This document shows, piece after piece, positions 1 to 64,000 of a stretch of 64,000 nt of DNA (position 1 is its first letter; each line of letters opens with the position of its first letter). The stretch is from Halobaculum sp. XH14 (lineage in GTDB: Archaea > Halobacteriota > Halobacteria > Halobacteriales > Haloferacaceae). Location of the stretch: contig NZ_CP134949.1 in the NCBI RefSeq assembly GCF_032116555.1, positions 1,116,001 through 1,180,000 of the forward strand, written 5' to 3'. A program made the translations under genes and the position numbers. The notes beneath the pieces are model-generated. The model was given only the letters and a program-made list of their open reading frames with translations. It was not told the origin of the DNA and ran no database searches.

Positions 1-23
1 GCCGGGTACCGGCGAGTTCCCGC

Positions 24-1601
24 TCACTCGTCCGCGTCCCGTGCCCAGTCGAGCGAGCGCTCGACCGCCTCGCCCCACCGCTCGTACCGGCTCCCCGTCG
101 TCGCGCCGTCCTCGGGGTCGAACGTCCGGTCAACCCGCCGGTTCGCCCGGAGCGCGTCGAGGTCGTCCCAGTAGCCGACGGCGAGGCCGGCCGCGTAGGC
201 CGCGCCGAGCGCGGTCGTCTCCCGCACGGCCGCGCGGACGACGTCCGCGCCGAGCACGTCCGCCTGCACCTCACAGAGGAAGTCGTTGTCCACCGCGCCG
301 CCGTCGACCCGGAGCGCGTCGAGGTCGACGCCGGCGTCGGCCGCCATCGCGTCGGTCACGTCGCGGGTCAGGAACGCGATGGATTCGAGCGTCGCCCTGA
401 CGACGTGCTCCCGGCGGGTGCCGCGCGTGAGCCCCATAATCGTGCCGCGGGCGCGCTGGTCCCAGTGGGGCGCGCCGAGCCCCGCGAACGCCGGCACGAC
501 GTAGACGCCGTCGGGCGAGTCGACCGACCGCGCGAGCCGTTCCGTCTCGGCGGCGTCACCGACGAGCGAGACGTCCTCGAGCCACTCGACGGCCGCGCCG
601 GTGACGAACATCGACCCCTCCAGCGCGTACTGGACCGGCTCGCCGGAACGCTGGAACGCGACCGTCGTGAGCAGGCCGTGCTCGCTCTCGATCGCCTCCG
701 AACCGGTGTTCAACAGGACGAAGCTCCCGGTGCCGTAGGTGTTCTTCGCGTCGCCCGGGTCGAAGCAGGCCTGGCCGAACAGCGCCGCCTGCTGGTCGCC
801 GAGCGCGCCGGCGACCGGGACCGACGCGCCGAGGAACCCGTCCGGGTCCGTGTGCCCGTAGCGGTCGGCGTCGCTGGAGGGTCGTACTTCGGGGAGACAG
901 CCGCCGGGCACGTCGAACCGCGCGAGCAGGTCGTCGTCCCAGTCGCACTCGTGGACGTCGTACAGCATCGTCCGCGAGGCGTTAGTCACGTCGGTCACGT
1001 GCGCGCCGCCGCCGGTGAGGTTGTAGACGAGCCACGAGTCCACGGTCCCGAACAGTACCTCGCCCGCGGCGGCGCGGGCGCGGAGGGTCCCCTCGTCGTT
1101 CGTGTCGTCGCCGCCTCCGCCTGCATCGCCACCGTCACCCTCCGCCCCATCGCCGCTTGCGTTGTCGAGGAGCCACTCCAGTTTCGTCGCCGAGAAGTAG
1201 GCGTCGGGGTTCAGCCCCGTCTTCGCCCGGATCTCCGCCCCCGTCCCGTCGGCGTCCAGTTCCTCGACGCGCTCGGTGGTGCGGCGGTCCTGCCAGACGA
1301 TCGCCCGGTGGACCGGCTCCCCCGTCGCCGCGTCCCACAGCACCGTCGTCTCGCGCTGGTTCGTCACCCCGATTGCGGCGAGGTCGGCGGCGTCGATGCC
1401 GGCCTCCTCGAGCGCTCCGGCGACGACGAGCTTCGTGTTCGCCCAGAGCTCCGTCGCGTCGTGTTCGACCCAGCCGGGTTCGGGGTAGTGCTGCTCGTGG
1501 GTCTCGTAGGCGGTCGCGCGGGCCCGACCGGCGTGGTCGAACACGACGAACCGGGTCCCGGTCGTCCCCTGGTCGATCGCGCCGACGTATTCCTCGGACA
1601 T
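24..1601 (-). CDS. glpK: Glycerol kinase
   Basis: Phosphorylates glycerol to sn-glycerol 3-phosphate with ATP in the cytoplasm, the entry step of glycerol catabolism. The product is 525 aa, close to the usual FGGY-family length. The N-terminal phosphate loop DQGTTGTR lies at residues 10-17, followed by NQRETTVLWD, the AIVWQDRRT segment and the C-terminal half motif GDQQAALFGQ. The start is the ATG before SEEYVGAIDQG; the open frame runs far upstream but has no similarity there. A Gly/Asp-rich stretch of roughly 20 residues interrupts the loop before the TVDSWLVYNLTGG segment and looks like a lineage-specific insertion. It is divergent from a glpA-like gene, with 155 bp between them, so the two probably share a control region. 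Confidence 0.96.
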   Translation of the reverse strand: MSEEYVGAIDQGTTGTRFVVFDHAGRARATAYETHEQHYPEPGWVEHDATELWANTKLVVAGALEEAGIDAADLAAIGVTNQRETTVLWDAATGEPVHRAIVWQDRRTTERVEELDADGTGAEIRAKTGLNPDAYFSATKLEWLLDNASGDGAEGDGGDAGGGGDDTNDEGTLRARAAAGEVLFGTVDSWLVYNLTGGGAHVTDVTNASRTMLYDVHECDWDDDLLARFDVPGGCLPEVRPSSDADRYGHTDPDGFLGASVPVAGALGDQQAALFGQACFDPGDAKNTYGTGSFVLLNTGSEAIESEHGLLTTVAFQRSGEPVQYALEGSMFVTGAAVEWLEDVSLVGDAAETERLARSVDSPDGVYVVPAFAGLGAPHWDQRARGTIMGLTRGTRREHVVRATLESIAFLTRDVTDAMAADAGVDLDALRVDGGAVDNDFLCEVQADVLGADVVRAAVRETTALGAAYAAGLAVGYWDDLDALRANRRVDRTFDPEDGATTGSRYERWGEAVERSLDWARDADE

Positions 1602-1756
1602 TGGTTCCCGGCCGCGTCCGCCGAGCGGCGGCGTCCTCGCGCGTCGGCTCCGGCGGCTCGCGGTTTCCAGTACTGGCGACGGCCGGCGAGTTAAGTGTTG
1701 GTCGGGGGCGACCGGGACGCCGACACCGACAAGTCGCCGGCCCCGAACGAACCGGT

Positions 1757-2965
1757 ATGGAGACGGACGTGCTCGTCGTGGGCGGCGGGGCGACCGGCGT
1801 CGGCGTCGCGCGGGACCTGGCGATGCGCGGCGTCGACGTGACGCTCGCCGAGCGCGGCGGCCTCTCGGCCGGAACGACCGGGCGCTCACACGGGGTGCTC
1901 CACTCGGGCGCGCGCTACGCCGAGTCGGACCCCGACGGCGCGGCCGAGTGCATCGAGGAGAACCGGGTTCTGCGGCGGATCGCGGCCGACTGCGTCGCCG
2001 AAACGGGCGGGCTGTTCGTCTCGCTCGCCGGCGACGACGACGGCTACTTCGACCGGAAGCTTGACGCCTGCCGGGAGGTCGGAATCGACGCCGGCGAGAT
2101 CGACGCGCTCCGGGCGCGGCTGAGCGTGGGCGGGCTCGCGGGGGACCTGGAGCGGGCGATGCAGGTCCCAGACGGCGTCGTCTACCCCTCCCGGCTCGTC
2201 GCCGCGACGGCCGACGACGCCAGAGGACACGGCGCGGACGTTCGGACGAACGCGCCCATCGAAGCCGTCCACGTGGCGGACGGGACCGCCACGGGCGCGA
2301 CGGTCGGGGGGACGCGCATCGACGCCGAGGCGGTGGTGAACGCGACCGGCGCGTGGGCGGGCGAGTGTGCCGCGCTCGCCGGGGTCGATCTGCGAATGCG
2401 GCCGACCCGTGGTGTGATGGTCGCGGTCGAGTACCCGACGCTCGGCCCCGTGCTGAACCGCTGTCGGGATCCCGCCGACGGCGACATCGTCGTTCCCCAC
2501 CGGGATCGTGCGGTACTCGGCACGACGAGCGTCGCCGTCGAGGACCCGGACGAGTTCCCCCAGGGAGCGTGGGAAGTCGACCGCGTGATCGAGGAGTGTG
2601 CGGCGATGCTCCCGGGGCTCGCGGACGCACCCGTCCTCGACACCTACTGGGGGGTCAGACCGCTGTACGAACCCGCGGCGGCGGGCGAGGACGAGCGCGG
2701 CATCTCGCGGGACTTCGCGCTCCTCGACCACGCGGACGAGGGCGTCGACCGCTTCTACTCCATCGTGGGCGGGAAGCTCACCACCCACCGCGCGATGGCG
2801 GAGGCGACGGCCGACCGCGTCTGTGCGGACCTCGACGTGGCGGAACCGTGCCGCACGGCCGAGGAACCACTCGCCGCGGCCGGCGACCCCGACCGCCTCG
2901 ACGACCTCGTGGCCGAGTTCGACGCTCGCTCGCCCGCCGACGCCGACGTGGTCGGCTCCGACTGA
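1757..2965 (+). CDS. glpA: Glycerol-3-phosphate dehydrogenase, FAD subunit (GlpA-like), short form
   Basis: FAD-dependent oxidation of glycerol 3-phosphate to dihydroxyacetone phosphate. The 402-aa product opens directly with the dinucleotide loop VLVVGGGATGVGVARDLA (residues 4-21), then the GTTGRSHGVLHSGARY flavin segment. A second FAD-contact region NATGAWAGECAALAG and the C-terminal HRAMAEATAD segment are also present. Full-length haloarchaeal GlpA proteins carry a further domain with cysteines (BFD-like [2Fe-2S]) of about 150 residues; here the frame stops right after the FAD domain and no such domain is readable in the next 300 bp in any frame. No glpB or glpC follows. Whether it works alone (GlpD-like) or with subunits encoded elsewhere is open. 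Confidence 0.87.
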   Translation: METDVLVVGGGATGVGVARDLAMRGVDVTLAERGGLSAGTTGRSHGVLHSGARYAESDPDGAAECIEENRVLRRIAADCVAETGGLFVSLAGDDDGYFDRKLDACREVGIDAGEIDALRARLSVGGLAGDLERAMQVPDGVVYPSRLVAATADDARGHGADVRTNAPIEAVHVADGTATGATVGGTRIDAEAVVNATGAWAGECAALAGVDLRMRPTRGVMVAVEYPTLGPVLNRCRDPADGDIVVPHRDRAVLGTTSVAVEDPDEFPQGAWEVDRVIEECAAMLPGLADAPVLDTYWGVRPLYEPAAAGEDERGISRDFALLDHADEGVDRFYSIVGGKLTTHRAMAEATADRVCADLDVAEPCRTAEEPLAAAGDPDRLDDLVAEFDARSPADADVVGSD

Positions 2966-3282
2966 CCGCGACTCGGACGACCTGACTGGCCAGGAGGACG
3001 GCCGACACCCCATGGCTGCACGAGCGGGTGTCCGGGGAGCGAGGACTAACCGACTTCCCACAGGGTGGGAATGGAAGGGGCCGCGGCTCTCGTGGTGCCC
3101 CGACGACGCAAGCACCGCAGGAACGAGGCGAAGCCGAGTGACGAGGAGCGCAGCGAGGCGCGGCCCACGAAGCCGCGGGGGCTTCCAAGCCGTTGTTCGT
3201 GGGCAGGACTATCCTCGTGGCGCCGAACACCGATCAGCACCGACGACGCTTTCCCCCGCGCACCCGACGCACCACCAACCGA
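2966..3282. repeat. Intergenic region with dispersed repeat copy A
   Basis: There is no gene in this 317-bp gap. Its second half (about 3065-3205) is a copy of the window's intergenic repeat. The block 3101-3116 matches 18481-18496 in reverse complement exactly. The block 3140-3162 matches 18433-18455 with one mismatch, and 3173-3182 matches 18411-18420. The leading GTGGGAATGGAAGGGGCC (3065-3082) resembles a block in copies B and D. Confidence 0.7.
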
Positions 3283-4026
3283 ATGCCCGCCACAGCCGAC
3301 GACCTCGACGAGTTCGAGGACCGCATCGACCCGGAGGACCCCACGGGGCCGGCCGTCCCGCCGCTGGCGCTCGACATCGACGGCACGCTCACCACGTCGG
3401 CCCACACCGTCGACCCGCGCGTGTTCGAGGTGCTCCCCGAGTGGCCCGCGCCGGTCGTCGTCGCGACCGGGAAGGCGTTTCCCTACCCCGTCGCGCTCTG
3501 TCACTTCGTGGGCATTCCCGAGCGCGTGATCGCCGAGAACGGCGGCGTCGTCTGCGTGGACGGGCAGGTCAGCTACGAGGGCGACCCGGAGCCGGTCCGC
3601 CGCGCGACGGCGGCGTTCCGGGAGCGCGGCGGCGACCTCGGCTGGGACGGGGCCGACACGGTGAACCGCTGGCGGGAGACGGAGGTCGCCGCGCGACGGA
3701 GCGCCGACGAGACGATGCTGCGAGAGCTCGCCGAGGAGTTCGACCTGAACTTCATCGACTCCCAGTACGCCTACCACCTCACCTCCCGCGGCGTGAGCAA
3801 GGGGCGGGCGCTGGAGGCCGCCTGCGAGACCCTCGAACTCGACCCCGAATCGTTCGTCGCGGTCGGCGACAGCGAGAACGACGTCGAACTGTTCGGCGCG
3901 GTCGGCGAGAGCTACGCGGTTGCGAACGCGGACGAGGCCGCGAAGGGGGCCGCGGACCGCGTCCTGGAGGACGGGTTCATGGACGGGACGATGAGCGTGC
4001 TGAACGGGCTGCTCGACCGGGTCTGA
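3283..4026 (+). CDS. Phosphoglycolate phosphatase-type HAD hydrolase
   Basis: HAD-superfamily phosphatase of the archaeal phosphoglycolate phosphatase type, predicted to hydrolyse 2-phosphoglycolate. The product is 247 aa. Motif I is LALDIDGTLTTS with D31 and D33; motif II lies in VVVATGKAFPYPVAL; the late acidic motif is GDSENDVELF. The conserved block AENGGVV follows motif II. The first in-frame ATG consistent with the family is used, which leaves a roughly 26-residue acidic N-terminal extension before the conserved PPLALDIDG; longer upstream reading would run into the intergenic repeat. Substrate is inferred from family only. Confidence 0.87.
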   Translation: MPATADDLDEFEDRIDPEDPTGPAVPPLALDIDGTLTTSAHTVDPRVFEVLPEWPAPVVVATGKAFPYPVALCHFVGIPERVIAENGGVVCVDGQVSYEGDPEPVRRATAAFRERGGDLGWDGADTVNRWRETEVAARRSADETMLRELAEEFDLNFIDSQYAYHLTSRGVSKGRALEAACETLELDPESFVAVGDSENDVELFGAVGESYAVANADEAAKGAADRVLEDGFMDGTMSVLNGLLDRV

Positions 4027-4081
4027 TTCGCCGGGCGGTTCCCTTTTCGGCCGGGCCTGACGGGCGAGGCGGCCTCGCCGC

Positions 4082-4393
4082 TCACTCGGCCGCGGTCGCG
4101 TCGTCGATCCAGGCCGCAAACGAGTCCGCAACGGCGTCCGGCTCGAACCGTTCGATGCAGGGCGTCTCGTGGGGGTGGAGGTCGGCGACGCGCGCCGCCG
4201 CCTCGGCGACCCGCTCGTCGCTCGTCTTCACCAGCAGCACCGCCTCCCGTTCGTCGACGGTGACCTCGCCGTCCCACCGGTAGGTCGACTCGCAGGGGAC
4301 GCGGTTGACGCAGGCCGCGAGGCGCTCCTCGACAAGCGTTCGCGCGATGTCGGGTGCCGCCTCCGGCGGCGCGGTGACGTACAGCGTCGGCAT
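4082..4393 (-). CDS. cutA: CutA1-like divalent cation tolerance protein
   Basis: A 103-aa protein with the CutA trimer fold signature: an N-terminal TLYVTAPPEAAPDIARTLVEERLAACVNRV segment, then YRWDGEV and AVLLVKTSDE, and a C-terminal HPHETPCIERF block. The conserved cysteine C28 in LAACVN is present. CutA was first linked to copper tolerance in E. coli, but the archaeal role is unresolved. It is followed on the same strand by nothing close; the HEWD-family gene lies 15 bp upstream in the same direction, so the two may be co-transcribed. Confidence 0.92.
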   Translation of the reverse strand: MPTLYVTAPPEAAPDIARTLVEERLAACVNRVPCESTYRWDGEVTVDEREAVLLVKTSDERVAEAAARVADLHPHETPCIERFEPDAVADSFAAWIDDATAAE

Positions 4394-4408
4394 CGCACTC
4401 GCCCGCGG

Positions 4409-4585
4409 TCAGGCGCCGCCCTTCTCGAACGGGACGAACGAGCCGTTGATGTCCCACTCGTGGATGCAGTAGACGTCGCCCTCGCCGTCGTCGACGCGCC
4501 AGGCGTCCGCGTCGTCGCTCCAGCGCTCGACCCGGCCGCAGCGCTCGCACTCCCGTCGGTCCGGCCGCCGAATCCGCGTGGACAT
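4409..4585 (-). CDS. HEWD-family small zinc-finger-like protein
   Basis: Small protein of about 58 aa with a CERCG pair near the N terminus, a conserved tryptophan region and the HEWD signature within CIHEWDINGSF that gives the haloarchaeal family its name. The chosen ATG (MSTRIRRPDRR) matches the normal family N terminus; an ATG nine codons upstream is also in frame. Function is unknown; one CxxC plus later Cys/His residues suggest metal binding. It lies 15 bp upstream of cutA on the same strand. Confidence 0.78.
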   Translation of the reverse strand: MSTRIRRPDRRECERCGRVERWSDDADAWRVDDGEGDVYCIHEWDINGSFVPFEKGGA

Positions 4586-4686
4586 GTCGGTGGGAGGGAC
4601 GTCGCGGGACATAAGCCCACCGTCGGTGGCAGGGGTCGCGGCCGCGCGCCGGCAGAGCCAAGTGCTGGTTGGGCCACCGTGGCGAC

Positions 4687-5007
4687 GTGATCAAAGTCGT
4701 CGAGTTCGTCGTCCGCGCCGAGGGTGACAGCCACGGGGAGTTCGCCGAGTACTGGCTCGAGGAGCACAGCCCCGTCGCGTCGGAACTGCCGGGGCTCGAA
4801 CGCTACGTCACGTCGCTCCCGATAGACCCCGAGCGGGCCGACTACGACGGCGTGCTGGAACTGTACTTCGAGGACCTGGCGGCCTACAAGGAGGCGTTCG
4901 ATTCGGCGGCCGGCGAGCGGACGATGGCCGACGCCGCGGAGTTCCTCGAGGTCGGCGCCGGCCCGCGAATGATCGTCGAGGAGACGGTGCAGGTCGACGA
5001 ACGCTGA
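4687..5007 (+). CDS. EthD-domain protein
   Basis: A 106-aa protein starting at a GTG (IKVVEFVVRAEG); an in-frame TTG 18 bp upstream is a less likely start. It has the EthD/dimeric alpha-beta barrel pattern: a first strand KVVEFVVR, then FAEYWLEEHSPVASELPGLERYV with the WxxxHxP element, a second half DGVLELYFEDLAAYKEAF, and a C-terminal helix-strand ending in MIVEETVQV. Family members act in ether or polyketide degradation or have unknown roles; no substrate can be given. Confidence 0.8.
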   Translation: MIKVVEFVVRAEGDSHGEFAEYWLEEHSPVASELPGLERYVTSLPIDPERADYDGVLELYFEDLAAYKEAFDSAAGERTMADAAEFLEVGAGPRMIVEETVQVDER

Positions 5008-5011
5008 GGGG

Positions 5012-5595
5012 CTACCCGCTTCCGACGTCGGCACCGCCGGACGCGTCGTCGAGACCGGCGAGGTCGTCGAGATCGGCGCGGACGATCAGTTCGTCCCGCT
5101 CGACGCCGGAGAACGAGGTCTCCCGTTCGCCGACGACCGAGAAGCCGCGCGCGTCGTAGAACGCCCTGCCGACCTCGTTGTCGGCGAGCACGACGGCCGA
5201 GATCCGGTCGCGGTCGCCGACGAACCGCCGGGCGAGTTCGCCGAGCATCGCCGACCCGACGCCGGTGCCCCAGCGGTCGGGGGCGCGTAGATCCGGTCGA
5301 GCACGACGTTCCCGACGGAGCCGCTGTACCGGGCCTGCCCGAACCCGACCACCGCCGGTTCACGGTCGCCCCGGCCGCGGTCCTCCCCGGCGTCCCCGGC
5401 CGATTCGACGGCGACGACCACCTCCGTCTCGTCGTCGCCGATCCGATCGCCGACGCCCGCCGGGTCGTACCACTCGTCCACCGTCGCCTCGATGGCGTCG
5501 TCGGGAAGGAACTCGCCGTAGGCGGCGTGCCAGGCCGCCCGAGCGACCTCGGCGATCCGTCCGGCCTCCCCGCCACGAGCGTCCCTGACGCGCAT
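5012..5595 (-). pseudogene. GNAT N-acetyltransferase, frameshifted
   Basis: Two overlapping frames together make one GNAT acetyltransferase. The N-terminal part (from 5595) reads MRVRDARGGEAGRIAEVARA and on to VVGFGQARYSGSVGNVVLDRIYAPP. The C-terminal part, in another frame ending at 5012, reads RWGTGVGSAMLGELARRF and ISAVVLADNEVGRAFYDARGF. The acetyl-CoA loop (RWGTGVGS) is thus in a different frame from the first half. The switch falls at a run of five G (5279-5283, + strand); one added base would restore a single frame of about 194 codons. The rest of both halves is intact, so either a recent mutation or a base-calling error in a homopolymer is possible. Confidence 0.75.
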
Positions 5596-5669
5596 ACCGG
5601 CTACTGTGCCGGGACGAACAAAACCCCGCCGAACCGAGCGCTTTTCGCCCGCGGGACCCGTCTTTCTCC

Positions 5670-6224
5670 ATGGGTTTTCACACGTACGACGTGGACCGGG
5701 CGGACGCGCTGGAGGACCCGGACCGCTTTCGGTACTGTTCGGCCGAGGAACTGCGCGCGGCGCTGGCGGTCGACACGGACGCGACGGTCGCGGATCTGGG
5801 TAGCGGTACGGGCTTTTATACCGACGTCGTCGCGCCCCACGTCGCCCGCTGTTACGCGGTGGACGTACAGGCGGCGATGCACGACCTGCACCGCGAGAAG
5901 CCGGTTCCAGCCAGCGTCGAGTTCGTCACCGCCGGGGTGGCGGACCTCCCGTTCGCGGACGACGCGCTCGACGCCGCGTTCTCCACGATGACGTACCATG
6001 AGTACGCGAGCGACGCGGCGCTGGCGGAGCTCTCCCGGGTCGTTCGTCCCGGCGGGCGCGTCGTCACCGTCGACTGGACCGCGACCGGGACCGGCGAGTC
6101 GGGGCCGCCGACCGACGAGCGGTTCGCGCTCGGTGCTGCCGTCTCGGCGTTCGAGTCGGCCGGGTTCACCGTGGAGCGCGCGCAGACGCGGGTCGAGACG
6201 TTCCTGCTAGTCGCGCGGCGCTGA
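5670..6224 (+). CDS. Class I SAM-dependent methyltransferase
   Basis: A 184-aa Rossmann-fold methyltransferase (Methyltransf_11 type). Motif I VADLGSGTGFYTDVVAPHV binds SAM, the acidic strand-2 end is CYAVDVQ, motif IV region is ADLPFADDALDAAFSTMTYHEY, and a post motif RVVRPGGRVVTVDWT follows. The short length and lack of extra domains suggest a small-molecule substrate, which cannot be named. It stands alone, followed by a repeat-bearing gap. Confidence 0.85.
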   Translation: MGFHTYDVDRADALEDPDRFRYCSAEELRAALAVDTDATVADLGSGTGFYTDVVAPHVARCYAVDVQAAMHDLHREKPVPASVEFVTAGVADLPFADDALDAAFSTMTYHEYASDAALAELSRVVRPGGRVVTVDWTATGTGESGPPTDERFALGAAVSAFESAGFTVERAQTRVETFLLVARR

Positions 6225-6532
6225 GTTCGATTTGAGTGAGTTCTCCAGGTTGTTCTCTTCCCTGTTACCGGTGTTTCGGTTCGACTGGCCGGTATCTGGG
6301 CCCCTCGAATGCGCTCGTGGCTATCGGTGTGTGTCTCTTCGTCCGTCGCTTCGACTGCCTCGAAAGCCCTCGTGGCCCCTTTCAGTCCCACCCGACGGCT
6401 CCGCACCGCACGGCAGCCACACGCCTCCCCAGCCGATTCGCTCGTTTCACTCGCTCATCCCTCGCGCGATTCGGCCGCCCACAGGGGGCGACCGCCGCGC
6501 GCCACACCTGCTGCAGTCGCACGGTCACCAAC
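6225..6532. repeat. Intergenic region with dispersed repeat copy B (reverse orientation)
   Basis: There is no gene here. The segment from about 6350 to 6520 is the reverse complement of copy D near 55.3 kb: 6454-6482 equals 55300-55328 (29 identical bases) and 6415-6440 equals 55361-55386 (26 identical). It carries the block GGCCCCTTTCAGTCCCAC (6374-6391) and the terminal GCCTCGAAAGCCCT (6357-6370). Confidence 0.8.
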
Positions 6533-8914
6533 TCACTCCTGTCCGTCCCAGAACCGCTCCAGGCCGAAGCGGAGCATGTCCGGACTGACAGGCTGGAACT
6601 CCTCGCGGGCGGGTTCGGGGAAGTACTCCCGCACCGAGTTCCACGAGTCGCGGGCGTAGCGGGCGTCGACCAGCACGCGGACGCCGACCTCCTCGGGGCC
6701 GCGGATGACGCGCCCGATTGCCTGCCGGGCCTTCCGAACTGCCGGTACCGTGAGCGCGGTTTCGAACCCGTCGCCGAACTCGCGGTCGTACGCCGTCTTG
6801 ACGGCCTTCGTCCGCGGCGACGCGGTGTTGATGATGGGGACGCCACAGACGACGGCCGCCGAGAGCCGGTCGCCGCGGTAGTCGACGCCCTCGGTGAGCG
6901 TCCCGCGGATGCTCGTGACGAGCGTCTTCGCCTCGCCGCCGAAGAACTCCGCCTTCAGGTCCTCGGTCGCGCTGTCGGCGCTCGACTCGTCCACGAGCAC
7001 CGGCGCGTCGGTCCGCTCGTCCAGCACGCCCGCCATCCACTCGGCCTCGCCGTAGCTCGGCATCCCGACGAGCACGTTGCCGGGCGTCGTCCGGACCACC
7101 TCCGCGACGGCGTCGGCGTGGGCCTCTCGCGTCTCGTTCTCCTCGTCGGTGGTCCCGCGGTTGCCGTAGGTGAACTTCGGCGCGTCGACGGCGAGCGACT
7201 CGCGGTTCGAGGCGGGGAACGAGAGCCCGTACGTCCGCTCCTCGACCGGCCGTCCCTCCGACTCGAGGTAGTTCAACCCGGTCACCTCCCGGAACACGGA
7301 CAGCGGCGCGAGCGTCGCCGACATGAGCACGCCGCCGCCGAAGTCGGCGAGGCGGTCGCCGATGGCGTCCGCCGGCACGCAGTTGTGGAGCGCGAGCCGG
7401 GCGTTGTACGCCCGCCGCCAGGAGTCGGGCGGCTCCGTCTCGTCCCAGGTCCGCTCCAGTTCGAGTTCCCGAAAGTACGACTCGTGATCGAGCCGGTACC
7501 AGGCGTTCAGCAGCCGTCCGACCGCGGGCGCGGCGCGCTGAGTCTCCTCCTCCTCGGCCTCGTCGAGCACGCGCTTGACCACGGCGCCGACGTGCTCCGC
7601 GCGGGCCCAGACCTTCTCGCCGTACCCCGCGTCGCTCGCCCACTCGGACAGTTCGTCCTCGGCGGGCACCTCGGGGTCCCGGAGCGGGAGTTCCGCGTCA
7701 CGGAGCTCCGTGAGATCCGCGCGCCAGCCCGGGTGGTCACGTTCGAGGTGGGCGGTCACCCGGCGGTCCACCTCCTCGCGGAGGTCACGGACGAAGTCCC
7801 GGACGAGCTCGAGTTCGCTCAGGCTCACCTCCGCGTCCGAGAGTTCCCCGCGCACGAGGTCCGCGTCGGTCGTCCCCTGCGTTCGCTTCCCCTCGTTCTC
7901 GAAGGCGACCGGCTGGATGACGCGGGTGAGTTCGTTCTCGGCGTCCCGGAGCGTCGCGTCGCCGACGCCGTCTGAGACGAGGTCACGGACCCGCGGTTCG
8001 AGCATGTGCGCCTCGTCGCAGACGACGAACGTCGAGTCGTCGAGCAGCGACCCGGTGAACGTGGCGGCCGTCACCGGGTCGAACGCGTGGTAGTAGTTGC
8101 CGACGACGACTTCGACCTCCGGGATGAGCGCCCCCATCATCGAGTGCGGGCAGGTGCCGTGGCCCGCGGACAGCCGCACGAGTTCGTCGGCGTCGATGAG
8201 CCCCGCGTCAGCGAAGTCGAACGGCACCGCCTCGGCCGGGTCGCCGTCCTCGGGGAGGTCCTCCAGGAACTGCGCGTAGAACGGGCAGAACTCGGTTCCC
8301 TCGCCCGTCGCGCCGCCGCCGTGTTCGGGCAACTGGGGGAGGTACGGCGTCGGCTCGCCGGCTGTTTCGAGGTAGGAGACGCCCGCCTCCCCCGAGTCTG
8401 CGATGCCGGTCTGGGCGCGTCTCGCCTGCTGGACGAGCGCGCCGGCCGTGGCGTCGCCGCCGTCGCCGGCCAGCGCGCGGGTGCGCTCGCGCAGCCCCTC
8501 ACAGCGGTCGTACACGTTCGAGTCGTCGATGCCCGCGCGGTTCTCCCGCGAGTACGGGCAGACGTCCGCCTTCCCGACGAGCGTCATCGCCGAGACGGGT
8601 CGCCAGTCCTCGGGGAGCCCGGCGTTGATCGTTTCGAGGTCCTGTTCGAACTGCCGGAGCTGCTGCTTGACGCTGGTGAGCACGAGCACGCGCTCGAAGT
8701 CGGAGTCCGGGTCGCGGACGAGGTGGATGCCGGCGGTGAGCGCGAGCATCGTCTTCCCGGTTCCGCAGGCGCCCTCCAGCGCCAGGTATCCTGAATCGCG
8801 CGCTGACCGGACGGCAGCCTCCACGCCGTCCTCCTGTTCGGGGTACGGGTCGGCGTGCCCGAACACCGCCCGCCAGTCCTCGGCCTCGGTCACAGTGTGG
8901 GTCGCGTTCGACAC
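6533..8914 (-). CDS. Rad3/XPD-like ATP-dependent DNA helicase
   Basis: A 793-aa superfamily 2 helicase of the XPD/DinG group, presumably 5'-3' on DNA. The Walker A loop GACGTGKT is at residues 48-55 and the DEAH box CDEAH at 299-303. Between them lie cysteines C119, C138, C210 and C255, the spacing expected of the XPD-type 4Fe-4S cluster. C-terminal helicase motifs include VLVGMPSYGEAEW, VTSIRGTLTEGVDYRGD and QAIGRVIRGPEEVGVRVLVD (motif VI). Haloarchaea often carry several Rad3-like paralogues in addition to XPD, so a repair role is likely but not specific. It is transcribed alone; a promoter lies about 35 bp upstream. Confidence 0.93.
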   Translation of the reverse strand: MSNATHTVTEAEDWRAVFGHADPYPEQEDGVEAAVRSARDSGYLALEGACGTGKTMLALTAGIHLVRDPDSDFERVLVLTSVKQQLRQFEQDLETINAGLPEDWRPVSAMTLVGKADVCPYSRENRAGIDDSNVYDRCEGLRERTRALAGDGGDATAGALVQQARRAQTGIADSGEAGVSYLETAGEPTPYLPQLPEHGGGATGEGTEFCPFYAQFLEDLPEDGDPAEAVPFDFADAGLIDADELVRLSAGHGTCPHSMMGALIPEVEVVVGNYYHAFDPVTAATFTGSLLDDSTFVVCDEAHMLEPRVRDLVSDGVGDATLRDAENELTRVIQPVAFENEGKRTQGTTDADLVRGELSDAEVSLSELELVRDFVRDLREEVDRRVTAHLERDHPGWRADLTELRDAELPLRDPEVPAEDELSEWASDAGYGEKVWARAEHVGAVVKRVLDEAEEEETQRAAPAVGRLLNAWYRLDHESYFRELELERTWDETEPPDSWRRAYNARLALHNCVPADAIGDRLADFGGGVLMSATLAPLSVFREVTGLNYLESEGRPVEERTYGLSFPASNRESLAVDAPKFTYGNRGTTDEENETREAHADAVAEVVRTTPGNVLVGMPSYGEAEWMAGVLDERTDAPVLVDESSADSATEDLKAEFFGGEAKTLVTSIRGTLTEGVDYRGDRLSAAVVCGVPIINTASPRTKAVKTAYDREFGDGFETALTVPAVRKARQAIGRVIRGPEEVGVRVLVDARYARDSWNSVREYFPEPAREEFQPVSPDMLRFGLERFWDGQE

Positions 8915-8943
8915 GGCTTCAGTCCGTCGATGGCCCCGTCTTC

Positions 8944-8955
8944 GGTGATAAACCT
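8944..8955 (-). promoter_or_regulatory. TATA-like box for the helicase gene
   Basis: Read on the minus strand the sequence is AGGTTTATCACC, an A/T island about 30-40 bp upstream of the helicase ATG in G+C-rich DNA. Confidence 0.55.
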
Positions 8956-9049
8956 GGGCCGGACGACGGAACTGATCGCGACCCCGGCCGGACGTCTCCC
9001 ATCGCTTGCCGCGGTGCTGCTCTCCTCGTGGATGGGACTCTGCTCCGGC

Positions 9050-10372
9050 CTACGGGCCGGGGTACGGTTCCGGTGCGGACGTGTTCGCCCCGCTCCGGGG
9101 CGGGCGCGAGGCGTCGGCCGCGGCCGTTCCGTTCGGAGCCGACGCGTTCGCCGCGGCTTCCAGCGCCGCCCGGATGTCGACGGTCCGCTCGTCGCCCTCG
9201 GCCGTCCGTCGGAGGATCGCCTCGACCTGTGCCGGCGTCAGGGAGCCGTCGTCCCGCATGCTGGCGACCGCGCCCGCGACCATCGGTGCGGCGGCCGAGG
9301 TGCCGGAGAACCGGCCGGCGACGTGGGTGTCCGCGCTCCCCGGTGCGCTCACGTCCGCGCCCCCGGAGCTGTACGAGGCGACCGTTCCGCTGTCGTCGAC
9401 TGCCCCGACCGTGATGACGCCCTCCGTGTTGGCGGGCGCGACCGTGCTGCCGGCCGCGCCGGCGACCGCGAGCGACCGTTCGGTGGCGAACAGGTCGACC
9501 GGCTCGTCGCCGGGCTCGCGGGCGTAGATCGCGACGTAGTAGTTGCCGGTCGGGAGGGTCTCGTCGATGGCCTCGGCGTTCCCGCTCTCCCGCGTGGACT
9601 TGGCGACGACCGGGTCGTCACGCCCCGGGAGGTCCCGGTAGAGGTAGAGATCGTAGTCGGCAGAGCCGTCCCAGTAGAGCCGCAGGGTCACCTCGCCCGA
9701 GACCGACCCCTCGCCGAGCCGGTTGCCCTGAACGTCCCCGTCGAACTCGATCCAGCCCTCGGCCTCGGGCGTCCCGCGCCAGTGTCGCTTCGCGTAGTTG
9801 CCCGCCGAGGTGACGAAGACGGTGCCGTCGTCGGCCGCCCGCTCGGCCGCGCCGGCGATCCGCTCCTTGCCGCCCGCGGTCGCGGGGAAGTAGCTCCCCG
9901 AGTCGACGATGACGTCCACGTCGTTGGCGAGGAGCCAGTCGACCGCACGCGCGTACTCCCCCGGGGTCGGCTGGCTCCCGACGCCGACGAGGTACAGCCC
10001 CGCCCCCTCGGTCCGGTCCGCGACGATCTCCGCGACGGCGGTGTCGTGGGACGTCGACGCCGGCCCGTCGAACGCCAGGGACGGGCCCGCGATCCGGCCG
10101 TGTGCGGAGACGCGTCCGGACAGCGCCGGATGGCCGCTGTCGAATCCGCTCCCGATGACGCCGACGCGGACCGCCGCCGGCTCGGGATCGGCCGCCGAGT
10201 CGATCGGCGCGTCGCCGACCGACGCGCCGCCGAGCGTCGCGTCCCCGCCGGTCGTGGGCGAGACGCTGCCCTCGTAGCCGCCGAACTCCGCGATGTCCGT
10301 CGCGCCGACCATCCCGGTCGTGAGGCTCGCAAGCACCACCAGCACGACGACGACGGCGATCGAACGGCTCAC
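9050..10372 (-). CDS. Subtilase-fold (S8) exported protein with degenerate catalytic Asp
   Basis: A 440-aa protein with an N-terminal hydrophobic segment (residues 5-24), consistent with export or a membrane anchor. The S8 landmarks are HDTAVAE (H109), VFVTSAGN (N192, oxyanion hole) and FSGTSAAAPMVAGAVA (S359). Where the catalytic Asp is expected the sequence is VGVIGSGFD: the usual D-[TS]-G reads G74-S-G, leaving only D78 nearby. A beta-rich insert at about 205-290 (LRLYWDGSADYDLYLYRD, GNYYVAIYAR) sits between the Asn and Ser motifs, like a jelly-roll or PPC domain. It lies 40 bp downstream of the membrane winged-helix gene on the same strand. Protease activity is uncertain. Confidence 0.85.
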   Translation of the reverse strand: MSRSIAVVVVLVVLASLTTGMVGATDIAEFGGYEGSVSPTTGGDATLGGASVGDAPIDSAADPEPAAVRVGVIGSGFDSGHPALSGRVSAHGRIAGPSLAFDGPASTSHDTAVAEIVADRTEGAGLYLVGVGSQPTPGEYARAVDWLLANDVDVIVDSGSYFPATAGGKERIAGAAERAADDGTVFVTSAGNYAKRHWRGTPEAEGWIEFDGDVQGNRLGEGSVSGEVTLRLYWDGSADYDLYLYRDLPGRDDPVVAKSTRESGNAEAIDETLPTGNYYVAIYAREPGDEPVDLFATERSLAVAGAAGSTVAPANTEGVITVGAVDDSGTVASYSSGGADVSAPGSADTHVAGRFSGTSAAAPMVAGAVASMRDDGSLTPAQVEAILRRTAEGDERTVDIRAALEAAANASAPNGTAAADASRPPRSGANTSAPEPYPGP

Positions 10373-10412
10373 GGACGCACCGTCCCGTTCGTGTCCCCGC
10401 CGCCGATACCCA

Positions 10413-11090
10413 TCACTGGCTCCGGAGGTGTCCGACCGCGAGCACCGCTGCCAGCACGAGCAGTCCGCCCGCGAGGAACGCGACGCCGGGCGGGAGGACG
10501 CCGAGCGCGACCTCGGCCGAGCCGCCGACGGCGTCGCCGATTCGGGGGGCGGTCTCGGGGCCGCCGAGGTCGGCCACGCCGCCGCCGAACGCCCACTGGA
10601 CGAGCAGGCTCGCGCCGCCGAGCAGGGCCAGCACGCCCAGCAGCCCCCGAAGCGAGTCGAGGAACGAGGTCCGGTCCTCGTCGCCGCCGACCGCGACGAC
10701 GAGCCGTTCGTTCGTGGGGCGATAGATGGTCATCTCTCGGCCCTTCACCGAGTAGCGCGTCCCGGCAGTCGTGACCAGTCCGGCCTCCTGCAGGTTCTCG
10801 AGGTGGTGGCGGACGTTCTGGACGGAGGTGTCGGCCGTCTCCGCGAGCTTCGATGCGGTTCTGGGCTCGTCGTGGAGGGCGGTGAGCAACGAGCGGGCCG
10901 TCTCGGAGGAGAGCGAACCGATGAGGGCGTCGGCGTCGTCGTCGTCGAGCCAGCAGACGCGGACGTCCCCGTCCTCGTCCGTGACCTCCTCGGGGGACTC
11001 CTGGCGGCCTGCGTCGCTCCCCGGCACCGTCTCGGTGGCGGTCGAGTCGCCACTCGGCGTGTCCACGTCGGACGGGAGCAGTCCTGACAT
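10413..11090 (-). CDS. Membrane-anchored winged-helix (ArsR-like) transcription regulator
   Basis: A 225-aa protein. After an acidic leader (residues 1-45) comes a winged-helix domain: LIGSLSSETARSLLTALHDE, then TASKLAETADTSVQNVRHHL (recognition helix) and LVTTAGTRYSVKGREMTIY (wing). Two hydrophobic spans follow, FLDSLRGLLGVLALLGGASLL and PGVAFLAGGLLVLAAVLAVG, so the DNA-binding domain should face the cytoplasm from the membrane. The ATG at MSGLLPSDV is used because the TATA-like box at 11111-11122 is about 25 bp upstream; an ATG five codons earlier is possible. It precedes the subtilase-like gene by 40 bp, suggesting an operon in which one protein senses or processes the other. Confidence 0.85.
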   Translation of the reverse strand: MSGLLPSDVDTPSGDSTATETVPGSDAGRQESPEEVTDEDGDVRVCWLDDDDADALIGSLSSETARSLLTALHDEPRTASKLAETADTSVQNVRHHLENLQEAGLVTTAGTRYSVKGREMTIYRPTNERLVVAVGGDEDRTSFLDSLRGLLGVLALLGGASLLVQWAFGGGVADLGGPETAPRIGDAVGGSAEVALGVLPPGVAFLAGGLLVLAAVLAVGHLRSQ

Positions 11091-11110
11091 GCGTCGACCT
11101 TTCACACACG

Positions 11111-11122
11111 TAGACTAAATGG
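11111..11122 (-). promoter_or_regulatory. TATA-like box for the membrane regulator/subtilase operon
   Basis: On the minus strand it reads CCATTTAGTCTA, 21-32 bp upstream of the regulator's ATG, implying a leaderless or near-leaderless transcript. Confidence 0.55.
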
Positions 11123-11237
11123 TTCTGGCAGTTTTCACGAGGATTCGTTCGGAAAAAATTGGCCTCCCGACGGTCGGTCAGTTTCGGGTGCCTGCGTCGG
11201 CACCCGGCGGCCACGGTCGGCCGGCGACGCACCCGCT

Positions 11238-11270
11238 CGATTTACGGCGCGGGCCGACGAAGCGTCGGCC
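11238..11270 (+). promoter_or_regulatory. nnr promoter with perfect 8-bp inverted repeat
   Basis: The TATA-like CGATTTACGG (11238-11247) is followed by GGCCGACG-AAG-CGTCGGCC (11252-11270), a perfect 8-bp inverted repeat with a 3-nt centre that ends three bases before the ATG at 11274. It therefore lies between the TATA box and the likely transcription start, where a bound regulator would block initiation. Confidence 0.5.
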
Positions 11271-11273
11271 GAG

Positions 11274-12755
11274 ATGATCACGTCCGCCCGAATGGCGATG
11301 GTGGACCGCAACGCCGCGGCGCTCGGCGTCCCCCGCAAGCAACTGATGGAGTCGAGCGGGAACGCCGTCGCCAGGGCCGTCCGCGAGCGGGTCGACCCCG
11401 GCGCGAGCGTCACGATCGTCTGTGGCCGCGGGAACAACGGCGGCGACGGCCTCGCCGCGGCGCGGTTCCTCGAGGAGTACGACCTCCGGGTGGCACTGCT
11501 CGGCAGGCCGGAGACGATCTCGACGGAGATCGCCCGCGAAAACTGGGACGCCCTCGCGGCGGCGGAGATTCCGGCGGAACCGTGCACGGACTCGCGGGAG
11601 TTCTCCCTCGCCGGCGCCGCCGCCGGGGACGGCACTGACTCCCGGGACGGCGACGCACCCGACCTGGTCGTCGACGCGATGCTCGGCACGGGCGTCTCGG
11701 GTGCGCCCCGCGAACCCGAGGCGACGGCGATCCGCGCGATCGACGACGCCGACGCGACCGTGGTCTCGGTCGACGTTCCCTCGGGGGTCGACGCCGACAC
11801 CGGTGAGGCCGCCGGCGTCGCGGTCGACCCCGACGCGGTCGTCACGTTCCACGACGAGAAGCCCGGACTCGCCGACCTCGCCGCCGACCTGGTCGTCGCC
11901 GACATCGGCATTCCCGCGGGGGCCGAGCTGTTCGTCGGTCCCGGCGACCTCGCGTCGGTCGACCGCGACCCGCAGTCGCACAAGGGCGACCACGGCGAGG
12001 TGCTCGTCGTCGGCGGCGGCCCGTACGCCGGCGCGCCGGCCCTCTCTGCGCGGGCGGCGCTCCGGGCCGGCGCGGACCTCGTCCGGGTGGCCTGTCCGGA
12101 GTCGGTCGCCCGGGAGGTGCAGGGGTTCGACGAGAACCTCATCGTCCGCCCGTTCCGGGGCGAGCACCTCGGGCCCGAGCACGTCGATCGGATTTCGGGA
12201 CTCGCTGCCGACCACGACGCGGTCGTCCTCGGCCCGGGACTCGGCGACGCGGACGAGACGCTCGACGCGACCGCGGAGTTCCTCGCCGACTTCGACGGCA
12301 CCGCCGTCGTCGACGCCGACGCGCTCCAAATCGTCCCCGAAATCGACACCGACGCCTCGCTCGTCTGTACGCCCCACCAGGGCGAACTCCGGGCGATGGG
12401 CGGCGAGACGGCCGACGATTGGCGCGAGCGTGCCGACCTGGTGACCGAGTTCGCCGCGGACCTCGGCCACGTGCTGCTCGTGAAGGGCGCCTACGACGTG
12501 ATCTCGGACGGTCGGACGACCAGGGTCGGCCGGACGGGGAACCCGGGGATGACCGTCGGCGGCACCGGCGACGTGCTGGCGGGCGTGACCGGCGCGCTCG
12601 TCCCCGCCCAGGAGCCGGTTCACGCCGCCGCGGCCGCGGCGTACGCGAACGGCCGCGCGGGCGACGCGGCCGTCGAGGAGCACGGCTACGGGCTGGTGGC
12701 GACGGACCTCGTCGATCGGATTCCGGACGCGCTGCGGGACGAGGGGGACGAGTGA
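11274..12755 (+). CDS. nnr: Bifunctional NAD(P)H-hydrate epimerase / ADP-dependent dehydratase
   Basis: Repairs hydrated NAD(P)H: the N-terminal YjeF domain epimerises the hydrate and the C-terminal carbohydrate-kinase-fold domain dehydrates it using ADP. The 493-aa fusion is standard for archaea. The N-terminal domain shows CGRGNNGGDGLAAARFL (residues 50-66) and VVDAMLGTGVSGAPREP; the C-terminal domain shows VLVVGGGPYAGAPALSARAAL, VLGPGLGD, LVCTPHQGELRAM and the nucleotide loop GGTGDVLAGVTGAL. The stop is followed at once by the moaC ATG (no gap), so the two genes are surely co-transcribed. Confidence 0.95.
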   Translation: MITSARMAMVDRNAAALGVPRKQLMESSGNAVARAVRERVDPGASVTIVCGRGNNGGDGLAAARFLEEYDLRVALLGRPETISTEIARENWDALAAAEIPAEPCTDSREFSLAGAAAGDGTDSRDGDAPDLVVDAMLGTGVSGAPREPEATAIRAIDDADATVVSVDVPSGVDADTGEAAGVAVDPDAVVTFHDEKPGLADLAADLVVADIGIPAGAELFVGPGDLASVDRDPQSHKGDHGEVLVVGGGPYAGAPALSARAALRAGADLVRVACPESVAREVQGFDENLIVRPFRGEHLGPEHVDRISGLAADHDAVVLGPGLGDADETLDATAEFLADFDGTAVVDADALQIVPEIDTDASLVCTPHQGELRAMGGETADDWRERADLVTEFAADLGHVLLVKGAYDVISDGRTTRVGRTGNPGMTVGGTGDVLAGVTGALVPAQEPVHAAAAAAYANGRAGDAAVEEHGYGLVATDLVDRIPDALRDEGDE

Positions 12756-13238
12756 ATGACGGACGACGATCTCACACACACGACCGAGGAGGGAGACGTG
12801 CAGATGGTCGACGTGGGCGACAAGCCCGACACGGCCCGACGGGCCGTCGCGCGTGGCGTCATCCGACTCCGCCCGTCGACGGTGGACGCCGTCCGGGACG
12901 ACGAGGTGGCGAAGGGCGACGTGCTCGCCACCGCGCGCGTCGGCGCGATCCAGGCGGTGAAACACACCTGGGAGACGATCCCGATGTGTCACGGCATCCC
13001 GATCACGAACGTCGAGACTGCGTTCGACCTCCACGGAGACCGCGTCGAACTGGAGGTCGCCGTCGAGACGACGGGCAAGACCGGCTGCGAGATGGAGGCG
13101 CTGGAGGGGGTCACGACCGGGCTGAACGTCGTCTGGGACATGGTGAAGGCGGCCGAGAAGGACGAGTCGGGGAACTACCCGGGAACCCGGATCTCGGACG
13201 TCGAAGTCGTCTCGAAGGAGAAGCGGCCGCCGGAGTGA
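12756..13238 (+). CDS. moaC: Cyclic pyranopterin monophosphate synthase MoaC
   Basis: Molybdenum-cofactor biosynthesis: converts the MoaA product (3',8-cyclo-GTP) into cyclic pyranopterin monophosphate. At 160 aa it is full length. Signatures are MVDVGDKPDTARRAVARG near the start, KGDVLATARVGAIQAVKHT, the catalytic-region MCHGIPITNV and the C-terminal TGKTGCEMEALEGV / VWDMVKAAEKD block. It begins directly after the nnr stop codon, in the same operon; no other moa gene is in the window. Confidence 0.97.
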   Translation: MTDDDLTHTTEEGDVQMVDVGDKPDTARRAVARGVIRLRPSTVDAVRDDEVAKGDVLATARVGAIQAVKHTWETIPMCHGIPITNVETAFDLHGDRVELEVAVETTGKTGCEMEALEGVTTGLNVVWDMVKAAEKDESGNYPGTRISDVEVVSKEKRPPE

Positions 13239-13271
13239 GCCGGTCCGGGTCGCCGCCGCGGAGTCGGGGGA

Positions 13272-13280
13272 TACCTTTTA
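13272..13280 (+). promoter_or_regulatory. TATA-like box for SBDS gene
   Basis: TACCTTTTA lies 25-33 bp upstream of the SBDS ATG, the spacing of a leaderless haloarchaeal promoter. Confidence 0.5.
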
Positions 13281-13304
13281 CCCTCGGCCGCGATACTCCC
13301 GGAT

Positions 13305-14030
13305 ATGATTTCACTCGACGAGGCCGTGACCGCACGGCTCGAATCCCACGGCGCGCGCTTCGAGGTGCTCATCGACCCCGACGCGGCACTCGCGATCAAG
13401 CGCGGGGAGTTCGACGGCGATCTGGAGGACGTCATCGCCGCCGAGGACGTGTTCGACAACGCCTCGCGTGGCGACCGACCCGCCGAGGAGGACGTCGAGG
13501 AGGTGTTCGGCACGACCGACGCGCTCGAAATCATCCCGGAGGTCGTCAGGCGGGGGGACATCCAGATCACCGCCGAGCAGCGGCGCGAGATGACCGAGCA
13601 GAAGCGCAAGGCGCTCATCAACACCATCGTCCGGAACGCCGTGAACCCGCAGATGGACGACGCGCCCCACCCGCCCGAGCGCGTCGAGCGGGCGCTGGAG
13701 GAGGCCGGGTTCAAGATCGACCCGATGGAGCCCGTCGAGAGCCAGGTCGACGAGGCGCTCGACATGCTGCGCCCGGTCATCCCAATCCGGTTCGACGAGG
13801 TGACCGTCGCGGCACAGCTTCCCCCCGAGTACGCCGGGAGCGGCCAGGCGAAGGTCCGCGAGTTCGGCGACCTCGAACGCGAGGAGTGGCAGTCGGACGG
13901 CTCCTGGGTCGGCGTCGTGACGTTCCCCGCGGGGCTCCAGAACGAGTTCTACGACCTCGTGAACGAGGTGTCGAGCGGCGAGGCCGAGACGCGCATCATC
14001 AGGGACGAGGACGACCTGAACACGAGGTGA
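13305..14030 (+). CDS. Ribosome assembly factor SBDS
   Basis: Archaeal orthologue of the Shwachman-Bodian-Diamond protein, which acts in maturation of the large ribosomal subunit. It has 241 aa and three domains: an N-terminal FYSH-like domain (EAVTARLESHGARFEVLIDP, IAAEDVFDNASRGDRP), a central helical domain (TAEQRREMTEQKRKALINTI, NAVNPQMDDAPHPPERVERAL) and a C-terminal ferredoxin-like domain (RPVIPIRFDEVTVAAQLPPE, DGSWVGVVTFPAGLQNEFYD). Length and domain order match the archaeal family. It is transcribed alone with its own promoter. Confidence 0.95.
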   Translation: MISLDEAVTARLESHGARFEVLIDPDAALAIKRGEFDGDLEDVIAAEDVFDNASRGDRPAEEDVEEVFGTTDALEIIPEVVRRGDIQITAEQRREMTEQKRKALINTIVRNAVNPQMDDAPHPPERVERALEEAGFKIDPMEPVESQVDEALDMLRPVIPIRFDEVTVAAQLPPEYAGSGQAKVREFGDLEREEWQSDGSWVGVVTFPAGLQNEFYDLVNEVSSGEAETRIIRDEDDLNTR

Positions 14031-14112
14031 CCGGCACGAGGCGGGTCGAGGCGCACGTGTCCGTGCCGCGGGTCCAGCGGAGCGGCCCGTCCCGCACCCC
14101 GCGGCAGGCGCG

Positions 14113-14913
14113 TCACGCCGGCATCGCTTCGCGGACGTAGCCGACGCCGTTCTTCAGCGCGTACTTCGCCACGGGAAGCCCTCGCGGGAGGGTGTAGAGG
14201 TCGCCGAGCGTCTCGGGCTCGCGCACCTCGCCCGCCCGGAGGGATTCGACGGCGGCGACGAGCACGTCGTCGGACTCCTCGAACAGCCGGCAGCGGACGG
14301 CACCCCACGTGTGGAGGTCGCCGATGGGAACGGTCTTCATCGCGGCGACGCCGCCGGCGTCGAGCCTCTCGCTGAGCTGCTGGACGGTGATCCCGGCCGT
14401 TCGCTCGCCGTGGAGAAACTCCCAGAACCCCATCGGCTGCCCGCGGTACTCGCGGAGGTCGCCGTGGTGGTAGCTCAGGACGCCGTGTTGCAGTTCCGAG
14501 AGGATCGGGCCGACGAGGAATCCGAACCCGAACCTGACCGCGACGTCCGCGCGGGGAGCGAGACGCTCGACCGTCTCCGCCGGAATCTCCCGTTTCCAGC
14601 CGTCGACGACGGTCGGCTCGACCCTGAACGTCCGGGCATCGTCGATGTCCACGACGGCGTCGACCCGAACCGGATCGGTCTGGGGAACCGGCCGGCCGAA
14701 CAGCCACGTCAGGACGGCGATCGCCGTCCACTCGCGGAGCTCGATGGCCCGTTCGAGCGTCTCACGCGCGCTCCGGCCGTCGTCGCCCTCGTCGTACACC
14801 ACCGCCGTGAGTTCGACGTCGGCCTCGGCGAGCAGCCGGGCGAGCGCGCGGGCCTCCCAGCGCGAGACCGTCTCACCGGGGAGCAGCAGGCAGACCCGCA
14901 TCGGCCGGCTCAT
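14113..14913 (-). CDS. Formyltransferase-family protein (MTF-like fold)
   Basis: A 266-aa protein of the formyl-tetrahydrofolate-dependent transferase fold. The core motif is GVLSYHHGDLREYRGQPMG, followed by GERTAGITVQQLSERLDAGG. Compared with methionyl-tRNA formyltransferase, the catalytic His and the late Asp (LDAGG) are kept, while the Asn of the Asn-His-Asp triad appears as Ser; I align this by eye. An N-terminal Rossmann-like part carries RVCLLLPGETVSRWEARAL. The ATG overlaps the stop of the polysaccharide deacetylase (ATGA), so translation is coupled. Pairing with a deacetylase suggests formylation of an amino sugar rather than of tRNA; this is inference. Confidence 0.78.
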   Translation of the reverse strand: MSRPMRVCLLLPGETVSRWEARALARLLAEADVELTAVVYDEGDDGRSARETLERAIELREWTAIAVLTWLFGRPVPQTDPVRVDAVVDIDDARTFRVEPTVVDGWKREIPAETVERLAPRADVAVRFGFGFLVGPILSELQHGVLSYHHGDLREYRGQPMGFWEFLHGERTAGITVQQLSERLDAGGVAAMKTVPIGDLHTWGAVRCRLFEESDDVLVAAVESLRAGEVREPETLGDLYTLPRGLPVAKYALKNGVGYVREAMPA

Positions 14914-15839
14914 GCCGGCTCCAGCCGGGTTTCCGCGAGCGACTCCATCGTCTCGACGGACAACGCGTCGTCGGGAACGTCCGCGAGGAACTCCAGATAG
15001 CCCTCGAGCACCTCCCACTGGTGTTCGTTGCTCAGGTCGTACAGGTGACACCAGAGGTGGAGCGGCGTGCCCGACTCGATCGACCGCCCTGTCGCGCGTC
15101 GGAGATACCGCCCGTGGGCGAGCTTTCTGGCGGCCAGCGGGAACGCCCGATAGCCCGGGAACACGTCGGCCCCGCCCGCGGGGAGGGTTCTCGCCGTCAG
15201 GGACGGATACGTCGTGCAGTACGTCTCCAGCACCCCGTCCTCGACCCGCGGCTCCCACTCGGGGTGCGGCCCGAGGGTGAGCTGTTTGAACCGGTGGGCG
15301 ACCGTCGGCGACTCCTTCACCTTCGCGTACCGCGCGACCCGGACGCCGTTCCGCCGAAGCACCTCGTTGTCGGGCCGATAGTGGCGTGGCGGCACGAACG
15401 AGGAGAACGACTCGCCGAGTTCGGCGTGCAGCTCGGCCGACCGGCGGAGTTCCGTCTCGACCAGGTCGTCGCTGACCCGGTCACAGAGGACGTGTGAGAA
15501 CGTGTGGGTCGACAGTTCGTGACCGCCGTCCGCGTCCAGCACCGCCTCGGCCATGTCGGGCCCGTAGAACAGGCCGTCAGCCTCGCCGTCCGTCCCGGGA
15601 TCCGCGTCGAACCAGCCCGTCGGGTACGCTCCCGCGTGGCTCCCGTCACACGACTCGAGCAGCAGGTGGCCGACGATGTCGAACGTGATGGGGACGCCGC
15701 ACTCGTCGGCCTTGCTCAGGAGTTTCCGGAGGTACTGTCGCTCGCGCCGCCCGTCGTCCGACAGGTGCGACCGCTTGGGCAGGTCGTGGACGCCCCAGCC
15801 GAGTTCGATTTCGATGCTGATCGTCACCGTGCCAGCCAT
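14910..15839 (-). CDS. Polysaccharide deacetylase-family protein
   Basis: A 309-aa NodB-homology protein. The metal-binding H-x3-H is in HELSTHTFSHVLCDRV, the N-terminal acidic strand is TISIEIELGWG (E in place of the usual DD pair) and the substrate loop is FVPPRHYRPDNEVLRR. A C-terminal His appears in PLHLWCHLYDLSNEHQWEVL. There is no signal peptide, so it likely acts on a cytoplasmic sugar nucleotide or lipid-linked sugar. It overlaps the downstream formyltransferase by four bases (ATGA). The pair could swap an N-acetyl for an N-formyl group on an amino sugar. Confidence 0.82.
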   Translation of the reverse strand: MAGTVTISIEIELGWGVHDLPKRSHLSDDGRRERQYLRKLLSKADECGVPITFDIVGHLLLESCDGSHAGAYPTGWFDADPGTDGEADGLFYGPDMAEAVLDADGGHELSTHTFSHVLCDRVSDDLVETELRRSAELHAELGESFSSFVPPRHYRPDNEVLRRNGVRVARYAKVKESPTVAHRFKQLTLGPHPEWEPRVEDGVLETYCTTYPSLTARTLPAGGADVFPGYRAFPLAARKLAHGRYLRRATGRSIESGTPLHLWCHLYDLSNEHQWEVLEGYLEFLADVPDDALSVETMESLAETRLEPA

Positions 15840-16235
15840 TTGACTCCAGAAGCACGCCGCCAGTGAATGTTAGTCGTACCGTACCGCCCCGACGCGCTCC
15901 GCTCCCGGTGCCCGTGAACCCGAACTGACACCGCCGAACGACACCCGGACTACGGCGGATTCGCCGGGTTCTGCACGCTCCCGCCGACTCGTTCCCGCGT
16001 CTCCCCGCCGGGGTCGAACGCCGGGGCTCGCCGGCCGGCACCATGATTAAACCGCCAGGTCCCGTAGCACCGATCAATGATCGATCGAACCGAACGCGAG
16101 GTGGCGGGCCCCCGCCCCTGAGACGGTGGTAGCGGTGTCTCCGTGGCCGTCGATCGTCGAACCGAAGAGCGGCCGGTGGCGTCGGCACCAGCCGTCGCTG
16201 ACCGCCCACACCGGCGCGGAGGGTCCGACGACCCG
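15840..16235. other. Divergent intergenic region with palindromes
   Basis: There is no gene in this 396-bp gap between the divergent deacetylase and hflX. It holds a TATA-like CATGATTAAACCG (16042-16054), a CGATCA-A-TGATCG palindrome near 16073 and a GC hairpin GGCGGG-CC-CCCGCC (16103-16116). If transcription starts from the TATA box, hflX has a structured leader of about 160 nt, or else starts at the GTG at 16143. Confidence 0.5.
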
Positions 16236-17546
16236 ATGAGGGCGCTCGTTACGAAACGCGTCGAGCGGGGGCGAGCCGACCTCTCGGAGATCAGCGACCT
16301 GACGAGGGCCGCCGGCCACGAGGTCGTCGGGCGCCTCACACAGACGCGCGAGGAGGACGCCGCGTTCCACTTCGGCGAGGGGAAGGCGGACGAACTCGCC
16401 GCGCTGGTGCGTGAAACCGACGCGGAGTGTGTGGTCATCGACAACGAGGTCGGCCCGTATCAGACGTTCAACCTCGGCGGGAAACTGCCCGAGGGGGTCG
16501 AGATCATCGACCGGTTCACGCTCATCCTCGAGATCTTCGGCCAGCGCGCCCAGACCCGAAAGGCGCAACTGCAGGTCGAACTGGCCGAACTCCGCTACGA
16601 ACTCCCGCGCGCCGAGGTGAAAGCGAGCCTCGCACAGCGCGACGAGCGGCCGGGGTTCATGGGACTCGGCGAGTACGACCAGTCGCGCGAGCGGGACATC
16701 AAGTCACAGATCGCCCGCATCAAGGACGAACTCGACGACATCGCCCACAAGGAGGAGGAGCGCCGCGAGCGCCGCCGCGAGTCCGGCTTCGACCTGGTCG
16801 CGCTCGCCGGCTACACGAACGCCGGCAAGTCGACGCTGCTCCGCCAGCTCGCCGCGGATCTGGACGTCGACGAGAACGTCGAGACGCACCCGGACCTCCA
16901 CGAGACGGCCGAGTCCGAGGACGACCTGTTCACGACGCTCGGGACGACGACCCGGCGCGCGGAGACCGAGAAGCGGGACGTGCTGCTCACCGACACGGTC
17001 GGGTTCATCTCGGACCTGCCCCACTGGCTCGTCGAGTCGTTCCAGTCGACGCTCGATTCGGTGTACTACGCGGACCTCGTCCTGCTTGTCGTCGACGCGA
17101 GCGAGCCGATCCGGGAGATGCGCGAGAAGCTCGTCACGTGTCACGACACGCTGTACGAGCGCAACGAGGCGCCGCTCGTCACCGTGTTCAACAAGGTCGA
17201 CGAGCTCGACCCCGGCGAACTGGCCGAGAAGCGCGAGGCGCTCTCCGCGCTCGCGCCGAACCCGGTCGCCGTCTCCGGGCTGACCGGCGAGAACGTCGAG
17301 GCGCTCTGTGCCCGGATCGAGGCCGACCTTCCCGACTGGCGCCAGGAGCGGCTGCTGCTCCCGATGTCCGACGAGACGATGAGCCTCGTCTCGTGGGTCC
17401 ACGACAACGGTCACGTCGAGCGCGAGGAGTACGACGAGGAGGGCGAGACGGTCACGCTGGCGTTCGAAGCGCCGCCGTCGGTGGTCGAACGCGCACGGGC
17501 ACGGGCCGCCGACATCGAGGCCGGCCTCGAAGCCGGCTCCGCCTGA
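16236..17546 (+). CDS. hflX: GTPase HflX
   Basis: Ribosome-associated GTPase that splits or rescues stalled ribosomes in bacteria; archaeal members bind the large subunit. With the ATG at MRALVTKRVERGRAD the product is 436 aa. The N-terminal HflX domain shows FHFGEGKADELAALV and VVIDNEVGPYQTFNL; the middle part has FGQRAQTRKAQLQVELAELR. The G domain carries G1 GYTNAGKST (192-200), the switch-region GTTTRR, G3 DTVGF, G4 NKVD and a late VSGLTGEN. An in-frame GTG 93 bp upstream (16143) would add 31 residues with no family similarity and is not used. Confidence 0.94.
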   Translation: MRALVTKRVERGRADLSEISDLTRAAGHEVVGRLTQTREEDAAFHFGEGKADELAALVRETDAECVVIDNEVGPYQTFNLGGKLPEGVEIIDRFTLILEIFGQRAQTRKAQLQVELAELRYELPRAEVKASLAQRDERPGFMGLGEYDQSRERDIKSQIARIKDELDDIAHKEEERRERRRESGFDLVALAGYTNAGKSTLLRQLAADLDVDENVETHPDLHETAESEDDLFTTLGTTTRRAETEKRDVLLTDTVGFISDLPHWLVESFQSTLDSVYYADLVLLVVDASEPIREMREKLVTCHDTLYERNEAPLVTVFNKVDELDPGELAEKREALSALAPNPVAVSGLTGENVEALCARIEADLPDWRQERLLLPMSDETMSLVSWVHDNGHVEREEYDEEGETVTLAFEAPPSVVERARARAADIEAGLEAGSA

Positions 17547-17596
17547 TTGCCCGGAACGGGGCGATCGCTCGAAACGGGCCCACGGTCCGACCGGGT

Positions 17597-17622
17597 CCTC
17601 CGTCCGACTGACCAGACGGAGG
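17597..17622 (+). terminator. Stem-loop after hflX
   Basis: CCTCCGTC (17597-17604) and GACGGAGG (17615-17622) form a perfect 8-bp stem with a 10-nt loop, about 50 bp after the hflX stop, extendable by two more pairs past a mismatch. No strong T tract follows, so termination is inferred. Confidence 0.4.
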
Positions 17623-17690
17623 TCCGACCGTCGAAACAGAGCCGACCGTCCGGTCCCGCCGAACCGGCCGGTTTCCCGGGGTTAATCGCC

Positions 17691-17703
17691 CGCTTACTAA
17701 CTA
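17691..17703 (+). promoter_or_regulatory. TATA-like box for the 47-residue CxxC protein
   Basis: CGCTTACTAACTA lies 25-37 bp upstream of the small protein's ATG; a second candidate, GGGTTAATCGCC, lies just upstream. Confidence 0.45.
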
Positions 17704-17727
17704 TCGGGTTGTCCTGGGTCCGCCCGC

Positions 17728-17871
17728 ATGACGGGTGGAACGGTGTATCACGTGGTGTGCAGGGAGTGCCGGACGGAATCGCTTCGACGGTCGGAGACGG
17801 ACGCCGAGGACGTGGCGACCGCTCACGCGGCCGATACCGATCACAGCGTCGCGGTCCAGCAGGTTCGCTGA
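17728..17871 (+). CDS. Small CxxC protein of haloarchaeal type (47 aa)
   Basis: An unlabelled 48-codon frame running from ATG to TGA. It starts MTGGTVYHVVCRECRTESL and continues RRSETDAEDVATAHAADTDH, ending SVAVQQVR. The VYHVVCREC pair, a helical middle with alternating acidic and Ala residues, and the DTDHSVAV strand match a widespread haloarchaeal microprotein pattern in which a CxxC and a late His may bind a metal. A promoter-like box is placed correctly. It converges with thioredoxin, 19 bp apart. Function is unknown. Confidence 0.75.
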   Translation: MTGGTVYHVVCRECRTESLRRSETDAEDVATAHAADTDHSVAVQQVR

Positions 17872-17890
17872 GAACGGCGACTGGATCAAG

Positions 17891-18226
17891 TCAGCGCAGG
17901 GACTCGACGACGCGCAGGAGGTCCGCCTTCTCCTGGACGCCGACGAGCCGCTCGGCCTCCTCGCCGTCGGCGTAGAACTGGAGCGCGGGGATGCCCCGCA
18001 CCCCTGCCTCCTGTGAGAGCTGCTGGTGCTGGTCGACGTCGACCTTGAGGACGAGGAGGTCCTCGACCTCGGCGGCGAGTTCCTCGACGGTCGGCTCCAG
18101 CATCTTGCACGGGCCACACCAGTCGGCCCAGTAGTCGACGAGGACGATGCCCTCGCTCGTGAGTTCCTCGAACTGTTCGCGGCTCTCGACGTGAACGGGC
18201 TCCCCGGCGGGAGTCTGACTGCTCAT
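17891..18226 (-). CDS. trxA: Thioredoxin
   Basis: Cytoplasmic thiol-disulfide oxidoreductase of 111 aa. The active site is WCGPC at residues 36-40 inside VLVDYWADWCGPCKMLEP, followed by the buried-Lys/Pro features LKVDVDQHQQLSQEAGVRGIP (cis-Pro) and LQFYADGEEAERLVG. The ATG at MSSQTPAGEP is placed by the TATA-like box 22-32 bp upstream; an upstream in-frame start would add residues with no similarity. Converges with the small CxxC protein. Confidence 0.93.
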   Translation of the reverse strand: MSSQTPAGEPVHVESREQFEELTSEGIVLVDYWADWCGPCKMLEPTVEELAAEVEDLLVLKVDVDQHQQLSQEAGVRGIPALQFYADGEEAERLVGVQEKADLLRVVESLR

Positions 18227-18247
18227 GACTACGAGTAGGGGGTGGCA

Positions 18248-18258
18248 CCGTAAAACGG
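18248..18258 (-). promoter_or_regulatory. TATA-like box for thioredoxin
   Basis: On the minus strand CCGTTTTACGG, itself nearly palindromic, 22-32 bp before the ATG. Confidence 0.5.
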
Positions 18259-18711
18259 TTCCACCCGCGTGTCCGGGATGTGCACTAGCGACTACCGGTA
18301 GTGGCTGAACCACATGTTAGTCATCCGCTGGGTGGGAGACGGCACGGCTCCAGGGTCGATTCTGGTAGTGCCTGAAACCCCTAAGGCCGGTTGCTTCGAT
18401 CGCCTCGAACGCCCCCGCGGCTCTCGTGCTCGCGCGCCTCGCTGTGCTCCTCGTCGGTCGGCCTACGGCCTCCCTCCTGTGGTGCTTGCGTCGTCGTGCG
18501 TCCCCGGGAGCCGGGGCTTTCGAGGTGGTCGTCACGATAGCCGTGATAGAACCGAAGGCGACACATCGGGATATAGCCAGCCGGGGGCTTTCGAGGCGGT
18601 CGAAACGCCGACCGAGACGACGAACGAACCGACGAGCGAACTGACGCGGAATCCGAACGACACGGCGAAGTACCGATCACGTCCGAAAATCCGCCCGAAT
18701 CGCGAGCGTAT
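18259..18711. repeat. Intergenic region with dispersed repeat copy C
   Basis: There is no gene here. The block 18411-18496 is the reverse complement of copy A. It ends in paired elements: GCCTCGAACGCCCCCGCGG (18402-18420) on one side and GGGAGCCGGGGCTTTCGAGG (18507 onward) on the other. A second terminal motif at 18576-18601 matches 55505-55530 of copy D in 25 of 26 bases. The rest of the gap up to 18711 shows nothing recognisable. Confidence 0.75.
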
Positions 18712-19371
18712 CTACGCCTCGTACGAGAGCAGCACGCCGTCGTCGACCCGCTCGACCGCCACCAGTTCGAGTTCCGGGAACCCGTCCACGAACCCCTCGC
18801 CGTCCGCCAGCGTCGGCGCGTCCCGCCCGCCGACGACCATCGACCCCACGTACACCGTGAGTTCGTCGACCAGCCCCTCGTCGAACAGCGAGAAGATGAG
18901 TTCGCCGCCGCCCTCGACCATGAGCCGGTCGACGCCCGCCGACTCGAGTTCCGCGAACGCCCCGGCGAGCGCGACGCGCTCCACGCCCGCCGCGACGACC
19001 GTCGCGCCGGCCGATTCGAGCGCCTCGACGTCCTCGTCTGCCGCGGCGTCGCTCACCAGCACGTACGTCGTCGCCTCGTCGTCGAGGATGCGCGCGTCGG
19101 TCGGGGTCCGTGCCCGGGAGTCGGCGACGACGCGGGCCGGGTTGCCATCGCGTCCGTTCCGGATGCGCTGGACCCGGCGGTCGTCCTCGTCGAGCGTGAG
19201 GTGCGGGTCGTCCGCGAGCACCGTGCCGACGCCGACCAGCACCGCGTCGGCGGCCGCGCGGACCCGGTCGACGCGGTCGAAGTCCGCAGGGCCGCTGATC
19301 TCGACCTGCTCGCGCCGCCGGGACGAGAGCTTGCCGTCGACCGAGACGGCGGCGTTGACGTGAACGAACAC
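18712..19371 (-). CDS. 2,5-diamino-6-ribosylamino-pyrimidinone 5'-phosphate reductase
   Basis: Riboflavin/F420 pathway reductase of the archaeal type (RibD C-terminal fold), reducing the ribosyl group with NAD(P)H. The 219-aa product shows VNAAVSVDGKLSSRRREQ at the N terminus, RAAADAVLVGVGTVLADDPHLT (the cofactor-binding strand-loop), RVVADSRARTPTDARIL and RLMVEGGGELIFSLFDEGLVDEL (the GGG loop). Motif order matches archaeal RibD/RibG-C proteins, which lack the deaminase half. It starts 4 bp after an S10-like gene on the same strand, implying one transcript. Confidence 0.93.
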   Translation of the reverse strand: MFVHVNAAVSVDGKLSSRRREQVEISGPADFDRVDRVRAAADAVLVGVGTVLADDPHLTLDEDDRRVQRIRNGRDGNPARVVADSRARTPTDARILDDEATTYVLVSDAAADEDVEALESAGATVVAAGVERVALAGAFAELESAGVDRLMVEGGGELIFSLFDEGLVDELTVYVGSMVVGGRDAPTLADGEGFVDGFPELELVAVERVDDGVLLSYEA

Positions 19372-19375
19372 GGCC

Positions 19376-19705
19376 TCAGCCGCGGGTGCCGACCTGCTCG
19401 CGCTGTTCCAGTTCGATCTCGACGTGGACCGAGTCGGGAAAGTCCATGTGGCCGACCTCGCGGGCGATGTGGTCGTTCCCGTGGATCTCGATGCGGCGCG
19501 AGAACAGCTCGTAGCTCCACTCGCCCAGCACCGATCCGGGGGCGAGCGTGTCGTACAGGGGGACGCGGACGTGTTCGGACGGCTCGGTGTGGGGGCCTTT
19601 GCACTCGGCGCCCTTCCGTTCGAGCATGTCGCGGAGCCCGTCGACGGTGTCGTCGAGGGCCGCCCGGTCCCCGCTCTGGAAGCGGAGTTTTGTGACGAAG
19701 GTCAT
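19376..19705 (-). CDS. Ribosomal protein uS10-like paralogue
   Basis: A 109-aa protein of the uS10/mL48 family fold, distinct from the canonical archaeal S10 of about 102 aa. It shows the S10-like pattern: FVTKLRFQSGDRAALDDTVDGL, the middle GPHTEPSEHVRVPLYDTLAPG (in place of GPVPLPTK), a central ELFSRRIEIHGNDH and the C-terminal strand VHVEIELEQRE. It sits directly before the riboflavin-pathway reductase, not in a ribosomal operon, so it is probably a paralogue with a specialised or non-ribosomal role. A TATA-like CCCTAAAAGCAC (19743-19754, reversed) lies about 40 bp upstream. Confidence 0.8.
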   Translation of the reverse strand: MTFVTKLRFQSGDRAALDDTVDGLRDMLERKGAECKGPHTEPSEHVRVPLYDTLAPGSVLGEWSYELFSRRIEIHGNDHIAREVGHMDFPDSVHVEIELEQREQVGTRG

Positions 19706-19742
19706 GTGTGAGCTGGGGGTTGCCCTGACCTGCGCACGCGAG

Positions 19743-19754
19743 CCCTAAAAGCAC
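19743..19754 (-). promoter_or_regulatory. TATA-like box for the S10-like/reductase operon
   Basis: On the minus strand GTGCTTTTAGGG, 38-49 bp upstream of the S10-like ATG, compatible with a short leader. Confidence 0.45.
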
Positions 19755-19924
19755 ATCTACCCGTCGAACGCGCGGGAGCCGCTGGCATGGGCCGTCGGTT
19801 CGACCGACGTCCGTTCGACCGACGCTCGTCCGGCCAGACGGCCGACCGGCGCGCGTCCGCCTCGACGGCGTGGACCGGGACGCTCGGGACCGAACGGCCG
19901 CGTTCGGGGTTCCCGGTCCGACAT

Positions 19925-19935
19925 TCTCTTAACAC
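19925..19935 (+). promoter_or_regulatory. TATA-like box for the Nudix gene
   Basis: TCTCTTAACAC lies 22-32 bp upstream of the Nudix ATG. Confidence 0.5.
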
Positions 19936-19956
19936 GGGGTTACTTACCTATCGGTA

Positions 19957-20421
19957 ATGCCGGTCGAAGCGACCAGTGCTGGAGCCATCCTCTTCCGCGA
20001 AACCCGCGGCCACCGGGAGTACCTGCTCCTGAAGAGCCGACCCGGGGACTGGGAGTTCCCGAAGGGCGGGGTCGAGGGGGAAGAGGAGCTCCAGCAGACG
20101 GCGATACGCGAAGTACAAGAGGAGGCCGGGATCGGTGATTTCAGACTCATCGACGGCTTCCGTGAGCAGTACGACTACGTGTTCGAGGCGGGCGGGAACA
20201 CCATCCACAAGACGGTGCACCTGTTCATCGCGCACTCGTTCGAGGCGTCCGCGGAGCTCTCCACCGAACACCGCGACCTCCAGTGGCGCGACTACGAGCA
20301 GGCACTCAACACGATCACCCAGGACGGCCCCCGCGACATCCTCCGCGAGGCCCACGACTACCTCAACGCCCTCCAGGAGGAGGCCGACGAGGAGTACCTC
20401 CTCCAGCGCTCGGAGAACTGA
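19957..20421 (+). CDS. Nudix hydrolase, Ap4A-hydrolase type
   Basis: A 154-aa Nudix protein. The Nudix box GGVEGEEELQQTAIREVQEEAGI (about residues 36-58) has the full G-x5-E-x7-REVQEEAG pattern. The N-terminal TSAGAILFRE and LLKSRPGDWEFPKGG are typical of bis(5'-nucleosyl)-tetraphosphatases; the C-terminal part (TIHKTVHLFIAHSFE, EHRDLQWRDYEQA) also fits. Probably hydrolyses Ap4A or related dinucleotides. The following DUF5787 gene starts about 100 bp downstream on the same strand. Confidence 0.9.
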   Translation: MPVEATSAGAILFRETRGHREYLLLKSRPGDWEFPKGGVEGEEELQQTAIREVQEEAGIGDFRLIDGFREQYDYVFEAGGNTIHKTVHLFIAHSFEASAELSTEHRDLQWRDYEQALNTITQDGPRDILREAHDYLNALQEEADEEYLLQRSEN

Positions 20422-20524
20422 GGCCGGCCCCGAGCCCTCCGGGTTTCGACGGGCCAGCGACGGCGTCGCCCCCGCCGACCGCGCCACCGAAACCGATTTC
20501 CACCGGACCGGCGTCCCCCCGGAC

Positions 20525-21532
20525 GTGTTCCCCGGCGCCGGCGACAGCGAGTTCGCGTTCGAACTGCTCGTGAGCCGGTGGGCCGAACTCGCCTGGCATC
20601 CGACGGACGGCGAGCGGCCGGTCCTCGTCGCCCGGCAGCTGGGGACGAAACGGAGGCGCTGGGACACCGTCGTCCTCGAGGTCGACCCCGAGGCGTTCGC
20701 CGAGCGACGGCTGTTCGGCGAGCGGGGCCTCGACATGGACCTCATCCGGGTCGTCCGGGACGCGCCCGCCGAGTTCGAGTGGTACCGCGACGCGCTCCCG
20801 CACCCGGGGTTCCCGTGGCGCTACGTCCGCGCTGCCGTCCACCGCGCGGCGGGCCGTGACCTGATCGAGAAGCGGCGCGGCCCGCACGACCGGGTCGAAC
20901 TCCGTCGGCTCCGCGAGTACCCCGACTGGGTCGAGCGCGTGGCGGTCGTCGAGAACAAGCCCGACCTCGATGCGAGCGCCGCGAGCGCGCTCGCGGATCA
21001 GCTTCGACACGACCTCGACGCGGATCTGGCCGACGAGGTGTGGGTCGCGACCGGCGCGACGGGAAAGCGCGTCTCGCCCGCGCTGCTGGAGGACATGCCC
21101 GTCGAGGTCGGCGTGCTCGAGTTCGACTTCGCCGACGGCGTCGACGCGGACGCCGCGGAGGTGCTCTGGCACCCGACGCGGCTGGACGCCGACGGCGACG
21201 CGGACAAGCGCCTCGAACTGACCGAGCGCGCGTACGGCAAGGGCTGGCGGTCGTTCCGCGAGACGATGCGGCCCGACTGCCGGCACTTCGAACTCCGACG
21301 CGAGGGGCGCGCGATGGTGCCCTACTGCGCGGCGAAGGGCCGAGTGCCGACCGGCGCGGAGTGTTCCGGAAACTGCCCGGAGTTCTCGCCCGAACCCCCG
21401 CAGTGGCGGACGAACGGCTGGCCGGTCGAGGGCGGTCCGGGGAAGGGAATCAGGGCGCTGCTGTCCCGACGGCGGGAGCGCGAGCGGGAGCGAGCGGGGG
21501 AACCGGGAACGGCTGAGAGAACGGGGAACTGA
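20525..21532 (+). CDS. DUF5787 family protein
   Basis: A protein of about 335 aa of unknown function restricted to haloarchaea. The family pattern is readable: an opening DSEFAFELLVSRWAELAWHP, then VLVARQLGTKRRRWDTVVLEVDP, a VAVVENKPDLDA segment (a nuclease-like E-x-K strand), a VWVATGATGKRVSPALL strand and a Cys-rich tail with AYGKGWR, PYC, ECSGNCPEF. The ENK segment with a preceding acidic strand is reminiscent of PD-(D/E)XK folds, but this is only a resemblance. The GTG at 20525 is chosen because conservation begins shortly after it. Converges, end to end with no gap, with the DUF5797 gene. Confidence 0.7.
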   Translation: MFPGAGDSEFAFELLVSRWAELAWHPTDGERPVLVARQLGTKRRRWDTVVLEVDPEAFAERRLFGERGLDMDLIRVVRDAPAEFEWYRDALPHPGFPWRYVRAAVHRAAGRDLIEKRRGPHDRVELRRLREYPDWVERVAVVENKPDLDASAASALADQLRHDLDADLADEVWVATGATGKRVSPALLEDMPVEVGVLEFDFADGVDADAAEVLWHPTRLDADGDADKRLELTERAYGKGWRSFRETMRPDCRHFELRREGRAMVPYCAAKGRVPTGAECSGNCPEFSPEPPQWRTNGWPVEGGPGKGIRALLSRRRERERERAGEPGTAERTGN

Positions 21533-22036
21533 CTACTCGCTGACCTCGACGTCCACCGCGTCCCGTCCGACGGCCAGCCGGAACGTCGGGACGGTGCGGT
21601 ACTCGACCTCGACGACGTTCTTCCGACGGAGGCTCTGGAGCGCGCGGCGCACGTCGCCGACGTCGGGGTCGACGTCGAACCGCTCCCTGAGCTTCCCGAG
21701 CACCGACACGACCGACTCGGAGCGCTCGTCCGGGCCGGCCAGCACCGCGAACACCTGGCTGTGCAACTCGGGGACGCGGATGCGGTCCGGGACGCCGCCC
21801 TCCTCGCCGTCGTCCTCCACGCCGGGGTCGACGCCGGTCAGTTCGGCGGCCTCGCTCGTCGCCCGGATGAGGCTGTCGTCGTCGCGGTAGTAGTGATCCG
21901 AGAGGTGGTTCTCGAGGTAACTGTGGACGTCGCTGCCGCTCTCTAACCCCCACCGCTCGCCCAGTTCGGAGTTCTTCGTCGGCTGGAGTCGCACCACGTC
22001 GGCCAACCGCTCCAGCTCCTCGTCGGTGAGGCTCAT
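21533..22036 (-). CDS. DUF5797 family protein
   Basis: A 167-aa haloarchaeal protein of unknown function. An N-terminal helical, winged-helix-like part (LTDEELERLADVVRLQPTKNSELGERWGL, SYLENHL) is followed by DHYYRDDDSLIRATSEAAEL and an acidic linker. A second winged-helix-like part comes after (VPELHSQVFAVLAGPDERSE, VLGKLRERFDVDP, LQSLRRKNVVEVEYRTVPTF). Two wHTH-like modules would suggest DNA or RNA binding. The 3' end abuts the DUF5787 gene, transcribed toward it. Confidence 0.72.
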   Translation of the reverse strand: MSLTDEELERLADVVRLQPTKNSELGERWGLESGSDVHSYLENHLSDHYYRDDDSLIRATSEAAELTGVDPGVEDDGEEGGVPDRIRVPELHSQVFAVLAGPDERSESVVSVLGKLRERFDVDPDVGDVRRALQSLRRKNVVEVEYRTVPTFRLAVGRDAVDVEVSE

Positions 22037-22215
22037 CGGCCGGGCGTATCAGCCGGGAGTATTTCGGCCTACCGGTTTGCGCGACGGGGACGGCCGCGCC
22101 GCGCTCTCCTCGCTTCAGCCGCGGTACGCGGCACGGCGAGACACGCACCCGAACGTATTCACGTCGGATCGCCGCCATCACAAACCGTTTATCGCGGGTG
22201 TCCGGGCGTGGGGCC

Positions 22216-22914
22216 ATGGACGTCGACCTTCACGACTCGCTCGACGGGCAGGTCGCCCTGGTCACGGGGGCGACGCGGGGCATCGGGGCGGCGATCGCGG
22301 AGCGGCTGGTGGACCTCGGGGCGGTCGTCTACGCCGGCGGCCGCGACCCCGACGACGTGACGGGGGAGGAACTCAGACCGGTGCGGCTCGACGTGACCGA
22401 GGAGTCCCAGATCGTCGACGCGGTCGAGCGCATCGGCGACGAGGCGGGTCGCCTCGACGTGCTCGTCAACAACGCCGGCATCGGGGGGCCGGCAGGACCG
22501 GTGGGGGCGGCCTCGACCGACGGTATCGACGCGGTGCTGGAGACGAACCTCCGCGGGCCGATGCTGGTCAGCAAGCACGCGCTCCCGCTGCTCCTCGAAC
22601 GCGACGGGTCCCGGGTCGTCAACGTGTCGAGCCGCGGGGGGCAGCTCTCCGGAGAGAGCGACGCGGCGCGGGGTCCCTACTCCCTCTCGAAGACGGGACT
22701 GAACGGGCTGACCGTGCAGCTCCACGGCGCGTACGCCGACCGTGGCCTGCTCGCCAACTCCGCGTCGCCGGGGTGGGTCAGCACCGGCCTCGGCGGGGAG
22801 TCCGCGCCCCGTTCACCCGCGGAGGGGGCGGACACGGCCGTCTGGCTCTGCCGGTTCGTCGCCGGCGCGCCGGCGGGGAAGTTCTGGCACGACCGCGAGG
22901 TCATCGACTGGTGA
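22216..22914 (+). CDS. Short-chain dehydrogenase/reductase
   Basis: A 232-aa SDR. The cofactor loop is LVTGATRGIGAAIAERL (residues 16-32), the structural NNAG is at VLVNNAGIGGPAG, and the catalytic Ser-Tyr-Lys is VVNVSSRGGQL then PYSLSKTGLNGL. It ends after FVAGAPAGKFWHDREVIDW. An acidic residue after the second strand (GGRDPDD) suggests NADP preference. Substrate unknown. It lies 100 bp before an enoyl-CoA hydratase gene on the same strand, so a shared role in acyl or ketone metabolism is possible. Confidence 0.87.
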   Translation: MDVDLHDSLDGQVALVTGATRGIGAAIAERLVDLGAVVYAGGRDPDDVTGEELRPVRLDVTEESQIVDAVERIGDEAGRLDVLVNNAGIGGPAGPVGAASTDGIDAVLETNLRGPMLVSKHALPLLLERDGSRVVNVSSRGGQLSGESDAARGPYSLSKTGLNGLTVQLHGAYADRGLLANSASPGWVSTGLGGESAPRSPAEGADTAVWLCRFVAGAPAGKFWHDREVIDW

Positions 22915-23015
22915 CCGAACTGCCGCGCTGAACGTCCGGGTTCCCGAGCCAGCGCGGGGTAGCGGCGCTCGCAGTCGGGGGAACAGTTACGGCCCGGCGA
23001 GCCGACGACTCGCGC

Positions 23016-23792
23016 ATGCCAGACTCGGAGACGGTGGCGCTCGAGATCGAGGACGACGTGGCGACGATCACGATCGACCGGCCGGACGCGCTGAACTCGC
23101 TCAACGTGGCGACGCTGGAGGCGCTCGACGTCGCCATCGACGAGGCCGAGGCGGCTGACGCTCGCGTGCTGGTGCTCACGGGCGCCGGCGAGGACGCGTT
23201 CGTCGCGGGCGCCGACATCAGCTACATGAAGGACCTCTCGACGCCGGAGGCCCAGGCGTACGCCGAACTCGGCCACGGCGTCGCCTCGAAGCTGGAGACG
23301 TTCCCGGCGCCGACCATCGCCGCGGTCAACGGCTATGCGTTCGGCGGGGGCTGTGAGCTCGCCATCGCCTGCGACCTGCGGGTCGCCTCCGAGCGGGCGG
23401 TCATCGGCCAGACCGAGATCGACCTGGGAATCATCCCGGGCTGGGGCGGCAGCCAGCGGCTCCCCCGCCTCGTCGGCGACGAGACGGCACGTCGGCTCAT
23501 CTTCTTCGGCGAGCGCGTCGACGCGACCGACGCGCGGGAGTACGGGCTCGTCGGCGAGGTCGTCGCGCACGACCAGCTCGACGAGCGCGTGGCCGACGTC
23601 GCCGAGGACCTCGCCGCGAAGCCGAAGTTCGCGCTCCGGGCGGCCAAGGAGGCGATCAACGCCGTCCACGAGGAGCCGCAGGGCGCGGGGCTCACCTACG
23701 AGCGGCGCGTCTGGGCCGGCCTGTTCGGCACCCACGACCAGCGCGAGGGGATGGCGGCGTTCGTCGAGAAGCGGGACCCCGAGTTCGAGTAG
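23016..23792 (+). CDS. Enoyl-CoA hydratase/isomerase family protein
   Basis: A 258-aa crotonase-fold enzyme. The oxyanion-hole segments are AFVAGADISYMKDL and NGYAFGGGCELAIACDLRVA; the catalytic Glu pair region is QTEIDLGIIPGWGGSQRLPRLVG with both Glu of the hydratase type in place. The C-terminal helix ends EGMAAFVEKRDPEFE. Probably 3-hydroxyacyl-CoA dehydration in beta-oxidation; the single-domain length fits short-chain enoyl-CoA hydratase. Confidence 0.9.
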   Translation: MPDSETVALEIEDDVATITIDRPDALNSLNVATLEALDVAIDEAEAADARVLVLTGAGEDAFVAGADISYMKDLSTPEAQAYAELGHGVASKLETFPAPTIAAVNGYAFGGGCELAIACDLRVASERAVIGQTEIDLGIIPGWGGSQRLPRLVGDETARRLIFFGERVDATDAREYGLVGEVVAHDQLDERVADVAEDLAAKPKFALRAAKEAINAVHEEPQGAGLTYERRVWAGLFGTHDQREGMAAFVEKRDPEFE

Positions 23793-23875
23793 CCGGGCTT
23801 CCCACGGCCCGGCGTGTGGGCTCCGTGCCACCAGTTGGGCACCACGATTAGGTCCGTACGGCGCGTACACGTCCC

Positions 23876-24130
23876 ATGGACCGCATCAAACTCTCCCGCG
23901 TGGAATCGCACCTCGAGGACCTCCAGTACCCCGTGACCCGCGCGGAGGCGGCCGACCGCTTCGCCGACACGACGCTCACCTACGCGGACGGCGAGGAGAA
24001 CCTCGGTGACCTCCTCCTCGACTGTCCGAGCGCGTCGTTCGCGGACGCGGACGAACTCCTCTCGGACCTGTACGGCGTCCTGCCGGTCGAAGCGGTCGGC
24101 GAGCCGGGCCAGTCCGAGGGCGAGGGCTGA
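23876..24130 (+). CDS. Small helical haloarchaeal protein (DUF5789/DUF2795-like)
   Basis: An 84-aa protein of unknown function. The pattern LSRVESHLEDLQYPVTRAEA, then LTYADGEENLGDLLLD and ADELLSDLYGVLPVEAVGEPG is typical of a widespread haloarchaeal small-protein group with a YPVTR helix and a closing LPxEAVG motif. I recognise the group but not its exact domain number. It lies about 100 bp upstream of the TFS gene on the same strand. Confidence 0.7.
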   Translation: MDRIKLSRVESHLEDLQYPVTRAEAADRFADTTLTYADGEENLGDLLLDCPSASFADADELLSDLYGVLPVEAVGEPGQSEGEG

Positions 24131-24195
24131 CGCGGCGCTTCGCCGGGATGGGGCCGGGGGCTGGCGACCGACCGGTTCGGAAACCCAATCCCCGG

Positions 24196-24207
24196 CCCTT
24201 AAGTACG
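24196..24207 (+). promoter_or_regulatory. TATA-like box for tfs
   Basis: CCCTTAAGTACG, 22-33 bp upstream of the TFS ATG; the spacing suggests a leaderless message. Confidence 0.55.
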
Positions 24208-24228
24208 AAGACGGCCGAACGGGCGGGC

Positions 24229-24552
24229 ATGGAGTTCTGCGACGAGTGCGGATCGATGATGAAAACTGAGGGGGACAGGTGGGTCTGTAGCTGCGGCTTC
24301 GAGAAGCTTCGCGACGAGGCCAAGGAGGCGGCGATGACGACGACCCAGGGACAGGAGGAGGGCGAGATCGTCGACATGTCCGACGTCGACGCCGCAGAGA
24401 TCGGCCCGACCGTCGAGCAGAAGTGCCCCGAGTGCGACGAGGTCCGGTCGGTGCGCTACGAGATGAAGCAGATCCGCTCGGCCGACGAGTCCGAGACGCG
24501 CTTTTTCACCTGTACCGAGTGCGGGCACAAGTGGCGCGAGGACGACCACTGA
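24229..24552 (+). CDS. tfs: Transcription factor S (TFIIS/RPB9-like)
   Basis: Archaeal cleavage-inducing factor for RNA polymerase, 107 aa, the standard length. The N-terminal zinc ribbon is MEFCDECGSMMKTEGDRWVC with a second CSCGF pair; the C-terminal ribbon has KCPECDEV and FFTCTECGHKWRE. The acidic pair that reaches into the polymerase active site is expected in the loop reading RSADESETRFF. The start is the ATG 22 bp after the TATA-like box; longer reading has no similarity. Confidence 0.96.
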   Translation: MEFCDECGSMMKTEGDRWVCSCGFEKLRDEAKEAAMTTTQGQEEGEIVDMSDVDAAEIGPTVEQKCPECDEVRSVRYEMKQIRSADESETRFFTCTECGHKWREDDH

Positions 24553-24629
24553 GCCGACCACCGACGGGTCGGGACATCCCTTCCGCCGCGGATCGAACCC
24601 GGAAGCGGCACCGACGGGGAGACGCCCGC

Positions 24630-24878
24630 TCACTTCCGTTGCAGTTCGGTGCCGTCGCGGGGGCAGTACCGGACCTCGGGGTCGCCCGTTCGGAACCCGC
24701 ACTGGGGGCACCTCGGACGGTGCCCCGGTCCGCGTCGTCGCTGCGCCCGCGGAAGAGGAACGGGACGAAGGGGACGAGCAGGAAGACGAGCAGGGTGTCC
24801 AGGTAGACCCAGGCGGCGACGCTGACGGCGACCGGGAGCGCGACGCCGACCAAGGCGGTGAGAGCGCGAGGAGACCAC
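24630..24878 (-). pseudogene. Small membrane protein with C-terminal zinc ribbon, frameshifted
   Basis: A membrane segment in one frame (LTALVGVALPVAVSVAAWVY, LLVFLLVPFVPFLFRGRS) is followed in another frame by a zinc ribbon (PRCPQCGFRTGDPEVRYC, PRDGTELQRK, stop at 24630). Intact haloarchaeal relatives join these two parts. The switch is near 24710-24725, where one added base restores the frame. A GTG (24878) right after the Trm56 stop is in the zinc-ribbon frame, so a second, opposite shift near 24865 may exist; alternatively a TTG at 24853 is the start. Sequencing error or real decay cannot be told apart. Confidence 0.6.
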
Positions 24879-24879
24879 G

Positions 24880-25458
24880 CTACCCTCCGTCGTCCGCTCC
24901 GCCTTCCCCGACCGTCTCGTTCCCATCCGATTCGATCACCTTCTTCCCCGTCTCCATCGGCACCACCCGCCGCTCGGCGTCGGCCCACTCGCGCTCCAGT
25001 TCCCGGCCCTCGAACAGCCGGTCGAGGAACACCGCGAGGCCGGCGACCTCCGAGTGGGGCTGGTTCGTCACGCCGACGTTGAACTCCGCCGCCTCGTAGA
25101 AGTCGAACGGCACCTTCTCGCCCCCGACCACGACCAGCAGCGGCCCGTCGGCGTGGGCGTCCCTGATCCCGCTTTCCACGTCCTGCAGTCGCTCGCCGTA
25201 CATCGTGAGGTGGACGACCGTCCCGTCCCAGCCAGTCGTGAACGCCCGCTGGTCGTCCCGGAGTTCGACGTCGAACGGCCCGCCGAAGCGACCCGTGATG
25301 TCGCGGATGGTCTCGGCCGACTGCCCGGCGTTGTCGGGGAGGACGACCCGGTCCGCGCCCAGCGCCCGCGCGGTCAGGCCGACGTGGGTCGTCATCCGGT
25401 CGTCCCGCCCCGGCCGGTGGCCGTACCGGAGGACGACCGTCTCGTGTGACTCCTGCAT
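24880..25458 (-). CDS. tRNA (cytidine-56-2'-O)-methyltransferase
   Basis: Archaeal Trm56 of the SPOUT class, methylating ribose at C56 in the tRNA T-loop. The 192-aa product opens ETVVLRYGHRPGRDDRMTTH, the family signature, followed by VGLTARALGADRVVLPDNA. The knot region is LLVVVGGEKVPFDFYEAAEF then NVGVTNQPHSEVAGLAVFLDR (SAM-binding knot). The ATG at MQESHETV is used; another three codons upstream (25467) is possible. The downstream broken gene begins right at its stop, suggesting an operon. Confidence 0.93.
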   Translation of the reverse strand: MQESHETVVLRYGHRPGRDDRMTTHVGLTARALGADRVVLPDNAGQSAETIRDITGRFGGPFDVELRDDQRAFTTGWDGTVVHLTMYGERLQDVESGIRDAHADGPLLVVVGGEKVPFDFYEAAEFNVGVTNQPHSEVAGLAVFLDRLFEGRELEREWADAERRVVPMETGKKVIESDGNETVGEGGADDGG

Positions 25459-25600
25459 GGCCGTCATCGGGTGCCCCGGGGGTGAGGGCGTTTCGCTTCG
25501 CGGACGCTGGCGGCTCCGGGGGACCACTCCGGTTCGAACTCGACGCGGACTGCCCGCACGCCGCCGGTGGCGCTTTGGTCCGAGCCGTCGAAGCGGACCC

Positions 25601-26542
25601 ATGTCCGAAGATCCGGAGGCGCTCGCGGGCGTCGCCGACGTCGACCTCGGCGGGCGGACTGCGCTGGTCACCGGTGCGACCTCCGGCGTCGGCCGGGAGA
25701 CCGCGCTCGCGCTCGCCCGCCTCGGAGCCGACGTGTTCGTCCACGGCCGGGACCGCCGTGCGGGCCACGAGACGGTCGAACTGATCGAGGGCGGCGCGGG
25801 AGGCGACCCGGGCGGCGACGGTGCCGAGATCGGCGGGGGCGATGCGACGTTCCTCCAGGGCGACTTCGCGGACCCGGACGCCGTGGACGCGATCGCGGAC
25901 GCGGTCCGTGGGGAGGTGGACTCGCTCGACCTGCTCGTCCACAACGCCGGCACGCACTTCGATTCGGGCGAACTCGTCGATGCGGGGGCCGAACGCGCCG
26001 AGAAGACGTTCGTCGTGAACCACCTCGGGCCGTTCCGGCTCACGCACGGCCTGCGTGACGTCCTCGAACCCGGCGGCCGCGTGGTGGTCGTCGCCTCCGC
26101 GGTCCACGGTCGCGCCGACGGCGAGTTCGCCGTCCGGTCGGTCGACGGCTACGACGGACTCGCGGCCTACGCGCGCTCGAAACTCGGGAACGTGCTCTTC
26201 GCCCGCGGGCTCGCCACGCGGCTCGACGGGCGGGCCGTCGTCTCGTGTCACCCCGGGTTCGTCCCCGGCAGCGGCCTCTGGCGGGAGGCGTCGCTCCCGG
26301 TCAGACTCGCCGTCGGCGGCCTCGACAGCCTGCCCGAGTGGCTCACGCCGGACAGGGTGGACGACGCCGCGGAGGCGGCCGTGACCCCGGTGTTTCTGGC
26401 GGCTTCGCCGGCCGTCGCGGACGCCGACGGCGGCTACTACGTCGACTGCGCGCTCACCGATCCGGCGCCGGTCGCGCGCGACGCGAACCGGCGGAAGCGG
26501 CTCTGGGACCTCAGCGAGGAGTTGATCGGGCTTGACTGGTAA
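25601..26542 (+). CDS. SDR-family oxidoreductase
   Basis: A 313-aa NAD(P)-dependent SDR resembling retinol dehydrogenase/WW-domain oxidoreductases. Cofactor loop ALVTGATSGVGRETALALA; NAG motif LVHNAGTHFDSGEL; catalytic region VVVVASAVHG (Ser) and YDGLAAYARSKLGNVLFARGL (Tyr-x3-Lys). A Gly/Asp-rich insert (about residues 66-82) interrupts the loop before the FLQGDFADPDAV strand. A C-terminal arm ends RKRLWDLSEELIGLDW. Substrate unknown. Confidence 0.87.
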   Translation: MSEDPEALAGVADVDLGGRTALVTGATSGVGRETALALARLGADVFVHGRDRRAGHETVELIEGGAGGDPGGDGAEIGGGDATFLQGDFADPDAVDAIADAVRGEVDSLDLLVHNAGTHFDSGELVDAGAERAEKTFVVNHLGPFRLTHGLRDVLEPGGRVVVVASAVHGRADGEFAVRSVDGYDGLAAYARSKLGNVLFARGLATRLDGRAVVSCHPGFVPGSGLWREASLPVRLAVGGLDSLPEWLTPDRVDDAAEAAVTPVFLAASPAVADADGGYYVDCALTDPAPVARDANRRKRLWDLSEELIGLDW

Positions 26543-26647
26543 CACCGGCCGACCTGGCGCGGTGAGGATTCCGAACGCCCTGCCGACCGGTTCGGCCGCC
26601 GGCCCGCGACCGGAAGACACTTTCCGGCTTCGGACGCTTCCCCGACA

Positions 26648-27577
26648 ATGGACCTCTCCGAGCAGTCGGTACTCGTCACGGGAGGCGCGGGACTCATCGG
26701 CTCACATCTCGCGGCGAAACTCGCGCCGGACAACGACGTGCGCGTCGCCGACGACCTCTCGAAGGGGGAGCGCGAGCGCGTGCCCGACGGGGCGACGTTC
26801 CACCGTGCGGACCTCACCGACCCCGAGGACGTCGCCGAGGTCGTGACCGGGGACCTCGACGCCGTGTTCCACCTCGCGGCCTACACCGACACGAACTTCG
26901 AGGACGACCGGACGCTGTTCGAGGAGAACACCGCGATGACGTACAACGTCCTCGAACGGATGCGAGAGGTCGGCGTCGACCGCTTCGCGTTCACCTCCTC
27001 CTCGACCGTGTACGGCGAGGCCCCCCGGCCGACGCCGGAGGACTACGCGCCGCTCGAACCGATCAGCATCTACGGCTCCTCGAAGCTGGCCGACGAGGCG
27101 CTCATCTCCACCTACGCGAAGAGCTACGGCGTCCAGTCGTGGACCTTCCGCTTCGCGAACATCGTCGGTCCCCGCCAGCGCGGCAACGTGATTCCGGACT
27201 TCATCCAGAAGCTCCGGGCCGACCCCGAGACGCTCGAAATCCTCGGGAACGGCCGACAGGAGAAGTCGTACCTCCACGTCACCGACTGCGTCGACGCCAT
27301 CACCCACGTCGTCGAGCACGCCGACCGCGACCTGAACACGTACAACCTCGGCTCGCGGACGACCACCTCGGTCGTCCGCATCGCCGACATCGTCGCCGAC
27401 GAGATGGGCCTCGACCCCGAGTACGAGTTCACCGGCGGCGACCGCGGCTGGACGGGCGACGTGCCCAAGATGCGCCTCTCGGTCGAGAAGCTCTCGGCGC
27501 TGGGCTGGGAGCCGCCGAACTCCAGCGACGACGCGGTCCGCCGTGCGACCCGCGACCTCGTCGCGGAACTCGTCTGA
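26648..27577 (+). CDS. NAD-dependent epimerase/dehydratase (sugar-nucleotide type)
   Basis: A 309-aa extended SDR, similar to UDP-glucose 4-epimerase. Cofactor loop VLVTGGAGLIGSHLAAKLA; the strand VRVADDLSKGERERVP with Asp for NAD ribose; catalytic FAFTSSSTVYGEAPRPTPED and ISIYGSSKLADEALISTYAK (Tyr-x3-Lys). C-terminal substrate region FRFANIVGPRQRGNVIPDFI and NGRQEKSYLHVTDCVDAI. Product probably feeds glycosylation, but the neighbours do not define the sugar. A stem-loop follows its stop. Confidence 0.9.
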   Translation: MDLSEQSVLVTGGAGLIGSHLAAKLAPDNDVRVADDLSKGERERVPDGATFHRADLTDPEDVAEVVTGDLDAVFHLAAYTDTNFEDDRTLFEENTAMTYNVLERMREVGVDRFAFTSSSTVYGEAPRPTPEDYAPLEPISIYGSSKLADEALISTYAKSYGVQSWTFRFANIVGPRQRGNVIPDFIQKLRADPETLEILGNGRQEKSYLHVTDCVDAITHVVEHADRDLNTYNLGSRTTTSVVRIADIVADEMGLDPEYEFTGGDRGWTGDVPKMRLSVEKLSALGWEPPNSSDDAVRRATRDLVAELV

Positions 27578-27588
27578 ATCGGACGCGA

Positions 27589-27614
27589 ACACGAGACCAC
27601 GGCTTCGCTCGTGT
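27589..27614 (+). terminator. Stem-loop after the epimerase gene
   Basis: ACACGAG (27589-27595) and CTCGTGT (27608-27614) form a perfect 7-bp stem with a 12-nt loop, 12 bp after the stop. Termination is inferred from position. Confidence 0.35.
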
Positions 27615-27732
27615 GAGAGCATCCACGTCAACCGGCTCGTCCGGCCACGTCGCTCGCGTGTCGGACCCCCCGCGTTCCTGTGAGCCGATTCGGCAAAACG
27701 TTCACGGGGCTGAAGGGTCGTACCTCCCTTCC

Positions 27733-27909
27733 ATGAGCCTCGTCAGCGCCCTCAAGGACGCGCTCGCGAGCGGCGACGGGGGGGCCGACGCCGTCCGGTA
27801 CCGCTGTGGGGAGTGCGGGACCGGCTTCGACCGCGCGCGAACCCGGATGGTTCGGACGCGGTGTCCCGACTGCGGCTCGGCCGACCTCCGCGTCGTCGAG
27901 GAGCCCTGA
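27733..27909 (+). CDS. Small zinc-ribbon protein (58 aa)
   Basis: A 58-codon frame: a short helix SLVSALKDALASG, then a zinc ribbon RYRCGECGTGFDRAR and TRCPDCGSADLRVVEEP. Two CxxC pairs (CGEC and CPDC) about 20 residues apart suit one zinc ion. It is one of the many haloarchaeal small zinc-finger proteins of unknown function. It precedes the DUF2797 gene by 30 bp on the same strand. Confidence 0.78.
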   Translation: MSLVSALKDALASGDGGADAVRYRCGECGTGFDRARTRMVRTRCPDCGSADLRVVEEP

Positions 27910-27939
27910 GCGGCGGCCGGCCCGAACCGATGCCGTCGG

Positions 27940-28827
27940 ATGGACACGACTATTGCCGAGCGCCGGCTACCGCGACGCGTGCAGGTCGTGGGGTACGAAA
28001 CGCCGGCGGGCGCGCTGTTTCTCAGCGACCGCGACGCGACCACCGCCGGTCGGGCGGGCGGGAACGACACGACCGACGGCGCGGGCGCGGCCGATGCGGA
28101 CCGGCCCGATGCGGACCGGGACGATTCGGACGACGGCTCGATCGATCGCGTCGCGCTCGACCCGGGGACGGAGCTCTCGTGGTCGCTGGGGGAGCGCCAC
28201 TGTGCCGGCACGCTCCACGAGGGCGGCCACGTCCCCTGCGGGGCGGAGTCGGCACCGTACTGTCGGGACCACCGGTCGACGTGGGTGTGTGCCCGCTGTA
28301 CGGGAACGTGCCTGAAGGACGAGATGGACTGTTTCGACGATCACGCCGTCTACCTGGCCGCGTTCGCGCCCGACGTGTTCAAGGTCGGCGTGACGAAGGA
28401 GTGGCGGCTGGAGACGCGCTTGCGGGAGCAGGGTGCCGACCGGGCCGCACACCTCCGGACGGTCGAGAACGGCCGGATCGCCCGCGAGATCGAATCCGGG
28501 CTGGCCGAGGAGATCCCCGACCGGGTCCGCGTCCCGACCAAGATCGACGGCCTCGCTGACGAGGTCGACCCGGCCGCCTGGGAGGCGGTCCTCGACGGGT
28601 TCGACCCGATCGAGACGTACTCGTTCGAGTACGGCTTCTCGCTTCCCGAGCGTCCGGTCCCCGAGACGCTGGCCTCGGGAACGGTCGTCGGGACGAAGGG
28701 CCGGGTGCTGGTGCTCGAAAACGCAGGGAGCACCTACGCCGTCGACATGCGTGACCTCGTGGGCTACGAACTCGAGGTCGGCGAGTCGGACCGACAGCTC
28801 CAGTCCAGTCTCGGCGCGTTCGGCTGA
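27940..28827 (+). CDS. DUF2797 family protein
   Basis: A 295-aa protein of unknown function. The family signature is readable: RHCAGTLHEGGHVPCGAESAPYC, then DHRSTWVCARCTGTCLKDEM with a cluster of cysteines probably binding zinc, followed by HAVYLAAFAPDVFKVGVTK (a GIY-YIG-like K-V-G-V-T strand) and RLREQGADRAAHLRTVENG. The resemblance of the second half to GIY-YIG nucleases is suggestive only. Residues about 38-68 are an Asp/Gly-rich insert absent from the conserved core. Confidence 0.78.
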   Translation: MDTTIAERRLPRRVQVVGYETPAGALFLSDRDATTAGRAGGNDTTDGAGAADADRPDADRDDSDDGSIDRVALDPGTELSWSLGERHCAGTLHEGGHVPCGAESAPYCRDHRSTWVCARCTGTCLKDEMDCFDDHAVYLAAFAPDVFKVGVTKEWRLETRLREQGADRAAHLRTVENGRIAREIESGLAEEIPDRVRVPTKIDGLADEVDPAAWEAVLDGFDPIETYSFEYGFSLPERPVPETLASGTVVGTKGRVLVLENAGSTYAVDMRDLVGYELEVGESDRQLQSSLGAFG

Positions 28828-28832
28828 GTCCC

Positions 28833-28905
28833 GACCGACGGGTTTCGGCTGCGACCGACGGGCTCCGGCTACGACAGACGGGTTCCGGCTACGACCGGCC
28901 GGGTC
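28833..28905 (+). repeat. 20-bp tandem repeat, about 3.6 copies
   Basis: Units start at 28833, 28853, 28873 and 28893 (partial). The consensus is GACCGACGGGTTCCGGCTAC; units differ by 1-3 bases. It begins five bases after the DUF2797 stop. Confidence 0.8.
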
Positions 28906-28915
28906 GGTTCCACGA

Positions 28916-28925
28916 CAATTTAGGA
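28916..28925 (+). promoter_or_regulatory. TATA-like box for methylmalonyl-CoA epimerase
   Basis: CAATTTAGGA, 23-32 bp upstream of the ATG at 28948. Confidence 0.5.
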
Positions 28926-28947
28926 CGCTACGGCTCGGAGCGGGGGT

Positions 28948-29334
28948 ATGCACCTCGACCACGTCGGCGTCGCCACCGACGACGCCGCCGCGCTTGCCGG
29001 GCTGTTCACCGACCTCCTCGACGCCGGCGTCGCCCACGAGGAGGAGTTCGACGGGATGGGCGTCGTCTTCATCGAAACCGACGGCTCGTACCTCGAACTG
29101 CTCGAACCGCTCGAGGCCGAGGGCGCCATCGCGCGATACCTCGACCGCAACGGCCCGGGCATCCACCACCTGGCGTTCGAGACCGACGACGTCGCGGCCG
29201 CGCTGGACCGCGCGCGCGACCTCGACCTCGATCTCATTGACGAGGAGCCGCGGCCAGGGGCGTGGGGCCACGAGGTCGCGTTCCTCCATCCGGCGTCCAC
29301 GGGGGGCGTGCTCGTCGAGTTCGTCGAGCACTGA
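28948..29334 (+). CDS. mce: Methylmalonyl-CoA epimerase
   Basis: Interconverts the (2R)- and (2S)-methylmalonyl-CoA isomers in propionyl-CoA and odd-chain metabolism. At 128 aa with the VOC fold it is full length. Metal and catalytic landmarks: MHLDHVGVATDD (His), FIETDGSYLELLEPLE (Glu), GPGIHHLAFETDDV (His) and the final GGVLVEFVEH (Glu). Methylmalonyl-CoA mutase genes are not in the window; the MenE-like ligase lies 100 bp downstream. Confidence 0.92.
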   Translation: MHLDHVGVATDDAAALAGLFTDLLDAGVAHEEEFDGMGVVFIETDGSYLELLEPLEAEGAIARYLDRNGPGIHHLAFETDDVAAALDRARDLDLDLIDEEPRPGAWGHEVAFLHPASTGGVLVEFVEH

Positions 29335-29436
29335 GCCGGCGGAGGTGGCGGTCGGCCGCCGGATCGTCCGTTTCCACGCGATCCCGACCGGGACCGAGGC
29401 GGAAGAGTAGTAAGGCCCCCGACCACGAGCCTGGGT

Positions 29437-31074
29437 ATGCGCGACTGGCTCGCCCATCGTGTCGCCGCCTCGCCGGACGCCGAGGCGCTCGTGTCGGCCG
29501 CGACCGGGCGGACCTGGAGCTTCGAGCAGCTCGACGCGGCCGCGGACGAGATGGTCGGTCGGCTCGCGGGCCTGGGGGCCGAACCGGGCGATCACCTCGC
29601 GGTCGTGATGGAGCCCCGGACCGAGTACGTCACGCTGGTCCACGCCGCGATGCGGCTCGGGTTGCGACTCGTCCCCGTCGGCCACCGGCTGACCGCCGCG
29701 GAACTCCGGCCGCGACTGGACACGGCGGCGGCGACGATGGTCGTCTGTAGCGCCGACACCGAGCCGGCGGTCGTCGGGGCGACCGACGGGGAGGACGAAG
29801 CCGAGGGCTCCACGGCCGGGAGCGACCGCGCGGTCCCGGTCGTCTCGCTGGACGAATCCGAAACCGACGGCGTCGTCCGGCTCAGGGACGCGACGTCGGA
29901 GCCGGCGCCGGGGGCCGCCTGGTCCATGGACGATCCGCTGTTGATGCTGTTCACGTCGGGGACGACGGGCGAGCCGAAGCTGGTCGTGCTCACGGCGGGC
30001 AACGTGTTCGCGTCGGCCGTCGCCTCGGCGTTCCGGCTCGGCGTCTCCCCGGACGACCGCTACATGGCCGCGCTCTCGTTTCACCACACCGGCGGCCTCA
30101 TGCCGCTCTACCGGGCCGTCCTCTCCGGCACGAGCGTCGTCCTCCGGACCGAGTTCGACGCCGGCGGCGTCGCCGACGACGTCCGCGAGTACGACGTGAC
30201 CGGCATCTCGCTCGTGCCGACGATGCTCCGACGGATGCTGGACGCGCGCGGGACGCTGGCGGACTCGCTCCGGTGTGTCCTGCTCGGCGGCGCGCCCGCC
30301 TCCGCCGACCTCGTCGGTCGCTGCCGACACTACTCGGTCCCGGTCCACCCGACGTACGGGATGACCGAGACGGCATCCGGGATCACCGTCGCCAGACCGG
30401 CCGAGACGACCGACCGCCCCGAGACGGTCGGCCGGCCGCTGTTTCGGACGGACCTCACGGTCGTCGACGGCGACGGCGAGGAGCTCCCGCCGGGCGAAGT
30501 CGGCGAGTTCGTCGTCGACGGGCCCACCGTCTCGCCGGGCTACTACGGCGACCCCGACGCGACCGCCTCCTCGTTCGAGGACGGCGCGCTCCACACCGGC
30601 GACGCCGGCTACCGCGACGAGGATGGCTACTGCTACGTGTTGAACCGGCTGGACGACCGCATCATCACCGGCGGCGAGAACGTCGACCCCGGCGAGGTCG
30701 TCGCCGCGCTCCGGGAGCACCCGGCCGTGCAGGACGCGGCGGTCGTCGGCCTGCCGGACGAGGAGTGGGGCGAACGCGTCGCGGCGGCCGTGGTGTCGGC
30801 CGACCCGGACCTCGACGCCGACACGGTGCGGGCGTTCTGCCGGAAACGGCTCGCCGACTTCAAGCGGCCCCGGACCGTGGCGCTGGTCCCGGAACTCCGG
30901 CGGACCGACACGGGGACCGTCGACCGGTCGGCGGTCGCCGACCTGCTCGCCGACGCCGTCGGGACGACCGACGCGGCCGACGGGGACGGCGACGGCGGCG
31001 ACGCGGACGCCGACGAGCATCGGGACAGGGATGGGGACGGCGACAGCGACGAACGTGGCGACACCGACGAGTGA
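29437..31074 (+). CDS. menE: o-Succinylbenzoate-CoA ligase (MenE-like)
   Basis: An acyl-CoA synthetase of the ANL superfamily, 545 aa. The phosphate loop is LMLFTSGTTGEPKLVVL; the AMP-binding motif is PTYGMTETASGI; the hinge is LHTGDAGYRDEDGYCYVLNR followed by LDDRIITGGENVDP and the C-terminal Lys motif in LADFKRPRTVALVPE. The opening MRDWLAHRVAASPDAEAL is typical of haloarchaeal MenE. Menaquinone synthesis is the likely role, but no other men gene is present, so a general fatty-acid ligase remains possible. The last 40 residues or so are an Asp/Gly-rich low-complexity tail, and there is an acidic insert at about 112-130. Confidence 0.8.
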   Translation: MRDWLAHRVAASPDAEALVSAATGRTWSFEQLDAAADEMVGRLAGLGAEPGDHLAVVMEPRTEYVTLVHAAMRLGLRLVPVGHRLTAAELRPRLDTAAATMVVCSADTEPAVVGATDGEDEAEGSTAGSDRAVPVVSLDESETDGVVRLRDATSEPAPGAAWSMDDPLLMLFTSGTTGEPKLVVLTAGNVFASAVASAFRLGVSPDDRYMAALSFHHTGGLMPLYRAVLSGTSVVLRTEFDAGGVADDVREYDVTGISLVPTMLRRMLDARGTLADSLRCVLLGGAPASADLVGRCRHYSVPVHPTYGMTETASGITVARPAETTDRPETVGRPLFRTDLTVVDGDGEELPPGEVGEFVVDGPTVSPGYYGDPDATASSFEDGALHTGDAGYRDEDGYCYVLNRLDDRIITGGENVDPGEVVAALREHPAVQDAAVVGLPDEEWGERVAAAVVSADPDLDADTVRAFCRKRLADFKRPRTVALVPELRRTDTGTVDRSAVADLLADAVGTTDAADGDGDGGDADADEHRDRDGDGDSDERGDTDE

Positions 31075-31143
31075 CCCGATAAACCCCGTTCCCCCGGTTC
31101 GCCGTTCCACGAGGGTTATGGTTCGGGCGGCCGACGTTCGGCC

Positions 31144-32301
31144 ATGAGCGCAGACCTCGACCTGCTCGATGAAACCGTCGTGCCCGCCGACGCCCGCGAG
31201 GTGAAACGCGAGGCCGCCGCGTTCGCGGCCGAGCACATCGAACCCGTCGCTGAGGACTACTTCCGCGAGGGGACCTACCCGTGGGACGTGCTGGAGGCGG
31301 GCCAGAACGCCGGTCTCGTGGGTCAGGACATCCCCGAGGAGTACGGCGGGCGGGGCTTCTCCCTGTCCGAGATGCTCGCGGTCGCGGAGGAGTTCTACCG
31401 AGCGGACGCCGGCATCGGCCTGACGCTGATGCTCGCCTCGTTCGGCAACGAACTCGTCTACGAGTACGGCAGCGAACGGCAGCGGGAGGAGTACGTCCGC
31501 CCGGTCGCCGAGGGCGAACAGATCTCCGGACTCGCGGTCTCGGAGCCCCAGACCGGTTCGGACCTCGCCGGCATGACCACCAGCGCCGAGGAGGTCGAGG
31601 GCGGCTACGAACTCACCGGCGAGAAGTACTGGGTCGGCAACGCCGTCGAGGGCGACTGGCTCACCCTCTACGCGAAGACCGGGGACAGGGAGGACCGCTA
31701 CGGCAACTACTCGCTGTTCATCGTCGAGACCGACCGCGACGGCTACGAGGCCGAGCACATCCCCGAGAAGATGGGGATGCGCGCCTCCAAGCAGGGCCAC
31801 ATCGTCCTCGAGGACTGCTTCGTCCCCGAGGAGAACCTGATCGGCGCGGAGGGGGGCGGCTTCTACGCGCTGGCGGACTTTTTCAATCACGGCCGGATCG
31901 TCGTCGGCGGGCACGGCCTCGGCCTCGCCGCGGCGGCCATCGAGGAGGCTTGGTCGTTCGTTCACGACCGCGAAGCGTTCGCCCGGAAAATTTCGGAGTT
32001 CCAGTCGGTCCAGCACGACCTCGCGGACATGCGGACCGAGTTCGAGGCCGCGCGGTCGCTCAACTACCGCGCCGCCGAGAAGGTGGAAACGGGCGAGGAC
32101 GCCGGCCTCTGGGCCGCGATGGCGAAGCTGAAGTCGACCGAAACCGCCGTCGACTGCGCCGAGCGCGGAATGCAACTCCACGGCGGCCGGTCCGTGCTCA
32201 CGGATCGCCGCATCGCCCGCGTCTACCGGGACGTCCGCATCCCGGTCATCTACGAGGGCGCGAACGAGGTCCAGCGCAACCTGGTGTACCGCCAGTCGTA
32301 G
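31144..32301 (+). CDS. Acyl-CoA dehydrogenase
   Basis: FAD enzyme of beta-oxidation, 385 aa. N-terminal helical domain (REVKREAAAFAAEHIEPVAE), middle strand domain with GLAVSEPQTGSDLAGMTTSA and KYWVGNAVEGDWLTLYAKTG, and C-terminal domain with LADMRTEFEAARSLNYRAAE, GMQLHGGRSVLTDRRIARVYR and the active-site region VIYEGANEVQRNLVYRQS (catalytic Glu in YEGANE). A TATA-like element lies near 31114. A second paralogue is at 47862. Confidence 0.93.
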   Translation: MSADLDLLDETVVPADAREVKREAAAFAAEHIEPVAEDYFREGTYPWDVLEAGQNAGLVGQDIPEEYGGRGFSLSEMLAVAEEFYRADAGIGLTLMLASFGNELVYEYGSERQREEYVRPVAEGEQISGLAVSEPQTGSDLAGMTTSAEEVEGGYELTGEKYWVGNAVEGDWLTLYAKTGDREDRYGNYSLFIVETDRDGYEAEHIPEKMGMRASKQGHIVLEDCFVPEENLIGAEGGGFYALADFFNHGRIVVGGHGLGLAAAAIEEAWSFVHDREAFARKISEFQSVQHDLADMRTEFEAARSLNYRAAEKVETGEDAGLWAAMAKLKSTETAVDCAERGMQLHGGRSVLTDRRIARVYRDVRIPVIYEGANEVQRNLVYRQS

Positions 32302-32316
32302 GCGGTCGGCGGCCTC

Positions 32317-32333
32317 ACGACGACTCCCGTCGT
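32317..32333 (+). terminator. Short stem-loop after acyl-CoA dehydrogenase
   Basis: ACGACG-ACTCC-CGTCGT, a perfect 6-bp stem with a 5-nt loop, 15 bp after the stop codon. Confidence 0.35.
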
Positions 32334-32560
32334 CCGGGCCGGGACGGCAGGCGTGAGGTGATCGAACTGATAACTGCAGGGCTCCACGGGAGGCGATCGG
32401 GGCACGCGCCACGTGAAATCCGCCGAACCGGAACCGGGCGACAGAAGCTTCAAGTCGGGCTTCCAATCGGGTCACCACCGACGCTGGTGTCCGCCACGAG
32501 GGAGCGAACCGAAACCCGTTCCCGAACCGCTCCGGAAAAATCAACCGTGATATAGGGGAC

Positions 32561-32573
32561 GTTTATATTAAAG
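32561..32573 (+). promoter_or_regulatory. TATA box of the two-gene transducer operon
   Basis: GTTTATATTAAAG, 24-36 bp upstream of the ATG at 32597. One of the clearest A/T boxes in the window. The rest of the 295-bp gap before it (32302-32560) shows no gene. Confidence 0.65.
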
Positions 32574-32596
32574 CGTAGAGCACACGCTGCGCGTTC

Positions 32597-32938
32597 ATGG
32601 CAATCGACCTGGCTGCACTGGATGCGAAAGAACTGGTCCTCGTGATCGTCGCCCTGCTGGGGCTGATACCCGTACTCACGCAGCGAACGGAGGGTTCGCG
32701 CCTGTTCGCGTTCGGCTACGTGTTCCTCTTTTTTGGAGCCGTGTTCACGAACCTCGAACACCTCGTCCTTCCGGGGATTCTCGGGCTGCTGGAACACGTC
32801 GTCGGGATGGCGTTCGCGGGCGTCCTGTTCCTGTACGCGGCGTACAGCCGCCGTCAGCTCATCCTGAACGGGGGCGAACTCGGCGAGGTCGAGGACGACG
32901 CGGAAGCCGGGGCCGGCGAGTCCGGGGAGGCGGTCTGA
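32597..32938 (+). CDS. Three-helix membrane protein partnered with a transducer
   Basis: A 113-aa protein with three predicted membrane spans: LVLVIVALLGLIPVL (residues 13-27), LFAFGYVFLFFGAVFTNLE (36-54) and HVVGMAFAGVLFLYAAYS (67-84), then an acidic cytoplasmic tail. It has no recognised domain. The stop codon is followed at once by the ATG of the chemotaxis-type transducer, so the two are translated together. By position it is a candidate sensor or partner subunit of that transducer; this is inference. Confidence 0.8.
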   Translation: MAIDLAALDAKELVLVIVALLGLIPVLTQRTEGSRLFAFGYVFLFFGAVFTNLEHLVLPGILGLLEHVVGMAFAGVLFLYAAYSRRQLILNGGELGEVEDDAEAGAGESGEAV

Positions 32939-34528
32939 ATGGTCTCGCTGACGGCGCTGTTCGACCTGATCGGGTTCCTCGGGTTCGGCGGCGGGGTCAT
33001 CATCGCGGCCCTGAACTACCGTGACGCGGAGGTCGAGTCCGGCTTCTGGGCGAACTACCTGCTCGCCACCGCGTTCGGAACCGTCTGGACGGGCGTCGTC
33101 CTCGCGGAGCATCTGGGCGTCCAGTTGCCCGTCCTCGACACGCTGAGCGTCTCGCTGCTCACCGGCACCGTGGTCGCGTTCGCGGTCGGGACCTCGGGGA
33201 CGCTGGCGGTCGTGAACGACTCGAAGGACGCGCGCAGCCAGGCGATCACCGAACAGGAGCGCGCCGAGGAGGCGAGGCGGGAGGCCGAGACCGCGCGCCA
33301 GGAGGCCGAACGGACGAAGGAGCAGACCGAGGCGCTGAATAGCCACCTCGAGGAGAAGGCCGAGTCGTTCAGCGAGACGATGCGGGCCGCCGCAGACGGA
33401 CAGCTCACGGTGCGGCTCGACCCCGAGAGCCGGAGCGAGGCGCTCTCGGAGATCGGGCAGTCGTTCAACCTGATGATGGACGACATCGAGTCGGTCATCG
33501 CGCAGGCCGAGGACGTGGCAGAGCGCGTCGACGAGGCCAGCGGGGAGGTCGCCACCGGGGCCGAACAGATCCAGAACGTGAGCCAGTCGGTCAGCGAGGA
33601 CATCGAGGAGGTGTCCGACGAGACGGAACGGCAGGGCGAGCGCCTGCGCGAGGCCGCCAGCGAGATGAGCCAGCTCTCGGCGACGATCGAGGAGGTCGCC
33701 TCCTCGGCGGACGAGGTCGCCGACGTCTCGCGTCGCGCCGCCGAGCGCGGCGAGGAGGGCGGCGAGCACGCCACGGCCGCCATCACGGAGATGGACAGCG
33801 TCGAACGCCGGTCCGACCAGGCCGTCCAGCAGGTCGAGGCGCTCGAGAGCGAGGTCGACGAGATCAGCGACATCGTCGAGGTGATCACCGGGATCGCCGA
33901 GGAGACGAACCTGCTCGCGCTGAACGCCTCGATCGAGGCCGCCCGCGCGGACGCCTCGGGCGACGGGTTCGCGGTCGTCGCCGATGAGATCAAGTCGCTC
34001 GCCGGCGAGGCGAGCGTCGCGGCCGCGGACATCGAGGCGCTGGTCGAGGACATCCAGTCGGCCACCGAGGACGCGGCGACGAACATGCGCGAGACCGGGA
34101 CGCAGGTGAACGATGGCCGCAAGACGGTCGACGAGGCGCTGGAGGCGCTGGAGGCCGTCGGCGAGGGCATCGACCGGGCGAACGACGGGGTCCAGGAGAT
34201 CAACCGCGCCACCGACCAGCAGGCGGCCTCGACCGAGGAGGCGGTCACGATGGTCGAGGAGGCCGCCGAGGCGGGCGGCGAGGCGGCCAGGACGGCCGAC
34301 GAGGTGGCCGCCGCCGCGGAGGAGGCGGCGTCCTCGACCGCCCAGATCTCCGACCGTGCGACCAGACTCTCGACGTTCGCCGAGGACCTCACCGAGGCGC
34401 TCGACGGCTTCGAGGTCGACGCGGCGGCCGACGGTCCCACGCCGCGGGACCCCGCTGACGCCGGGCAGCAGGCCGCGGCCGACGGCGGGCGGATGACCGA
34501 CGGCGGCCGGACGGTCGAGAACGAGTAG
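32939..34528 (+). CDS. Methyl-accepting chemotaxis transducer (Htr-type)
   Basis: A 529-aa transducer. Three membrane spans near the N terminus: [18 protein letters not shown] (10-27), [19 protein letters not shown] (41-59) and [20 protein letters not shown] (69-88). A coiled-coil with a HAMP-like segment follows ([35 protein letters not shown]). The long four-helix signalling domain carries the conserved tip [17 protein letters not shown]. Acidic Glu pairs offer methylation sites. There is no extracellular domain, so sensing must be intramembrane or via the 3-TM partner encoded immediately upstream. It relays to CheA/CheW, not encoded here. Confidence 0.9.
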
Positions 34529-34651
34529 ACGGTCGATCGAACGCAGCCGGTCGAGAGCGAACGGGTGACCGGCGGCACGACGCCCTCACCCGCGTCACTC
34601 CGTTCCGTTTTTCACCATCCTCTTCCCGGCGAATCGCCACGGGGACGGACG

Positions 34652-36001
34652 TCACTCCGCGCTGGTCGCCACGCCGGTCCGCTCGCCGTTCGCCTCGGGG
34701 GAGACCGACCGCTCTAGCCCCAGCAGCGCGAGAACCAGCAGGAGACAGACGGCGACGAGGATCGCCCACCAGAGCCCCGAGTAGCCGTGATCGAAGAACA
34801 CGCCGCCGAGGAACGCGCCAAGCCCCATGCCGACCCGCTTTGCGATCTCCAGCACCGAGAGATGGGTCCCGCGCTCGTCGGCCGTCCCGAGCGAGGACAT
34901 CAGCGAGGAGGCGAGCGGCGAGTGGAGGATCTCCCCGACGGTCCGGACGACGAGGTGGCCGCCGACGAGCGCGACGCCGACGGCCACGGGCGCGAGCCCC
35001 ACGTCGCCGGCCCAGGCGAACAGCATCGAGAGCCCCCAGAGCCCGGCCGAGAGCGCCAGCCCGCGGGTCCGACGCCAGCCGGAGATCGCGTCAACGAGCG
35101 GGATCTGCAACAGCGCGATCGTCAGGGGGTTCAGAACGAACAGCGTGCCCAGCTGTGCGGAACTCAGCCCGAGTCCCTCCTTCGCCACGACCGGGATCGT
35201 CGTCCGCATCTGGGCGTACATCGCCGCGAACCCGACGTTGATCGCCGCGAGCGCGAGCACCCGGCGGCGGGTCGCGCCGGCCCACCACCGCGAGAGCGCC
35301 GAGTCGGCGGTCGACGCGGTGGTCTCCCCGGCGGTGGCTCCGGAGCCGGCATCGTCGGTCCTCGTCCCGTGGAGGCGGGGCACGAACAGCAGCAGGACGA
35401 GCGCGACGATCGCCGACGTGACGCCGTCGAACAGGAACACCGCGACGCTGGCGACCGAGTAGACCAGCCCGCCCACGACCAGCCCCGCGCCGAAGCCGAG
35501 GTTGTTCGTGAACTTCAACAGCGCGTAGCCGCGGTCGCGGTCCGCGTCGGCGGTCAGGTCGGCGGTCATCGCCGACGCCGCCGGGGTGTACAAGCCAACG
35601 ACCAGCCCGGCGGCCACGCAGACGACGACGAAGCCGACGCCGAGCCGCGACACGCCGGCGACGGCGGCGACCGACGGCGGGACGGCGGCCGCGACCGTCG
35701 GGACGAACGCGAACGCCGCGAGCGCGAGGGCCGTCAGCGCCATCGACGCGACCATCACGGGTTTCCGTCCGACGCCGTCCGCGAGAAAGCCCCCGACCCC
35801 GGTGCCGACCGCCGTGGCGACGCTCTTCGCGCCGAACCCGAACCCGACGACCGAGAGAGCGATGCCGACCTCCAGGTGGAAGTGGACGGTGGCGAACGGG
35901 TAGACGAGCCCGGAGCCGAACACGTTGATGAGCTGGCCGAGCGCGACGACGTAGACGGCGCGGTCGAAGCCGCGGACGGCGTCGATCGACGGGCGCTTCA
36001 C
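34652..36001 (-). CDS. Major facilitator superfamily transporter
   Basis: A 449-aa protein with about 12 predicted spans. The MFS loop 2-3 motif is FLADGVGRKPVMVASM; other spans include VVCVAAGLVVGLYTPAAS, GLVVGGLVYSVASVAVFLF and VAVGVALVGGHLVVRTVGEIL. A long acidic central loop (residues 211-240) separates the two halves. Substrate cannot be assigned; the arrangement resembles drug or sugar efflux carriers. Faces the transducer gene convergently; the upstream permease gene is on the same strand but 122 bp away. Confidence 0.85.
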   Translation of the reverse strand: MKRPSIDAVRGFDRAVYVVALGQLINVFGSGLVYPFATVHFHLEVGIALSVVGFGFGAKSVATAVGTGVGGFLADGVGRKPVMVASMALTALALAAFAFVPTVAAAVPPSVAAVAGVSRLGVGFVVVCVAAGLVVGLYTPAASAMTADLTADADRDRGYALLKFTNNLGFGAGLVVGGLVYSVASVAVFLFDGVTSAIVALVLLLFVPRLHGTRTDDAGSGATAGETTASTADSALSRWWAGATRRRVLALAAINVGFAAMYAQMRTTIPVVAKEGLGLSSAQLGTLFVLNPLTIALLQIPLVDAISGWRRTRGLALSAGLWGLSMLFAWAGDVGLAPVAVGVALVGGHLVVRTVGEILHSPLASSLMSSLGTADERGTHLSVLEIAKRVGMGLGAFLGGVFFDHGYSGLWWAILVAVCLLLVLALLGLERSVSPEANGERTGVATSAE

Positions 36002-36123
36002 GCCGGCGGGTTCGTGGAGGGGTCACGTGAACGCCCCGCTTCCGGAACGGGCTGCTGCCGTCGGTTCGCCGCCGCCGCCCCGGTGGCTCGCCCGATCTGA
36101 CGTCGTAGCTCCCGATCGGCTCG

Positions 36124-37305
36124 CTACCCCCGGAGCGCTTCCACCGGGCGCTCGCGGGCGGCCTTCCAGGCCGGGTAGAGGCCGCCGAGCACGCTCGCCA
36201 CCACGCCGAAGGCGACGCCGGCGGCGACGTACTGGAGCCCCTGAGTCGAGTACGCGAACGGGTCCCCGAGCAGCGCGTCGTTGATGAGCGCGACCGCGCC
36301 GAGCGCGACCGCCGCGCCCAGCAGCGAGCCGCCGATCCCCAGCAACGCCGCCTCGGCGAGCATGATCCGCAGGATGTCGCGCTTCTCGTAGCCGACCGCG
36401 CGGAGCACGCCGATCTCCTCGCGCCGCTCGATGGCCGACATGAGCATGACGTTGGCGATGCTGACGCCGGCGACGACCAGCGAGATCGCGCCGATGCCGA
36501 CGAGGAACAGGTTGATCTGGTTGAGCGCCCGGTCGATCTGCTGGGCGATCTGCCCCCGGTCGAGCACCTGGACCATCTCGCGCCGCCCGTTGAACGCCTC
36601 GCGGATGTCCTCGGCGGTCGCGTTCGCCTCCCTGACGTCGTTCGTCCGGACGACGACCTGCGAGTACGTGTCGCCGTCGAACTGTTCGGGCGGCAGGACG
36701 ACGGCGTCGTTCGGCGCCGCGACGGCGGCCTGCCCCTCGTCCTCCAGCACGGCCGCGACGCGGTAGCTCGACCGGACGGTCGTGGACTCGCCGTCCCGGA
36801 CGACGGTCCGTTCGAGCGTCAGCTTGCTCCCCGGTGCGAGCTCGTAGTCGTCGGCGAACGACCGGCCGACGAGCGCGCCGTTGCGCCAGTTTCCGGGGAT
36901 CGCCCCCTCGTCGACGACGTACAGCGAGCCGGGATCGGCGACGCCGTACACCGTGACGCTCTCGCCCACCTCCCCGCGCTCGACGAGCCGGGCCGATTCC
37001 TGTCTGAGCGGGACGATCTCGGTCGTGCCGACCACGCGGTCGACCGTCGCCACGTCCGCCTGCGTCAGCGCACCCTCGGGGTTGTCCTCGCCCGGGAACA
37101 CCTGTAGGTCCGACCCGATGCCGCCGAGCGCGTCGAGCTGGGCCTCCTGAAACGCGACGCCGCCCGCGCCGATGCCGCCGATGGCGACGACGCCGATGAC
37201 GATGGCGGCGACGGCGAGCGCCGACCGGGTCCGCGCCCGCGAGAGGTTCCGGCGGGCGATGAGGAACGTGGGGAACGCACCCCAGAGTCGCCGGCGGAGG
37301 CTCAC
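36124..37305 (-). CDS. ABC transporter permease (FtsX/MacB type)
   Basis: A 393-aa permease of the MacB/LolC group. An N-terminal span (ALAVAAIVIGVVAIGGIGAG), a large extracellular domain (about 45-270, including the PCD-like region VQVLDRGQIAQQIDRALNQI) and three C-terminal spans (LFLVGIGAISLVVAGVSIAN, LLGIGGSLLGAAVALGAVAL and YVAAGVAFGVVASVLGGLYP). The family tail is GLYPAWKAARERPVEALRG. It overlaps its ATPase gene by four bases (ATGA). It forms an exporter with the ATPase and probably works on extracytoplasmic lipids or peptides. Confidence 0.9.
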   Translation of the reverse strand: MSLRRRLWGAFPTFLIARRNLSRARTRSALAVAAIVIGVVAIGGIGAGGVAFQEAQLDALGGIGSDLQVFPGEDNPEGALTQADVATVDRVVGTTEIVPLRQESARLVERGEVGESVTVYGVADPGSLYVVDEGAIPGNWRNGALVGRSFADDYELAPGSKLTLERTVVRDGESTTVRSSYRVAAVLEDEGQAAVAAPNDAVVLPPEQFDGDTYSQVVVRTNDVREANATAEDIREAFNGRREMVQVLDRGQIAQQIDRALNQINLFLVGIGAISLVVAGVSIANVMLMSAIERREEIGVLRAVGYEKRDILRIMLAEAALLGIGGSLLGAAVALGAVALINDALLGDPFAYSTQGLQYVAAGVAFGVVASVLGGLYPAWKAARERPVEALRG

Positions 37306-38060
37306 CGGCGATCACCCGCGGTCGCCCCGGGGTCCTCGACGATCTCGCCGTCGATGAGGTTCACCGTCCGGTCGGCGAAGGCGGCGACGTAGTCGTCGTG
37401 GGTGACGGTGACGACGGCGACGTCCTCGCCGGTGACGCGCTCGAACTCGGCGAGGATCTGGTCGCCGGTGTCGCGGTCCAGGTTCCCGGTCGGCTCGTCG
37501 GCGAGCACGAGGTCCGGGTCGTTCACGAGCGAGCGAGCGATGGCGACGCGCTGTTTCTGTCCGCCCGAGAGCTCGTCGGGGTAGTGGTCCGCGCGGTCGC
37601 CGAGGCCGACGCGTTCGAGCAGGTCCCGGGCCCGCTCCCGGGTCTTCACCGGCGTGTGTTCGAGCAGGCGCGGCACCTCGACGTTCTCCAGCGCGGTGAG
37701 CGTCGGGATGAGATAGAAGCTCTGGAACACGAAGCCGATGACCTCCTTCCGGTTGCGCGTCCGCTCCCGGTCCGAGAACGTTGCCACGTCCCGGCCGCGC
37801 AGGCGCACCTCGCCGCTCGTCGGCACGTCGAGGAGGCCGAGGACGTTCAACAGCGTCGACTTCCCGCTCCCGGACGGGCCGACGATGGCGACGAACTCGC
37901 CGGGCTCGATCCGGAAGTCGATCCCCTTCAGCGCCCGGACCGTCTCGCCGCCCGTGACGTACTCCTTGACGACGTCGGTTCCCTCGATGATCGGGTCGGT
38001 CCCCGCAGCCGTCGCGTCCCCGCCGCCGGCGACCGCGGAGTCAGCGTCTGGTCCCGACAT
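37302..38060 (-). CDS. ABC transporter ATP-binding protein (LolD/MacB type)
   Basis: A 252-aa ATPase. Walker [16 protein letters not shown], signature [20 protein letters not shown], Walker [18 protein letters not shown], and the switch His in [15 protein letters not shown]. An acidic N-terminal extension of about 25 residues precedes the conserved [20 protein letters not shown]. It is the middle gene of a three-gene operon: the surface protein gene ends immediately upstream and the permease overlaps downstream. Confidence 0.94.
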
Positions 38061-39224
38061 CTACCGTCGCCGGACCAGGAAGCCGACGGCCACGACCACG
38101 AGGAGTGCGCCGACGATCAGCGGGAGCGTCGGGAGGCCGTCGCCCGAGGACTGGGGCGCCGGCGTCGCCTGCCCGGCCTCCCCCGCGGGCACCTCGGTCA
38201 CGAACGAGCGTTCGACGCCGTCGACGACGTACTCGACGCGGATCGGGATCGACTCGGCCCCGTCCGCGAGGTCGGCGTTCAGCGTGAACGAGACGAAGTC
38301 GCTGCCCTCGACGGTGCCGACGAAGTAGTCGGGCTGTGGCTGTGCCGGCGAGACGCCCGAGCCGCCGACGACGCTCACGATGACGCTCTCGACCGCGTCG
38401 GAGCCGACGTTCGCCGCGCTCCCGGAGAGCGTGAGCGTCCCCTCCTCGCGGACGACGTTGACGCCGCTGAGCCGGACCCGTCCGGGGTTTTGCGGCTCGG
38501 TGAAGTCGCCGGCGAAGCTCCGGGTGACCGTCCGCCGCTCGCCGTCCTGCGTGTACCGCAACGTCACGTCGACGGGGTAGCGTCCGGCGGCGTCGACGGT
38601 CGCCGGGAAGGAGAACTGTGCGACGTCCTCGGCGGCGAGGATGGCCTGCACGCGCGCCCTCGAGGAGAACGTGACGTTCTCGGCCGGCGACGAGACCGTG
38701 AGATCGAGCTGGCGGACCGACTCGTTCAGCCCGTTGGCGACGGTGACGTTCACCGGCCGCTTCGCGCCGGCGACGGCCTCCTCGACGTTCAGTTCGAGCT
38801 GCGGGTGGGGATCGCGTACGGTCACGTCGACCGGCTGGACCATCCGGCGACGGGTGCCATCGCCCTCCAGTAGCGTGAGGTGGACGTACACCGTGTGCTC
38901 GCCGGTCTCGTTGATCGTCGGGCTGACGGTGAACAGCCGGGACTGTCCCGGCTCCAGCCGCCGGGAGACGTCCAGTTCCTCGATCTCGTCGGAGTCACGG
39001 TCCGCCCCCTCGCGGATCAGCAGGTCCGTGACGACGTACCCCTCGGTGCTGTCCTCGGCGTTCGACACCGAGACGTTCACCGGGAACGACTGTTCGGGCA
39101 CCACGTCGTCGGTGCCGACGCCCGCGGTCACCGAGACGAAGCCGTCGGCCGCGACGGGGACCGCGACCCCGGCGAGCACGACGAGGAGGGCGAGAAGGAA
39201 CGGTGGGGCTGAACGAGGAAGCAT
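38061..39224 (-). CDS. Exported COG1361-like (CARDB-type) membrane-anchored protein
   Basis: A 387-aa protein with a signal peptide (LLALLVVLAGVAVPVAADGF), several beta-sandwich repeats and a C-terminal anchor PLIVGALLVVVAVGFLVRRR ending in Arg. The repeats show FPVNVSVSNAEDSTEGYVVT, KRPVNVTVANGLNESVRQL and GTLTLSGSAANVGSDAVES, typical of CARDB/NEW3-like cell-surface domains. The start is the ATG at MLPRSAPPFLL, since the longer frame upstream has no signal. Directly followed by the ABC ATPase gene. It may be the extracytoplasmic partner of the exporter. Confidence 0.85.
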   Translation of the reverse strand: MLPRSAPPFLLALLVVLAGVAVPVAADGFVSVTAGVGTDDVVPEQSFPVNVSVSNAEDSTEGYVVTDLLIREGADRDSDEIEELDVSRRLEPGQSRLFTVSPTINETGEHTVYVHLTLLEGDGTRRRMVQPVDVTVRDPHPQLELNVEEAVAGAKRPVNVTVANGLNESVRQLDLTVSSPAENVTFSSRARVQAILAAEDVAQFSFPATVDAAGRYPVDVTLRYTQDGERRTVTRSFAGDFTEPQNPGRVRLSGVNVVREEGTLTLSGSAANVGSDAVESVIVSVVGGSGVSPAQPQPDYFVGTVEGSDFVSFTLNADLADGAESIPIRVEYVVDGVERSFVTEVPAGEAGQATPAPQSSGDGLPTLPLIVGALLVVVAVGFLVRRR

Positions 39225-39348
39225 TCGTGGTAGCCGAGTGCCCCAGGAAGGGCAAATAGCTACCGGGACTGACTGACCGTTCAGCCAGCGATCCGGCCGG
39301 GACGACACCGCTGTCGTCCCGGCAGGGCCAGTTCCGTGCTGGCGTCGC

Positions 39349-39663
39349 CTACCCCTGCCCGCCGCCCGCTCGTCCGTCCTCCGCGGCCGAACCCCCCTCC
39401 GCGACCCGGTCGTCGTCGGATCCGTCGTCCGCCCCGTCCTCGTCCGCGAGCTCGGCTTCCAGCGACTCCATCGTCCGCCGGCCGCCGACCCACAGCAGCG
39501 GGAACGCCACCGCCATGAGCACGAGCAGCGCGAACGAGTACGCCGTCGACCCGACGAACGGGAGCCCCGGCGCGACCGAGGGGAGCACCGCGAGCGCGAA
39601 CAGCGCGAGGAGGGTGGAGACGGCGGCCGCGAGGTAGACGAGGCCCTTCGTCCGGTCGTCCAT
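39349..39663 (-). CDS. Small two-span membrane protein with acidic tail
   Basis: A 104-aa protein. Two spans: GLVYLAAAVSTLLALFALAV (about 7-26) and FALLVLMAVAFPLLWVGGRR (about 44-63), then a strongly acidic, Gly-rich tail. No domain is recognised. The ATG at MDDRTKGLVYL is followed closely by the first span and fits; upstream in-frame sequence is antisense to the next gene. Confidence 0.72.
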   Translation of the reverse strand: MDDRTKGLVYLAAAVSTLLALFALAVLPSVAPGLPFVGSTAYSFALLVLMAVAFPLLWVGGRRTMESLEAELADEDGADDGSDDDRVAEGGSAAEDGRAGGGQG

Positions 39664-39747
39664 GGCGACACCTTCGCCGGGGCCGGGAAAAAGCCGGCGG
39701 GGTGGGATTTCCCCGCCCGTCTTGCGGCCGGCACGCACCGCGGCGGT

Positions 39748-39759
39748 GAGATTATTGCC
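39748..39759 (+). promoter_or_regulatory. TATA-like box for the FAD oxidoreductase gene
   Basis: GAGATTATTGCC, 22-33 bp upstream of the ATG at 39781. Confidence 0.5.
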
Positions 39760-39780
39760 CGACGGGGTCACGTGCGAGCC

Positions 39781-41208
39781 ATGTCCGACCCCTTCGTCGT
39801 CGTCGGCGGGGACGCGGCGGGACTGAGCGCCGCGAGCAAGTGCGCCCGCGAGTCCGACCGCGACGTCGTCGTGTTCGAGCGCGGCCGCTGGGTGTCCTAC
39901 GCGCACTGCGGGACGCCCTACTACGTCAAGGCCGAGGTGGACGACCTCCTCTCGCTGACCTCGCTCTCGCCCGATGAGATCGACGAGCGCGGCATCGACC
40001 TCCGGCGGGACCACGAGGTGACCGGCATCGACGTCGACGCGGGAACCGTGACGGTTCGGTCCCGGAGCAGGGAGTTCGAACAGCCGTACGGCGACCTCCT
40101 GATCGCGACGGGCGCGACCGCGGACGCGCCGTTCGAGGGGACCGATCTCGAGGGGGCGTTCACGCTCCACCACATGGACTCCGCGGCCGCCATGCGCGCG
40201 TTCCTCGAGGAGCCCGGAACCGTCGACCCCGCCTCGGTCGGCGACGGGTTCGCCGACGAGGCGCTCGTCGCCCGCCACGCCGAGCGCGACCCGCCCGAGC
40301 GCGCGGTCATCGTCGGCGGCGGCTACGTCGGCGTCGAACTCGCGGAGGCGTTCTCGGCCTGGGACCTCGACGTCCACCTCTTCCAGCGCGGCGAGCGGCT
40401 CCTGAAGCCGTTCGGCGATGCGGTCGGCGAGACGGTCGCCGACGAACTCCGGGAGCGCGGCGTCACGCTCCATCTCGACACGCCGGTCGAGCGGCTCCGC
40501 GGGACCGACGACGGTGAACTGGCGGCCGTCGTCTGCGGGAACGAGGAGCTGGAGACGCCCCTCGCGGCCGTCGGCGTCGGCGTCCGGCCGGCCTCCGACC
40601 TCGCGGCCGAGGCGGGCATCGACCTCGGCGCGTCCGGGGCGGTCGCCGTCGACGAGTACGGCGAGACCGCCGCAGAGAGCGTGTACGCCGCGGGCGACTG
40701 CGCCGAGGACGCACACGCCGTCACCGGCGATCAGGCCTGGGTGCCGCTCGGGCTCACGGCGAACCGTGCGGGCAGGGCCGTCGGCGCGACCGTGGCCGGC
40801 GACCCGACGCCGGTCGGGACCGTCGCGGGCACGGCGGTCGTGAAGGCGTTCGAGCAGGAGTGCGGTCGGGCCGGCATCCTCGACCACGATGACGCCCGCG
40901 AGACGGGCTTCGAGCCGGTGAGCGAGACGATCACCGCCGGCTCCCGGTCGGGCTACTACCCCGGCAACGCGGACACGACGGTGACGCTGTGTGCCGACCG
41001 GGGGTCGGGGAGACTCCTCGGCGGGAGCGTCGTCGGCACCGACCGCGCGGCCGTTCGCATCGACACCGTCTCGACCGCGCTGGAGGCGGGGATGACCGTC
41101 GGGGAGGTCGAACGGCTGGACCTCGCGTACGCGCCGCCGTTCTCGCCGGTCTGGGACCCCGTGCTCGTCGCCGCGAAGGTGCTGAACGGGACGCTGGACG
41201 AGGAATGA
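39781..41208 (+). CDS. CoA-disulfide reductase/NADH oxidase-like FAD oxidoreductase
   Basis: A 475-aa pyridine nucleotide-disulfide oxidoreductase. FAD loop FVVVGGDAAGLSAASKCARE, redox-active Cys C43 in VSYAHCGTPYYVKAE (the CoA-disulfide reductase pattern), NAD loop AVIVGGGYVGVELAEAF, and FAD-closing VYAAGDCAEDAHAV. The C-terminal dimerisation domain carries GTAVVKAFEQECGRAG and YYPGNADTTVTL. Likely reduces CoA disulfide or acts as NADH oxidase; haloarchaea use gamma-glutamylcysteine as the main thiol, so the true substrate is uncertain. Confidence 0.88.
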   Translation: MSDPFVVVGGDAAGLSAASKCARESDRDVVVFERGRWVSYAHCGTPYYVKAEVDDLLSLTSLSPDEIDERGIDLRRDHEVTGIDVDAGTVTVRSRSREFEQPYGDLLIATGATADAPFEGTDLEGAFTLHHMDSAAAMRAFLEEPGTVDPASVGDGFADEALVARHAERDPPERAVIVGGGYVGVELAEAFSAWDLDVHLFQRGERLLKPFGDAVGETVADELRERGVTLHLDTPVERLRGTDDGELAAVVCGNEELETPLAAVGVGVRPASDLAAEAGIDLGASGAVAVDEYGETAAESVYAAGDCAEDAHAVTGDQAWVPLGLTANRAGRAVGATVAGDPTPVGTVAGTAVVKAFEQECGRAGILDHDDARETGFEPVSETITAGSRSGYYPGNADTTVTLCADRGSGRLLGGSVVGTDRAAVRIDTVSTALEAGMTVGEVERLDLAYAPPFSPVWDPVLVAAKVLNGTLDEE

Positions 41209-41322
41209 CGGTCGAGCCGGCCTGCCGCGGACCGACGAGCGGGCGTGCCGCCGCGTCCGCAAGTGGGCCCGACGACGGCCGGGACCGGTAGCGACAAAGG
41301 TCCACGCGGTCACCGGTCGGAT

Positions 41323-43077
41323 ATGCGACTGGAGGACTACTGGGGTGTCGGACCCAAGACCGCCGAGACGCTCCGGGCGGCCCTCGGCGAGGAGCGCGCC
41401 ATCGCCGCCATCGACGCGGCAGACGTCGCGGCGCTGGCCGACGCCGGGGTGTCGCGCGGGCGGGCGACGCGGGTGCTTCGTCGGGCGAACGGCGAAGCCG
41501 GCATGGACCTGTTCGGCACGGCCGACGCCCGGAAGGTGTACGACGGCCTGCTCTCGCTGGCCGCTGAGTTCGCGGTCACCGAGCACGCCGCCGACCGGGT
41601 CCGCGTGCTCACGCCGCTCACGGACCCCGAGGAGCGACGCGAGCGGCTGACCGACGTGCTGGAGGCGCGCGACACCTGGACCGCGCTTGACGACGAGGAA
41701 CGGGCGGCCGTGCTCGACGCCTTCCGCGAGTTCGACGAGGCGGGCGGCACCGACCCGGCCGCCGTGGAGGCGACGCTGGCGCTCCGCGAGGCCGGGCTGC
41801 GGGGCGGCACGTTCGCCGCGCTGGAGGGCATCGACGACGGGGAACTCCGCGAGGCCGGCCGGGCGCTCGCGGCGTTCGGCGGCGACCGCGGCGACGGCGA
41901 GGGGGACGCGCGCGTCGCGGACGGCGCCGACGAGAAACTTGACCGCCTCCGCGAGCAGCGCGACGCGGCACGGGACCTGGAGAACTCCGCGTTCGACGTG
42001 ATCGACACGGTCAGGGAGCGGGGGGTGCGCGACGCGGACGCGTTCCGGTCGGCCGTCGTCGAACACTTCGCCTCGGAGACGGACCTGACGCGGGGCCGGG
42101 TCGAGTCCGCCGCGCCGGAGGGCGCGGTCGACTCGGCAGACTACGTGAGCGGGACGCTGCGCGGGCTGGTGTCCGACCTCGAGGACGACGTGGCGGCCCG
42201 GGCGGACGAGGTCCGCTCCGAACTCGAAGCGGCCGTCGAGGAGGCCGGCGAGGACGTCGACGCCGCGGTCCGGGCCGTGAGCGACATCGCGTTCCTGCTC
42301 TCGCTGGCACGCTTCGCGGAGGAACACGACATGGCGGAACCGGAACTCGGCGGCGACGGCGTCGCGGTGGCGAACGCCCGGAACCTCCTCCTCGACGGCG
42401 ACGTCCAGCCGGTGACCTACGCCGTCGGCGACCACGACCTCGACATCGACGCGCCGAGCGGCGACCGCGTGACGGTGCTCACCGGCGCGAACTCGGGCGG
42501 GAAGACGACGCTGCTGGAGACGCTCTGTCAGGTGACCGTGCTCGCCTCGATGGGGCTGCCCGTGCCGGCCGAGGCGGCCGAGATCGGCTCGTTCGACACG
42601 GTCGTGTTCCACCGTCGGCACGCGTCGTTCAACGCGGGCGTGCTGGAGGCGACGCTGAAGTCCATCGTCCCGCCGCTCTCGGACGAGGGGCGGACGCTGA
42701 TGCTCGTCGACGAGTTCGAGGCGATCACCGAGCCGGGTCGGGCGGCCGACCTGCTGAACGGGCTGGTGGAACTGACGGTCGACCACGACGCGCTCGGCGC
42801 GTACGTCACCCACCTCGCGGAGGACCTGAGCCCGCTGCCCGACGTCGCCCGCGTCGACGGCATCTTCGCCGAGGGGCTGACGAGCGACCTGCAGCTGCGG
42901 GTCGACTACCAGCCGCGCTTCGGTACCGTCGGCCGGTCGACGCCGGAGTTCATCGTCTCGCGGCTGGTGGCGAACGCGACGGACCGGTCGGAGAAGGCCG
43001 GCTTCCAGAAGCTGGCCTCGGCCGTCGGCGAGGAGGCCGTCCAGCGGACGCTCTCGGACGCCGCCTGGGGCGGGTGA
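41323..43077 (+). CDS. MutS2-like ATPase with N-terminal HhH region
   Basis: A 584-aa MutS-family ATPase of the archaeal MutS2-like group. An N-terminal helix-hairpin-helix (WGVGPKTAETLRAAL, LADAGVSRGRATRVLRRA) is followed by a long helical core with coiled coils. The ATPase has Walker A GANSGGKTT at residues 388-396, LVDEFEAITEPGRAADLL (Walker B) and the trailing HLAEDL. No C-terminal Smr nuclease domain is present; the protein ends LSDAAWGG. A role in recombination control or ribosome rescue is possible, as for bacterial MutS2, but unproven. Confidence 0.87.
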   Translation: MRLEDYWGVGPKTAETLRAALGEERAIAAIDAADVAALADAGVSRGRATRVLRRANGEAGMDLFGTADARKVYDGLLSLAAEFAVTEHAADRVRVLTPLTDPEERRERLTDVLEARDTWTALDDEERAAVLDAFREFDEAGGTDPAAVEATLALREAGLRGGTFAALEGIDDGELREAGRALAAFGGDRGDGEGDARVADGADEKLDRLREQRDAARDLENSAFDVIDTVRERGVRDADAFRSAVVEHFASETDLTRGRVESAAPEGAVDSADYVSGTLRGLVSDLEDDVAARADEVRSELEAAVEEAGEDVDAAVRAVSDIAFLLSLARFAEEHDMAEPELGGDGVAVANARNLLLDGDVQPVTYAVGDHDLDIDAPSGDRVTVLTGANSGGKTTLLETLCQVTVLASMGLPVPAEAAEIGSFDTVVFHRRHASFNAGVLEATLKSIVPPLSDEGRTLMLVDEFEAITEPGRAADLLNGLVELTVDHDALGAYVTHLAEDLSPLPDVARVDGIFAEGLTSDLQLRVDYQPRFGTVGRSTPEFIVSRLVANATDRSEKAGFQKLASAVGEEAVQRTLSDAAWGG

Positions 43078-43123
43078 GCCGAACTCGGATCCGTCCGGGA
43101 GCGGGTCCCGTCCCGTGTCAGAA

Positions 43124-43135
43124 CCCATTTATCCG
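43124..43135 (+). promoter_or_regulatory. TATA-like box for the EamA-like gene
   Basis: CCCATTTATCCG, 22-33 bp upstream of the ATG at 43157. Confidence 0.55.
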
Positions 43136-43156
43136 CGTCCCCCGACGTTCGCGCAC

Positions 43157-43582
43157 ATGAGCTATCTCCCGTGGGCCGTTCTCGCGCTCCTGTCCTACTC
43201 GATGGTCGCGCCGCTGATGCGGGTCGCCACCAGCGGCGCGAACCCGGTCCCGAGCAACGTCGCCGCGCTCGTCGCCAACACCGTCCTCGTGGTCGCCACG
43301 CTGGGCGTCATCGCCGTAAGCGGCGAGGGCGTCGTGGCGCACCTGGACGACCCGAAGATCCGGTACGTGCTCGCGGCGGGCGCGTGTCTCGCGGTCGGCA
43401 TCCTCGCCTACTACCGCTCGCTCTCGATGGGCCCCGTCTCCATCGTCGCGCCGGTGTTCGCCATGTTCTTCGTCACCTCCTCGGTCGTCGGAGTGCTCGC
43501 CCTGGAGGAGCCGGTCACCGCGCGGAAGGTCGCCGGCGTCGGCTTCGCGATCGTCGCGGTCGTGCTCGTCGCGGGCGAGTAA
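43157..43582 (+). CDS. Half-size EamA/DMT-type membrane protein
   Basis: A 141-aa protein with five predicted spans: LPWAVLALLSYSMVAPLMRV, VAALVANTVLVVATLGVIAV, YVLAAGACLAVGILAYY, IVAPVFAMFFVTSSVVGVLA and VAGVGFAIVAVVLVAGE. The closing pattern LEEPVTARKVAGVGFAIVAV is that of one EamA repeat, so it is a single-repeat member that would have to dimerise. The ATG follows the TATA-like box. Substrate unknown. Confidence 0.82.
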   Translation: MSYLPWAVLALLSYSMVAPLMRVATSGANPVPSNVAALVANTVLVVATLGVIAVSGEGVVAHLDDPKIRYVLAAGACLAVGILAYYRSLSMGPVSIVAPVFAMFFVTSSVVGVLALEEPVTARKVAGVGFAIVAVVLVAGE

Positions 43583-43657
43583 CTGCGGGCTCCGGTGCTC
43601 GCGGTCACGCCCCTCCGCGGCGAAACTGCTTTTTCGCGTCGCCACCGGGGGTAGCGT

Positions 43658-44260
43658 ATGGTACTGACCGAATCCGACTCAGAACTCGCCCGCGGCGACG
43701 CGGCGCCGGCGTTCGACCTGCCGGGCGTCGACGGCCGAACGCACTCGCTCGAGGAGTTCTCGGGCGAGGACGCCCTGCTCGTCGTGTTCACCTGCAACCA
43801 CTGTCCGTACGCGCAGGCGAAGTTCGACCTGCTGAACGACGTCGCCGCCGAGTACGACGACTGCGCGGTCGTCGGCATCAACCCGAACGACGCCGAGGCG
43901 TACCCGGAGGACTCCTTCGAGGCGATGGCGGAGTTCGTCGAGGACGGCCGGGTCGCCTACGACGTCTACCTCCGCGACGAGACGCAGGAAGTCGCCCGCG
44001 CGTACGGCGCGGTCTGCACGCCCGACCCGTTCCTGTTTCGGCGCGAGGCGGACGGCGACTCGGACGGAGGCGACTCCGCCGCCGGAGCCGACGGCCGGTT
44101 CGAACTCGCCTACCACGGCCGCCTCGACGACGCGCTCAACCCCGACGACGAGCCCGAGCACGTGTACATCCGCGACGCCATCGACGCCGTCCTCGCGGGG
44201 GAGCCGGTCCCCCACGACGACCTCCCCAGCCAGGGTTGTTCGATCAAGTGGCTGGAGTGA
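43658..44260 (+). CDS. Thioredoxin-fold redox protein (AhpC/TSA-like)
   Basis: A 200-aa cytoplasmic thioredoxin-superfamily protein. The core motif VVFTCNHCPYAQAKFDLL has a CxxC at C46/C49, typical of a redoxin subfamily distinct from thioredoxin. Other blocks: GDAAPAFDLPGVDGRTHSL, AVVGINPNDAEAYPEDSFEA, VYLRDETQEVARAYGAVCTP and the tail LPSQGCSIKWLE. An acidic Gly/Asp insert sits at about residues 131-146. Its reductant and target are unknown. Confidence 0.88.
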   Translation: MVLTESDSELARGDAAPAFDLPGVDGRTHSLEEFSGEDALLVVFTCNHCPYAQAKFDLLNDVAAEYDDCAVVGINPNDAEAYPEDSFEAMAEFVEDGRVAYDVYLRDETQEVARAYGAVCTPDPFLFRREADGDSDGGDSAAGADGRFELAYHGRLDDALNPDDEPEHVYIRDAIDAVLAGEPVPHDDLPSQGCSIKWLE

Positions 44261-44327
44261 CGTCGCCGCGGCGACCAGCAGGCGGACAACCGTCCCTTCT
44301 TTCACCCCGCCCCGCACAGCACCGCCG

Positions 44328-44771
44328 ATGGGAGACGACTCGACCGGAGCAGACTCGACCGACTACGACCACGCGGACCCCGACCACGCGGGCGGGCTCC
44401 ACCACGTCGAACTGTACGCCTCGGACCTCGACGCGTCGCTCCCGTTCTGGGACTGGCTGCTCGGCGAACTCGGCTACGAACCCAAGAAGGACTGGGAGAG
44501 CGGGCGCTCCTGGATCAACGGGCCGACGTACGTCGTCCTCGTGCGGGCCGGCGAGACGGACCACCCGTTCGACCGGCGGGCCGCGGGGTTGAACCACCTC
44601 GCGTTCCACGCAGGGTCGCGCGCGCAGGTGGACGACCTCACCGACGGCGTCCGGGAGCGCGACGACGCGAGCGTGCTGTACGAGGACCGGCACCCCTACG
44701 CGGGCGGCTACTACGCGCTCTACTGTGAGGACCCGGAGGGCGTGAAAGTCGAGATCGTCGGCCCGGAATGA
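44328..44771 (+). CDS. VOC-family protein (glyoxalase/bleomycin resistance fold)
   Basis: A 147-aa protein of the vicinal oxygen chelate fold. Metal-like positions are GGLHHVELYASDLDASLPFW (His) and LNHLAFHAGSRAQVDDL (His), with GYYALYCEDPEGVKVEIVGP (Glu) at the end; these fit a dioxygenase or lyase-type site. The first 25 residues are acidic and poorly conserved. Substrate unknown. It converges with the COG1325-like gene. Confidence 0.86.
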   Translation: MGDDSTGADSTDYDHADPDHAGGLHHVELYASDLDASLPFWDWLLGELGYEPKKDWESGRSWINGPTYVVLVRAGETDHPFDRRAAGLNHLAFHAGSRAQVDDLTDGVRERDDASVLYEDRHPYAGGYYALYCEDPEGVKVEIVGPE

Positions 44772-44773
44772 GT

Positions 44774-45235
44774 TCAGGCGTCGGCCGCGTCCGACCCCGC
44801 GGACTCGGCCGCGAGCGTCGAGAGCGCCTCCCGCGCGTTCTCGACCGCCTTCTCGCGCTTGGCCGGATACGCCTCGACTTTCGCGCGGAGCGTCAGCCCC
44901 GGCCCGAGGCGGACGTCGCCGCCGAAGGCCGCCTGCTTGTCCAGCCTGAGGAACAGCGAGTTGTTGTCGTCGACGCGCTCGTCGAGTTCGTCGATGACCC
45001 GGTCGACGTCCGGGAGTTCCGAGAGCACCGAGAGGACGTGGCGCACGTCGTCCGCGTTCTCGACGCGCGCGGAGCGGACGACGATGCGGTCGCCGTGGTG
45101 GCCCTCGTTCACGACGCGATCCACCTCGAACTCGTCGGGGAGGAACGTCCGGAGCGCCTGCTCGACGCGCTTCTCGTCCTCCGTCGCGTAACAGAACGTC
45201 CGGAGGTCGACGTAGTGGAAGGGGACGCTCGCCAT
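44774..45235 (-). CDS. RNA-binding protein of the COG1325 (exosome-associated) type
   Basis: A 153-aa protein. Conserved blocks: PFHYVDLRTFCYATEDEKRV, LRTFLPDEFEVDRVVNEGHH, VLSELPDVDRVIDELDERVD and LFLRLDKQAAFGGDVRLGPG. These match the archaeal COG1325 family, annotated as an RNA-binding or exosome-subunit-like protein; the link to the exosome is by family only. The C terminus is acidic and Ala-rich. Confidence 0.82.
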   Translation of the reverse strand: MASVPFHYVDLRTFCYATEDEKRVEQALRTFLPDEFEVDRVVNEGHHGDRIVVRSARVENADDVRHVLSVLSELPDVDRVIDELDERVDDNNSLFLRLDKQAAFGGDVRLGPGLTLRAKVEAYPAKREKAVENAREALSTLAAESAGSDAADA

Positions 45236-45304
45236 GCTCGGGGGTCGGTTCGCGGGGGTAAAAGCGTTGGATTCTCCGACGCGGGTCGACCGGACGGCCG
45301 CGGG

Positions 45305-45733
45305 TCAGCTGAACGGCCCGTCGGTCCAGAGCAGGTGCCCGCCCAGCCCGCCGGCCAGCAGCGTCGGGAACATGAACAGCCAGGCGGTGAACGCCCGGCC
45401 GCCGGTCCCGTACACCAGGAAGAACAGCAACTGGCTCGCCGACCAGCCGGCGAGCAACTGCGGGGCCAGCGTGAGCAGAAGGTAGACGGCGAAGGACGCC
45501 GGAAGCGCGACGACGAACGCCCACACCATGCTTCGCATCTCCAGCCGGAGCGTCCCGACGAGCACGCCGACCGAAAGCAGCAGCACAGCGGGCAGCCATT
45601 CGGGCGTCGGAAGCGCGTCCGGATACACCGCCTGCTGGTAGTTGACGAACGTGAGCGCCCCGCCCGCGGTGCCGGCGAGGACGGCGAGTCCCAGCCGCTC
45701 GGGCAGGGTCGCCGGCCGTCGCAGCCGAGTCAT
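45305..45733 (-). CDS. Membrane protein of unknown function
   Basis: A 142-aa protein with about four spans: LGLAVLAGTAGGALTFV, LPAVLLLSVGVLVGTL, MVWAFVVALPASFAVYLLLT and FLVYGTGGRAFTAWLFMFPT. No family is recognised. The ATG overlaps the stop of the LEA14-like gene by four bases (ATGA), so the two are coupled. Confidence 0.75.
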   Translation of the reverse strand: MTRLRRPATLPERLGLAVLAGTAGGALTFVNYQQAVYPDALPTPEWLPAVLLLSVGVLVGTLRLEMRSMVWAFVVALPASFAVYLLLTLAPQLLAGWSASQLLFFLVYGTGGRAFTAWLFMFPTLLAGGLGGHLLWTDGPFS

Positions 45734-46203
45734 CCTCCGTCACCCCCGACCGGTGCGGTGATCTCGGTTTCCAGGAACGCGCCGTCGAGCCGGAGCGTGA
45801 GCGTGCCCCGGAGCGTCGTCCCCGCGAGCGCGTCCGCCCCCTGCCCGTGGAACGCCTCCTTGAGTTCGAGCGTGGCGGTGATCGTCCCCGTGCCGCCGGC
45901 CGGCAGGGTCGCGCCGTCGACGGTGGTGCGCCGCGGCTCGTTGACCGCCTCGCCGTCGGGCCCGAGCGCGTAGACGCCGGACGTGCTCGACCCGTCTGGC
46001 ACCACGAGCGGTCGCGGGGCCGGGTTCGAGAGCTCCAGGTCGACCGCGACCGTCGACTCGTCGACCGTTCCGACGTCGGTCACCGTCGCGGAGACGTCGT
46101 CCACCCGCTGGGCGGCGACGTGGTCGGCGAGCAGCGGGACGGCGAGTGCGACGCCGAGCGCCAGAACGACACCCAGCAGGAGGGCGGCGTGGGTCCGTCG
46201 CAT
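45730..46203 (-). CDS. LEA14-like (LEA_2) exported or anchored protein
   Basis: A 157-aa protein beginning MRRTHAALLLGVVLALGVAL, a signal peptide or N-terminal anchor. A beta domain follows: VDDVSATVTDVGTVDESTVA, then VDLELSNPAPRPLVVPDGSS and a late ITATLELKEAFHGQGADALA, resembling the LEA_2 water-stress fold. The ATG at MRRTHA is chosen because the hydrophobic segment follows immediately; the longer open frame is rich in Arg/Gly and unlikely. Coupled to the next membrane gene. Confidence 0.74.
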   Translation of the reverse strand: MRRTHAALLLGVVLALGVALAVPLLADHVAAQRVDDVSATVTDVGTVDESTVAVDLELSNPAPRPLVVPDGSSTSGVYALGPDGEAVNEPRRTTVDGATLPAGGTGTITATLELKEAFHGQGADALAGTTLRGTLTLRLDGAFLETEITAPVGGDGG

Positions 46204-46394
46204 TCGAGTCGTCAACGTCGTGTCGGTCGAATAAACGTTCCCATCCCGGGGGTGGAGCGTGACGGGCCGACCGGGCGTGGGCCGCGTCCCCGTGCCCGCC
46301 CCCGTCCCCGCCCGCCCGACGGGCGTCGCCATCGTCACGGGGCCGCCGCTGGCCCGTCCTCGTCGACCGTCGGAAAATCGGCGGGAACGGCGCG

Positions 46395-46601
46395 TTACTC
46401 CTCGTCGTCCTCGGCGTCGGCCTCGGCCGCGGAGAGCTGGTCGGCGGGGACGCCCTGCTCCTGGCCCTCCTCGAACGAGACCGTGTAGGTCGCGTCGCCG
46501 AACATCGTCTCCATGACCTGCGTGACCGTGCCGGTCTCGCCGTCGAACTCGCTGTGCTCGTCCTCGAGGACGACGGTGTCGTCCTTCTCGAACTCACTCA
46601 T
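46395..46601 (-). CDS. DUF1918-type small acidic protein
   Basis: A 68-aa protein: MSEFEKDDTVVLEDEHSEFD, GETGTVTQVMETMFGDATYT, then VSFEEGQEQGVPADQLSAAE. This is an SH3-like small beta protein, a haloarchaeal relative of DUF1918. It ends in a run of acidic residues. A TATA-like element (CACAAAAGGG at 46624-46633, reversed) lies 23-32 bp before the ATG. Function unknown. Confidence 0.78.
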   Translation of the reverse strand: MSEFEKDDTVVLEDEHSEFDGETGTVTQVMETMFGDATYTVSFEEGQEQGVPADQLSAAEADAEDDEE

Positions 46602-46688
46602 GGAGCCGAGTTCGACGCGGTCGCACAAAAGGGCGCTGAAACCGTGCCGGGGCGCACCGGCCGCACGCTCGGGGGTCCGTCGCCTCCG

Positions 46689-47765
46689 TCAGTCCGCCGC
46701 CGACGGTCGCCGGTGGAACGGCTGGCCCGCGATGGCCCGCCGCAGTTCCGGCAGCGAGTCGCGCCCGTGCTCGGACATCGCCGACACGACCGCGAACACC
46801 TCCTGGCGGCTCACCTTCACGCCGCGGCCGTCGACCGCCTTCTCGGGCGACGCGCCGAGTTCGCGGAGCGTGCCGACCGCGAGCAGGAACGGGATCGCCC
46901 ACGCGTCGAGCGTGTTGCCGTCGACGAGCGGGAGGTGTTCGAGGTACGACTCCGCGTCGTCGAGGAACGTCCGGGCGAACGCCGTCGTCCGGCCGACGAC
47001 CGCCGCGGTGCCGTCGCGGTGTTCGTGGGCCGTGAGGTCCTCCTGGGGGACGTTCTCGGAGTCGAGCCACTCCGCGGGGAGGTAGACGTTGTTCTCCTCC
47101 TCGAAGTCGTCGTGGACGTCCTTCGCGATGTTGACGAGCTGGAGCAGCAGGCCGAACTCCTCGGCCGTCTCGTGGAGGCGGCGGGCGCGCTCCTCGGCGA
47201 TGTCGCCCCTGGTGAGCAGGTTCGTGATGAGGTTGCCCACGGTGCCGGCTGCGTAGTAGCAGTACTCCTCGAGTTCGCCGCGCGTGCCGATGCGGAGGCC
47301 GCCCTCGTCGGCGTAGCGGTCGACGAACTCCGCCATCCCGCCGACGAGTTCGCGCACCGGCGGGACGATGGCGCTGCGGACGTCCGCCGGGAGTTCCTCG
47401 AACGTGGCGAACACGCGCTCGGTCTCGGCGACGACCTCCCAGTCGGCCGAGCGCCCGTCGGCCGGCGGCAGGTGCTCGTCCACCGCCGCGCGGAAGTCGG
47501 CGGCGGCGGTGTCGTCCTGGGGGTCGAGCGCCGCGTCGTAGGTTCGGAGGAGGGCGGACTGTTCGTCGGGGTCGATGCGGTCGGTGTCCTCGACGGTGTC
47601 GGCGATCCGGCAGAGGAGATAGCCGAGACAGATGTAGGAGGACATGGGCTCCTCGAGCACGTCCACGGTGAGCGCGAAAGTTCGCGAGACGCCCTGCACG
47701 GAATCGTGACACCAGCCGAGGTCGGCGTCGGGGGCGGTAGTGGTCGGGCGGTCTGCGTCGGACAT
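46689..47765 (-). CDS. Squalene synthase (farnesyl-diphosphate farnesyltransferase)
   Basis: Head-to-head condensation of farnesyl diphosphate; supplies squalene for membrane lipids and respiratory quinone-associated isoprenoids in haloarchaea. 358 aa. The first Asp-rich motif is DTVED at residues 56-60 within CLGYLLCRIADTVEDT; the second is LLQLVNIAKDVHDDFEEE near residue 210. The motif set with VNIAKDVHDD and YYAAGTVGNLITNLLT fits squalene rather than phytoene synthase, though a phytoene-type role cannot be excluded. A strong TATA-like GGATAAAAAGTG is 26-37 bp upstream. Confidence 0.88.
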   Translation of the reverse strand: MSDADRPTTTAPDADLGWCHDSVQGVSRTFALTVDVLEEPMSSYICLGYLLCRIADTVEDTDRIDPDEQSALLRTYDAALDPQDDTAAADFRAAVDEHLPPADGRSADWEVVAETERVFATFEELPADVRSAIVPPVRELVGGMAEFVDRYADEGGLRIGTRGELEEYCYYAAGTVGNLITNLLTRGDIAEERARRLHETAEEFGLLLQLVNIAKDVHDDFEEENNVYLPAEWLDSENVPQEDLTAHEHRDGTAAVVGRTTAFARTFLDDAESYLEHLPLVDGNTLDAWAIPFLLAVGTLRELGASPEKAVDGRGVKVSRQEVFAVVSAMSEHGRDSLPELRRAIAGQPFHRRPSAAD

Positions 47766-47790
47766 TCGGGTATCGGCCCTAGGGTTGGGG

Positions 47791-47802
47791 GGATAAAAAG
47801 TG
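47791..47802 (-). promoter_or_regulatory. TATA box for squalene synthase
   Basis: On the minus strand CACTTTTTATCC, 26-37 bp upstream of the ATG. Confidence 0.6.
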
Positions 47803-47830
47803 GTGTGGGGTCGCTCGCGGGTCCGGAACA

Positions 47831-47840
47831 CCATTAAGCC
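47831..47840 (+). promoter_or_regulatory. TATA-like box for second acyl-CoA dehydrogenase
   Basis: CCATTAAGCC, 22-31 bp before the ATG at 47862. Confidence 0.5.
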
Positions 47841-47861
47841 CCGAACGCGCCACCACACCGT

Positions 47862-49007
47862 ATGGACTTCGGCCTGACGACCGAACAGACCCAGATCCGC
47901 GACATGGTCGCGGAGTTCGTGGACGAGGAGATCGCCCCTCGAGCGGCCGAGATCGACGAGACCGACGAGTTCCCCGCCGACCTGGTCGAGGAGATGGCGG
48001 AGTTGGGACTGATGGGGATGCCGTTCCCGGAGGAGTACGGCGGCGCCGGCCTCGACTACCACAGCTACGCGATCGGGCTGGAGGAGATCTCCCGCGGCTC
48101 GGGCGGCCTGGGCACTGTCGTCGCGGCCCACACCTCCCTCGCGGGCAACATGCTCCACGAGTTCGGCGACGAGCCACAGAAGGACGAGTACCTCACGCCG
48201 CTGGCCGAGGGGACCGACGTCGGCGCGTTCGCGCTCTCGGAGGCCGAAGCCGGCTCCGACGTGCCCGCGATGTCGACCACCGCCGAGCGGGACGGCGACG
48301 AGTACGTGGTGAACGGCGGGAAGCTCTGGATCTCGAACGGCTCGGTCGCGGACACCGTGACGCTGTTCGCCAAGACCGACCCGGAGGCCGGGAACAAGGG
48401 CATCTCCTCGTTCGTCGTCCGTCCCGAGGAGGACGACGGGTTCATCGTCGAGGGCACCGAGCACAAGCTCGGCGACAAGGGCTGTCCGACCGCGGAGCTC
48501 CGATTCGACGACATGCGACTCCCCGCGGATCGGCTCATCGGCGAGGAGGGAAGGGGGTTCGTCCACGCGCTGAAGACGCTCAACGGCGGTCGCATCACCA
48601 TCGCGGCCCGCGGCGTCGGCATCGCCCGCGCGGCCCTGGACGACGCCCGCGACTACAGCGGCGAGCGCGAGCAGTTCGGCGGCCCCATCTCGGACTTCCA
48701 GGCGATCCAGCACAAGCTCGCGGACATGGACACGAAAGTTCAGGCGGCGAAGCTGCTGATGCACAGGGCCGCCGACCTGAAGATGCGCGACGAGGACTAC
48801 ATCAAGGAGGCCGCGCAGGCGAAGCTGTACGCCAGCGAGGTGAGCCGCGAAGTCGCCAACGAGGCCATCCAGATCCACGGCGGTTACGGCTACACGAAGG
48901 ACTTCGACGTCGAGCGCTACTACCGCGACGCGAAGCTAAACGAGATCTACGAGGGGACGAGCGAGGTGCTGCGCAACACCATCGCACAGCAGGTGTTAGA
49001 GGAGTAA
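47862..49007 (+). CDS. Acyl-CoA dehydrogenase
   Basis: 381-aa FAD enzyme of beta-oxidation. N-terminal LTTEQTQIRDMVAEFVDEEI; middle-domain ALSEAEAGSDVPAMSTTAER and VNGGKLWISNGSVADTVTLF; C-terminal REQFGGPISDFQAIQHKLAD, EAIQIHGGYGYTKDFDVERY and the catalytic-Glu region NEIYEGTSEVLRNTIAQQVL. It is closer to classical butyryl/medium-chain dehydrogenases than the paralogue at 31144. Divergent from squalene synthase. Confidence 0.94.
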   Translation: MDFGLTTEQTQIRDMVAEFVDEEIAPRAAEIDETDEFPADLVEEMAELGLMGMPFPEEYGGAGLDYHSYAIGLEEISRGSGGLGTVVAAHTSLAGNMLHEFGDEPQKDEYLTPLAEGTDVGAFALSEAEAGSDVPAMSTTAERDGDEYVVNGGKLWISNGSVADTVTLFAKTDPEAGNKGISSFVVRPEEDDGFIVEGTEHKLGDKGCPTAELRFDDMRLPADRLIGEEGRGFVHALKTLNGGRITIAARGVGIARAALDDARDYSGEREQFGGPISDFQAIQHKLADMDTKVQAAKLLMHRAADLKMRDEDYIKEAAQAKLYASEVSREVANEAIQIHGGYGYTKDFDVERYYRDAKLNEIYEGTSEVLRNTIAQQVLEE

Positions 49008-49064
49008 CCGGCGTACGCAGTGGAACGGCGGGAACGGGGTCCGATTCGTGAACGAGACTCGCGC

Positions 49065-49994
49065 TCAGTCGTCGGCCGTCCGCACCTCGGCCGGCACGAC
49101 CGTCTCGACGCCGCCCGAGAGTTCCCGCTGCGGGAACGGGATGGAGATGCCCTCCTCGTCGAAGCGTTCCTTCACGCGCTTGACGTACTCGGCGCGGGTC
49201 TTCACGAAGTCGGCCCGCGAGGGGTTCTCGATCCAGACGCGCGAGCGCAGCGAGACGAACGAGTCAGCGAGCTCGCTCAGCCGGACCGACGGCTCGGGGT
49301 CGGCGAGGATGCCCGGGTGGTGCTCGGCCTCCTCGACGATGATCTCGGTCGCCCGCTCGATGTCGTCGTCGTAGCCGATTCCGAAGTCGACCTTCAGCCG
49401 GAGCGTCTCCTTGGCGACGGGGTTCTTGATCACGTCGGAGGTCAGCACCGCGTTCGGGACGGTAAGTAGCTCGTTGTCGAACGTCCGGATGCGGGTGACG
49501 CGGAAGGAGATGTCCTCGACGATGCCCGAGTTGGAGCCGCCCCACTCGATCCAGTCGCCGATGCGGAACGGCCGGTCGGTGTAGATGAACACGCCCGCGA
49601 CGAAGTTCCTGATCACGTCCTGTAACGCGAGCCCGATCGCGAGCGTCGCCGCGGCGGCGATGGTCGCGAGCGACTGGAGGAAGTTGCCGTAGCCGGCGAA
49701 GCCGAACGCCACCGAGATGCCGGTGAAGATGACGATCGCGGTCACCAGCTTCCGGAGCGGCCGACGGGCGTGAGGCTGGAGCCCGCGCCGGTCGAGCATC
49801 CGGTCGACGAGCGGGATGACGAACAGCCGCCCGACGAGCCAGAACGCGACCAGGACGACGAGGAACGTCAGCGCGGCGGCCAGCGGCTGGGCGAGGGTCG
49901 CGGGCATGAACTGCGCGAGGAACTCCGCGACGGGGACGGAGGGGTCCGAGGCCTGCGCGGGACCGACGGTCGTCTGGAACAGGGCCCCGCTCAT
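49065..49994 (-). CDS. Mechanosensitive ion channel of the MscS type
   Basis: A 309-aa membrane protein. Spans include AAALTFLVVLVAFWLVGRLF and LVTAIVIFTGISVAFGFAGY; the pore helix is AAATLAIGLALQDVIRNFVA followed by GVFIYTDRPFRIGDWIEWGG (beta domain start). The cytoplasmic domain ends RVKERFDEEGISIPFPQREL, a classical MscS closing motif. It opens under membrane tension to relieve osmotic downshock. It overlaps the YhbY-like gene by four bases, making an unusual operon with RNA-related genes. Confidence 0.93.
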   Translation of the reverse strand: MSGALFQTTVGPAQASDPSVPVAEFLAQFMPATLAQPLAAALTFLVVLVAFWLVGRLFVIPLVDRMLDRRGLQPHARRPLRKLVTAIVIFTGISVAFGFAGYGNFLQSLATIAAAATLAIGLALQDVIRNFVAGVFIYTDRPFRIGDWIEWGGSNSGIVEDISFRVTRIRTFDNELLTVPNAVLTSDVIKNPVAKETLRLKVDFGIGYDDDIERATEIIVEEAEHHPGILADPEPSVRLSELADSFVSLRSRVWIENPSRADFVKTRAEYVKRVKERFDEEGISIPFPQRELSGGVETVVPAEVRTADD

Positions 49995-50239
49995 CGCGTG
50001 AACACTCCCGTGTTCCCGCGCGTCTCGACGATATCCGCGTCGGCCAGGTCGGCGAGTTCGACGGCGAGCTCCTCGGTGCTGCTCCCGCCGCGGGCGGCGC
50101 GCAGGAACTTCACCTTCACGAGCTCGCTGTCGTCGAGCTGGTCCGCGAGCTCGTCGGCGACGGAGGCCACCCCCTTCTTGCCGACCCAGACCGTGACGTC
50201 GAGGTCGTGGGCCCGTTTCCGCAGGTCGTGGTCGGTCAT
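49991..50239 (-). CDS. YhbY/CRM-domain RNA-binding protein
   Basis: An 82-aa CRM-domain protein. The GxxG-like loop is DVTVWVGKKGVASVADELAD, followed by QLDDSELVKVKFLRAARGGS and LADLADADIVETRGNTGVFT. CRM proteins bind ribosomal precursor or intron RNA; YhbY associates with pre-50S ribosomes in bacteria. Flanked by rnp4 upstream and MscS overlapping downstream. Confidence 0.93.
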   Translation of the reverse strand: MTDHDLRKRAHDLDVTVWVGKKGVASVADELADQLDDSELVKVKFLRAARGGSSTEELAVELADLADADIVETRGNTGVFTR

Positions 50240-50315
50240 GGAACGTCCTACCGACGGCGCGGGTTTGAAACTTTACCTTACGGGTGGCGAGCGAGGGTCG
50301 GCCGTGTCGTCGACC

Positions 50316-50597
50316 CTACCGGTACGGGTAGCGGGCCGTCTCGCCGCAGTCACAGCGGACGACGACGTGGCTGCCCTCCTGGAGTCGGACGCGGGCGTTG
50401 CGCCCGGGGACGAGGAACGCGTCACAGCGCTCGCAGGTGAACCGCTCGAACGACCGGGGGACGCCGCAGCGATGCCGCTCGGCGAGCCGCCGCGCGAGGC
50501 GGACGTACTCCCGCGCGCGGTCGGGTTCGCCGGCTTTGACGGCGTCGCGTGCGAGGGCTTCGAGCCGTTCGATGCGCTCCTCGGCGATTTTCTGCAT
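50316..50597 (-). CDS. rnp4: Ribonuclease P protein component 4 (Rpr2 family)
   Basis: A 93-aa RNase P subunit, needed for tRNA 5' maturation. Two long N-terminal helices (IAEERIERLEALARDAVKAG, YVRLARRLAERHRCG) and a zinc ribbon with RFTCERCDAFLVPGRNARVR and HVVVRCDCGETARYPYR. Cysteines C55, C58 and the later C82/C84 are the zinc ligands by eye. First gene of the rnp4-YhbY-MscS run. Confidence 0.94.
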   Translation of the reverse strand: MQKIAEERIERLEALARDAVKAGEPDRAREYVRLARRLAERHRCGVPRSFERFTCERCDAFLVPGRNARVRLQEGSHVVVRCDCGETARYPYR

Positions 50598-50960
50598 TGT
50601 CTGTTCTCGTGTTTCGTGGGTAGGCGGCGGACGGCGGATAGCGGTTTCGGAGCGATTCTCTTGACGAGTCGTTTCATTATCGGTTGTCTGAATCTCCGCT
50701 CAACACGCCTCGAAAGTCCTCGCGGCTCTCCGCTCGGTCGGTGGTTCCGTCGTCACGAACCCGGACCGAGCCAACCTGCGACGAACCGAGTCGAGGGCCG
50801 CAGGGGCATTCGAAACGGTCGGAGCACCGAACGAGGCGACAGGACGAACCGGCTGGATTGACACGCGAACCGAACGAGCCGTCACCAAGCACCGACCTCC
50901 GAACGAAAGCGACTCCGACAGAGCAAAGACCCGTTCGGAAGAACGCCGCCCCATCCAACG
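50598..50960. repeat. Intergenic region with dispersed repeat copy E
   Basis: There is no gene in this 363-bp gap. The segment 50700-50840 has paired outer elements resembling the repeat termini: CGCCTCGAAAGTCCTCGCGG (50709 onward) and, about 75 bp later, GGGCATTCGAAACGGTCGG in inverted orientation. The interior is unlike the other copies. The remainder shows nothing recognisable. Confidence 0.55.
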
Positions 50961-52025
50961 GTGAGGGTCCTCGACTACCTCGAACTCGAATCCCGACTCG
51001 CCCGCGCCGGCATCGGCACGGCCCACGACCAGCAGGTCGAGGCGCTCGGTCGCGCGGCCGGGGCGGGCGCGGACGTCGAGGTCATCGAACGGCCCTGGTC
51101 CGGCGGCTCCCTCCCGCGCGGACTCGCCGACGGCGTCCGCGGACGGGGCCTCTTCCGCGAGTACGACGTCGCCCACTGCAACCTCATCGGCCCCGGGAGC
51201 GTCGCCGTCGCGCGCCACGCGAAACGGAACGGAATCCCCCTCGTGCTCCACTGCCACGTCACCAGCGAGGACTTCCGGGAGAGCTTCCGCGGGTCGAACG
51301 CCGTCGCGCCGGCGCTCCGGCGCTACCTGCGGTGGTTCTACTCACGGGCGGACCTCGTCCTCACGCCCTCCGAGTACACGAAACGCCAGCTCGACGCCTA
51401 CCCCGTCTCGGCGCCGATCCGGGCGATGAGCAACGGCGTCGACCACGACTCGGTCGCCGGCCACGCCGACTACCGCGCGGAGTACCGGGACCGCTACGAC
51501 CTCGAGGGGACCGTCGTCTTCGCGGTCGGCAACGTGTTCGAGCGGAAGGGGCTCACCGACTTCTGCGAGGTGGCGAAGGCGGTCGACCTGGAGTTCGCGT
51601 GGTTCGGCACGTACGACACTGGGCCCCAGGCGTCCACGACGGTCAGGCAGTGGGTGAAGCAGCCCCCGGGGAACGTCACGTTCACCGGCTGGGTCGAGGA
51701 CAAGTCGGGAATGTTCGGCGCGGGCGACGTGTTCTTCTTCCCGACGAAGGAGGAGAACCAGGGCATCGTCGTCCTGGAGGCGATGGCGTGCGGGAAGGCC
51801 GTCGTCCTGCGCGACATCCCGGTGTTCCGCGAGTACTTCACCGACGGCGAGGACTGCCTGCTTTGCTCCGGGCGCGAGGAGTTCGTCGCGGCGCTCGACC
51901 GCCTCGACGACGACCCGGAGCTACGCGAGCGACTCGGCGAGAACGCACGCGAAACCGCGGCCCAGCACAGCCTCGACCGCGTCGGCGAGGAACTCGTCTC
52001 GACGTACCGGGACCTGCTGGCCTGA
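50961..52025 (+). CDS. Glycosyltransferase family 4-like protein
   Basis: A 354-aa GT-B retaining-type glycosyltransferase, starting at a GTG. N-terminal domain: HDQQVEALGRAAGAGADVEV, VAHCNLIGPGSVAVARHAKR, VLTPSEYTKRQL. C-terminal donor domain: VFAVGNVFERKGLTDFCEVA and the nucleotide-sugar E-x7-E motif region KEENQGIVVLEAMACGKAVV. No obvious promoter; the GTG is the only start near conservation. Followed by a second GT4 gene 78 bp downstream, likely co-expressed; together they may build glycolipid head groups, though acceptor and sugar are unknown. Confidence 0.88.
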   Translation: MRVLDYLELESRLARAGIGTAHDQQVEALGRAAGAGADVEVIERPWSGGSLPRGLADGVRGRGLFREYDVAHCNLIGPGSVAVARHAKRNGIPLVLHCHVTSEDFRESFRGSNAVAPALRRYLRWFYSRADLVLTPSEYTKRQLDAYPVSAPIRAMSNGVDHDSVAGHADYRAEYRDRYDLEGTVVFAVGNVFERKGLTDFCEVAKAVDLEFAWFGTYDTGPQASTTVRQWVKQPPGNVTFTGWVEDKSGMFGAGDVFFFPTKEENQGIVVLEAMACGKAVVLRDIPVFREYFTDGEDCLLCSGREEFVAALDRLDDDPELRERLGENARETAAQHSLDRVGEELVSTYRDLLA

Positions 52026-52103
52026 CGGAACGTCGGGACCGGGCGAAACTGGGCGTCCGGAAGACGCAAGGCATTACCGGGCGGTCGGAGAACCCGCGTG
52101 ACG

Positions 52104-53204
52104 ATGCAGACGGTCGCCGCCTTCACCGACACGTACCTGCCCACGGTGAACGGCGTCACCTACACCGTCCAGGCCTGGCGGAAGCGCTGGCTCGACCGCG
52201 GCGGCCGAATGGACGTCGTGTTCCCCGGCGCGCCCGACTACGACCCCGAGGACGGCGAGTACACCACCCGGAGCTTCGGCTTCCCGTTCTACGAGGGGTT
52301 CCGCTTCGGCCTGCCGGGCGTGCCGGACGAGGTCGCCGACGCCGACGTCGTTCACGCCCACACGCCGTTCGCGCTCGGCCTCTCGGCGCTGTATCTCGCG
52401 TGCCGCATCGACGCGCCGCTGGTCGCCTCCTACCACACGCCGACCTCGGAGTACGCCGACTACATCGCCAACGGCCGGCCGGCCGACGCCCTCGAAGGCG
52501 TCGCGCGCCGGTACGAGCGCTGGTACCTGAACCGCGCACGGGCCGTCGTCGTTCCGAGCGAACCGGCGCGCGAGCACCTCCGCGACATCGGCATCGACGC
52601 GCCCGTGTCGGTCGTCCCGAACGGCGTCGACACCGAGTTCTTCAGCCGGGTGGCGGACGACCGCGAGTTCCGCGAGCGGTACGGCCTCCCGGACGGCCCG
52701 CTCGTCGGCTACACCGGCCGTCACGGGTTCGAGAAGGATCTGACCGAGATCCCGGCGGCGCTCGCGCGGGCCGACACCGACGCGACGTTAGTGGTCGGGG
52801 GCGACGGCCCGGCGCGCGGCGCGCTCGAGGCGGCCGCCGCCGACCACGGGCTCGACGCACGCTTCCTCGGGTTCCTCCCCCGCGAGGACCTGCCGGCGTT
52901 CTACTCCGCGCTCGACGCGTTCCTCTTCCCGTCGCCCGTCGAGACGCAGGGGCTCGTCGCGCTGGAGGCGAACGCCTGCGGGACGCCCGTCGTCGGCGTG
53001 AACGACGGCGCGCTCGCGGACACGGTCGTCGACGGCCGTACCGGCCACCACTTCGCCCGCGAGGACACGGCGGACTTCGCGGCCGCCATCGAGCGCACGC
53101 TCGCGGCGACGGACTCGCTCTCGGAGGCGTGTCTCGACAGGCGCGAGGAGACGAGCGTCGAACACGCGGTCGACCGGCTCGCCGAGGTGTACGACGACCT
53201 GTGA
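52104..53204 (+). CDS. Glycosyltransferase family 4-like protein (diacylglycerol-glucosyltransferase type)
   Basis: A 366-aa GT-B enzyme. N-terminal FTDTYLPTVNGVTYTVQAWR and DADVVHAHTPFALGLSALYL, acceptor-side VVPSEPAREHLRDIGIDAP; donor domain LVGYTGRHGFEKDLTEIPAA and SPVETQGLVALEANACGTPV (E-x7-E). The FTDTYLPTVNGV opening is characteristic of alpha-monoglucosyldiacylglycerol synthase-like GT4 members. A TATA-like AGGCATTACCGG (52069-52080) supports an independent start; a GTG two codons earlier is also possible. Confidence 0.88.
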   Translation: MQTVAAFTDTYLPTVNGVTYTVQAWRKRWLDRGGRMDVVFPGAPDYDPEDGEYTTRSFGFPFYEGFRFGLPGVPDEVADADVVHAHTPFALGLSALYLACRIDAPLVASYHTPTSEYADYIANGRPADALEGVARRYERWYLNRARAVVVPSEPAREHLRDIGIDAPVSVVPNGVDTEFFSRVADDREFRERYGLPDGPLVGYTGRHGFEKDLTEIPAALARADTDATLVVGGDGPARGALEAAAADHGLDARFLGFLPREDLPAFYSALDAFLFPSPVETQGLVALEANACGTPVVGVNDGALADTVVDGRTGHHFAREDTADFAAAIERTLAATDSLSEACLDRREETSVEHAVDRLAEVYDDL

Positions 53205-53299
53205 CGTCCGACGAGTCGGGTCGCTGACGGACCGTCACTGCCGATGAAAACTGCATCGGTGGGTCGCCGAACGACTCGCGTCGCCCGGCCGGACCCCGT

Positions 53300-53710
53300 C
53301 TAGTCGTCCTCGATGGCCTGGGCGATGCGCTGGAGCTGTCGGGTCGCGTCGCGCACTTCGTCGCGGAGCTGTCGCACTTCCCGCACCAGTTCCTCGTTGC
53401 CCGCCGACTCCTCCTCGCCGCCGGGACCGCCCATCCCCGGCGGGCCGCCCATGCCGCCACCCATGCCCCCGCCACCGCCCATCATGCCGCCCATCATCTG
53501 GGCGAACGGGTTGCCGCCGCCCATGCCGCCCGGGCCGCCCTCGCCCATCATCTCCTCGGGCGAGGGACCCTCGCCGTCCTCGCGCTCCTGCTCGCGTCGC
53601 TCCCGGATCTCCTCGACGCGCTCGCGGAACGACTTCTCCTCGCTCTCGGCTTCCTCGCTTCCGGTGGGCTCCCCGTCGTCGGTCGGCTCGGTTGACTCGT
53701 CCTCACTCAT
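53300..53710 (-). CDS. Gly/Met-rich low-complexity protein with coiled coils
   Basis: A 136-aa protein. Acidic N terminus (about 1-30), a charged coiled coil (KSFRERVEEIRERREQERED), a Gly/Met/Pro-rich middle (about residues 60-105: MMGEGGPGGMGGGNPFAQMM and repeats of GGMGG) and a C-terminal coiled coil NEELVREVRQLRDEVRDATR ending in IAQAIEDD. It resembles a scaffold or phase-separating linker, but I recognise no family. The ATG at MSEDESTEP is chosen because upstream residues are basic and unlike. Confidence 0.72.
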   Translation of the reverse strand: MSEDESTEPTDDGEPTGSEEAESEEKSFRERVEEIRERREQEREDGEGPSPEEMMGEGGPGGMGGGNPFAQMMGGMMGGGGGMGGGMGGPPGMGGPGGEEESAGNEELVREVRQLRDEVRDATRQLQRIAQAIEDD

Positions 53711-53818
53711 GGGAACCGGTTCGGCCCCGGCTCCGAAAAGGGTTGTCTCTCGGGAGGGGTCCAGCCGGCGCGGATCCGGTCCCGACTCCCCTCCAGCCGG
53801 CATCGCCACAAACCGTGC

Positions 53819-53830
53819 GTTCTTATTTCG
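53819..53830 (+). promoter_or_regulatory. TATA-like box for the CRTAC1-like gene
   Basis: GTTCTTATTTCG, 20-31 bp upstream of the GTG at 53850. Confidence 0.5.
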
Positions 53831-53849
53831 TCGTCCCTGAGGTGGCGGC

Positions 53850-55244
53850 GTGTTCACCGACCGGTCCGACGCCCTCGCGAACGAGCGCCCCCACCGCGGC
53901 TACGGGGTCGCGGTGACCCCCGGCGAACGGGGCCCCTGCGCGCTCGTCACGGGCTACGGGCCGGCGAACCGCCTCCTCTCCTGGCGCGACGGGGCGCTCC
54001 GCGACGTCGCCTCCCCCGCCGTCGCCGACGAGGGACGACACGCCATCGGCGTCGCCGCCGCCGACCTCGACGCCGACGGGCTGGAGGAGCTGTACGTCCA
54101 CAACACGGACGAGTACGGCGGCCACACCCGCGACACGGACCTGCTGCTGGATCCGGTCGAGTGCCCGCCCGACGGCGACGGCATCCGCTGGCGCGACCTG
54201 TACGGGCTCGGGATCAACGCCGACCGGGGGAACTTCCGGGCCGGCCGCTCGGTCGCCGCGATGGACCGCTACGGCACCGGCCGGTACGGGATCTTCGTCG
54301 CCTCCTACGACGCCCCGTCCCGCTTCTACGAACTGGGTGACGACGGCGAGTTGACCGACATGGCCGCCGCCGTCGGGCTCGACATGAACGGCTGCGGGCG
54401 CTCGCTGCTCGCGGGTCCCATCGTCTCCGACAGCATGGACCTGTTCGTCGGCGTCGAGCGCGGCCCGAACCGGCTGTTCCGGAACGGCTCGGGTCACTAC
54501 GAGGAGGTCGCCGCCGAGGTCGGCGTCGCCGACGCGGGGACGGACGCCCGGGGCGTCACGATGGCGGACGGCGGCCTCGCTTACGGCACCTGGGAGGGAC
54601 CGAACCGCATCTTCGAGCCGCAGGGCGACGGCACGTTCGTCGACGCCGCGCCGCCGGCGTTCGCCGAGCCGACGCGCGTCCGGACGCTCGCCTGCGCCGA
54701 CTTCGACAACGACGGCCGGGAGGAACTGTTCGTCCACAACATGGGCTCGCAGAACCGGCTGTTCCGGCGCGAGGGCGGGGCCGACGACGGCCCCGACGGC
54801 ACCGACGGCGAGTGGACGCGAATCCATCCCGGCCCGGCCGAGGAACCCCGCGGGCTCGGCACCGGGGCGGCGGTCGCGGACTTCGACGGCGACGGCACCG
54901 TCGAACTGCTGCTCGTCCACGGCGAACTCGCCGCCCAGCCGCTCTCGCTGTACGCCGCCGAGAACGACGACGACTGGCTCCGGGTGCGGCCGACGACCCA
55001 GTACGGCGCGCCGGCCCGCGGCGCGTCGGTCACGCTGGAGACGGACGAGTGGAACCGGACGCGGATCATCTGTGCCGGCTCGGGGTATCTCTGCCAGATG
55101 GAGCCGGTGGCCCACTTCGGGCTCGGCGACGCGGCCCCCGAGCGCCTGACGGTGCGCTGGCCGGACGGCCGCGAGGCGACGATGGAGCGACCCGCGGAAC
55201 GGGCCGAACACGAGGTTCCACACCCGATGGCTCCGAGATTCTGA
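53850..55244 (+). CDS. CRTAC1-like protein: VCBS/FG-GAP repeats with C-terminal ASPIC/UnbV domain
   Basis: A 464-aa protein starting at GTG. Beta-propeller-type FG-GAP/VCBS repeats with calcium-loop patterns: AAADLDADGLEELYVHNTDE, ACADFDNDGREELFVHNMGS, AVADFDGDGTVELLLVHGEL. The C-terminal ASPIC/UnbV block is RGASVTLETDEWNRTRIICA and AHFGLGDAAPERLTVRWPDG. There is no signal peptide visible, unusual for this mostly exported family. Function unknown; may bind ligands at the surface if exported by a non-canonical route, or act in the cytoplasm. Confidence 0.83.
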   Translation: MFTDRSDALANERPHRGYGVAVTPGERGPCALVTGYGPANRLLSWRDGALRDVASPAVADEGRHAIGVAAADLDADGLEELYVHNTDEYGGHTRDTDLLLDPVECPPDGDGIRWRDLYGLGINADRGNFRAGRSVAAMDRYGTGRYGIFVASYDAPSRFYELGDDGELTDMAAAVGLDMNGCGRSLLAGPIVSDSMDLFVGVERGPNRLFRNGSGHYEEVAAEVGVADAGTDARGVTMADGGLAYGTWEGPNRIFEPQGDGTFVDAAPPAFAEPTRVRTLACADFDNDGREELFVHNMGSQNRLFRREGGADDGPDGTDGEWTRIHPGPAEEPRGLGTGAAVADFDGDGTVELLLVHGELAAQPLSLYAAENDDDWLRVRPTTQYGAPARGASVTLETDEWNRTRIICAGSGYLCQMEPVAHFGLGDAAPERLTVRWPDGREATMERPAERAEHEVPHPMAPRF

Positions 55245-55622
55245 GTCGGGGACGAACCAACCATCCTGACGTGCGGTCGGTGCGCGGCGGCCGCCCCCCG
55301 TGGGCGGCCGAATCGCGCGAGGGATGAGAGAGCGACGGCGAGCGGAGCGAGCCGAGCGAACGAATCGGCTGGGGAGGCGTGTGGCTGTGCCGTGCGGTCG
55401 CGATGGGTGGACTGAAAGGGGCCGGCTGGCTACGCTCCCGCGGCACGCTCTGCGCTCCTCGTTCTCTGCGGTCGCTGCGGTGCTTGAGGCGCCGGGGATC
55501 GCGTAGCCAGCCGGGGGCTTTCCAGGCGGTCTTCATAGCCAGACCTACTCATCCAGAGTTGCCAACCACGGAACGGACGAAACGCGGACCGCTTTTCACC
55601 CACGCCATCGCACAGTTCGATA
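55245..55622. repeat. Intergenic region with dispersed repeat copy D
   Basis: There is no gene in this gap. Copy D spans about 55270-55545. The blocks 55300-55328 and 55361-55386 equal the reverse complement of copy B; TGGACTGAAAGGGGCC (55408-55423) is shared with B and approximately with A; and the terminal motif 55505-55530 matches 18576-18601. Confidence 0.8.
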
Positions 55623-56735
55623 ATGACCGAGCGACTCGGAAAGGCCGACCGCACGCTGTTCGAGGGGGCCATCTTCCCCAACCTGGGCGCGGACCGGGAC
55701 GACGTCGCGCTCGGCCCGGCCCACGGCGTCGACTTCGGCGTCCTCGACGTCGGCGGGCGGGCGCTCGTAACCGCGACCGATCCCATCTCACTGCTTTCCG
55801 AACTCGGCTACGCGCGCGCCGGGCGCTTCGCGCTGTCGTTCGCGCTCGGGGACGTCGCCGTCTCCGGGGTCGCCCCCTCCCACATCGCCCCCTCGTTCGC
55901 GCTCCCGACGTCGATGACCGACGGGGAGTTCGAGGAGCTGTGGACCGCCATGAGCGACGAGTGTGCCGAACTCGGCGTTTCGGTGCTCACGGGCCACACC
56001 GCGCGGTACCCCGGCGCGGCGCTCCCGTGGGTCGGCGCGATGACCGTGATGGGCGTCGGCGACCACGGGGACGTGATCCGGCCCGACGGCGCGCGCCCGG
56101 GCGACAGGCTGCTCGTCACGCGGGGGCCGGGAATCGAGACGGCCGGGGTGCTCTCGACGCTGTACCCCGAGGCGTTCGACGGCCTGAACGAGGCGACGCT
56201 CCGCGAGGCGCAGGCGTGTCTCGACCGGACGAGCGTCGTCCGCGACGCGCTCGCCGCGGCCGACGCGGGACGCGAGGTGACCGGCGGTGGCGGGACTGGC
56301 GGTGACGGGACCGTCGGAAACGGGAACACTGGCGGCTCGTCCGCCGCCGACCCCGTCGGCGTCACCGCGATGCATGACGCGACGGAGGGCGGCCTGCGCG
56401 GCGCGCTCTGTGAACTCGCCGACGCTGCGGGCGTCCGCATCGACGTCGATTCCGAGCGGACGCCCGAGAACCCGGCCGCACTGGCTGCCTGCGAGACGCT
56501 CGGGCTGGACCCGTGGGCCTGTACGACCTCCGGGACGCTGCTGGTCGCCGTCCGGCCCGACGCAGTTGATTCAGTTCTCGCCGCGCTCGAGTCCCGGGGA
56601 ACACCGGTCGGCGTCGCGGGCGAGATTCGACGGGGTGAGGGCGTGTTCCTGGACGGTGAGCGCGTGGAAGCGCCCGCGGAGGACGAGTCCTGGGCGGCAT
56701 ACGAGGCGCTCTCCGGGGAATCCGGGCGCGAGTGA
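55623..56735 (+). CDS. AIR synthase-related protein (HypE/PurM fold)
   Basis: A 370-aa protein of the PurM/HypE superfamily. N-terminal ATP region RDDVALGPAHGVDFGVLDVG, LVTATDPISLLSELGYARAG and FALGDVAVSGVAPSHIAPSF; C-terminal MHDATEGGLRGALCELADAA and WACTTSGTLLVAVRPDAVDS. The motif set is that of the archaeal AIR-synthase-like group often annotated as HypE homologues; no other hyp gene is present, so hydrogenase maturation is not implied. A Gly/Asn/Ser-rich insert occupies about residues 218-240. A TATA-like element (ACCGCTTTTCACC) lies 25-37 bp upstream. Confidence 0.85.
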   Translation: MTERLGKADRTLFEGAIFPNLGADRDDVALGPAHGVDFGVLDVGGRALVTATDPISLLSELGYARAGRFALSFALGDVAVSGVAPSHIAPSFALPTSMTDGEFEELWTAMSDECAELGVSVLTGHTARYPGAALPWVGAMTVMGVGDHGDVIRPDGARPGDRLLVTRGPGIETAGVLSTLYPEAFDGLNEATLREAQACLDRTSVVRDALAAADAGREVTGGGGTGGDGTVGNGNTGGSSAADPVGVTAMHDATEGGLRGALCELADAAGVRIDVDSERTPENPAALAACETLGLDPWACTTSGTLLVAVRPDAVDSVLAALESRGTPVGVAGEIRRGEGVFLDGERVEAPAEDESWAAYEALSGESGRE

Positions 56736-56809
56736 GCGACGGGTTTCCGCGGATCTGCGCCGGCGGTCGGTGGCGAACGGGACACATGCGTCCCCAGACG
56801 CGGCGCCGC

Positions 56810-57484
56810 TCAGAACCGATCCCAGACCGCTCGGGCGGTCCCGGCGGGATCGGATATCGACCGCCGAGCGGCGGGGAGCAGGTCGTACTTCACGCCCCGG
56901 ACGCCCACGATGCCGAGTCCCGCGACGAGCAGTCCCGCGCCGACGATGCCGGGAACGCTCCCGAGCCCCTGCGTGAAGTCGGGTGCGACGACGGCGAGCA
57001 GGCTCACGAGCGCCACGAGCGCCAGGCCGACCTTCAGGAGGGCGTCCGAGATTCGCTTCCACCGGCCTGGTCGGTACTCGTCGGCGAGTTCGACCGCGAC
57101 GTGCTCTCGCCGCTCCTCGCGGGTCCGTAGCGGCACCCGTTCGAGCGTCGCCGTGTCGTCGGCGTCCACCTCCGCGCGCCGGTCGCGGGCGGCTTCGACC
57201 ACGGACTCCCGGTCGACGTCGTGGAGGGCTCGGATGCGTTCGACCGTGAGGGTCGCGTCCGCCAGCCGCGCCCGAAGTTCCGCTTGCGAGTGCTCCTGGA
57301 ACGCCAGTTCGAACTGTCGGTCGGGATACTCGACGAGGAGTTCGAAGTCGTCGACTCCCGCCGAGACCCGGGCCCGAATCTTCCGCTCGTCTCGTCGGCG
57401 TTTGGCTCCGTCGACGCCTTCGAACGCGGAGCGAAGGCGGTCGCGCTGAGTTCGGGTCAGGATCGAGGGGACCGGATCAGCCAT
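56810..57484 (-). CDS. Two-span membrane protein of unknown function
   Basis: A 224-aa protein. A soluble helical N-terminal region (about residues 12-140: RDRLRSAFEGVDGAKRRRDE, RLADATLTVERIRALHDVDR) is followed by two spans (LLKVGLALVALVSLLAVVAP and VPGIVGAGLLVAGLGIVGVR) and a basic tail (KYDLLPAARRSISDP). No domain is recognised. The TATA-like GCATATTTCACT (57504-57515, reversed) lies 20-31 bp upstream. It faces the AIR-synthase-like gene convergently. Confidence 0.76.
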   Translation of the reverse strand: MADPVPSILTRTQRDRLRSAFEGVDGAKRRRDERKIRARVSAGVDDFELLVEYPDRQFELAFQEHSQAELRARLADATLTVERIRALHDVDRESVVEAARDRRAEVDADDTATLERVPLRTREERREHVAVELADEYRPGRWKRISDALLKVGLALVALVSLLAVVAPDFTQGLGSVPGIVGAGLLVAGLGIVGVRGVKYDLLPAARRSISDPAGTARAVWDRF

Positions 57485-57503
57485 GGGTGCGTCCAGTCGA
57501 GTC

Positions 57504-57515
57504 GCATATTTCACT
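57504..57515 (-). promoter_or_regulatory. TATA-like box for the two-span membrane protein
   Basis: On the minus strand AGTGAAATATGC, 20-31 bp before the ATG. Confidence 0.5.
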
Positions 57516-57699
57516 CTACTGTTCGGCCTGACGCGACCGAACCCCGGGCGATCAACGGGCCCGACCGGACGCTTCAGGCCCCCGGGTGTATGGTCGTACA
57601 CGATCTCGAATACTTCCCGTGTACGGCCGAACACGGCCGAAAACTGGAGATAACTGTCTCCGGGATCTATCCCGGTTCCGGCGGGAGGACGATCCGCCG

Positions 57700-58473
57700 A
57701 TGTCAGAACTTCATGACCGACTCGAGATGCTGGGGGCAAGCGCCGAGCGCGGGTCGCGGGCCCGGGCGTTCGCCGGCGCGCTCCTGCTCACGATCGTCGG
57801 ATCGGTGCTATCGCTCGTCGTTTACATGCTGTTCCGACCGGCCGTGACGGGGCTCTTGGAGCCGTCGTTTCCGGCGCTCGGGGCCCTCGTGCTCACCAAG
57901 GGATCACAGGTCGGGTTCGCCCTCATCGTCGGTGCGTACCTCGGACTCACGCGACGCTGGGACGAGTACGTTCAGCTGCGGTGGCCGAGCCTGCACGACC
58001 TGCTGTGGGTCGTTCTCGGGACCGCCGGCCTCGACCTCATGGCCGAAGCGAGCCAGCTCGTTCTCCCGCTTCTCGGGCTCTCCATCGGGCTGTTGTCCGG
58101 AACCGGTTCCGGCGGACTGGACGTCGGGCTCGAAACGTGGCCGGTGCTGTGGCCGCTCGTCTTTCTCGCCCTGTACCTGCTTCCCGCACTCGCCGAGGAA
58201 GGGTTCATCCGCGGCATCGTTCAGGGACGGCTCCGTGACACGTTTCATCCCGTCTGGGAGGTGGTGCTCGGCGCGGGGCTGTTCGCGCTCATGCACGGGC
58301 TGTACGGGGTCGGCCGGGGTCCGGAGTTCCTCGCGGCGTATCTGGTCCTGCTCTTCGGTCAGGGGCTGGCGTTCTGTCTGACGTACGAGCGAACGCGAAA
58401 CCTGCTCGTCGTCGCCGCGGTCCACGCCCTCTCGTGGACCGAGTTCGATGCTCTCTTCTTCGGGCTCTTCTGA
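57700..58473 (+). CDS. CPBP-family intramembrane metalloprotease
   Basis: A 257-aa membrane protein with about seven spans. The CPBP motif EEGFIRG (E166, E167, R171) lies in LPALAEEGFIRGIVQGRLRD; the second motif FALMHGLYGVG has H199; and the third is VVAAVHALSW with H242. These residues fit a glutamic-type intramembrane protease (Rce1/CAAX class). Archaeal members are linked to bacteriocin-like immunity or prenyl protein processing; no halocin gene is visible here. The ATG at MSELHDRLEML is used. Confidence 0.87.
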   Translation: MSELHDRLEMLGASAERGSRARAFAGALLLTIVGSVLSLVVYMLFRPAVTGLLEPSFPALGALVLTKGSQVGFALIVGAYLGLTRRWDEYVQLRWPSLHDLLWVVLGTAGLDLMAEASQLVLPLLGLSIGLLSGTGSGGLDVGLETWPVLWPLVFLALYLLPALAEEGFIRGIVQGRLRDTFHPVWEVVLGAGLFALMHGLYGVGRGPEFLAAYLVLLFGQGLAFCLTYERTRNLLVVAAVHALSWTEFDALFFGLF

Positions 58474-58693
58474 GAGCGACGTGATCCGCAAGCCGTCTTA
58501 CGGACCGCGTCGTCGCGCTCCGTGGGTCGGCAGGGTTGGGCTCCGGGCCGGCGGTTCCATCCCTCCGGTTTCGTCGACTCCTCGGTACTGTGGCAGCCGC
58601 TCCGGGTCGAAACCGTCCCCGGACTCCACGTCAGGTCATCTCACCCGCCGTCGAACGCTTCACGGTTGTCGTTCGTCCCGGTCGGCGCGCGGG

Positions 58694-58819
58694 TCAGATC
58701 CCGAACCAGCGGAGCCCCGCACCGAGGAGGGCGACGAGTCCGCCGGCGACGAACGTCCCGGGGATGGGGAGCACGAACAGTCCGATGCCGACGAGGACGA
58801 CGAGTGTGGAGGCGCGCAT
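58694..58819 (-). CDS. 41-residue single/double-span membrane microprotein
   Basis: A short frame read on the minus strand: MRASTLVVLVGIGLFVLPIP, then GTFVAGGLVALLGAGLRWFG and a final I. A helix, the turn PIPGT and a second helix make a hairpin of hydrophobic spans with one Arg at each end. The LPIPGT turn and length are typical of a haloarchaeal microprotein seen elsewhere. It lies alone; no promoter was found. Function unknown. Confidence 0.65.
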   Translation of the reverse strand: MRASTLVVLVGIGLFVLPIPGTFVAGGLVALLGAGLRWFGI

Positions 58820-59333
58820 CGGACGTGCATCGCGTTCTCGACCGATAGGACTGGTGGCCAGTTGGTGACACCGCCAAGCAGGTCGCGGCGTGTGGGGCCA
58901 CTGCGCGTGAGGGCGACTGGGGTCGCACGTCTCGGCACGTCACGGAAATCGAGGAAAATACAAAATTCCAGTATATTCCTTATCATTTTCATATCCGTTC
59001 GGGCGGCTGTCACTGTTCGAAGGGAGAGAACCCACGAGATGACTGAAATCTGGCGTTAAAAGGGCCAATGATGGTGTTCCTCAGATCGGGTTCCCTTTCC
59101 ACGCGAGATCGAGCATGTGGTCGATCGAATCACGGATATCCTCGATTGATGCTCTCAAGGCACCTGATTAGGGGCCTCAGGAGTCGTCACCCGCAGCCAA
59201 CCGGATCACGGCGTAAAGATACCGAAACTGTGGATATTCACAAACAGTATAGATTATTATACTTCTTCCGGCTCCCGTCTGAGCGGTTCCGGAGCCCCGA
59301 CCGAACTCCCGGCGGGACGACGAGGAGACGCGT
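58820..59333. other. Gene-free region with an AT-rich island and coding debris
   Basis: 58940-59275 is far richer in A/T than its surroundings (for example TACAAAATTCCAGTATATTC near 58961). On the minus strand a short frame ending near 59083 reads LRASIEDIRDSIDHMLDLAW then KGNPI and a stop, without a start or upstream continuation; it looks like the end of a lost gene. The last A/T stretch (TATAGATTATTATAC, 59249-59263) lies just upstream of the dehydratase promoter. Confidence 0.5.
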
Positions 59334-59345
59334 ACGTTTATCCTC
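59334..59345 (+). promoter_or_regulatory. TATA-like box for the enolase-superfamily dehydratase
   Basis: ACGTTTATCCTC, 21-32 bp upstream of the ATG at 59366. Confidence 0.55.
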
Positions 59346-59365
59346 GCTACCCCCGCAGCTACCCC

Positions 59366-60538
59366 ATGGCACCGGAGATCACGCGGATCGAGAGCACGGA
59401 GTTCGCCTACGAGCTGGCGGACGTCGGCACCGACGGCCTCGGGTTCAACCTCGCGTACGAACCGGGCGCGACCGTCAGGCGAAAGCTGTTCGCCGTGCGG
59501 GTCGAGACAGACGTCGGCATCACCGGCGAGTACGTCGGTGGTAACTCCCCGGCGGCGGCCCAGTACAACACGGTCGCGGACTACCTCGTCGGGCGCAACC
59601 CGCTCGCGCGCGAGCGCCACTGGAGCGAACTCAAGCGCGCGCTCCGCAAGTACGACCGGATGGGCATCGGCCCCATCGACGTCGCGCTGTGGGACTTCGC
59701 GGGGAAGTACTACGACGCGCCAATCCACGAACTGCTCGGCACCTACCGGGAGTCGATCCCAGCCTACGCCTCGACGTACCACGCCGACGACGACGGCGGC
59801 CTGGATTCGCCCGGCGCGTACGCTGACTTCGCCGAGCAGTGCCGCGACATGGGCTACGGGGGATTCAAGATTCACGGCTGGGGCGGCGAGCAGGGCGGCG
59901 TCGACGTCGACCGCGAGGTGGAGACGGTCCACGCCGTCGGCGACGCCGTCGGCGACGAGCTGGACCTGATGCTCGACCCCGCCTGCGAGTACGAGACGTT
60001 CGCCGACGCGCTCACCGTCGGCCGAGCCTGCGACGAGGAGGGGTTCTTCTGGTACGAGGACCCGTACCGCGACGGCGGCACCAGCCAGCACGCCCACCGA
60101 CGGCTCGCCGAGCGGCTCGACACGCCGCTGCTCCTGACCGAACACGTCCGGGGCATCGAGGCGCACGCCGACTTCGTGGCGAGCGGCGCGACCGACTTCG
60201 TGCGCGCGGATCCCGAGTACGACGGAGGGATCACCGGCGCGATGAAGCTCTCGCGGATCGCCGAGGGGTTCGGACTCGACGTTGAGTACCACGCGCCCGG
60301 GCCGGCACAGCGACACTGTCTCGCCGCGACGCGGAACGCCAACTACTACGAACTCGCGCTCGTCCACCCTGACTGTGACAACACCCAGCCCCCGGTGTAC
60401 GCCGACGGCTACTCCGATCAGCTCGACGCCGTCGACGCGGACGGACACGTCACCGTCCCCCACGGGCCGGGGCTCGGCGTGACGTACGACTGGGACGTGA
60501 TCGAGGCGAACCGGACCGGGAGGCGGGTGTACGAGTAG
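59366..60538 (+). CDS. xacD: Enolase-superfamily sugar acid dehydratase (xylonate dehydratase-like)
   Basis: A 390-aa member of the mandelate racemase/muconate lactonizing group. The KxH motif is GFKIHGWG (K168, H170), metal ligands are D204 (LDPACEYE), E231 (WYEDPYR) and E259 (LLTEHVRG); a late catalytic His appears in VEYHAPG (H309). The pattern fits acid-sugar dehydratases. Placed beside an IclR regulator, a KDXD-type dehydratase and a semialdehyde dehydrogenase, it most likely dehydrates D-xylonate or L-arabinonate to 2-keto-3-deoxypentonate, as XacD does in Haloferax. Substrate is inferred from context; gluconate or rhamnonate remain possible. Confidence 0.82.
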   Translation: MAPEITRIESTEFAYELADVGTDGLGFNLAYEPGATVRRKLFAVRVETDVGITGEYVGGNSPAAAQYNTVADYLVGRNPLARERHWSELKRALRKYDRMGIGPIDVALWDFAGKYYDAPIHELLGTYRESIPAYASTYHADDDGGLDSPGAYADFAEQCRDMGYGGFKIHGWGGEQGGVDVDREVETVHAVGDAVGDELDLMLDPACEYETFADALTVGRACDEEGFFWYEDPYRDGGTSQHAHRRLAERLDTPLLLTEHVRGIEAHADFVASGATDFVRADPEYDGGITGAMKLSRIAEGFGLDVEYHAPGPAQRHCLAATRNANYYELALVHPDCDNTQPPVYADGYSDQLDAVDADGHVTVPHGPGLGVTYDWDVIEANRTGRRVYE

Positions 60539-60560
60539 GGGGGAACGGCGGGACGCCGCG

Positions 60561-61325
60561 TCAGGAGTACGTGACGTTGAGCTCGATGACGTTCACGGTC
60601 TCCTTCAGCCGCTGGGCGAGTTCGTCCTCGAGGTACTCGCCCCGAACGCGGTTCGTGGGGCCCGACACGCTGACGGCACCGAGCACGCGCCCGTTGTTGC
60701 TGAGGATGGGCGCCGCGACACAGCGGAGCCCCCGGAGCCGCTCCTCCTCGTCGAACGCCAGCCCGCGGTCCCGGATCTCACGGAGTTCGGTGAACAGGCT
60801 GTCGCGGTCGACGATGGTGTTGGGGGTGAACCGTTCGAGGCCGTGGGTCGCGATGATCTCCTCGACCCGTTCTTCCGGGAGGTGAGCGAGGATGGCCTTC
60901 CCCAGCCCAGTGCTGTGGAGCGGGACGCGGGTGCCGACGTGGGCCTCGACCATGACGGCGTCCTCGCCGCGTGCCCGGTGGAGGTACGACCCACGGCCGT
61001 GTTCCTCGATCATCAGGTTGGCGAGTTCCCCGGTCGAGCGCGCGAGCTTGTCGACCTCGGGGTTCGCGATCTCGAAGATGTTGAGCCGCTGGCGCGCGTA
61101 CGCGCCGTACTCCAGGAACCTGATGCCGACGCGGTAGGTGGAGCCGTCCTTGACGACGAGCTCCTCCTGGTGGAGCGTGCTGAGGTAGTTGTGGACGGTG
61201 CTCTTGGGCATGTCGAAGTGGCGGGCCAGCTCCGTGCTCCCGGCCCCGTCGAGTTCGATCAGCGCGTCGAGGATGTCGAACGCCGTCTCGATCGACTTCA
61301 CGGCGTTCTTCGCTTCCTTCGCCAT
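60561..61325 (-). CDS. xacR: IclR-family transcription regulator (XacR-like)
   Basis: A 254-aa regulator. N-terminal winged helix: AFDILDALIELDGAGSTELA, ARHFDMPKSTVHNYLSTLHQ and a wing DGSTYRVGIRFLEYGAYARQ. The C-terminal ligand-binding domain contains AHVGTRVPLHSTGLGKAILA, ERFTPNTIVDRDSL and GLRCVAAPILSNNGRVLGAV. Converges with the dehydratase gene and shares the cluster with pentose degradation genes. By analogy with XacR it may activate the pathway on a sugar-acid signal. TATA-like GAGATAAGTCT (61347-61357) lies 22-32 bp upstream. Confidence 0.88.
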   Translation of the reverse strand: MAKEAKNAVKSIETAFDILDALIELDGAGSTELARHFDMPKSTVHNYLSTLHQEELVVKDGSTYRVGIRFLEYGAYARQRLNIFEIANPEVDKLARSTGELANLMIEEHGRGSYLHRARGEDAVMVEAHVGTRVPLHSTGLGKAILAHLPEERVEEIIATHGLERFTPNTIVDRDSLFTELREIRDRGLAFDEEERLRGLRCVAAPILSNNGRVLGAVSVSGPTNRVRGEYLEDELAQRLKETVNVIELNVTYS

Positions 61326-61346
61326 GCACCGACCTGCACAGCACGG

Positions 61347-61357
61347 GAGATAAGTCT
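61347..61357 (-). promoter_or_regulatory. TATA-like box for the IclR regulator
   Basis: On the minus strand AGACTTATCTC, 22-32 bp upstream of the ATG. Confidence 0.5.
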
Positions 61358-61837
61358 TTGTTCAGCATCGCCCGACGCTCAACCTCACATCCGGCATTGA
61401 CACCGCGATGCCGAACGAACTCGCCGGGTGAGGGCGGAGTAGGTCCCCGTACGTGAACCGTCCCGCATTTCGAGCGTCGACCCAGAATCGCAACCGGACG
61501 TTCAGAAATGACGGACGAATTTACTTACAGAAGTAGGACTGTAATACCACCGCGGAGGGCGGCCGCATGTGCCCTTTTTCGGAACCGTGTTCCGTTCTCC
61601 AGCGGCGGCGTTCGTTCACTACTGTGGAACGACTCCGCCGGATTCGACGACGTGGGCGGGTGTAAAGACGACTAAAAGGCGAGTTCCCGAGATGACCCGA
61701 CGGGCGAGATTCGGCTCGGCCTTCCGAGTGGACGCTCGCAGTAACTGCCGAGGAGCGACCTCGTGGCGCAAGTGGACCTGATCGGGAAACCGCGTGGACG
61801 AACGAGGGGGACGCGACCGGGCGGACGGGACCGCGAC
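61358..61837. other. Gene-free region with an imperfectly placed inverted repeat
   Basis: No coding frame here is convincing. The stretch 61517-61550 is A/T-rich and holds TTACAG (61525-61530) and CTGTAA (61539-61544), an inverted repeat with an 8-nt spacer. Frames of up to 70 codons lack acidic composition or similarity. Confidence 0.45.
61525..61544. promoter_or_regulatory. Candidate operator-like inverted repeat
   Basis: TTACAG-N8-CTGTAA in an A/T-rich patch about 200 bp upstream of the regulator's ATG. The half-sites are spaced one helical turn plus a few bases apart, as for a dimeric regulator. Confidence 0.35.
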
Positions 61838-62710
61838 TCAGACCGAGACGACCGGGTTGACCAGCGTCCCGACGTTCTCGATGTCGATCCGGACCTCGTC
61901 GCCGGCGGTCAGGCTGAACTCCTCGGGCGGGACGAGCCCCGTCCCCGTCATCAGGACCGCCGTCTCCGGCACCGAGTTGTGGTCACGGTAGTACGTCGCC
62001 AGCTCCTCGGGCGAGCGGACCATCCGCGCGGTCGAGGTCGAGTCGCTGAACACCGTCTCGCCGTCCCGGAGGATCTCCATCGACATCACGAGGTCGGCGG
62101 GATCGCCCACGGACGCCGGTGAGACGACGCACGGTCCGACCGAACAGCAGCGGTCGTAGATCTTCGCCTGCGGCAGGTACAGCGGGTTCTCGCCCTCGAT
62201 GTCGCGGCTGCTGACGTCGTTACCGACGGTGTAGCCGACGATCTCGCCGTGGTGTAACACGACGGCGAGTTCGGGTTCGGGCGCGTTCCAGTCCGAGTCG
62301 CCCCGAACGCCGACGGCCTCCCCGGGGCCGACGGTCCTGCTCGGGGTCGCCTTGAAGAAGATCTCGGGACGCTCGGCGTCGTAGACGTTCATGTAGATCT
62401 CGGCCATCGAGCTCTCCTGTTCGCGCGCCTTCTCGCTGATCTCGTAGGTGACGCCCGCCGCCCAGACTTCGTCGGCCCGGACCGGACACAGCAGGTCGGA
62501 CGCGAGGTCGCCCCGGGGGAGTTGCTCGGCTCCGGCGAGTCGGCGGCGCGCGATGTCGTCGACGGGCTCGCCGGCGAGGGAGGCGGCTCCCGCGAGGTCC
62601 CGAAACCCGGTGAGTCCGGGGTGGGTCGACGTGAGATCATACACCCCGTCGCCGTCGTCGACGACGAGTCTCCGGACTGCCCCCTCAGCTGCGAGCTGGT
62701 AGTACCGCAT
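61838..62710 (-). CDS. xacE: 2-Keto-3-deoxypentonate dehydratase (FAH fold)
   Basis: A 290-aa fumarylacetoacetate-hydrolase-fold enzyme that dehydrates 2-keto-3-deoxy-D-xylonate/arabinonate to 2-oxoglutarate semialdehyde. Blocks are close to Sulfolobus KdaD by memory: YDAERPEIFFKATPSRTVGP, RGDSDWNAPEPELAVVLHHG, NDVSSRDIEGENPLYLPQAK and YDRCCSVGPCVVSP. The Glu/Asp residues in PEPELAVV and DIEGEN would hold the metal. ATG at MRYYQLAAEGAVRR. A strong A/T promoter on the minus strand lies about 20-32 bp upstream, divergent from the aldehyde dehydrogenase gene. Confidence 0.9.
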   Translation of the reverse strand: MRYYQLAAEGAVRRLVVDDGDGVYDLTSTHPGLTGFRDLAGAASLAGEPVDDIARRRLAGAEQLPRGDLASDLLCPVRADEVWAAGVTYEISEKAREQESSMAEIYMNVYDAERPEIFFKATPSRTVGPGEAVGVRGDSDWNAPEPELAVVLHHGEIVGYTVGNDVSSRDIEGENPLYLPQAKIYDRCCSVGPCVVSPASVGDPADLVMSMEILRDGETVFSDSTSTARMVRSPEELATYYRDHNSVPETAVLMTGTGLVPPEEFSLTAGDEVRIDIENVGTLVNPVVSV

Positions 62711-62730
62711 ACAGGAGACTCCAAGCAGTC

Positions 62731-62742
62731 GTATAAATAAAT
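62731..62742 (-). promoter_or_regulatory. TATA box for the 2-keto-3-deoxypentonate dehydratase
   Basis: On the minus strand ATTTATTTATAC, 21-32 bp upstream of the ATG; one of the strongest in the window. Confidence 0.6.
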
Positions 62743-62860
62743 AGTGGTCAGTGGTCCGGCCGCTGTCAGGTACGGCCGGAACCGCTCGTGCCGGCAGCGA
62801 CGCCGGCCTGACACGTGGATGGGGGTCCGACCGCCGAACTCGGGTCCGGCCACCGAAAGA

Positions 62861-62870
62861 CCCAATATCG
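62861..62870 (+). promoter_or_regulatory. TATA-like box for the aldehyde dehydrogenase
   Basis: CCCAATATCG, 21-30 bp upstream of the ATG at 62891. Confidence 0.5.
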
Positions 62871-62890
62871 CGGGTGGGGCAGGTGATGGT

Positions 62891-64000
62891 ATGCCAGAAC
62901 GTGACGGAAACTTCATCGACGGCGCGTGGACACAGGCGGAGTCGGGCGAGACGTTCGAGGTCGTGAACCCGGCACGGACCGACGAGGTCGTCTCGACGTT
63001 CCCGCTCTCGGACGAGTCGGACGCGGCGCGAGCGGTCGAGGCCGCCCGTGCGGCGGCCGACGACTGGGCGAACACGCCCGGCCCGGCCCGCGGGAAGATT
63101 CTCCGCGAGGCCGGGTCGCTGCTGGAGGACCGACGCGAGGACCTGGTTCAGTTGTTGACCCGCGAGGAGGGGAAGACCCACGACGAGGCGCGGCCGGAGG
63201 TGGTCCGGACCGTGGACATCTTCTACCACTACGCGGAGAAGGCGGCCGACTACGGCGGCACGGTCAAGGCCGCGAACTCGTCGCGGAAGACGCTCCACAC
63301 CCGGAAGGAGCCGCTCGGCGTCGCCGCGCTGATCACCCCCTGGAACTACCCCATCGCCATCCCGGCGTGGAAGCTCGCGCCCGCGCTCGCGGCCGGGAAC
63401 ACGGTCGTCATCAAGCCGGCCACCCAGGCACCGACGGTCGCGGCCGAAGTGGTCGGCGCGCTCGAGGAGGCGGGGCTCCCCGACGGCGTGGTGAACCTCG
63501 TCACCGGCCCGGGCAGCGCCGTCGGCGAGGCGTTCACGACCCACCCCGAGGTCGACGCGGTCTCGTTCACGGGGAGCGGCGTCGTCGGCACCGAGGTGTA
63601 CCGCGGCGCAACCGCCGAGGGCAAGCGCGCGCAGGCCGAGATGGGCGGGAAGAACCCGACCGTCGTGATGCCGAGCGCCGACCTCGACGAGGCGGTCTCC
63701 ATCGTGGGCGCCGGCGCGTTCGGCGTGACCGGCCAGGCGTGTACCGCCTGCTCGCGGGCCATCGTCCACGCCGACGTCTACGACGAGTTCGTCGCGGGCA
63801 TCGTCGACTACGCCGAGTCGCTCTCGGTCGGCGCGGGCGACGAGGGCAACGACATGGGGCCACAGATCAGCGAGGGCGAGCTGGAGGGGACCCTCGACTA
63901 CGTCGACGTGGCGAAGACGGAGGGCGCGACCCTGGCGACCGGCGGCGAGCGGCTCGAGGACGGCGAACACGCTGACGGCTTCTTCGTCGAGCCGACGGTG
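62891..64000 (+). CDS. xacF: Aldehyde dehydrogenase, probably 2-oxoglutarate semialdehyde dehydrogenase (cut by window end)
   Basis: The frame is open to the window end, giving 370 codons of an ALDH of about 480. Opening GNFIDGAWTQAESGETFEVV; NAD-binding LITPWNYPIAIPAWKLAPAL and NTVVIKPATQAPTVAAEVVG; Glu region EVYRGATAEGKRAQAEMGGK; catalytic Cys C284 in VTGQACTACSRAIVH. Next to a KDXD-type enzyme it should oxidise 2-oxoglutarate semialdehyde to 2-oxoglutarate with NAD(P)+. Divergent from the dehydratase gene, 180 bp apart, so both are probably co-regulated. ALDH specificity from sequence alone is weak. Confidence 0.87.
   Translation, partial: MPERDGNFIDGAWTQAESGETFEVVNPARTDEVVSTFPLSDESDAARAVEAARAAADDWANTPGPARGKILREAGSLLEDRREDLVQLLTREEGKTHDEARPEVVRTVDIFYHYAEKAADYGGTVKAANSSRKTLHTRKEPLGVAALITPWNYPIAIPAWKLAPALAAGNTVVIKPATQAPTVAAEVVGALEEAGLPDGVVNLVTGPGSAVGEAFTTHPEVDAVSFTGSGVVGTEVYRGATAEGKRAQAEMGGKNPTVVMPSADLDEAVSIVGAGAFGVTGQACTACSRAIVHADVYDEFVAGIVDYAESLSVGAGDEGNDMGPQISEGELEGTLDYVDVAKTEGATLATGGERLEDGEHADGFFVEPTV

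Follow-up and report, generated by a model that had tools for sequence, protein, structure and literature searches.

Why do two intergenic gaps in the window, the whole 64,000-nucleotide stretch of Halobaculum DNA analysed here, carry nearly the same non-coding sequence in opposite orientations? The initial annotation had noticed this pair, here called copies B and D, and had proposed that the two must be either recent copies or under constraint. We found that B and D are two of about 80-90 copies of a non-coding, hairpin-forming repeat of the Halobaculum genome. The repeat folds on one strand, spreads to new sites and is shared by most genomes sampled from the order. We describe the family, its fold and its dynamics, and consider what might copy it.

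Copies B and D are members of an order-wide repeat family

Alignment of positions 6340-6540 (plus strand) with the reverse complement of 55250-55450 bore out the near-identity of the two gaps, their opposite orientation and the indel between the shared blocks. Copy B (6357-6510, minus strand) and copy D (55282-55522, plus strand) have identical runs of 27 bases (CAGCCACACGCCTCCCCAGCCGATTCG), 29 bases (CTCATCCCTCGCGCGATTCGGCCGCCCAC) and 13 bases (GGCCCCTTTCAGT), and a 19-base indel within a variable hairpin separates the 27- and 29-base runs. The initial annotation had given blocks of 29 and 26 bases plus a further one; the identical blocks exist and the difference in size is immaterial. The 21-base and 23-base parts of these runs had no match with up to three mismatches in 100 dinucleotide shuffles. 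Both copies are non-coding, as had been claimed. Our own gene calls place copy B between methyltransferase and helicase genes and copy D between CRTAC1-like and AIR-synthase-like genes (the names of these neighbours were taken from the initial annotation and from reading of the translations).

A special relationship between B and D was rejected because the same sequence is found genome-wide. A BLAST search with copy B identified 56 places in the 3.68-Mb, three-contig Halobaculum genome, and the core motif GGGACTGAAAGGGGC with at most one mismatch occurs there at 90 sites (48 forward, 42 reverse) versus none when the pattern is reversed. B and D are not nearest to one another: on its own chromosome, copy B is 92% identical over 95 bases to a copy at 11136 and 79% identical over nearly its full length to a copy at 532538, compared with 76% to copy D. 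The identical blocks are the consensus of an order-wide repeat, and the two gaps are therefore not recent copies of each other. With dozens of copies in this genome and others in relatives, the observation reaches far beyond one pair, and the number and diversity of the copies exclude an assembly duplication as the source of B and D.

A covariance model built from 73 units identified 78 copies in the same genome and 58 and 64 in two congeners. In a wider scan with stricter filters and at most 14 candidates scored per genome, 37 of the 43 genomes sampled from the order had copies, compared with none of the 204 that represent other orders of the phylum. The exact 17-base form of the core occurs in at least 80 GTDB stretches; among the matches listed, 79 are haloarchaeal, from Haloarcula, Natrinema, Halorussus, Haladaptatus, Natronococcus and others, and the single Prevotella stretch is taken as a chance match. 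Haloarchaeal plasmids also carry the family motif. It was absent from the viral contigs (IMG/VR) and phage records searched, and viral origin or carriage was rejected on these zero matches. No Rfam 15 family matched the repeat at its gathering score, weak E-value matches being at chance level, and a known RNA family was accordingly rejected as well. The repeat family is thus real, interspersed, hairpin-forming and order-wide. We found no match for it in open-access papers, so that it is apparently new to the literature and the word "undescribed" is provisional. A conserved covarying fold found in most Halobacteriales, at up to about 90 copies in a genome, apparently has no name in Rfam or the open literature searched; haloarchaeal genome annotation thereby gains a repeat class that it lacked.

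Anatomy of the repeat unit and the copies in the window

Read along the strand bearing GGGACTGAAAGGGGC, the unit runs from GGGACTGAAAGGGGC through a long, variable stem, interrupted by conserved internal loops, to GGGGCTTTC. The head is composed of the P0 hairpin (closed by GCGCG/CGCGC), GAGGGAYGAG, a small hairpin and GGCTGGGGAGG, and exists in two main versions. The core is GGGTGGGACTGAAAGGGGC. The interior comprises a variable stem of 10-13 bp and inner loops with conserved YAAGCACCGCAG and GAGGAGCGCAGCGAG around the P2 hairpin; a closing stem arm followed by GGGGCTTTC ends the unit. The tail motif GGGGGCTTTCGAGG recurs outward in 23 of 70 sites, usually with a period of 57 bases, and across the 70 sites these repeats mostly become less perfect with distance. 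Full units are mostly 113-127 bases long, and short units, mostly of 28 bases, occupy 20 sites of the genome, copy B included. The unit of about 115-125 bases lies inside a modular element of 250-550 bases overall, for which no sharp outer boundary was found, as similarity fades outward.

Copy B is one of the short units (6362-6389, minus strand; covariance-model match of 27.9 bits). It has an exact core motif GGGACTGAAAGGGGC (6375-6389, minus strand) and a long stem reduced to CCACG, with GGGACTGAAAGGGGC and GAGGGCTTTC almost directly joined. Its head, delineated by alignment with copy D and other copies, occupies 6390-6510 on the minus strand (P0 hairpin, GCGCGAGGGATGAG, small hairpin, AATCGGCTGGGGAGGCGTGTGGC). 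The tail region, read from the sequence, spans 6303-6371 (minus strand), with the tail motif GAGGGCTTTCGAGG at 6358-6371; about 55 bases beyond it lies a second, decayed tail motif.

Copy D, on the plus strand, has a head at 55282-55400 (P0 hairpin, GCGCGAGGGATGAG at 55314-55327, hairpin, AATCGGCTGGGGAGGCGTGTGGC), the core motif TGGACTGAAAGGGGC at 55408-55422, a long stem at 55423-55513 with 13-base arms (55423-55435 and 55501-55513), and the closing motif GGGGCTTTC at 55514-55522. The interior of its hairpin is inverted relative to the outer frame (55408-55524), and the model picks it up on the minus strand; recombination or strand switching between the 13-base arms could have produced such a flip. 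Copy D is the only clearly flipped interior among 65 units of this genome.

The window holds two more copies. Copy A (3067-3186, plus strand; 81.9 bits, E 6.5e-16) is a full unit that the initial annotation had not included, and its outer helix is compensated (GGAAG/CTTCC). Copy C (18407-18523, minus strand; 30.2 bits, E 1.1e-4) is a decayed or mosaic unit.

Several smaller features were observed besides. Many copies contain nested small double hairpins; perfect hairpin pairs, for example GTTCACGGGCGCTTGCGCCCGTGAATTCGGGAGAGCGTGCTCTCCC, are found at L063, L067, L073, L108, L129 and other loci and are similar in kind to the SMRs of Haloquadratum. A second repeat (CTCCTCGAAAAACCTGGAGGGAAAAAGCCGAC...) adjoins several copies in the genus g14 (L409, L412, L416). 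Four G runs (GGGTGGGACTGAAAGGGGC..GGGGG), present at 6375-6389 and family-wide, could form a G-quadruplex, especially in the short units. GTGGGACTGAAAG resembles what we take to be the 3' end of a CRISPR repeat.

Covariation and strand asymmetry of the fold

In the alignment of 73 units, 94.9% of the cells are paired, compared with 77.3% after shuffling and 35-49% in slid controls, and double-change cells number 239 versus 69 shuffled. The outer helix covaries between GAAAG/CTTTC and GGAAG/CTTCC, with CAAAG/CTTTG in the genus g14. The consensus fold is thus backed by covariation, as in structured non-coding RNAs. The mismatched internal loops (GGGG/GGGG, and GCACC/GGAGC with A.A) are conserved order-wide. 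Of the two options in the initial annotation, recent copying or constraint, it is constraint that stands, supported by the strong covariation and by internal loops kept across genera.

In one copy of the genome G107 (L433, G107:C1 near 2833410), the 5' GGGG has turned into CCCC, resulting in a perfect palindrome consistent with quasi-palindrome correction. Both this copy and the flipped interior of copy D could be expected if the family were neutral debris whose arms become perfect through template switching at quasi-palindromes, with no selection involved. We consider this explanation very improbable. Such events look rare, the flip being the single clear one in those 65 units, and template switching would erase the very mismatched loops that are kept across the order.

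Non-Watson-Crick pairs in the long stem are strongly asymmetric, with 40 G.T versus 7 A.C (binomial p about 1e-6). The excess of G.T over A.C on one strand implies that this strand acts folded, although strand-biased mutation could be a partial source of it. One-strand folding fits RNA and single-stranded DNA alike. A structured RNA, in which the copies would be all or part of a transcript such as a multi-copy small RNA or a UTR element and the RNA fold would be selected, could account for the strong covariation with conserved purine-rich unpaired motifs and for a G.T (G-U) tolerance confined to one strand. However, the loops are triloops of the DNA type, not the tetraloops of RNA: a heuristic loop finder assigned 46 of 49 P2 loops as triloops, 39 of the 49 with the sequence GNA. 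GNA loops closed by G-C pairs are extra-stable DNA mini-hairpins (PMC4686876). The type of the P2 loop thus argues for DNA, which is suggestive, not proof.

Genomic context

The genes next to the repeat also weigh on the RNA explanation. With our codon-based gene calls, the neighbours are oriented opposite/same at 29 sites, same/same at 28, opposite/opposite at 22 and same/opposite at 9, and convergent gaps are under-represented. No terminator-like or leader-like orientation rule emerged from these 88 resolved sites. An intrinsic terminator or 3' UTR element was rejected because only 37 of them have an upstream gene on the same strand. Genera have neighbour genes in common in 14 of 192 cases, close to a rough estimate of a few per cent for chance; as this is not clearly beyond chance, a cis-regulator of a regulon was rejected. 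The lack of a strong orientation bias and of neighbours common beyond chance, together with the absence of a match in Rfam and of an obvious promoter in the GC-rich leader (by inspection), makes the structured RNA unlikely in our judgement. Most copies in this genome are single, though all 10 pairs less than 800 bases apart are head-to-head, as are 5 of 5 pairs in other genera among the matches listed.

Occupied sites, empty sites and shuffled modules

Sites differ in occupancy between close relatives. In G001 and G006 the two genes that flank copy D have no copy between them; copy B is missing after the helicase gene in G001, and G002 also lacks the family motif there. Of 33 congener loci retrieved, 11 match a copy-bearing locus of our genome on both flanks, with differing inner modules. 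In the genus g14, one site is occupied in G107 by an insert of about 540 bases and empty in five other species, where the same two genes lie some 45 bases apart (G138 and four others). The left flanks of G107 and G138 are 97% identical and the right flanks only 80%, so that the occupied site could have been gained by homologous recombination. Inspection of this occupied/empty pair revealed no clear target duplication.

Near-identical units also exist at several unrelated loci of one genome (G107). Together with sites where one species has a copy and its relatives have none, they support the spread of the repeat to new sites. The modules assort largely independently (permutation p 0.98 for P0 with P1, 0.08 for head class with P1 and 0.01 for head class with P0). 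Occupied and empty sites and the assortment of modules imply that copies spread, be it by transposition, recombination or both, and that their modules are homogenised one by one.

About one third of the copies in congeners lie in gaps that are occupied here too, and units are conserved across the order. Host-used, BIME-like chromosomal sites, whose folds would bind a DNA-organising or topology protein and be selected at useful places, might explain such persistence. We regard this as quite unlikely, because occupancy differs between close species and, inside one genus, copy number can be 2 or 0 in one genome and above 10 in another (G007 versus G211; G152 versus its congeners).

What might copy the repeat?

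The Y1 transposase domain (PF01797) is lacking in our genome, its two congeners and further repeat-rich genomes, with no matches in G000, G001, G002, G008, G015, G107 and G211, and was found in the repeat-poor genomes G007 (10) and G152 (2). TnpB numbers 1 in our genome, with about 80 copies of the repeat, versus 35 in G007, with about 2. Mobilisation in trans by IS200/RAYT was rejected on this absence of Y1; the mover of the repeat in our genome is not an IS200/RAYT-type Y1 transposase.

What the computation shows is the family with its covarying fold, the asymmetry of the strands, sites both occupied and empty, the shuffling of modules and the restriction to one lineage. The interpretation that we favour, with about an even chance of being correct, is a non-autonomous mobile palindromic repeat, REPIN/PATE-like, which would act as folded single-stranded DNA and spread by copying and gene conversion. 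The G-rich strand would fold on itself when single-stranded during replication, repair or cruciform formation; a putative enzyme encoded in trans might recognise the fold and the conserved internal loops; and copies would reach new gaps and be homogenised by module through recombination or gene conversion. Two steps we infer: the folding of DNA, not RNA, and the movement of the repeat by an enzyme acting in trans. Counted against the mobile element are the lack of any mobilising enzyme found (PF01797 absent and TnpB nearly absent in our genome), the shared occupancy of about one third of congener copies, which indicates more persistence than for a very active transposon, and the lack of a clear target duplication, a sharp outer boundary and copies in the viral and phage records searched. 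Because IS200/RAYT transposases are absent from repeat-rich genomes, the family might tentatively be an order-wide class of structured single-stranded DNA (or multi-copy RNA) elements using an enzyme or binding protein not known for such repeats. What copies a REPIN-like element without a Y1 transposase? Genus pairs with many versus few or no copies (G211/G007 and G065/G152) make this question testable by gene content.

Comparison with known systems

The repeat resembles the structured RNA families of Rfam in its covarying consensus fold with conserved loops, but differs from them in that none of Rfam 15 matches it at the gathering score. Of the terminal inverted repeats and target duplication that mark MITEs, none was seen on inspection of the G107/G138 pair. 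BOX and RUP repeats are modular in structure. Those of Streptococcus pneumoniae (PMC3049150 for the names) are likewise intergenic stem-loop repeats with unclear mobilisation, but they belong to another domain of life and are likened here by description, not by sequence.

REPINs and REPs with their RAYTs (PMC3116915) share more with the repeat: many non-coding, gene-indifferent intergenic copies, predicted single-strand hairpins and inverted doublets. High-copy intergenic palindromes and inverted doublets (10 of 10 tight pairs) are both found here, whereas the RAYT/Y1_Tnp gene is lacking in our genome (no PF01797) and Y1 in several other repeat-rich ones. REPs are 20-40 bases long (PMC3733652), in contrast to units of about 115-125 bases with conserved internal loops in a 250-550-base modular element. 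The PATEs and SMRs of Haloquadratum walsbyi (PMC3119063) are also haloarchaeal, transposase-free and palindromic, with nested small palindromes and core-deleted short forms. Target duplications are not seen in PATEs either, nor was a clear one at the G107/G138 pair, although our repeat has no sharp outer ends. PATEs are tied to IS605-type transposons via common ends (PMC3119063), whereas the abundance of our repeat does not track IS605-type genes, a distinction drawn on gene counts. The gene counts (0 Y1, 1 TnpB and about 80 copies in our genome; 10 Y1, 35 TnpB and 2 copies in G007) speak against PATEs driven by such genes. Since Y1 (IS200/RAYT) is encoded neither in this genome nor in the other repeat-rich ones, we assign the repeat to neither REPINs nor PATEs, although by analogy it appears to work most like one of the two.
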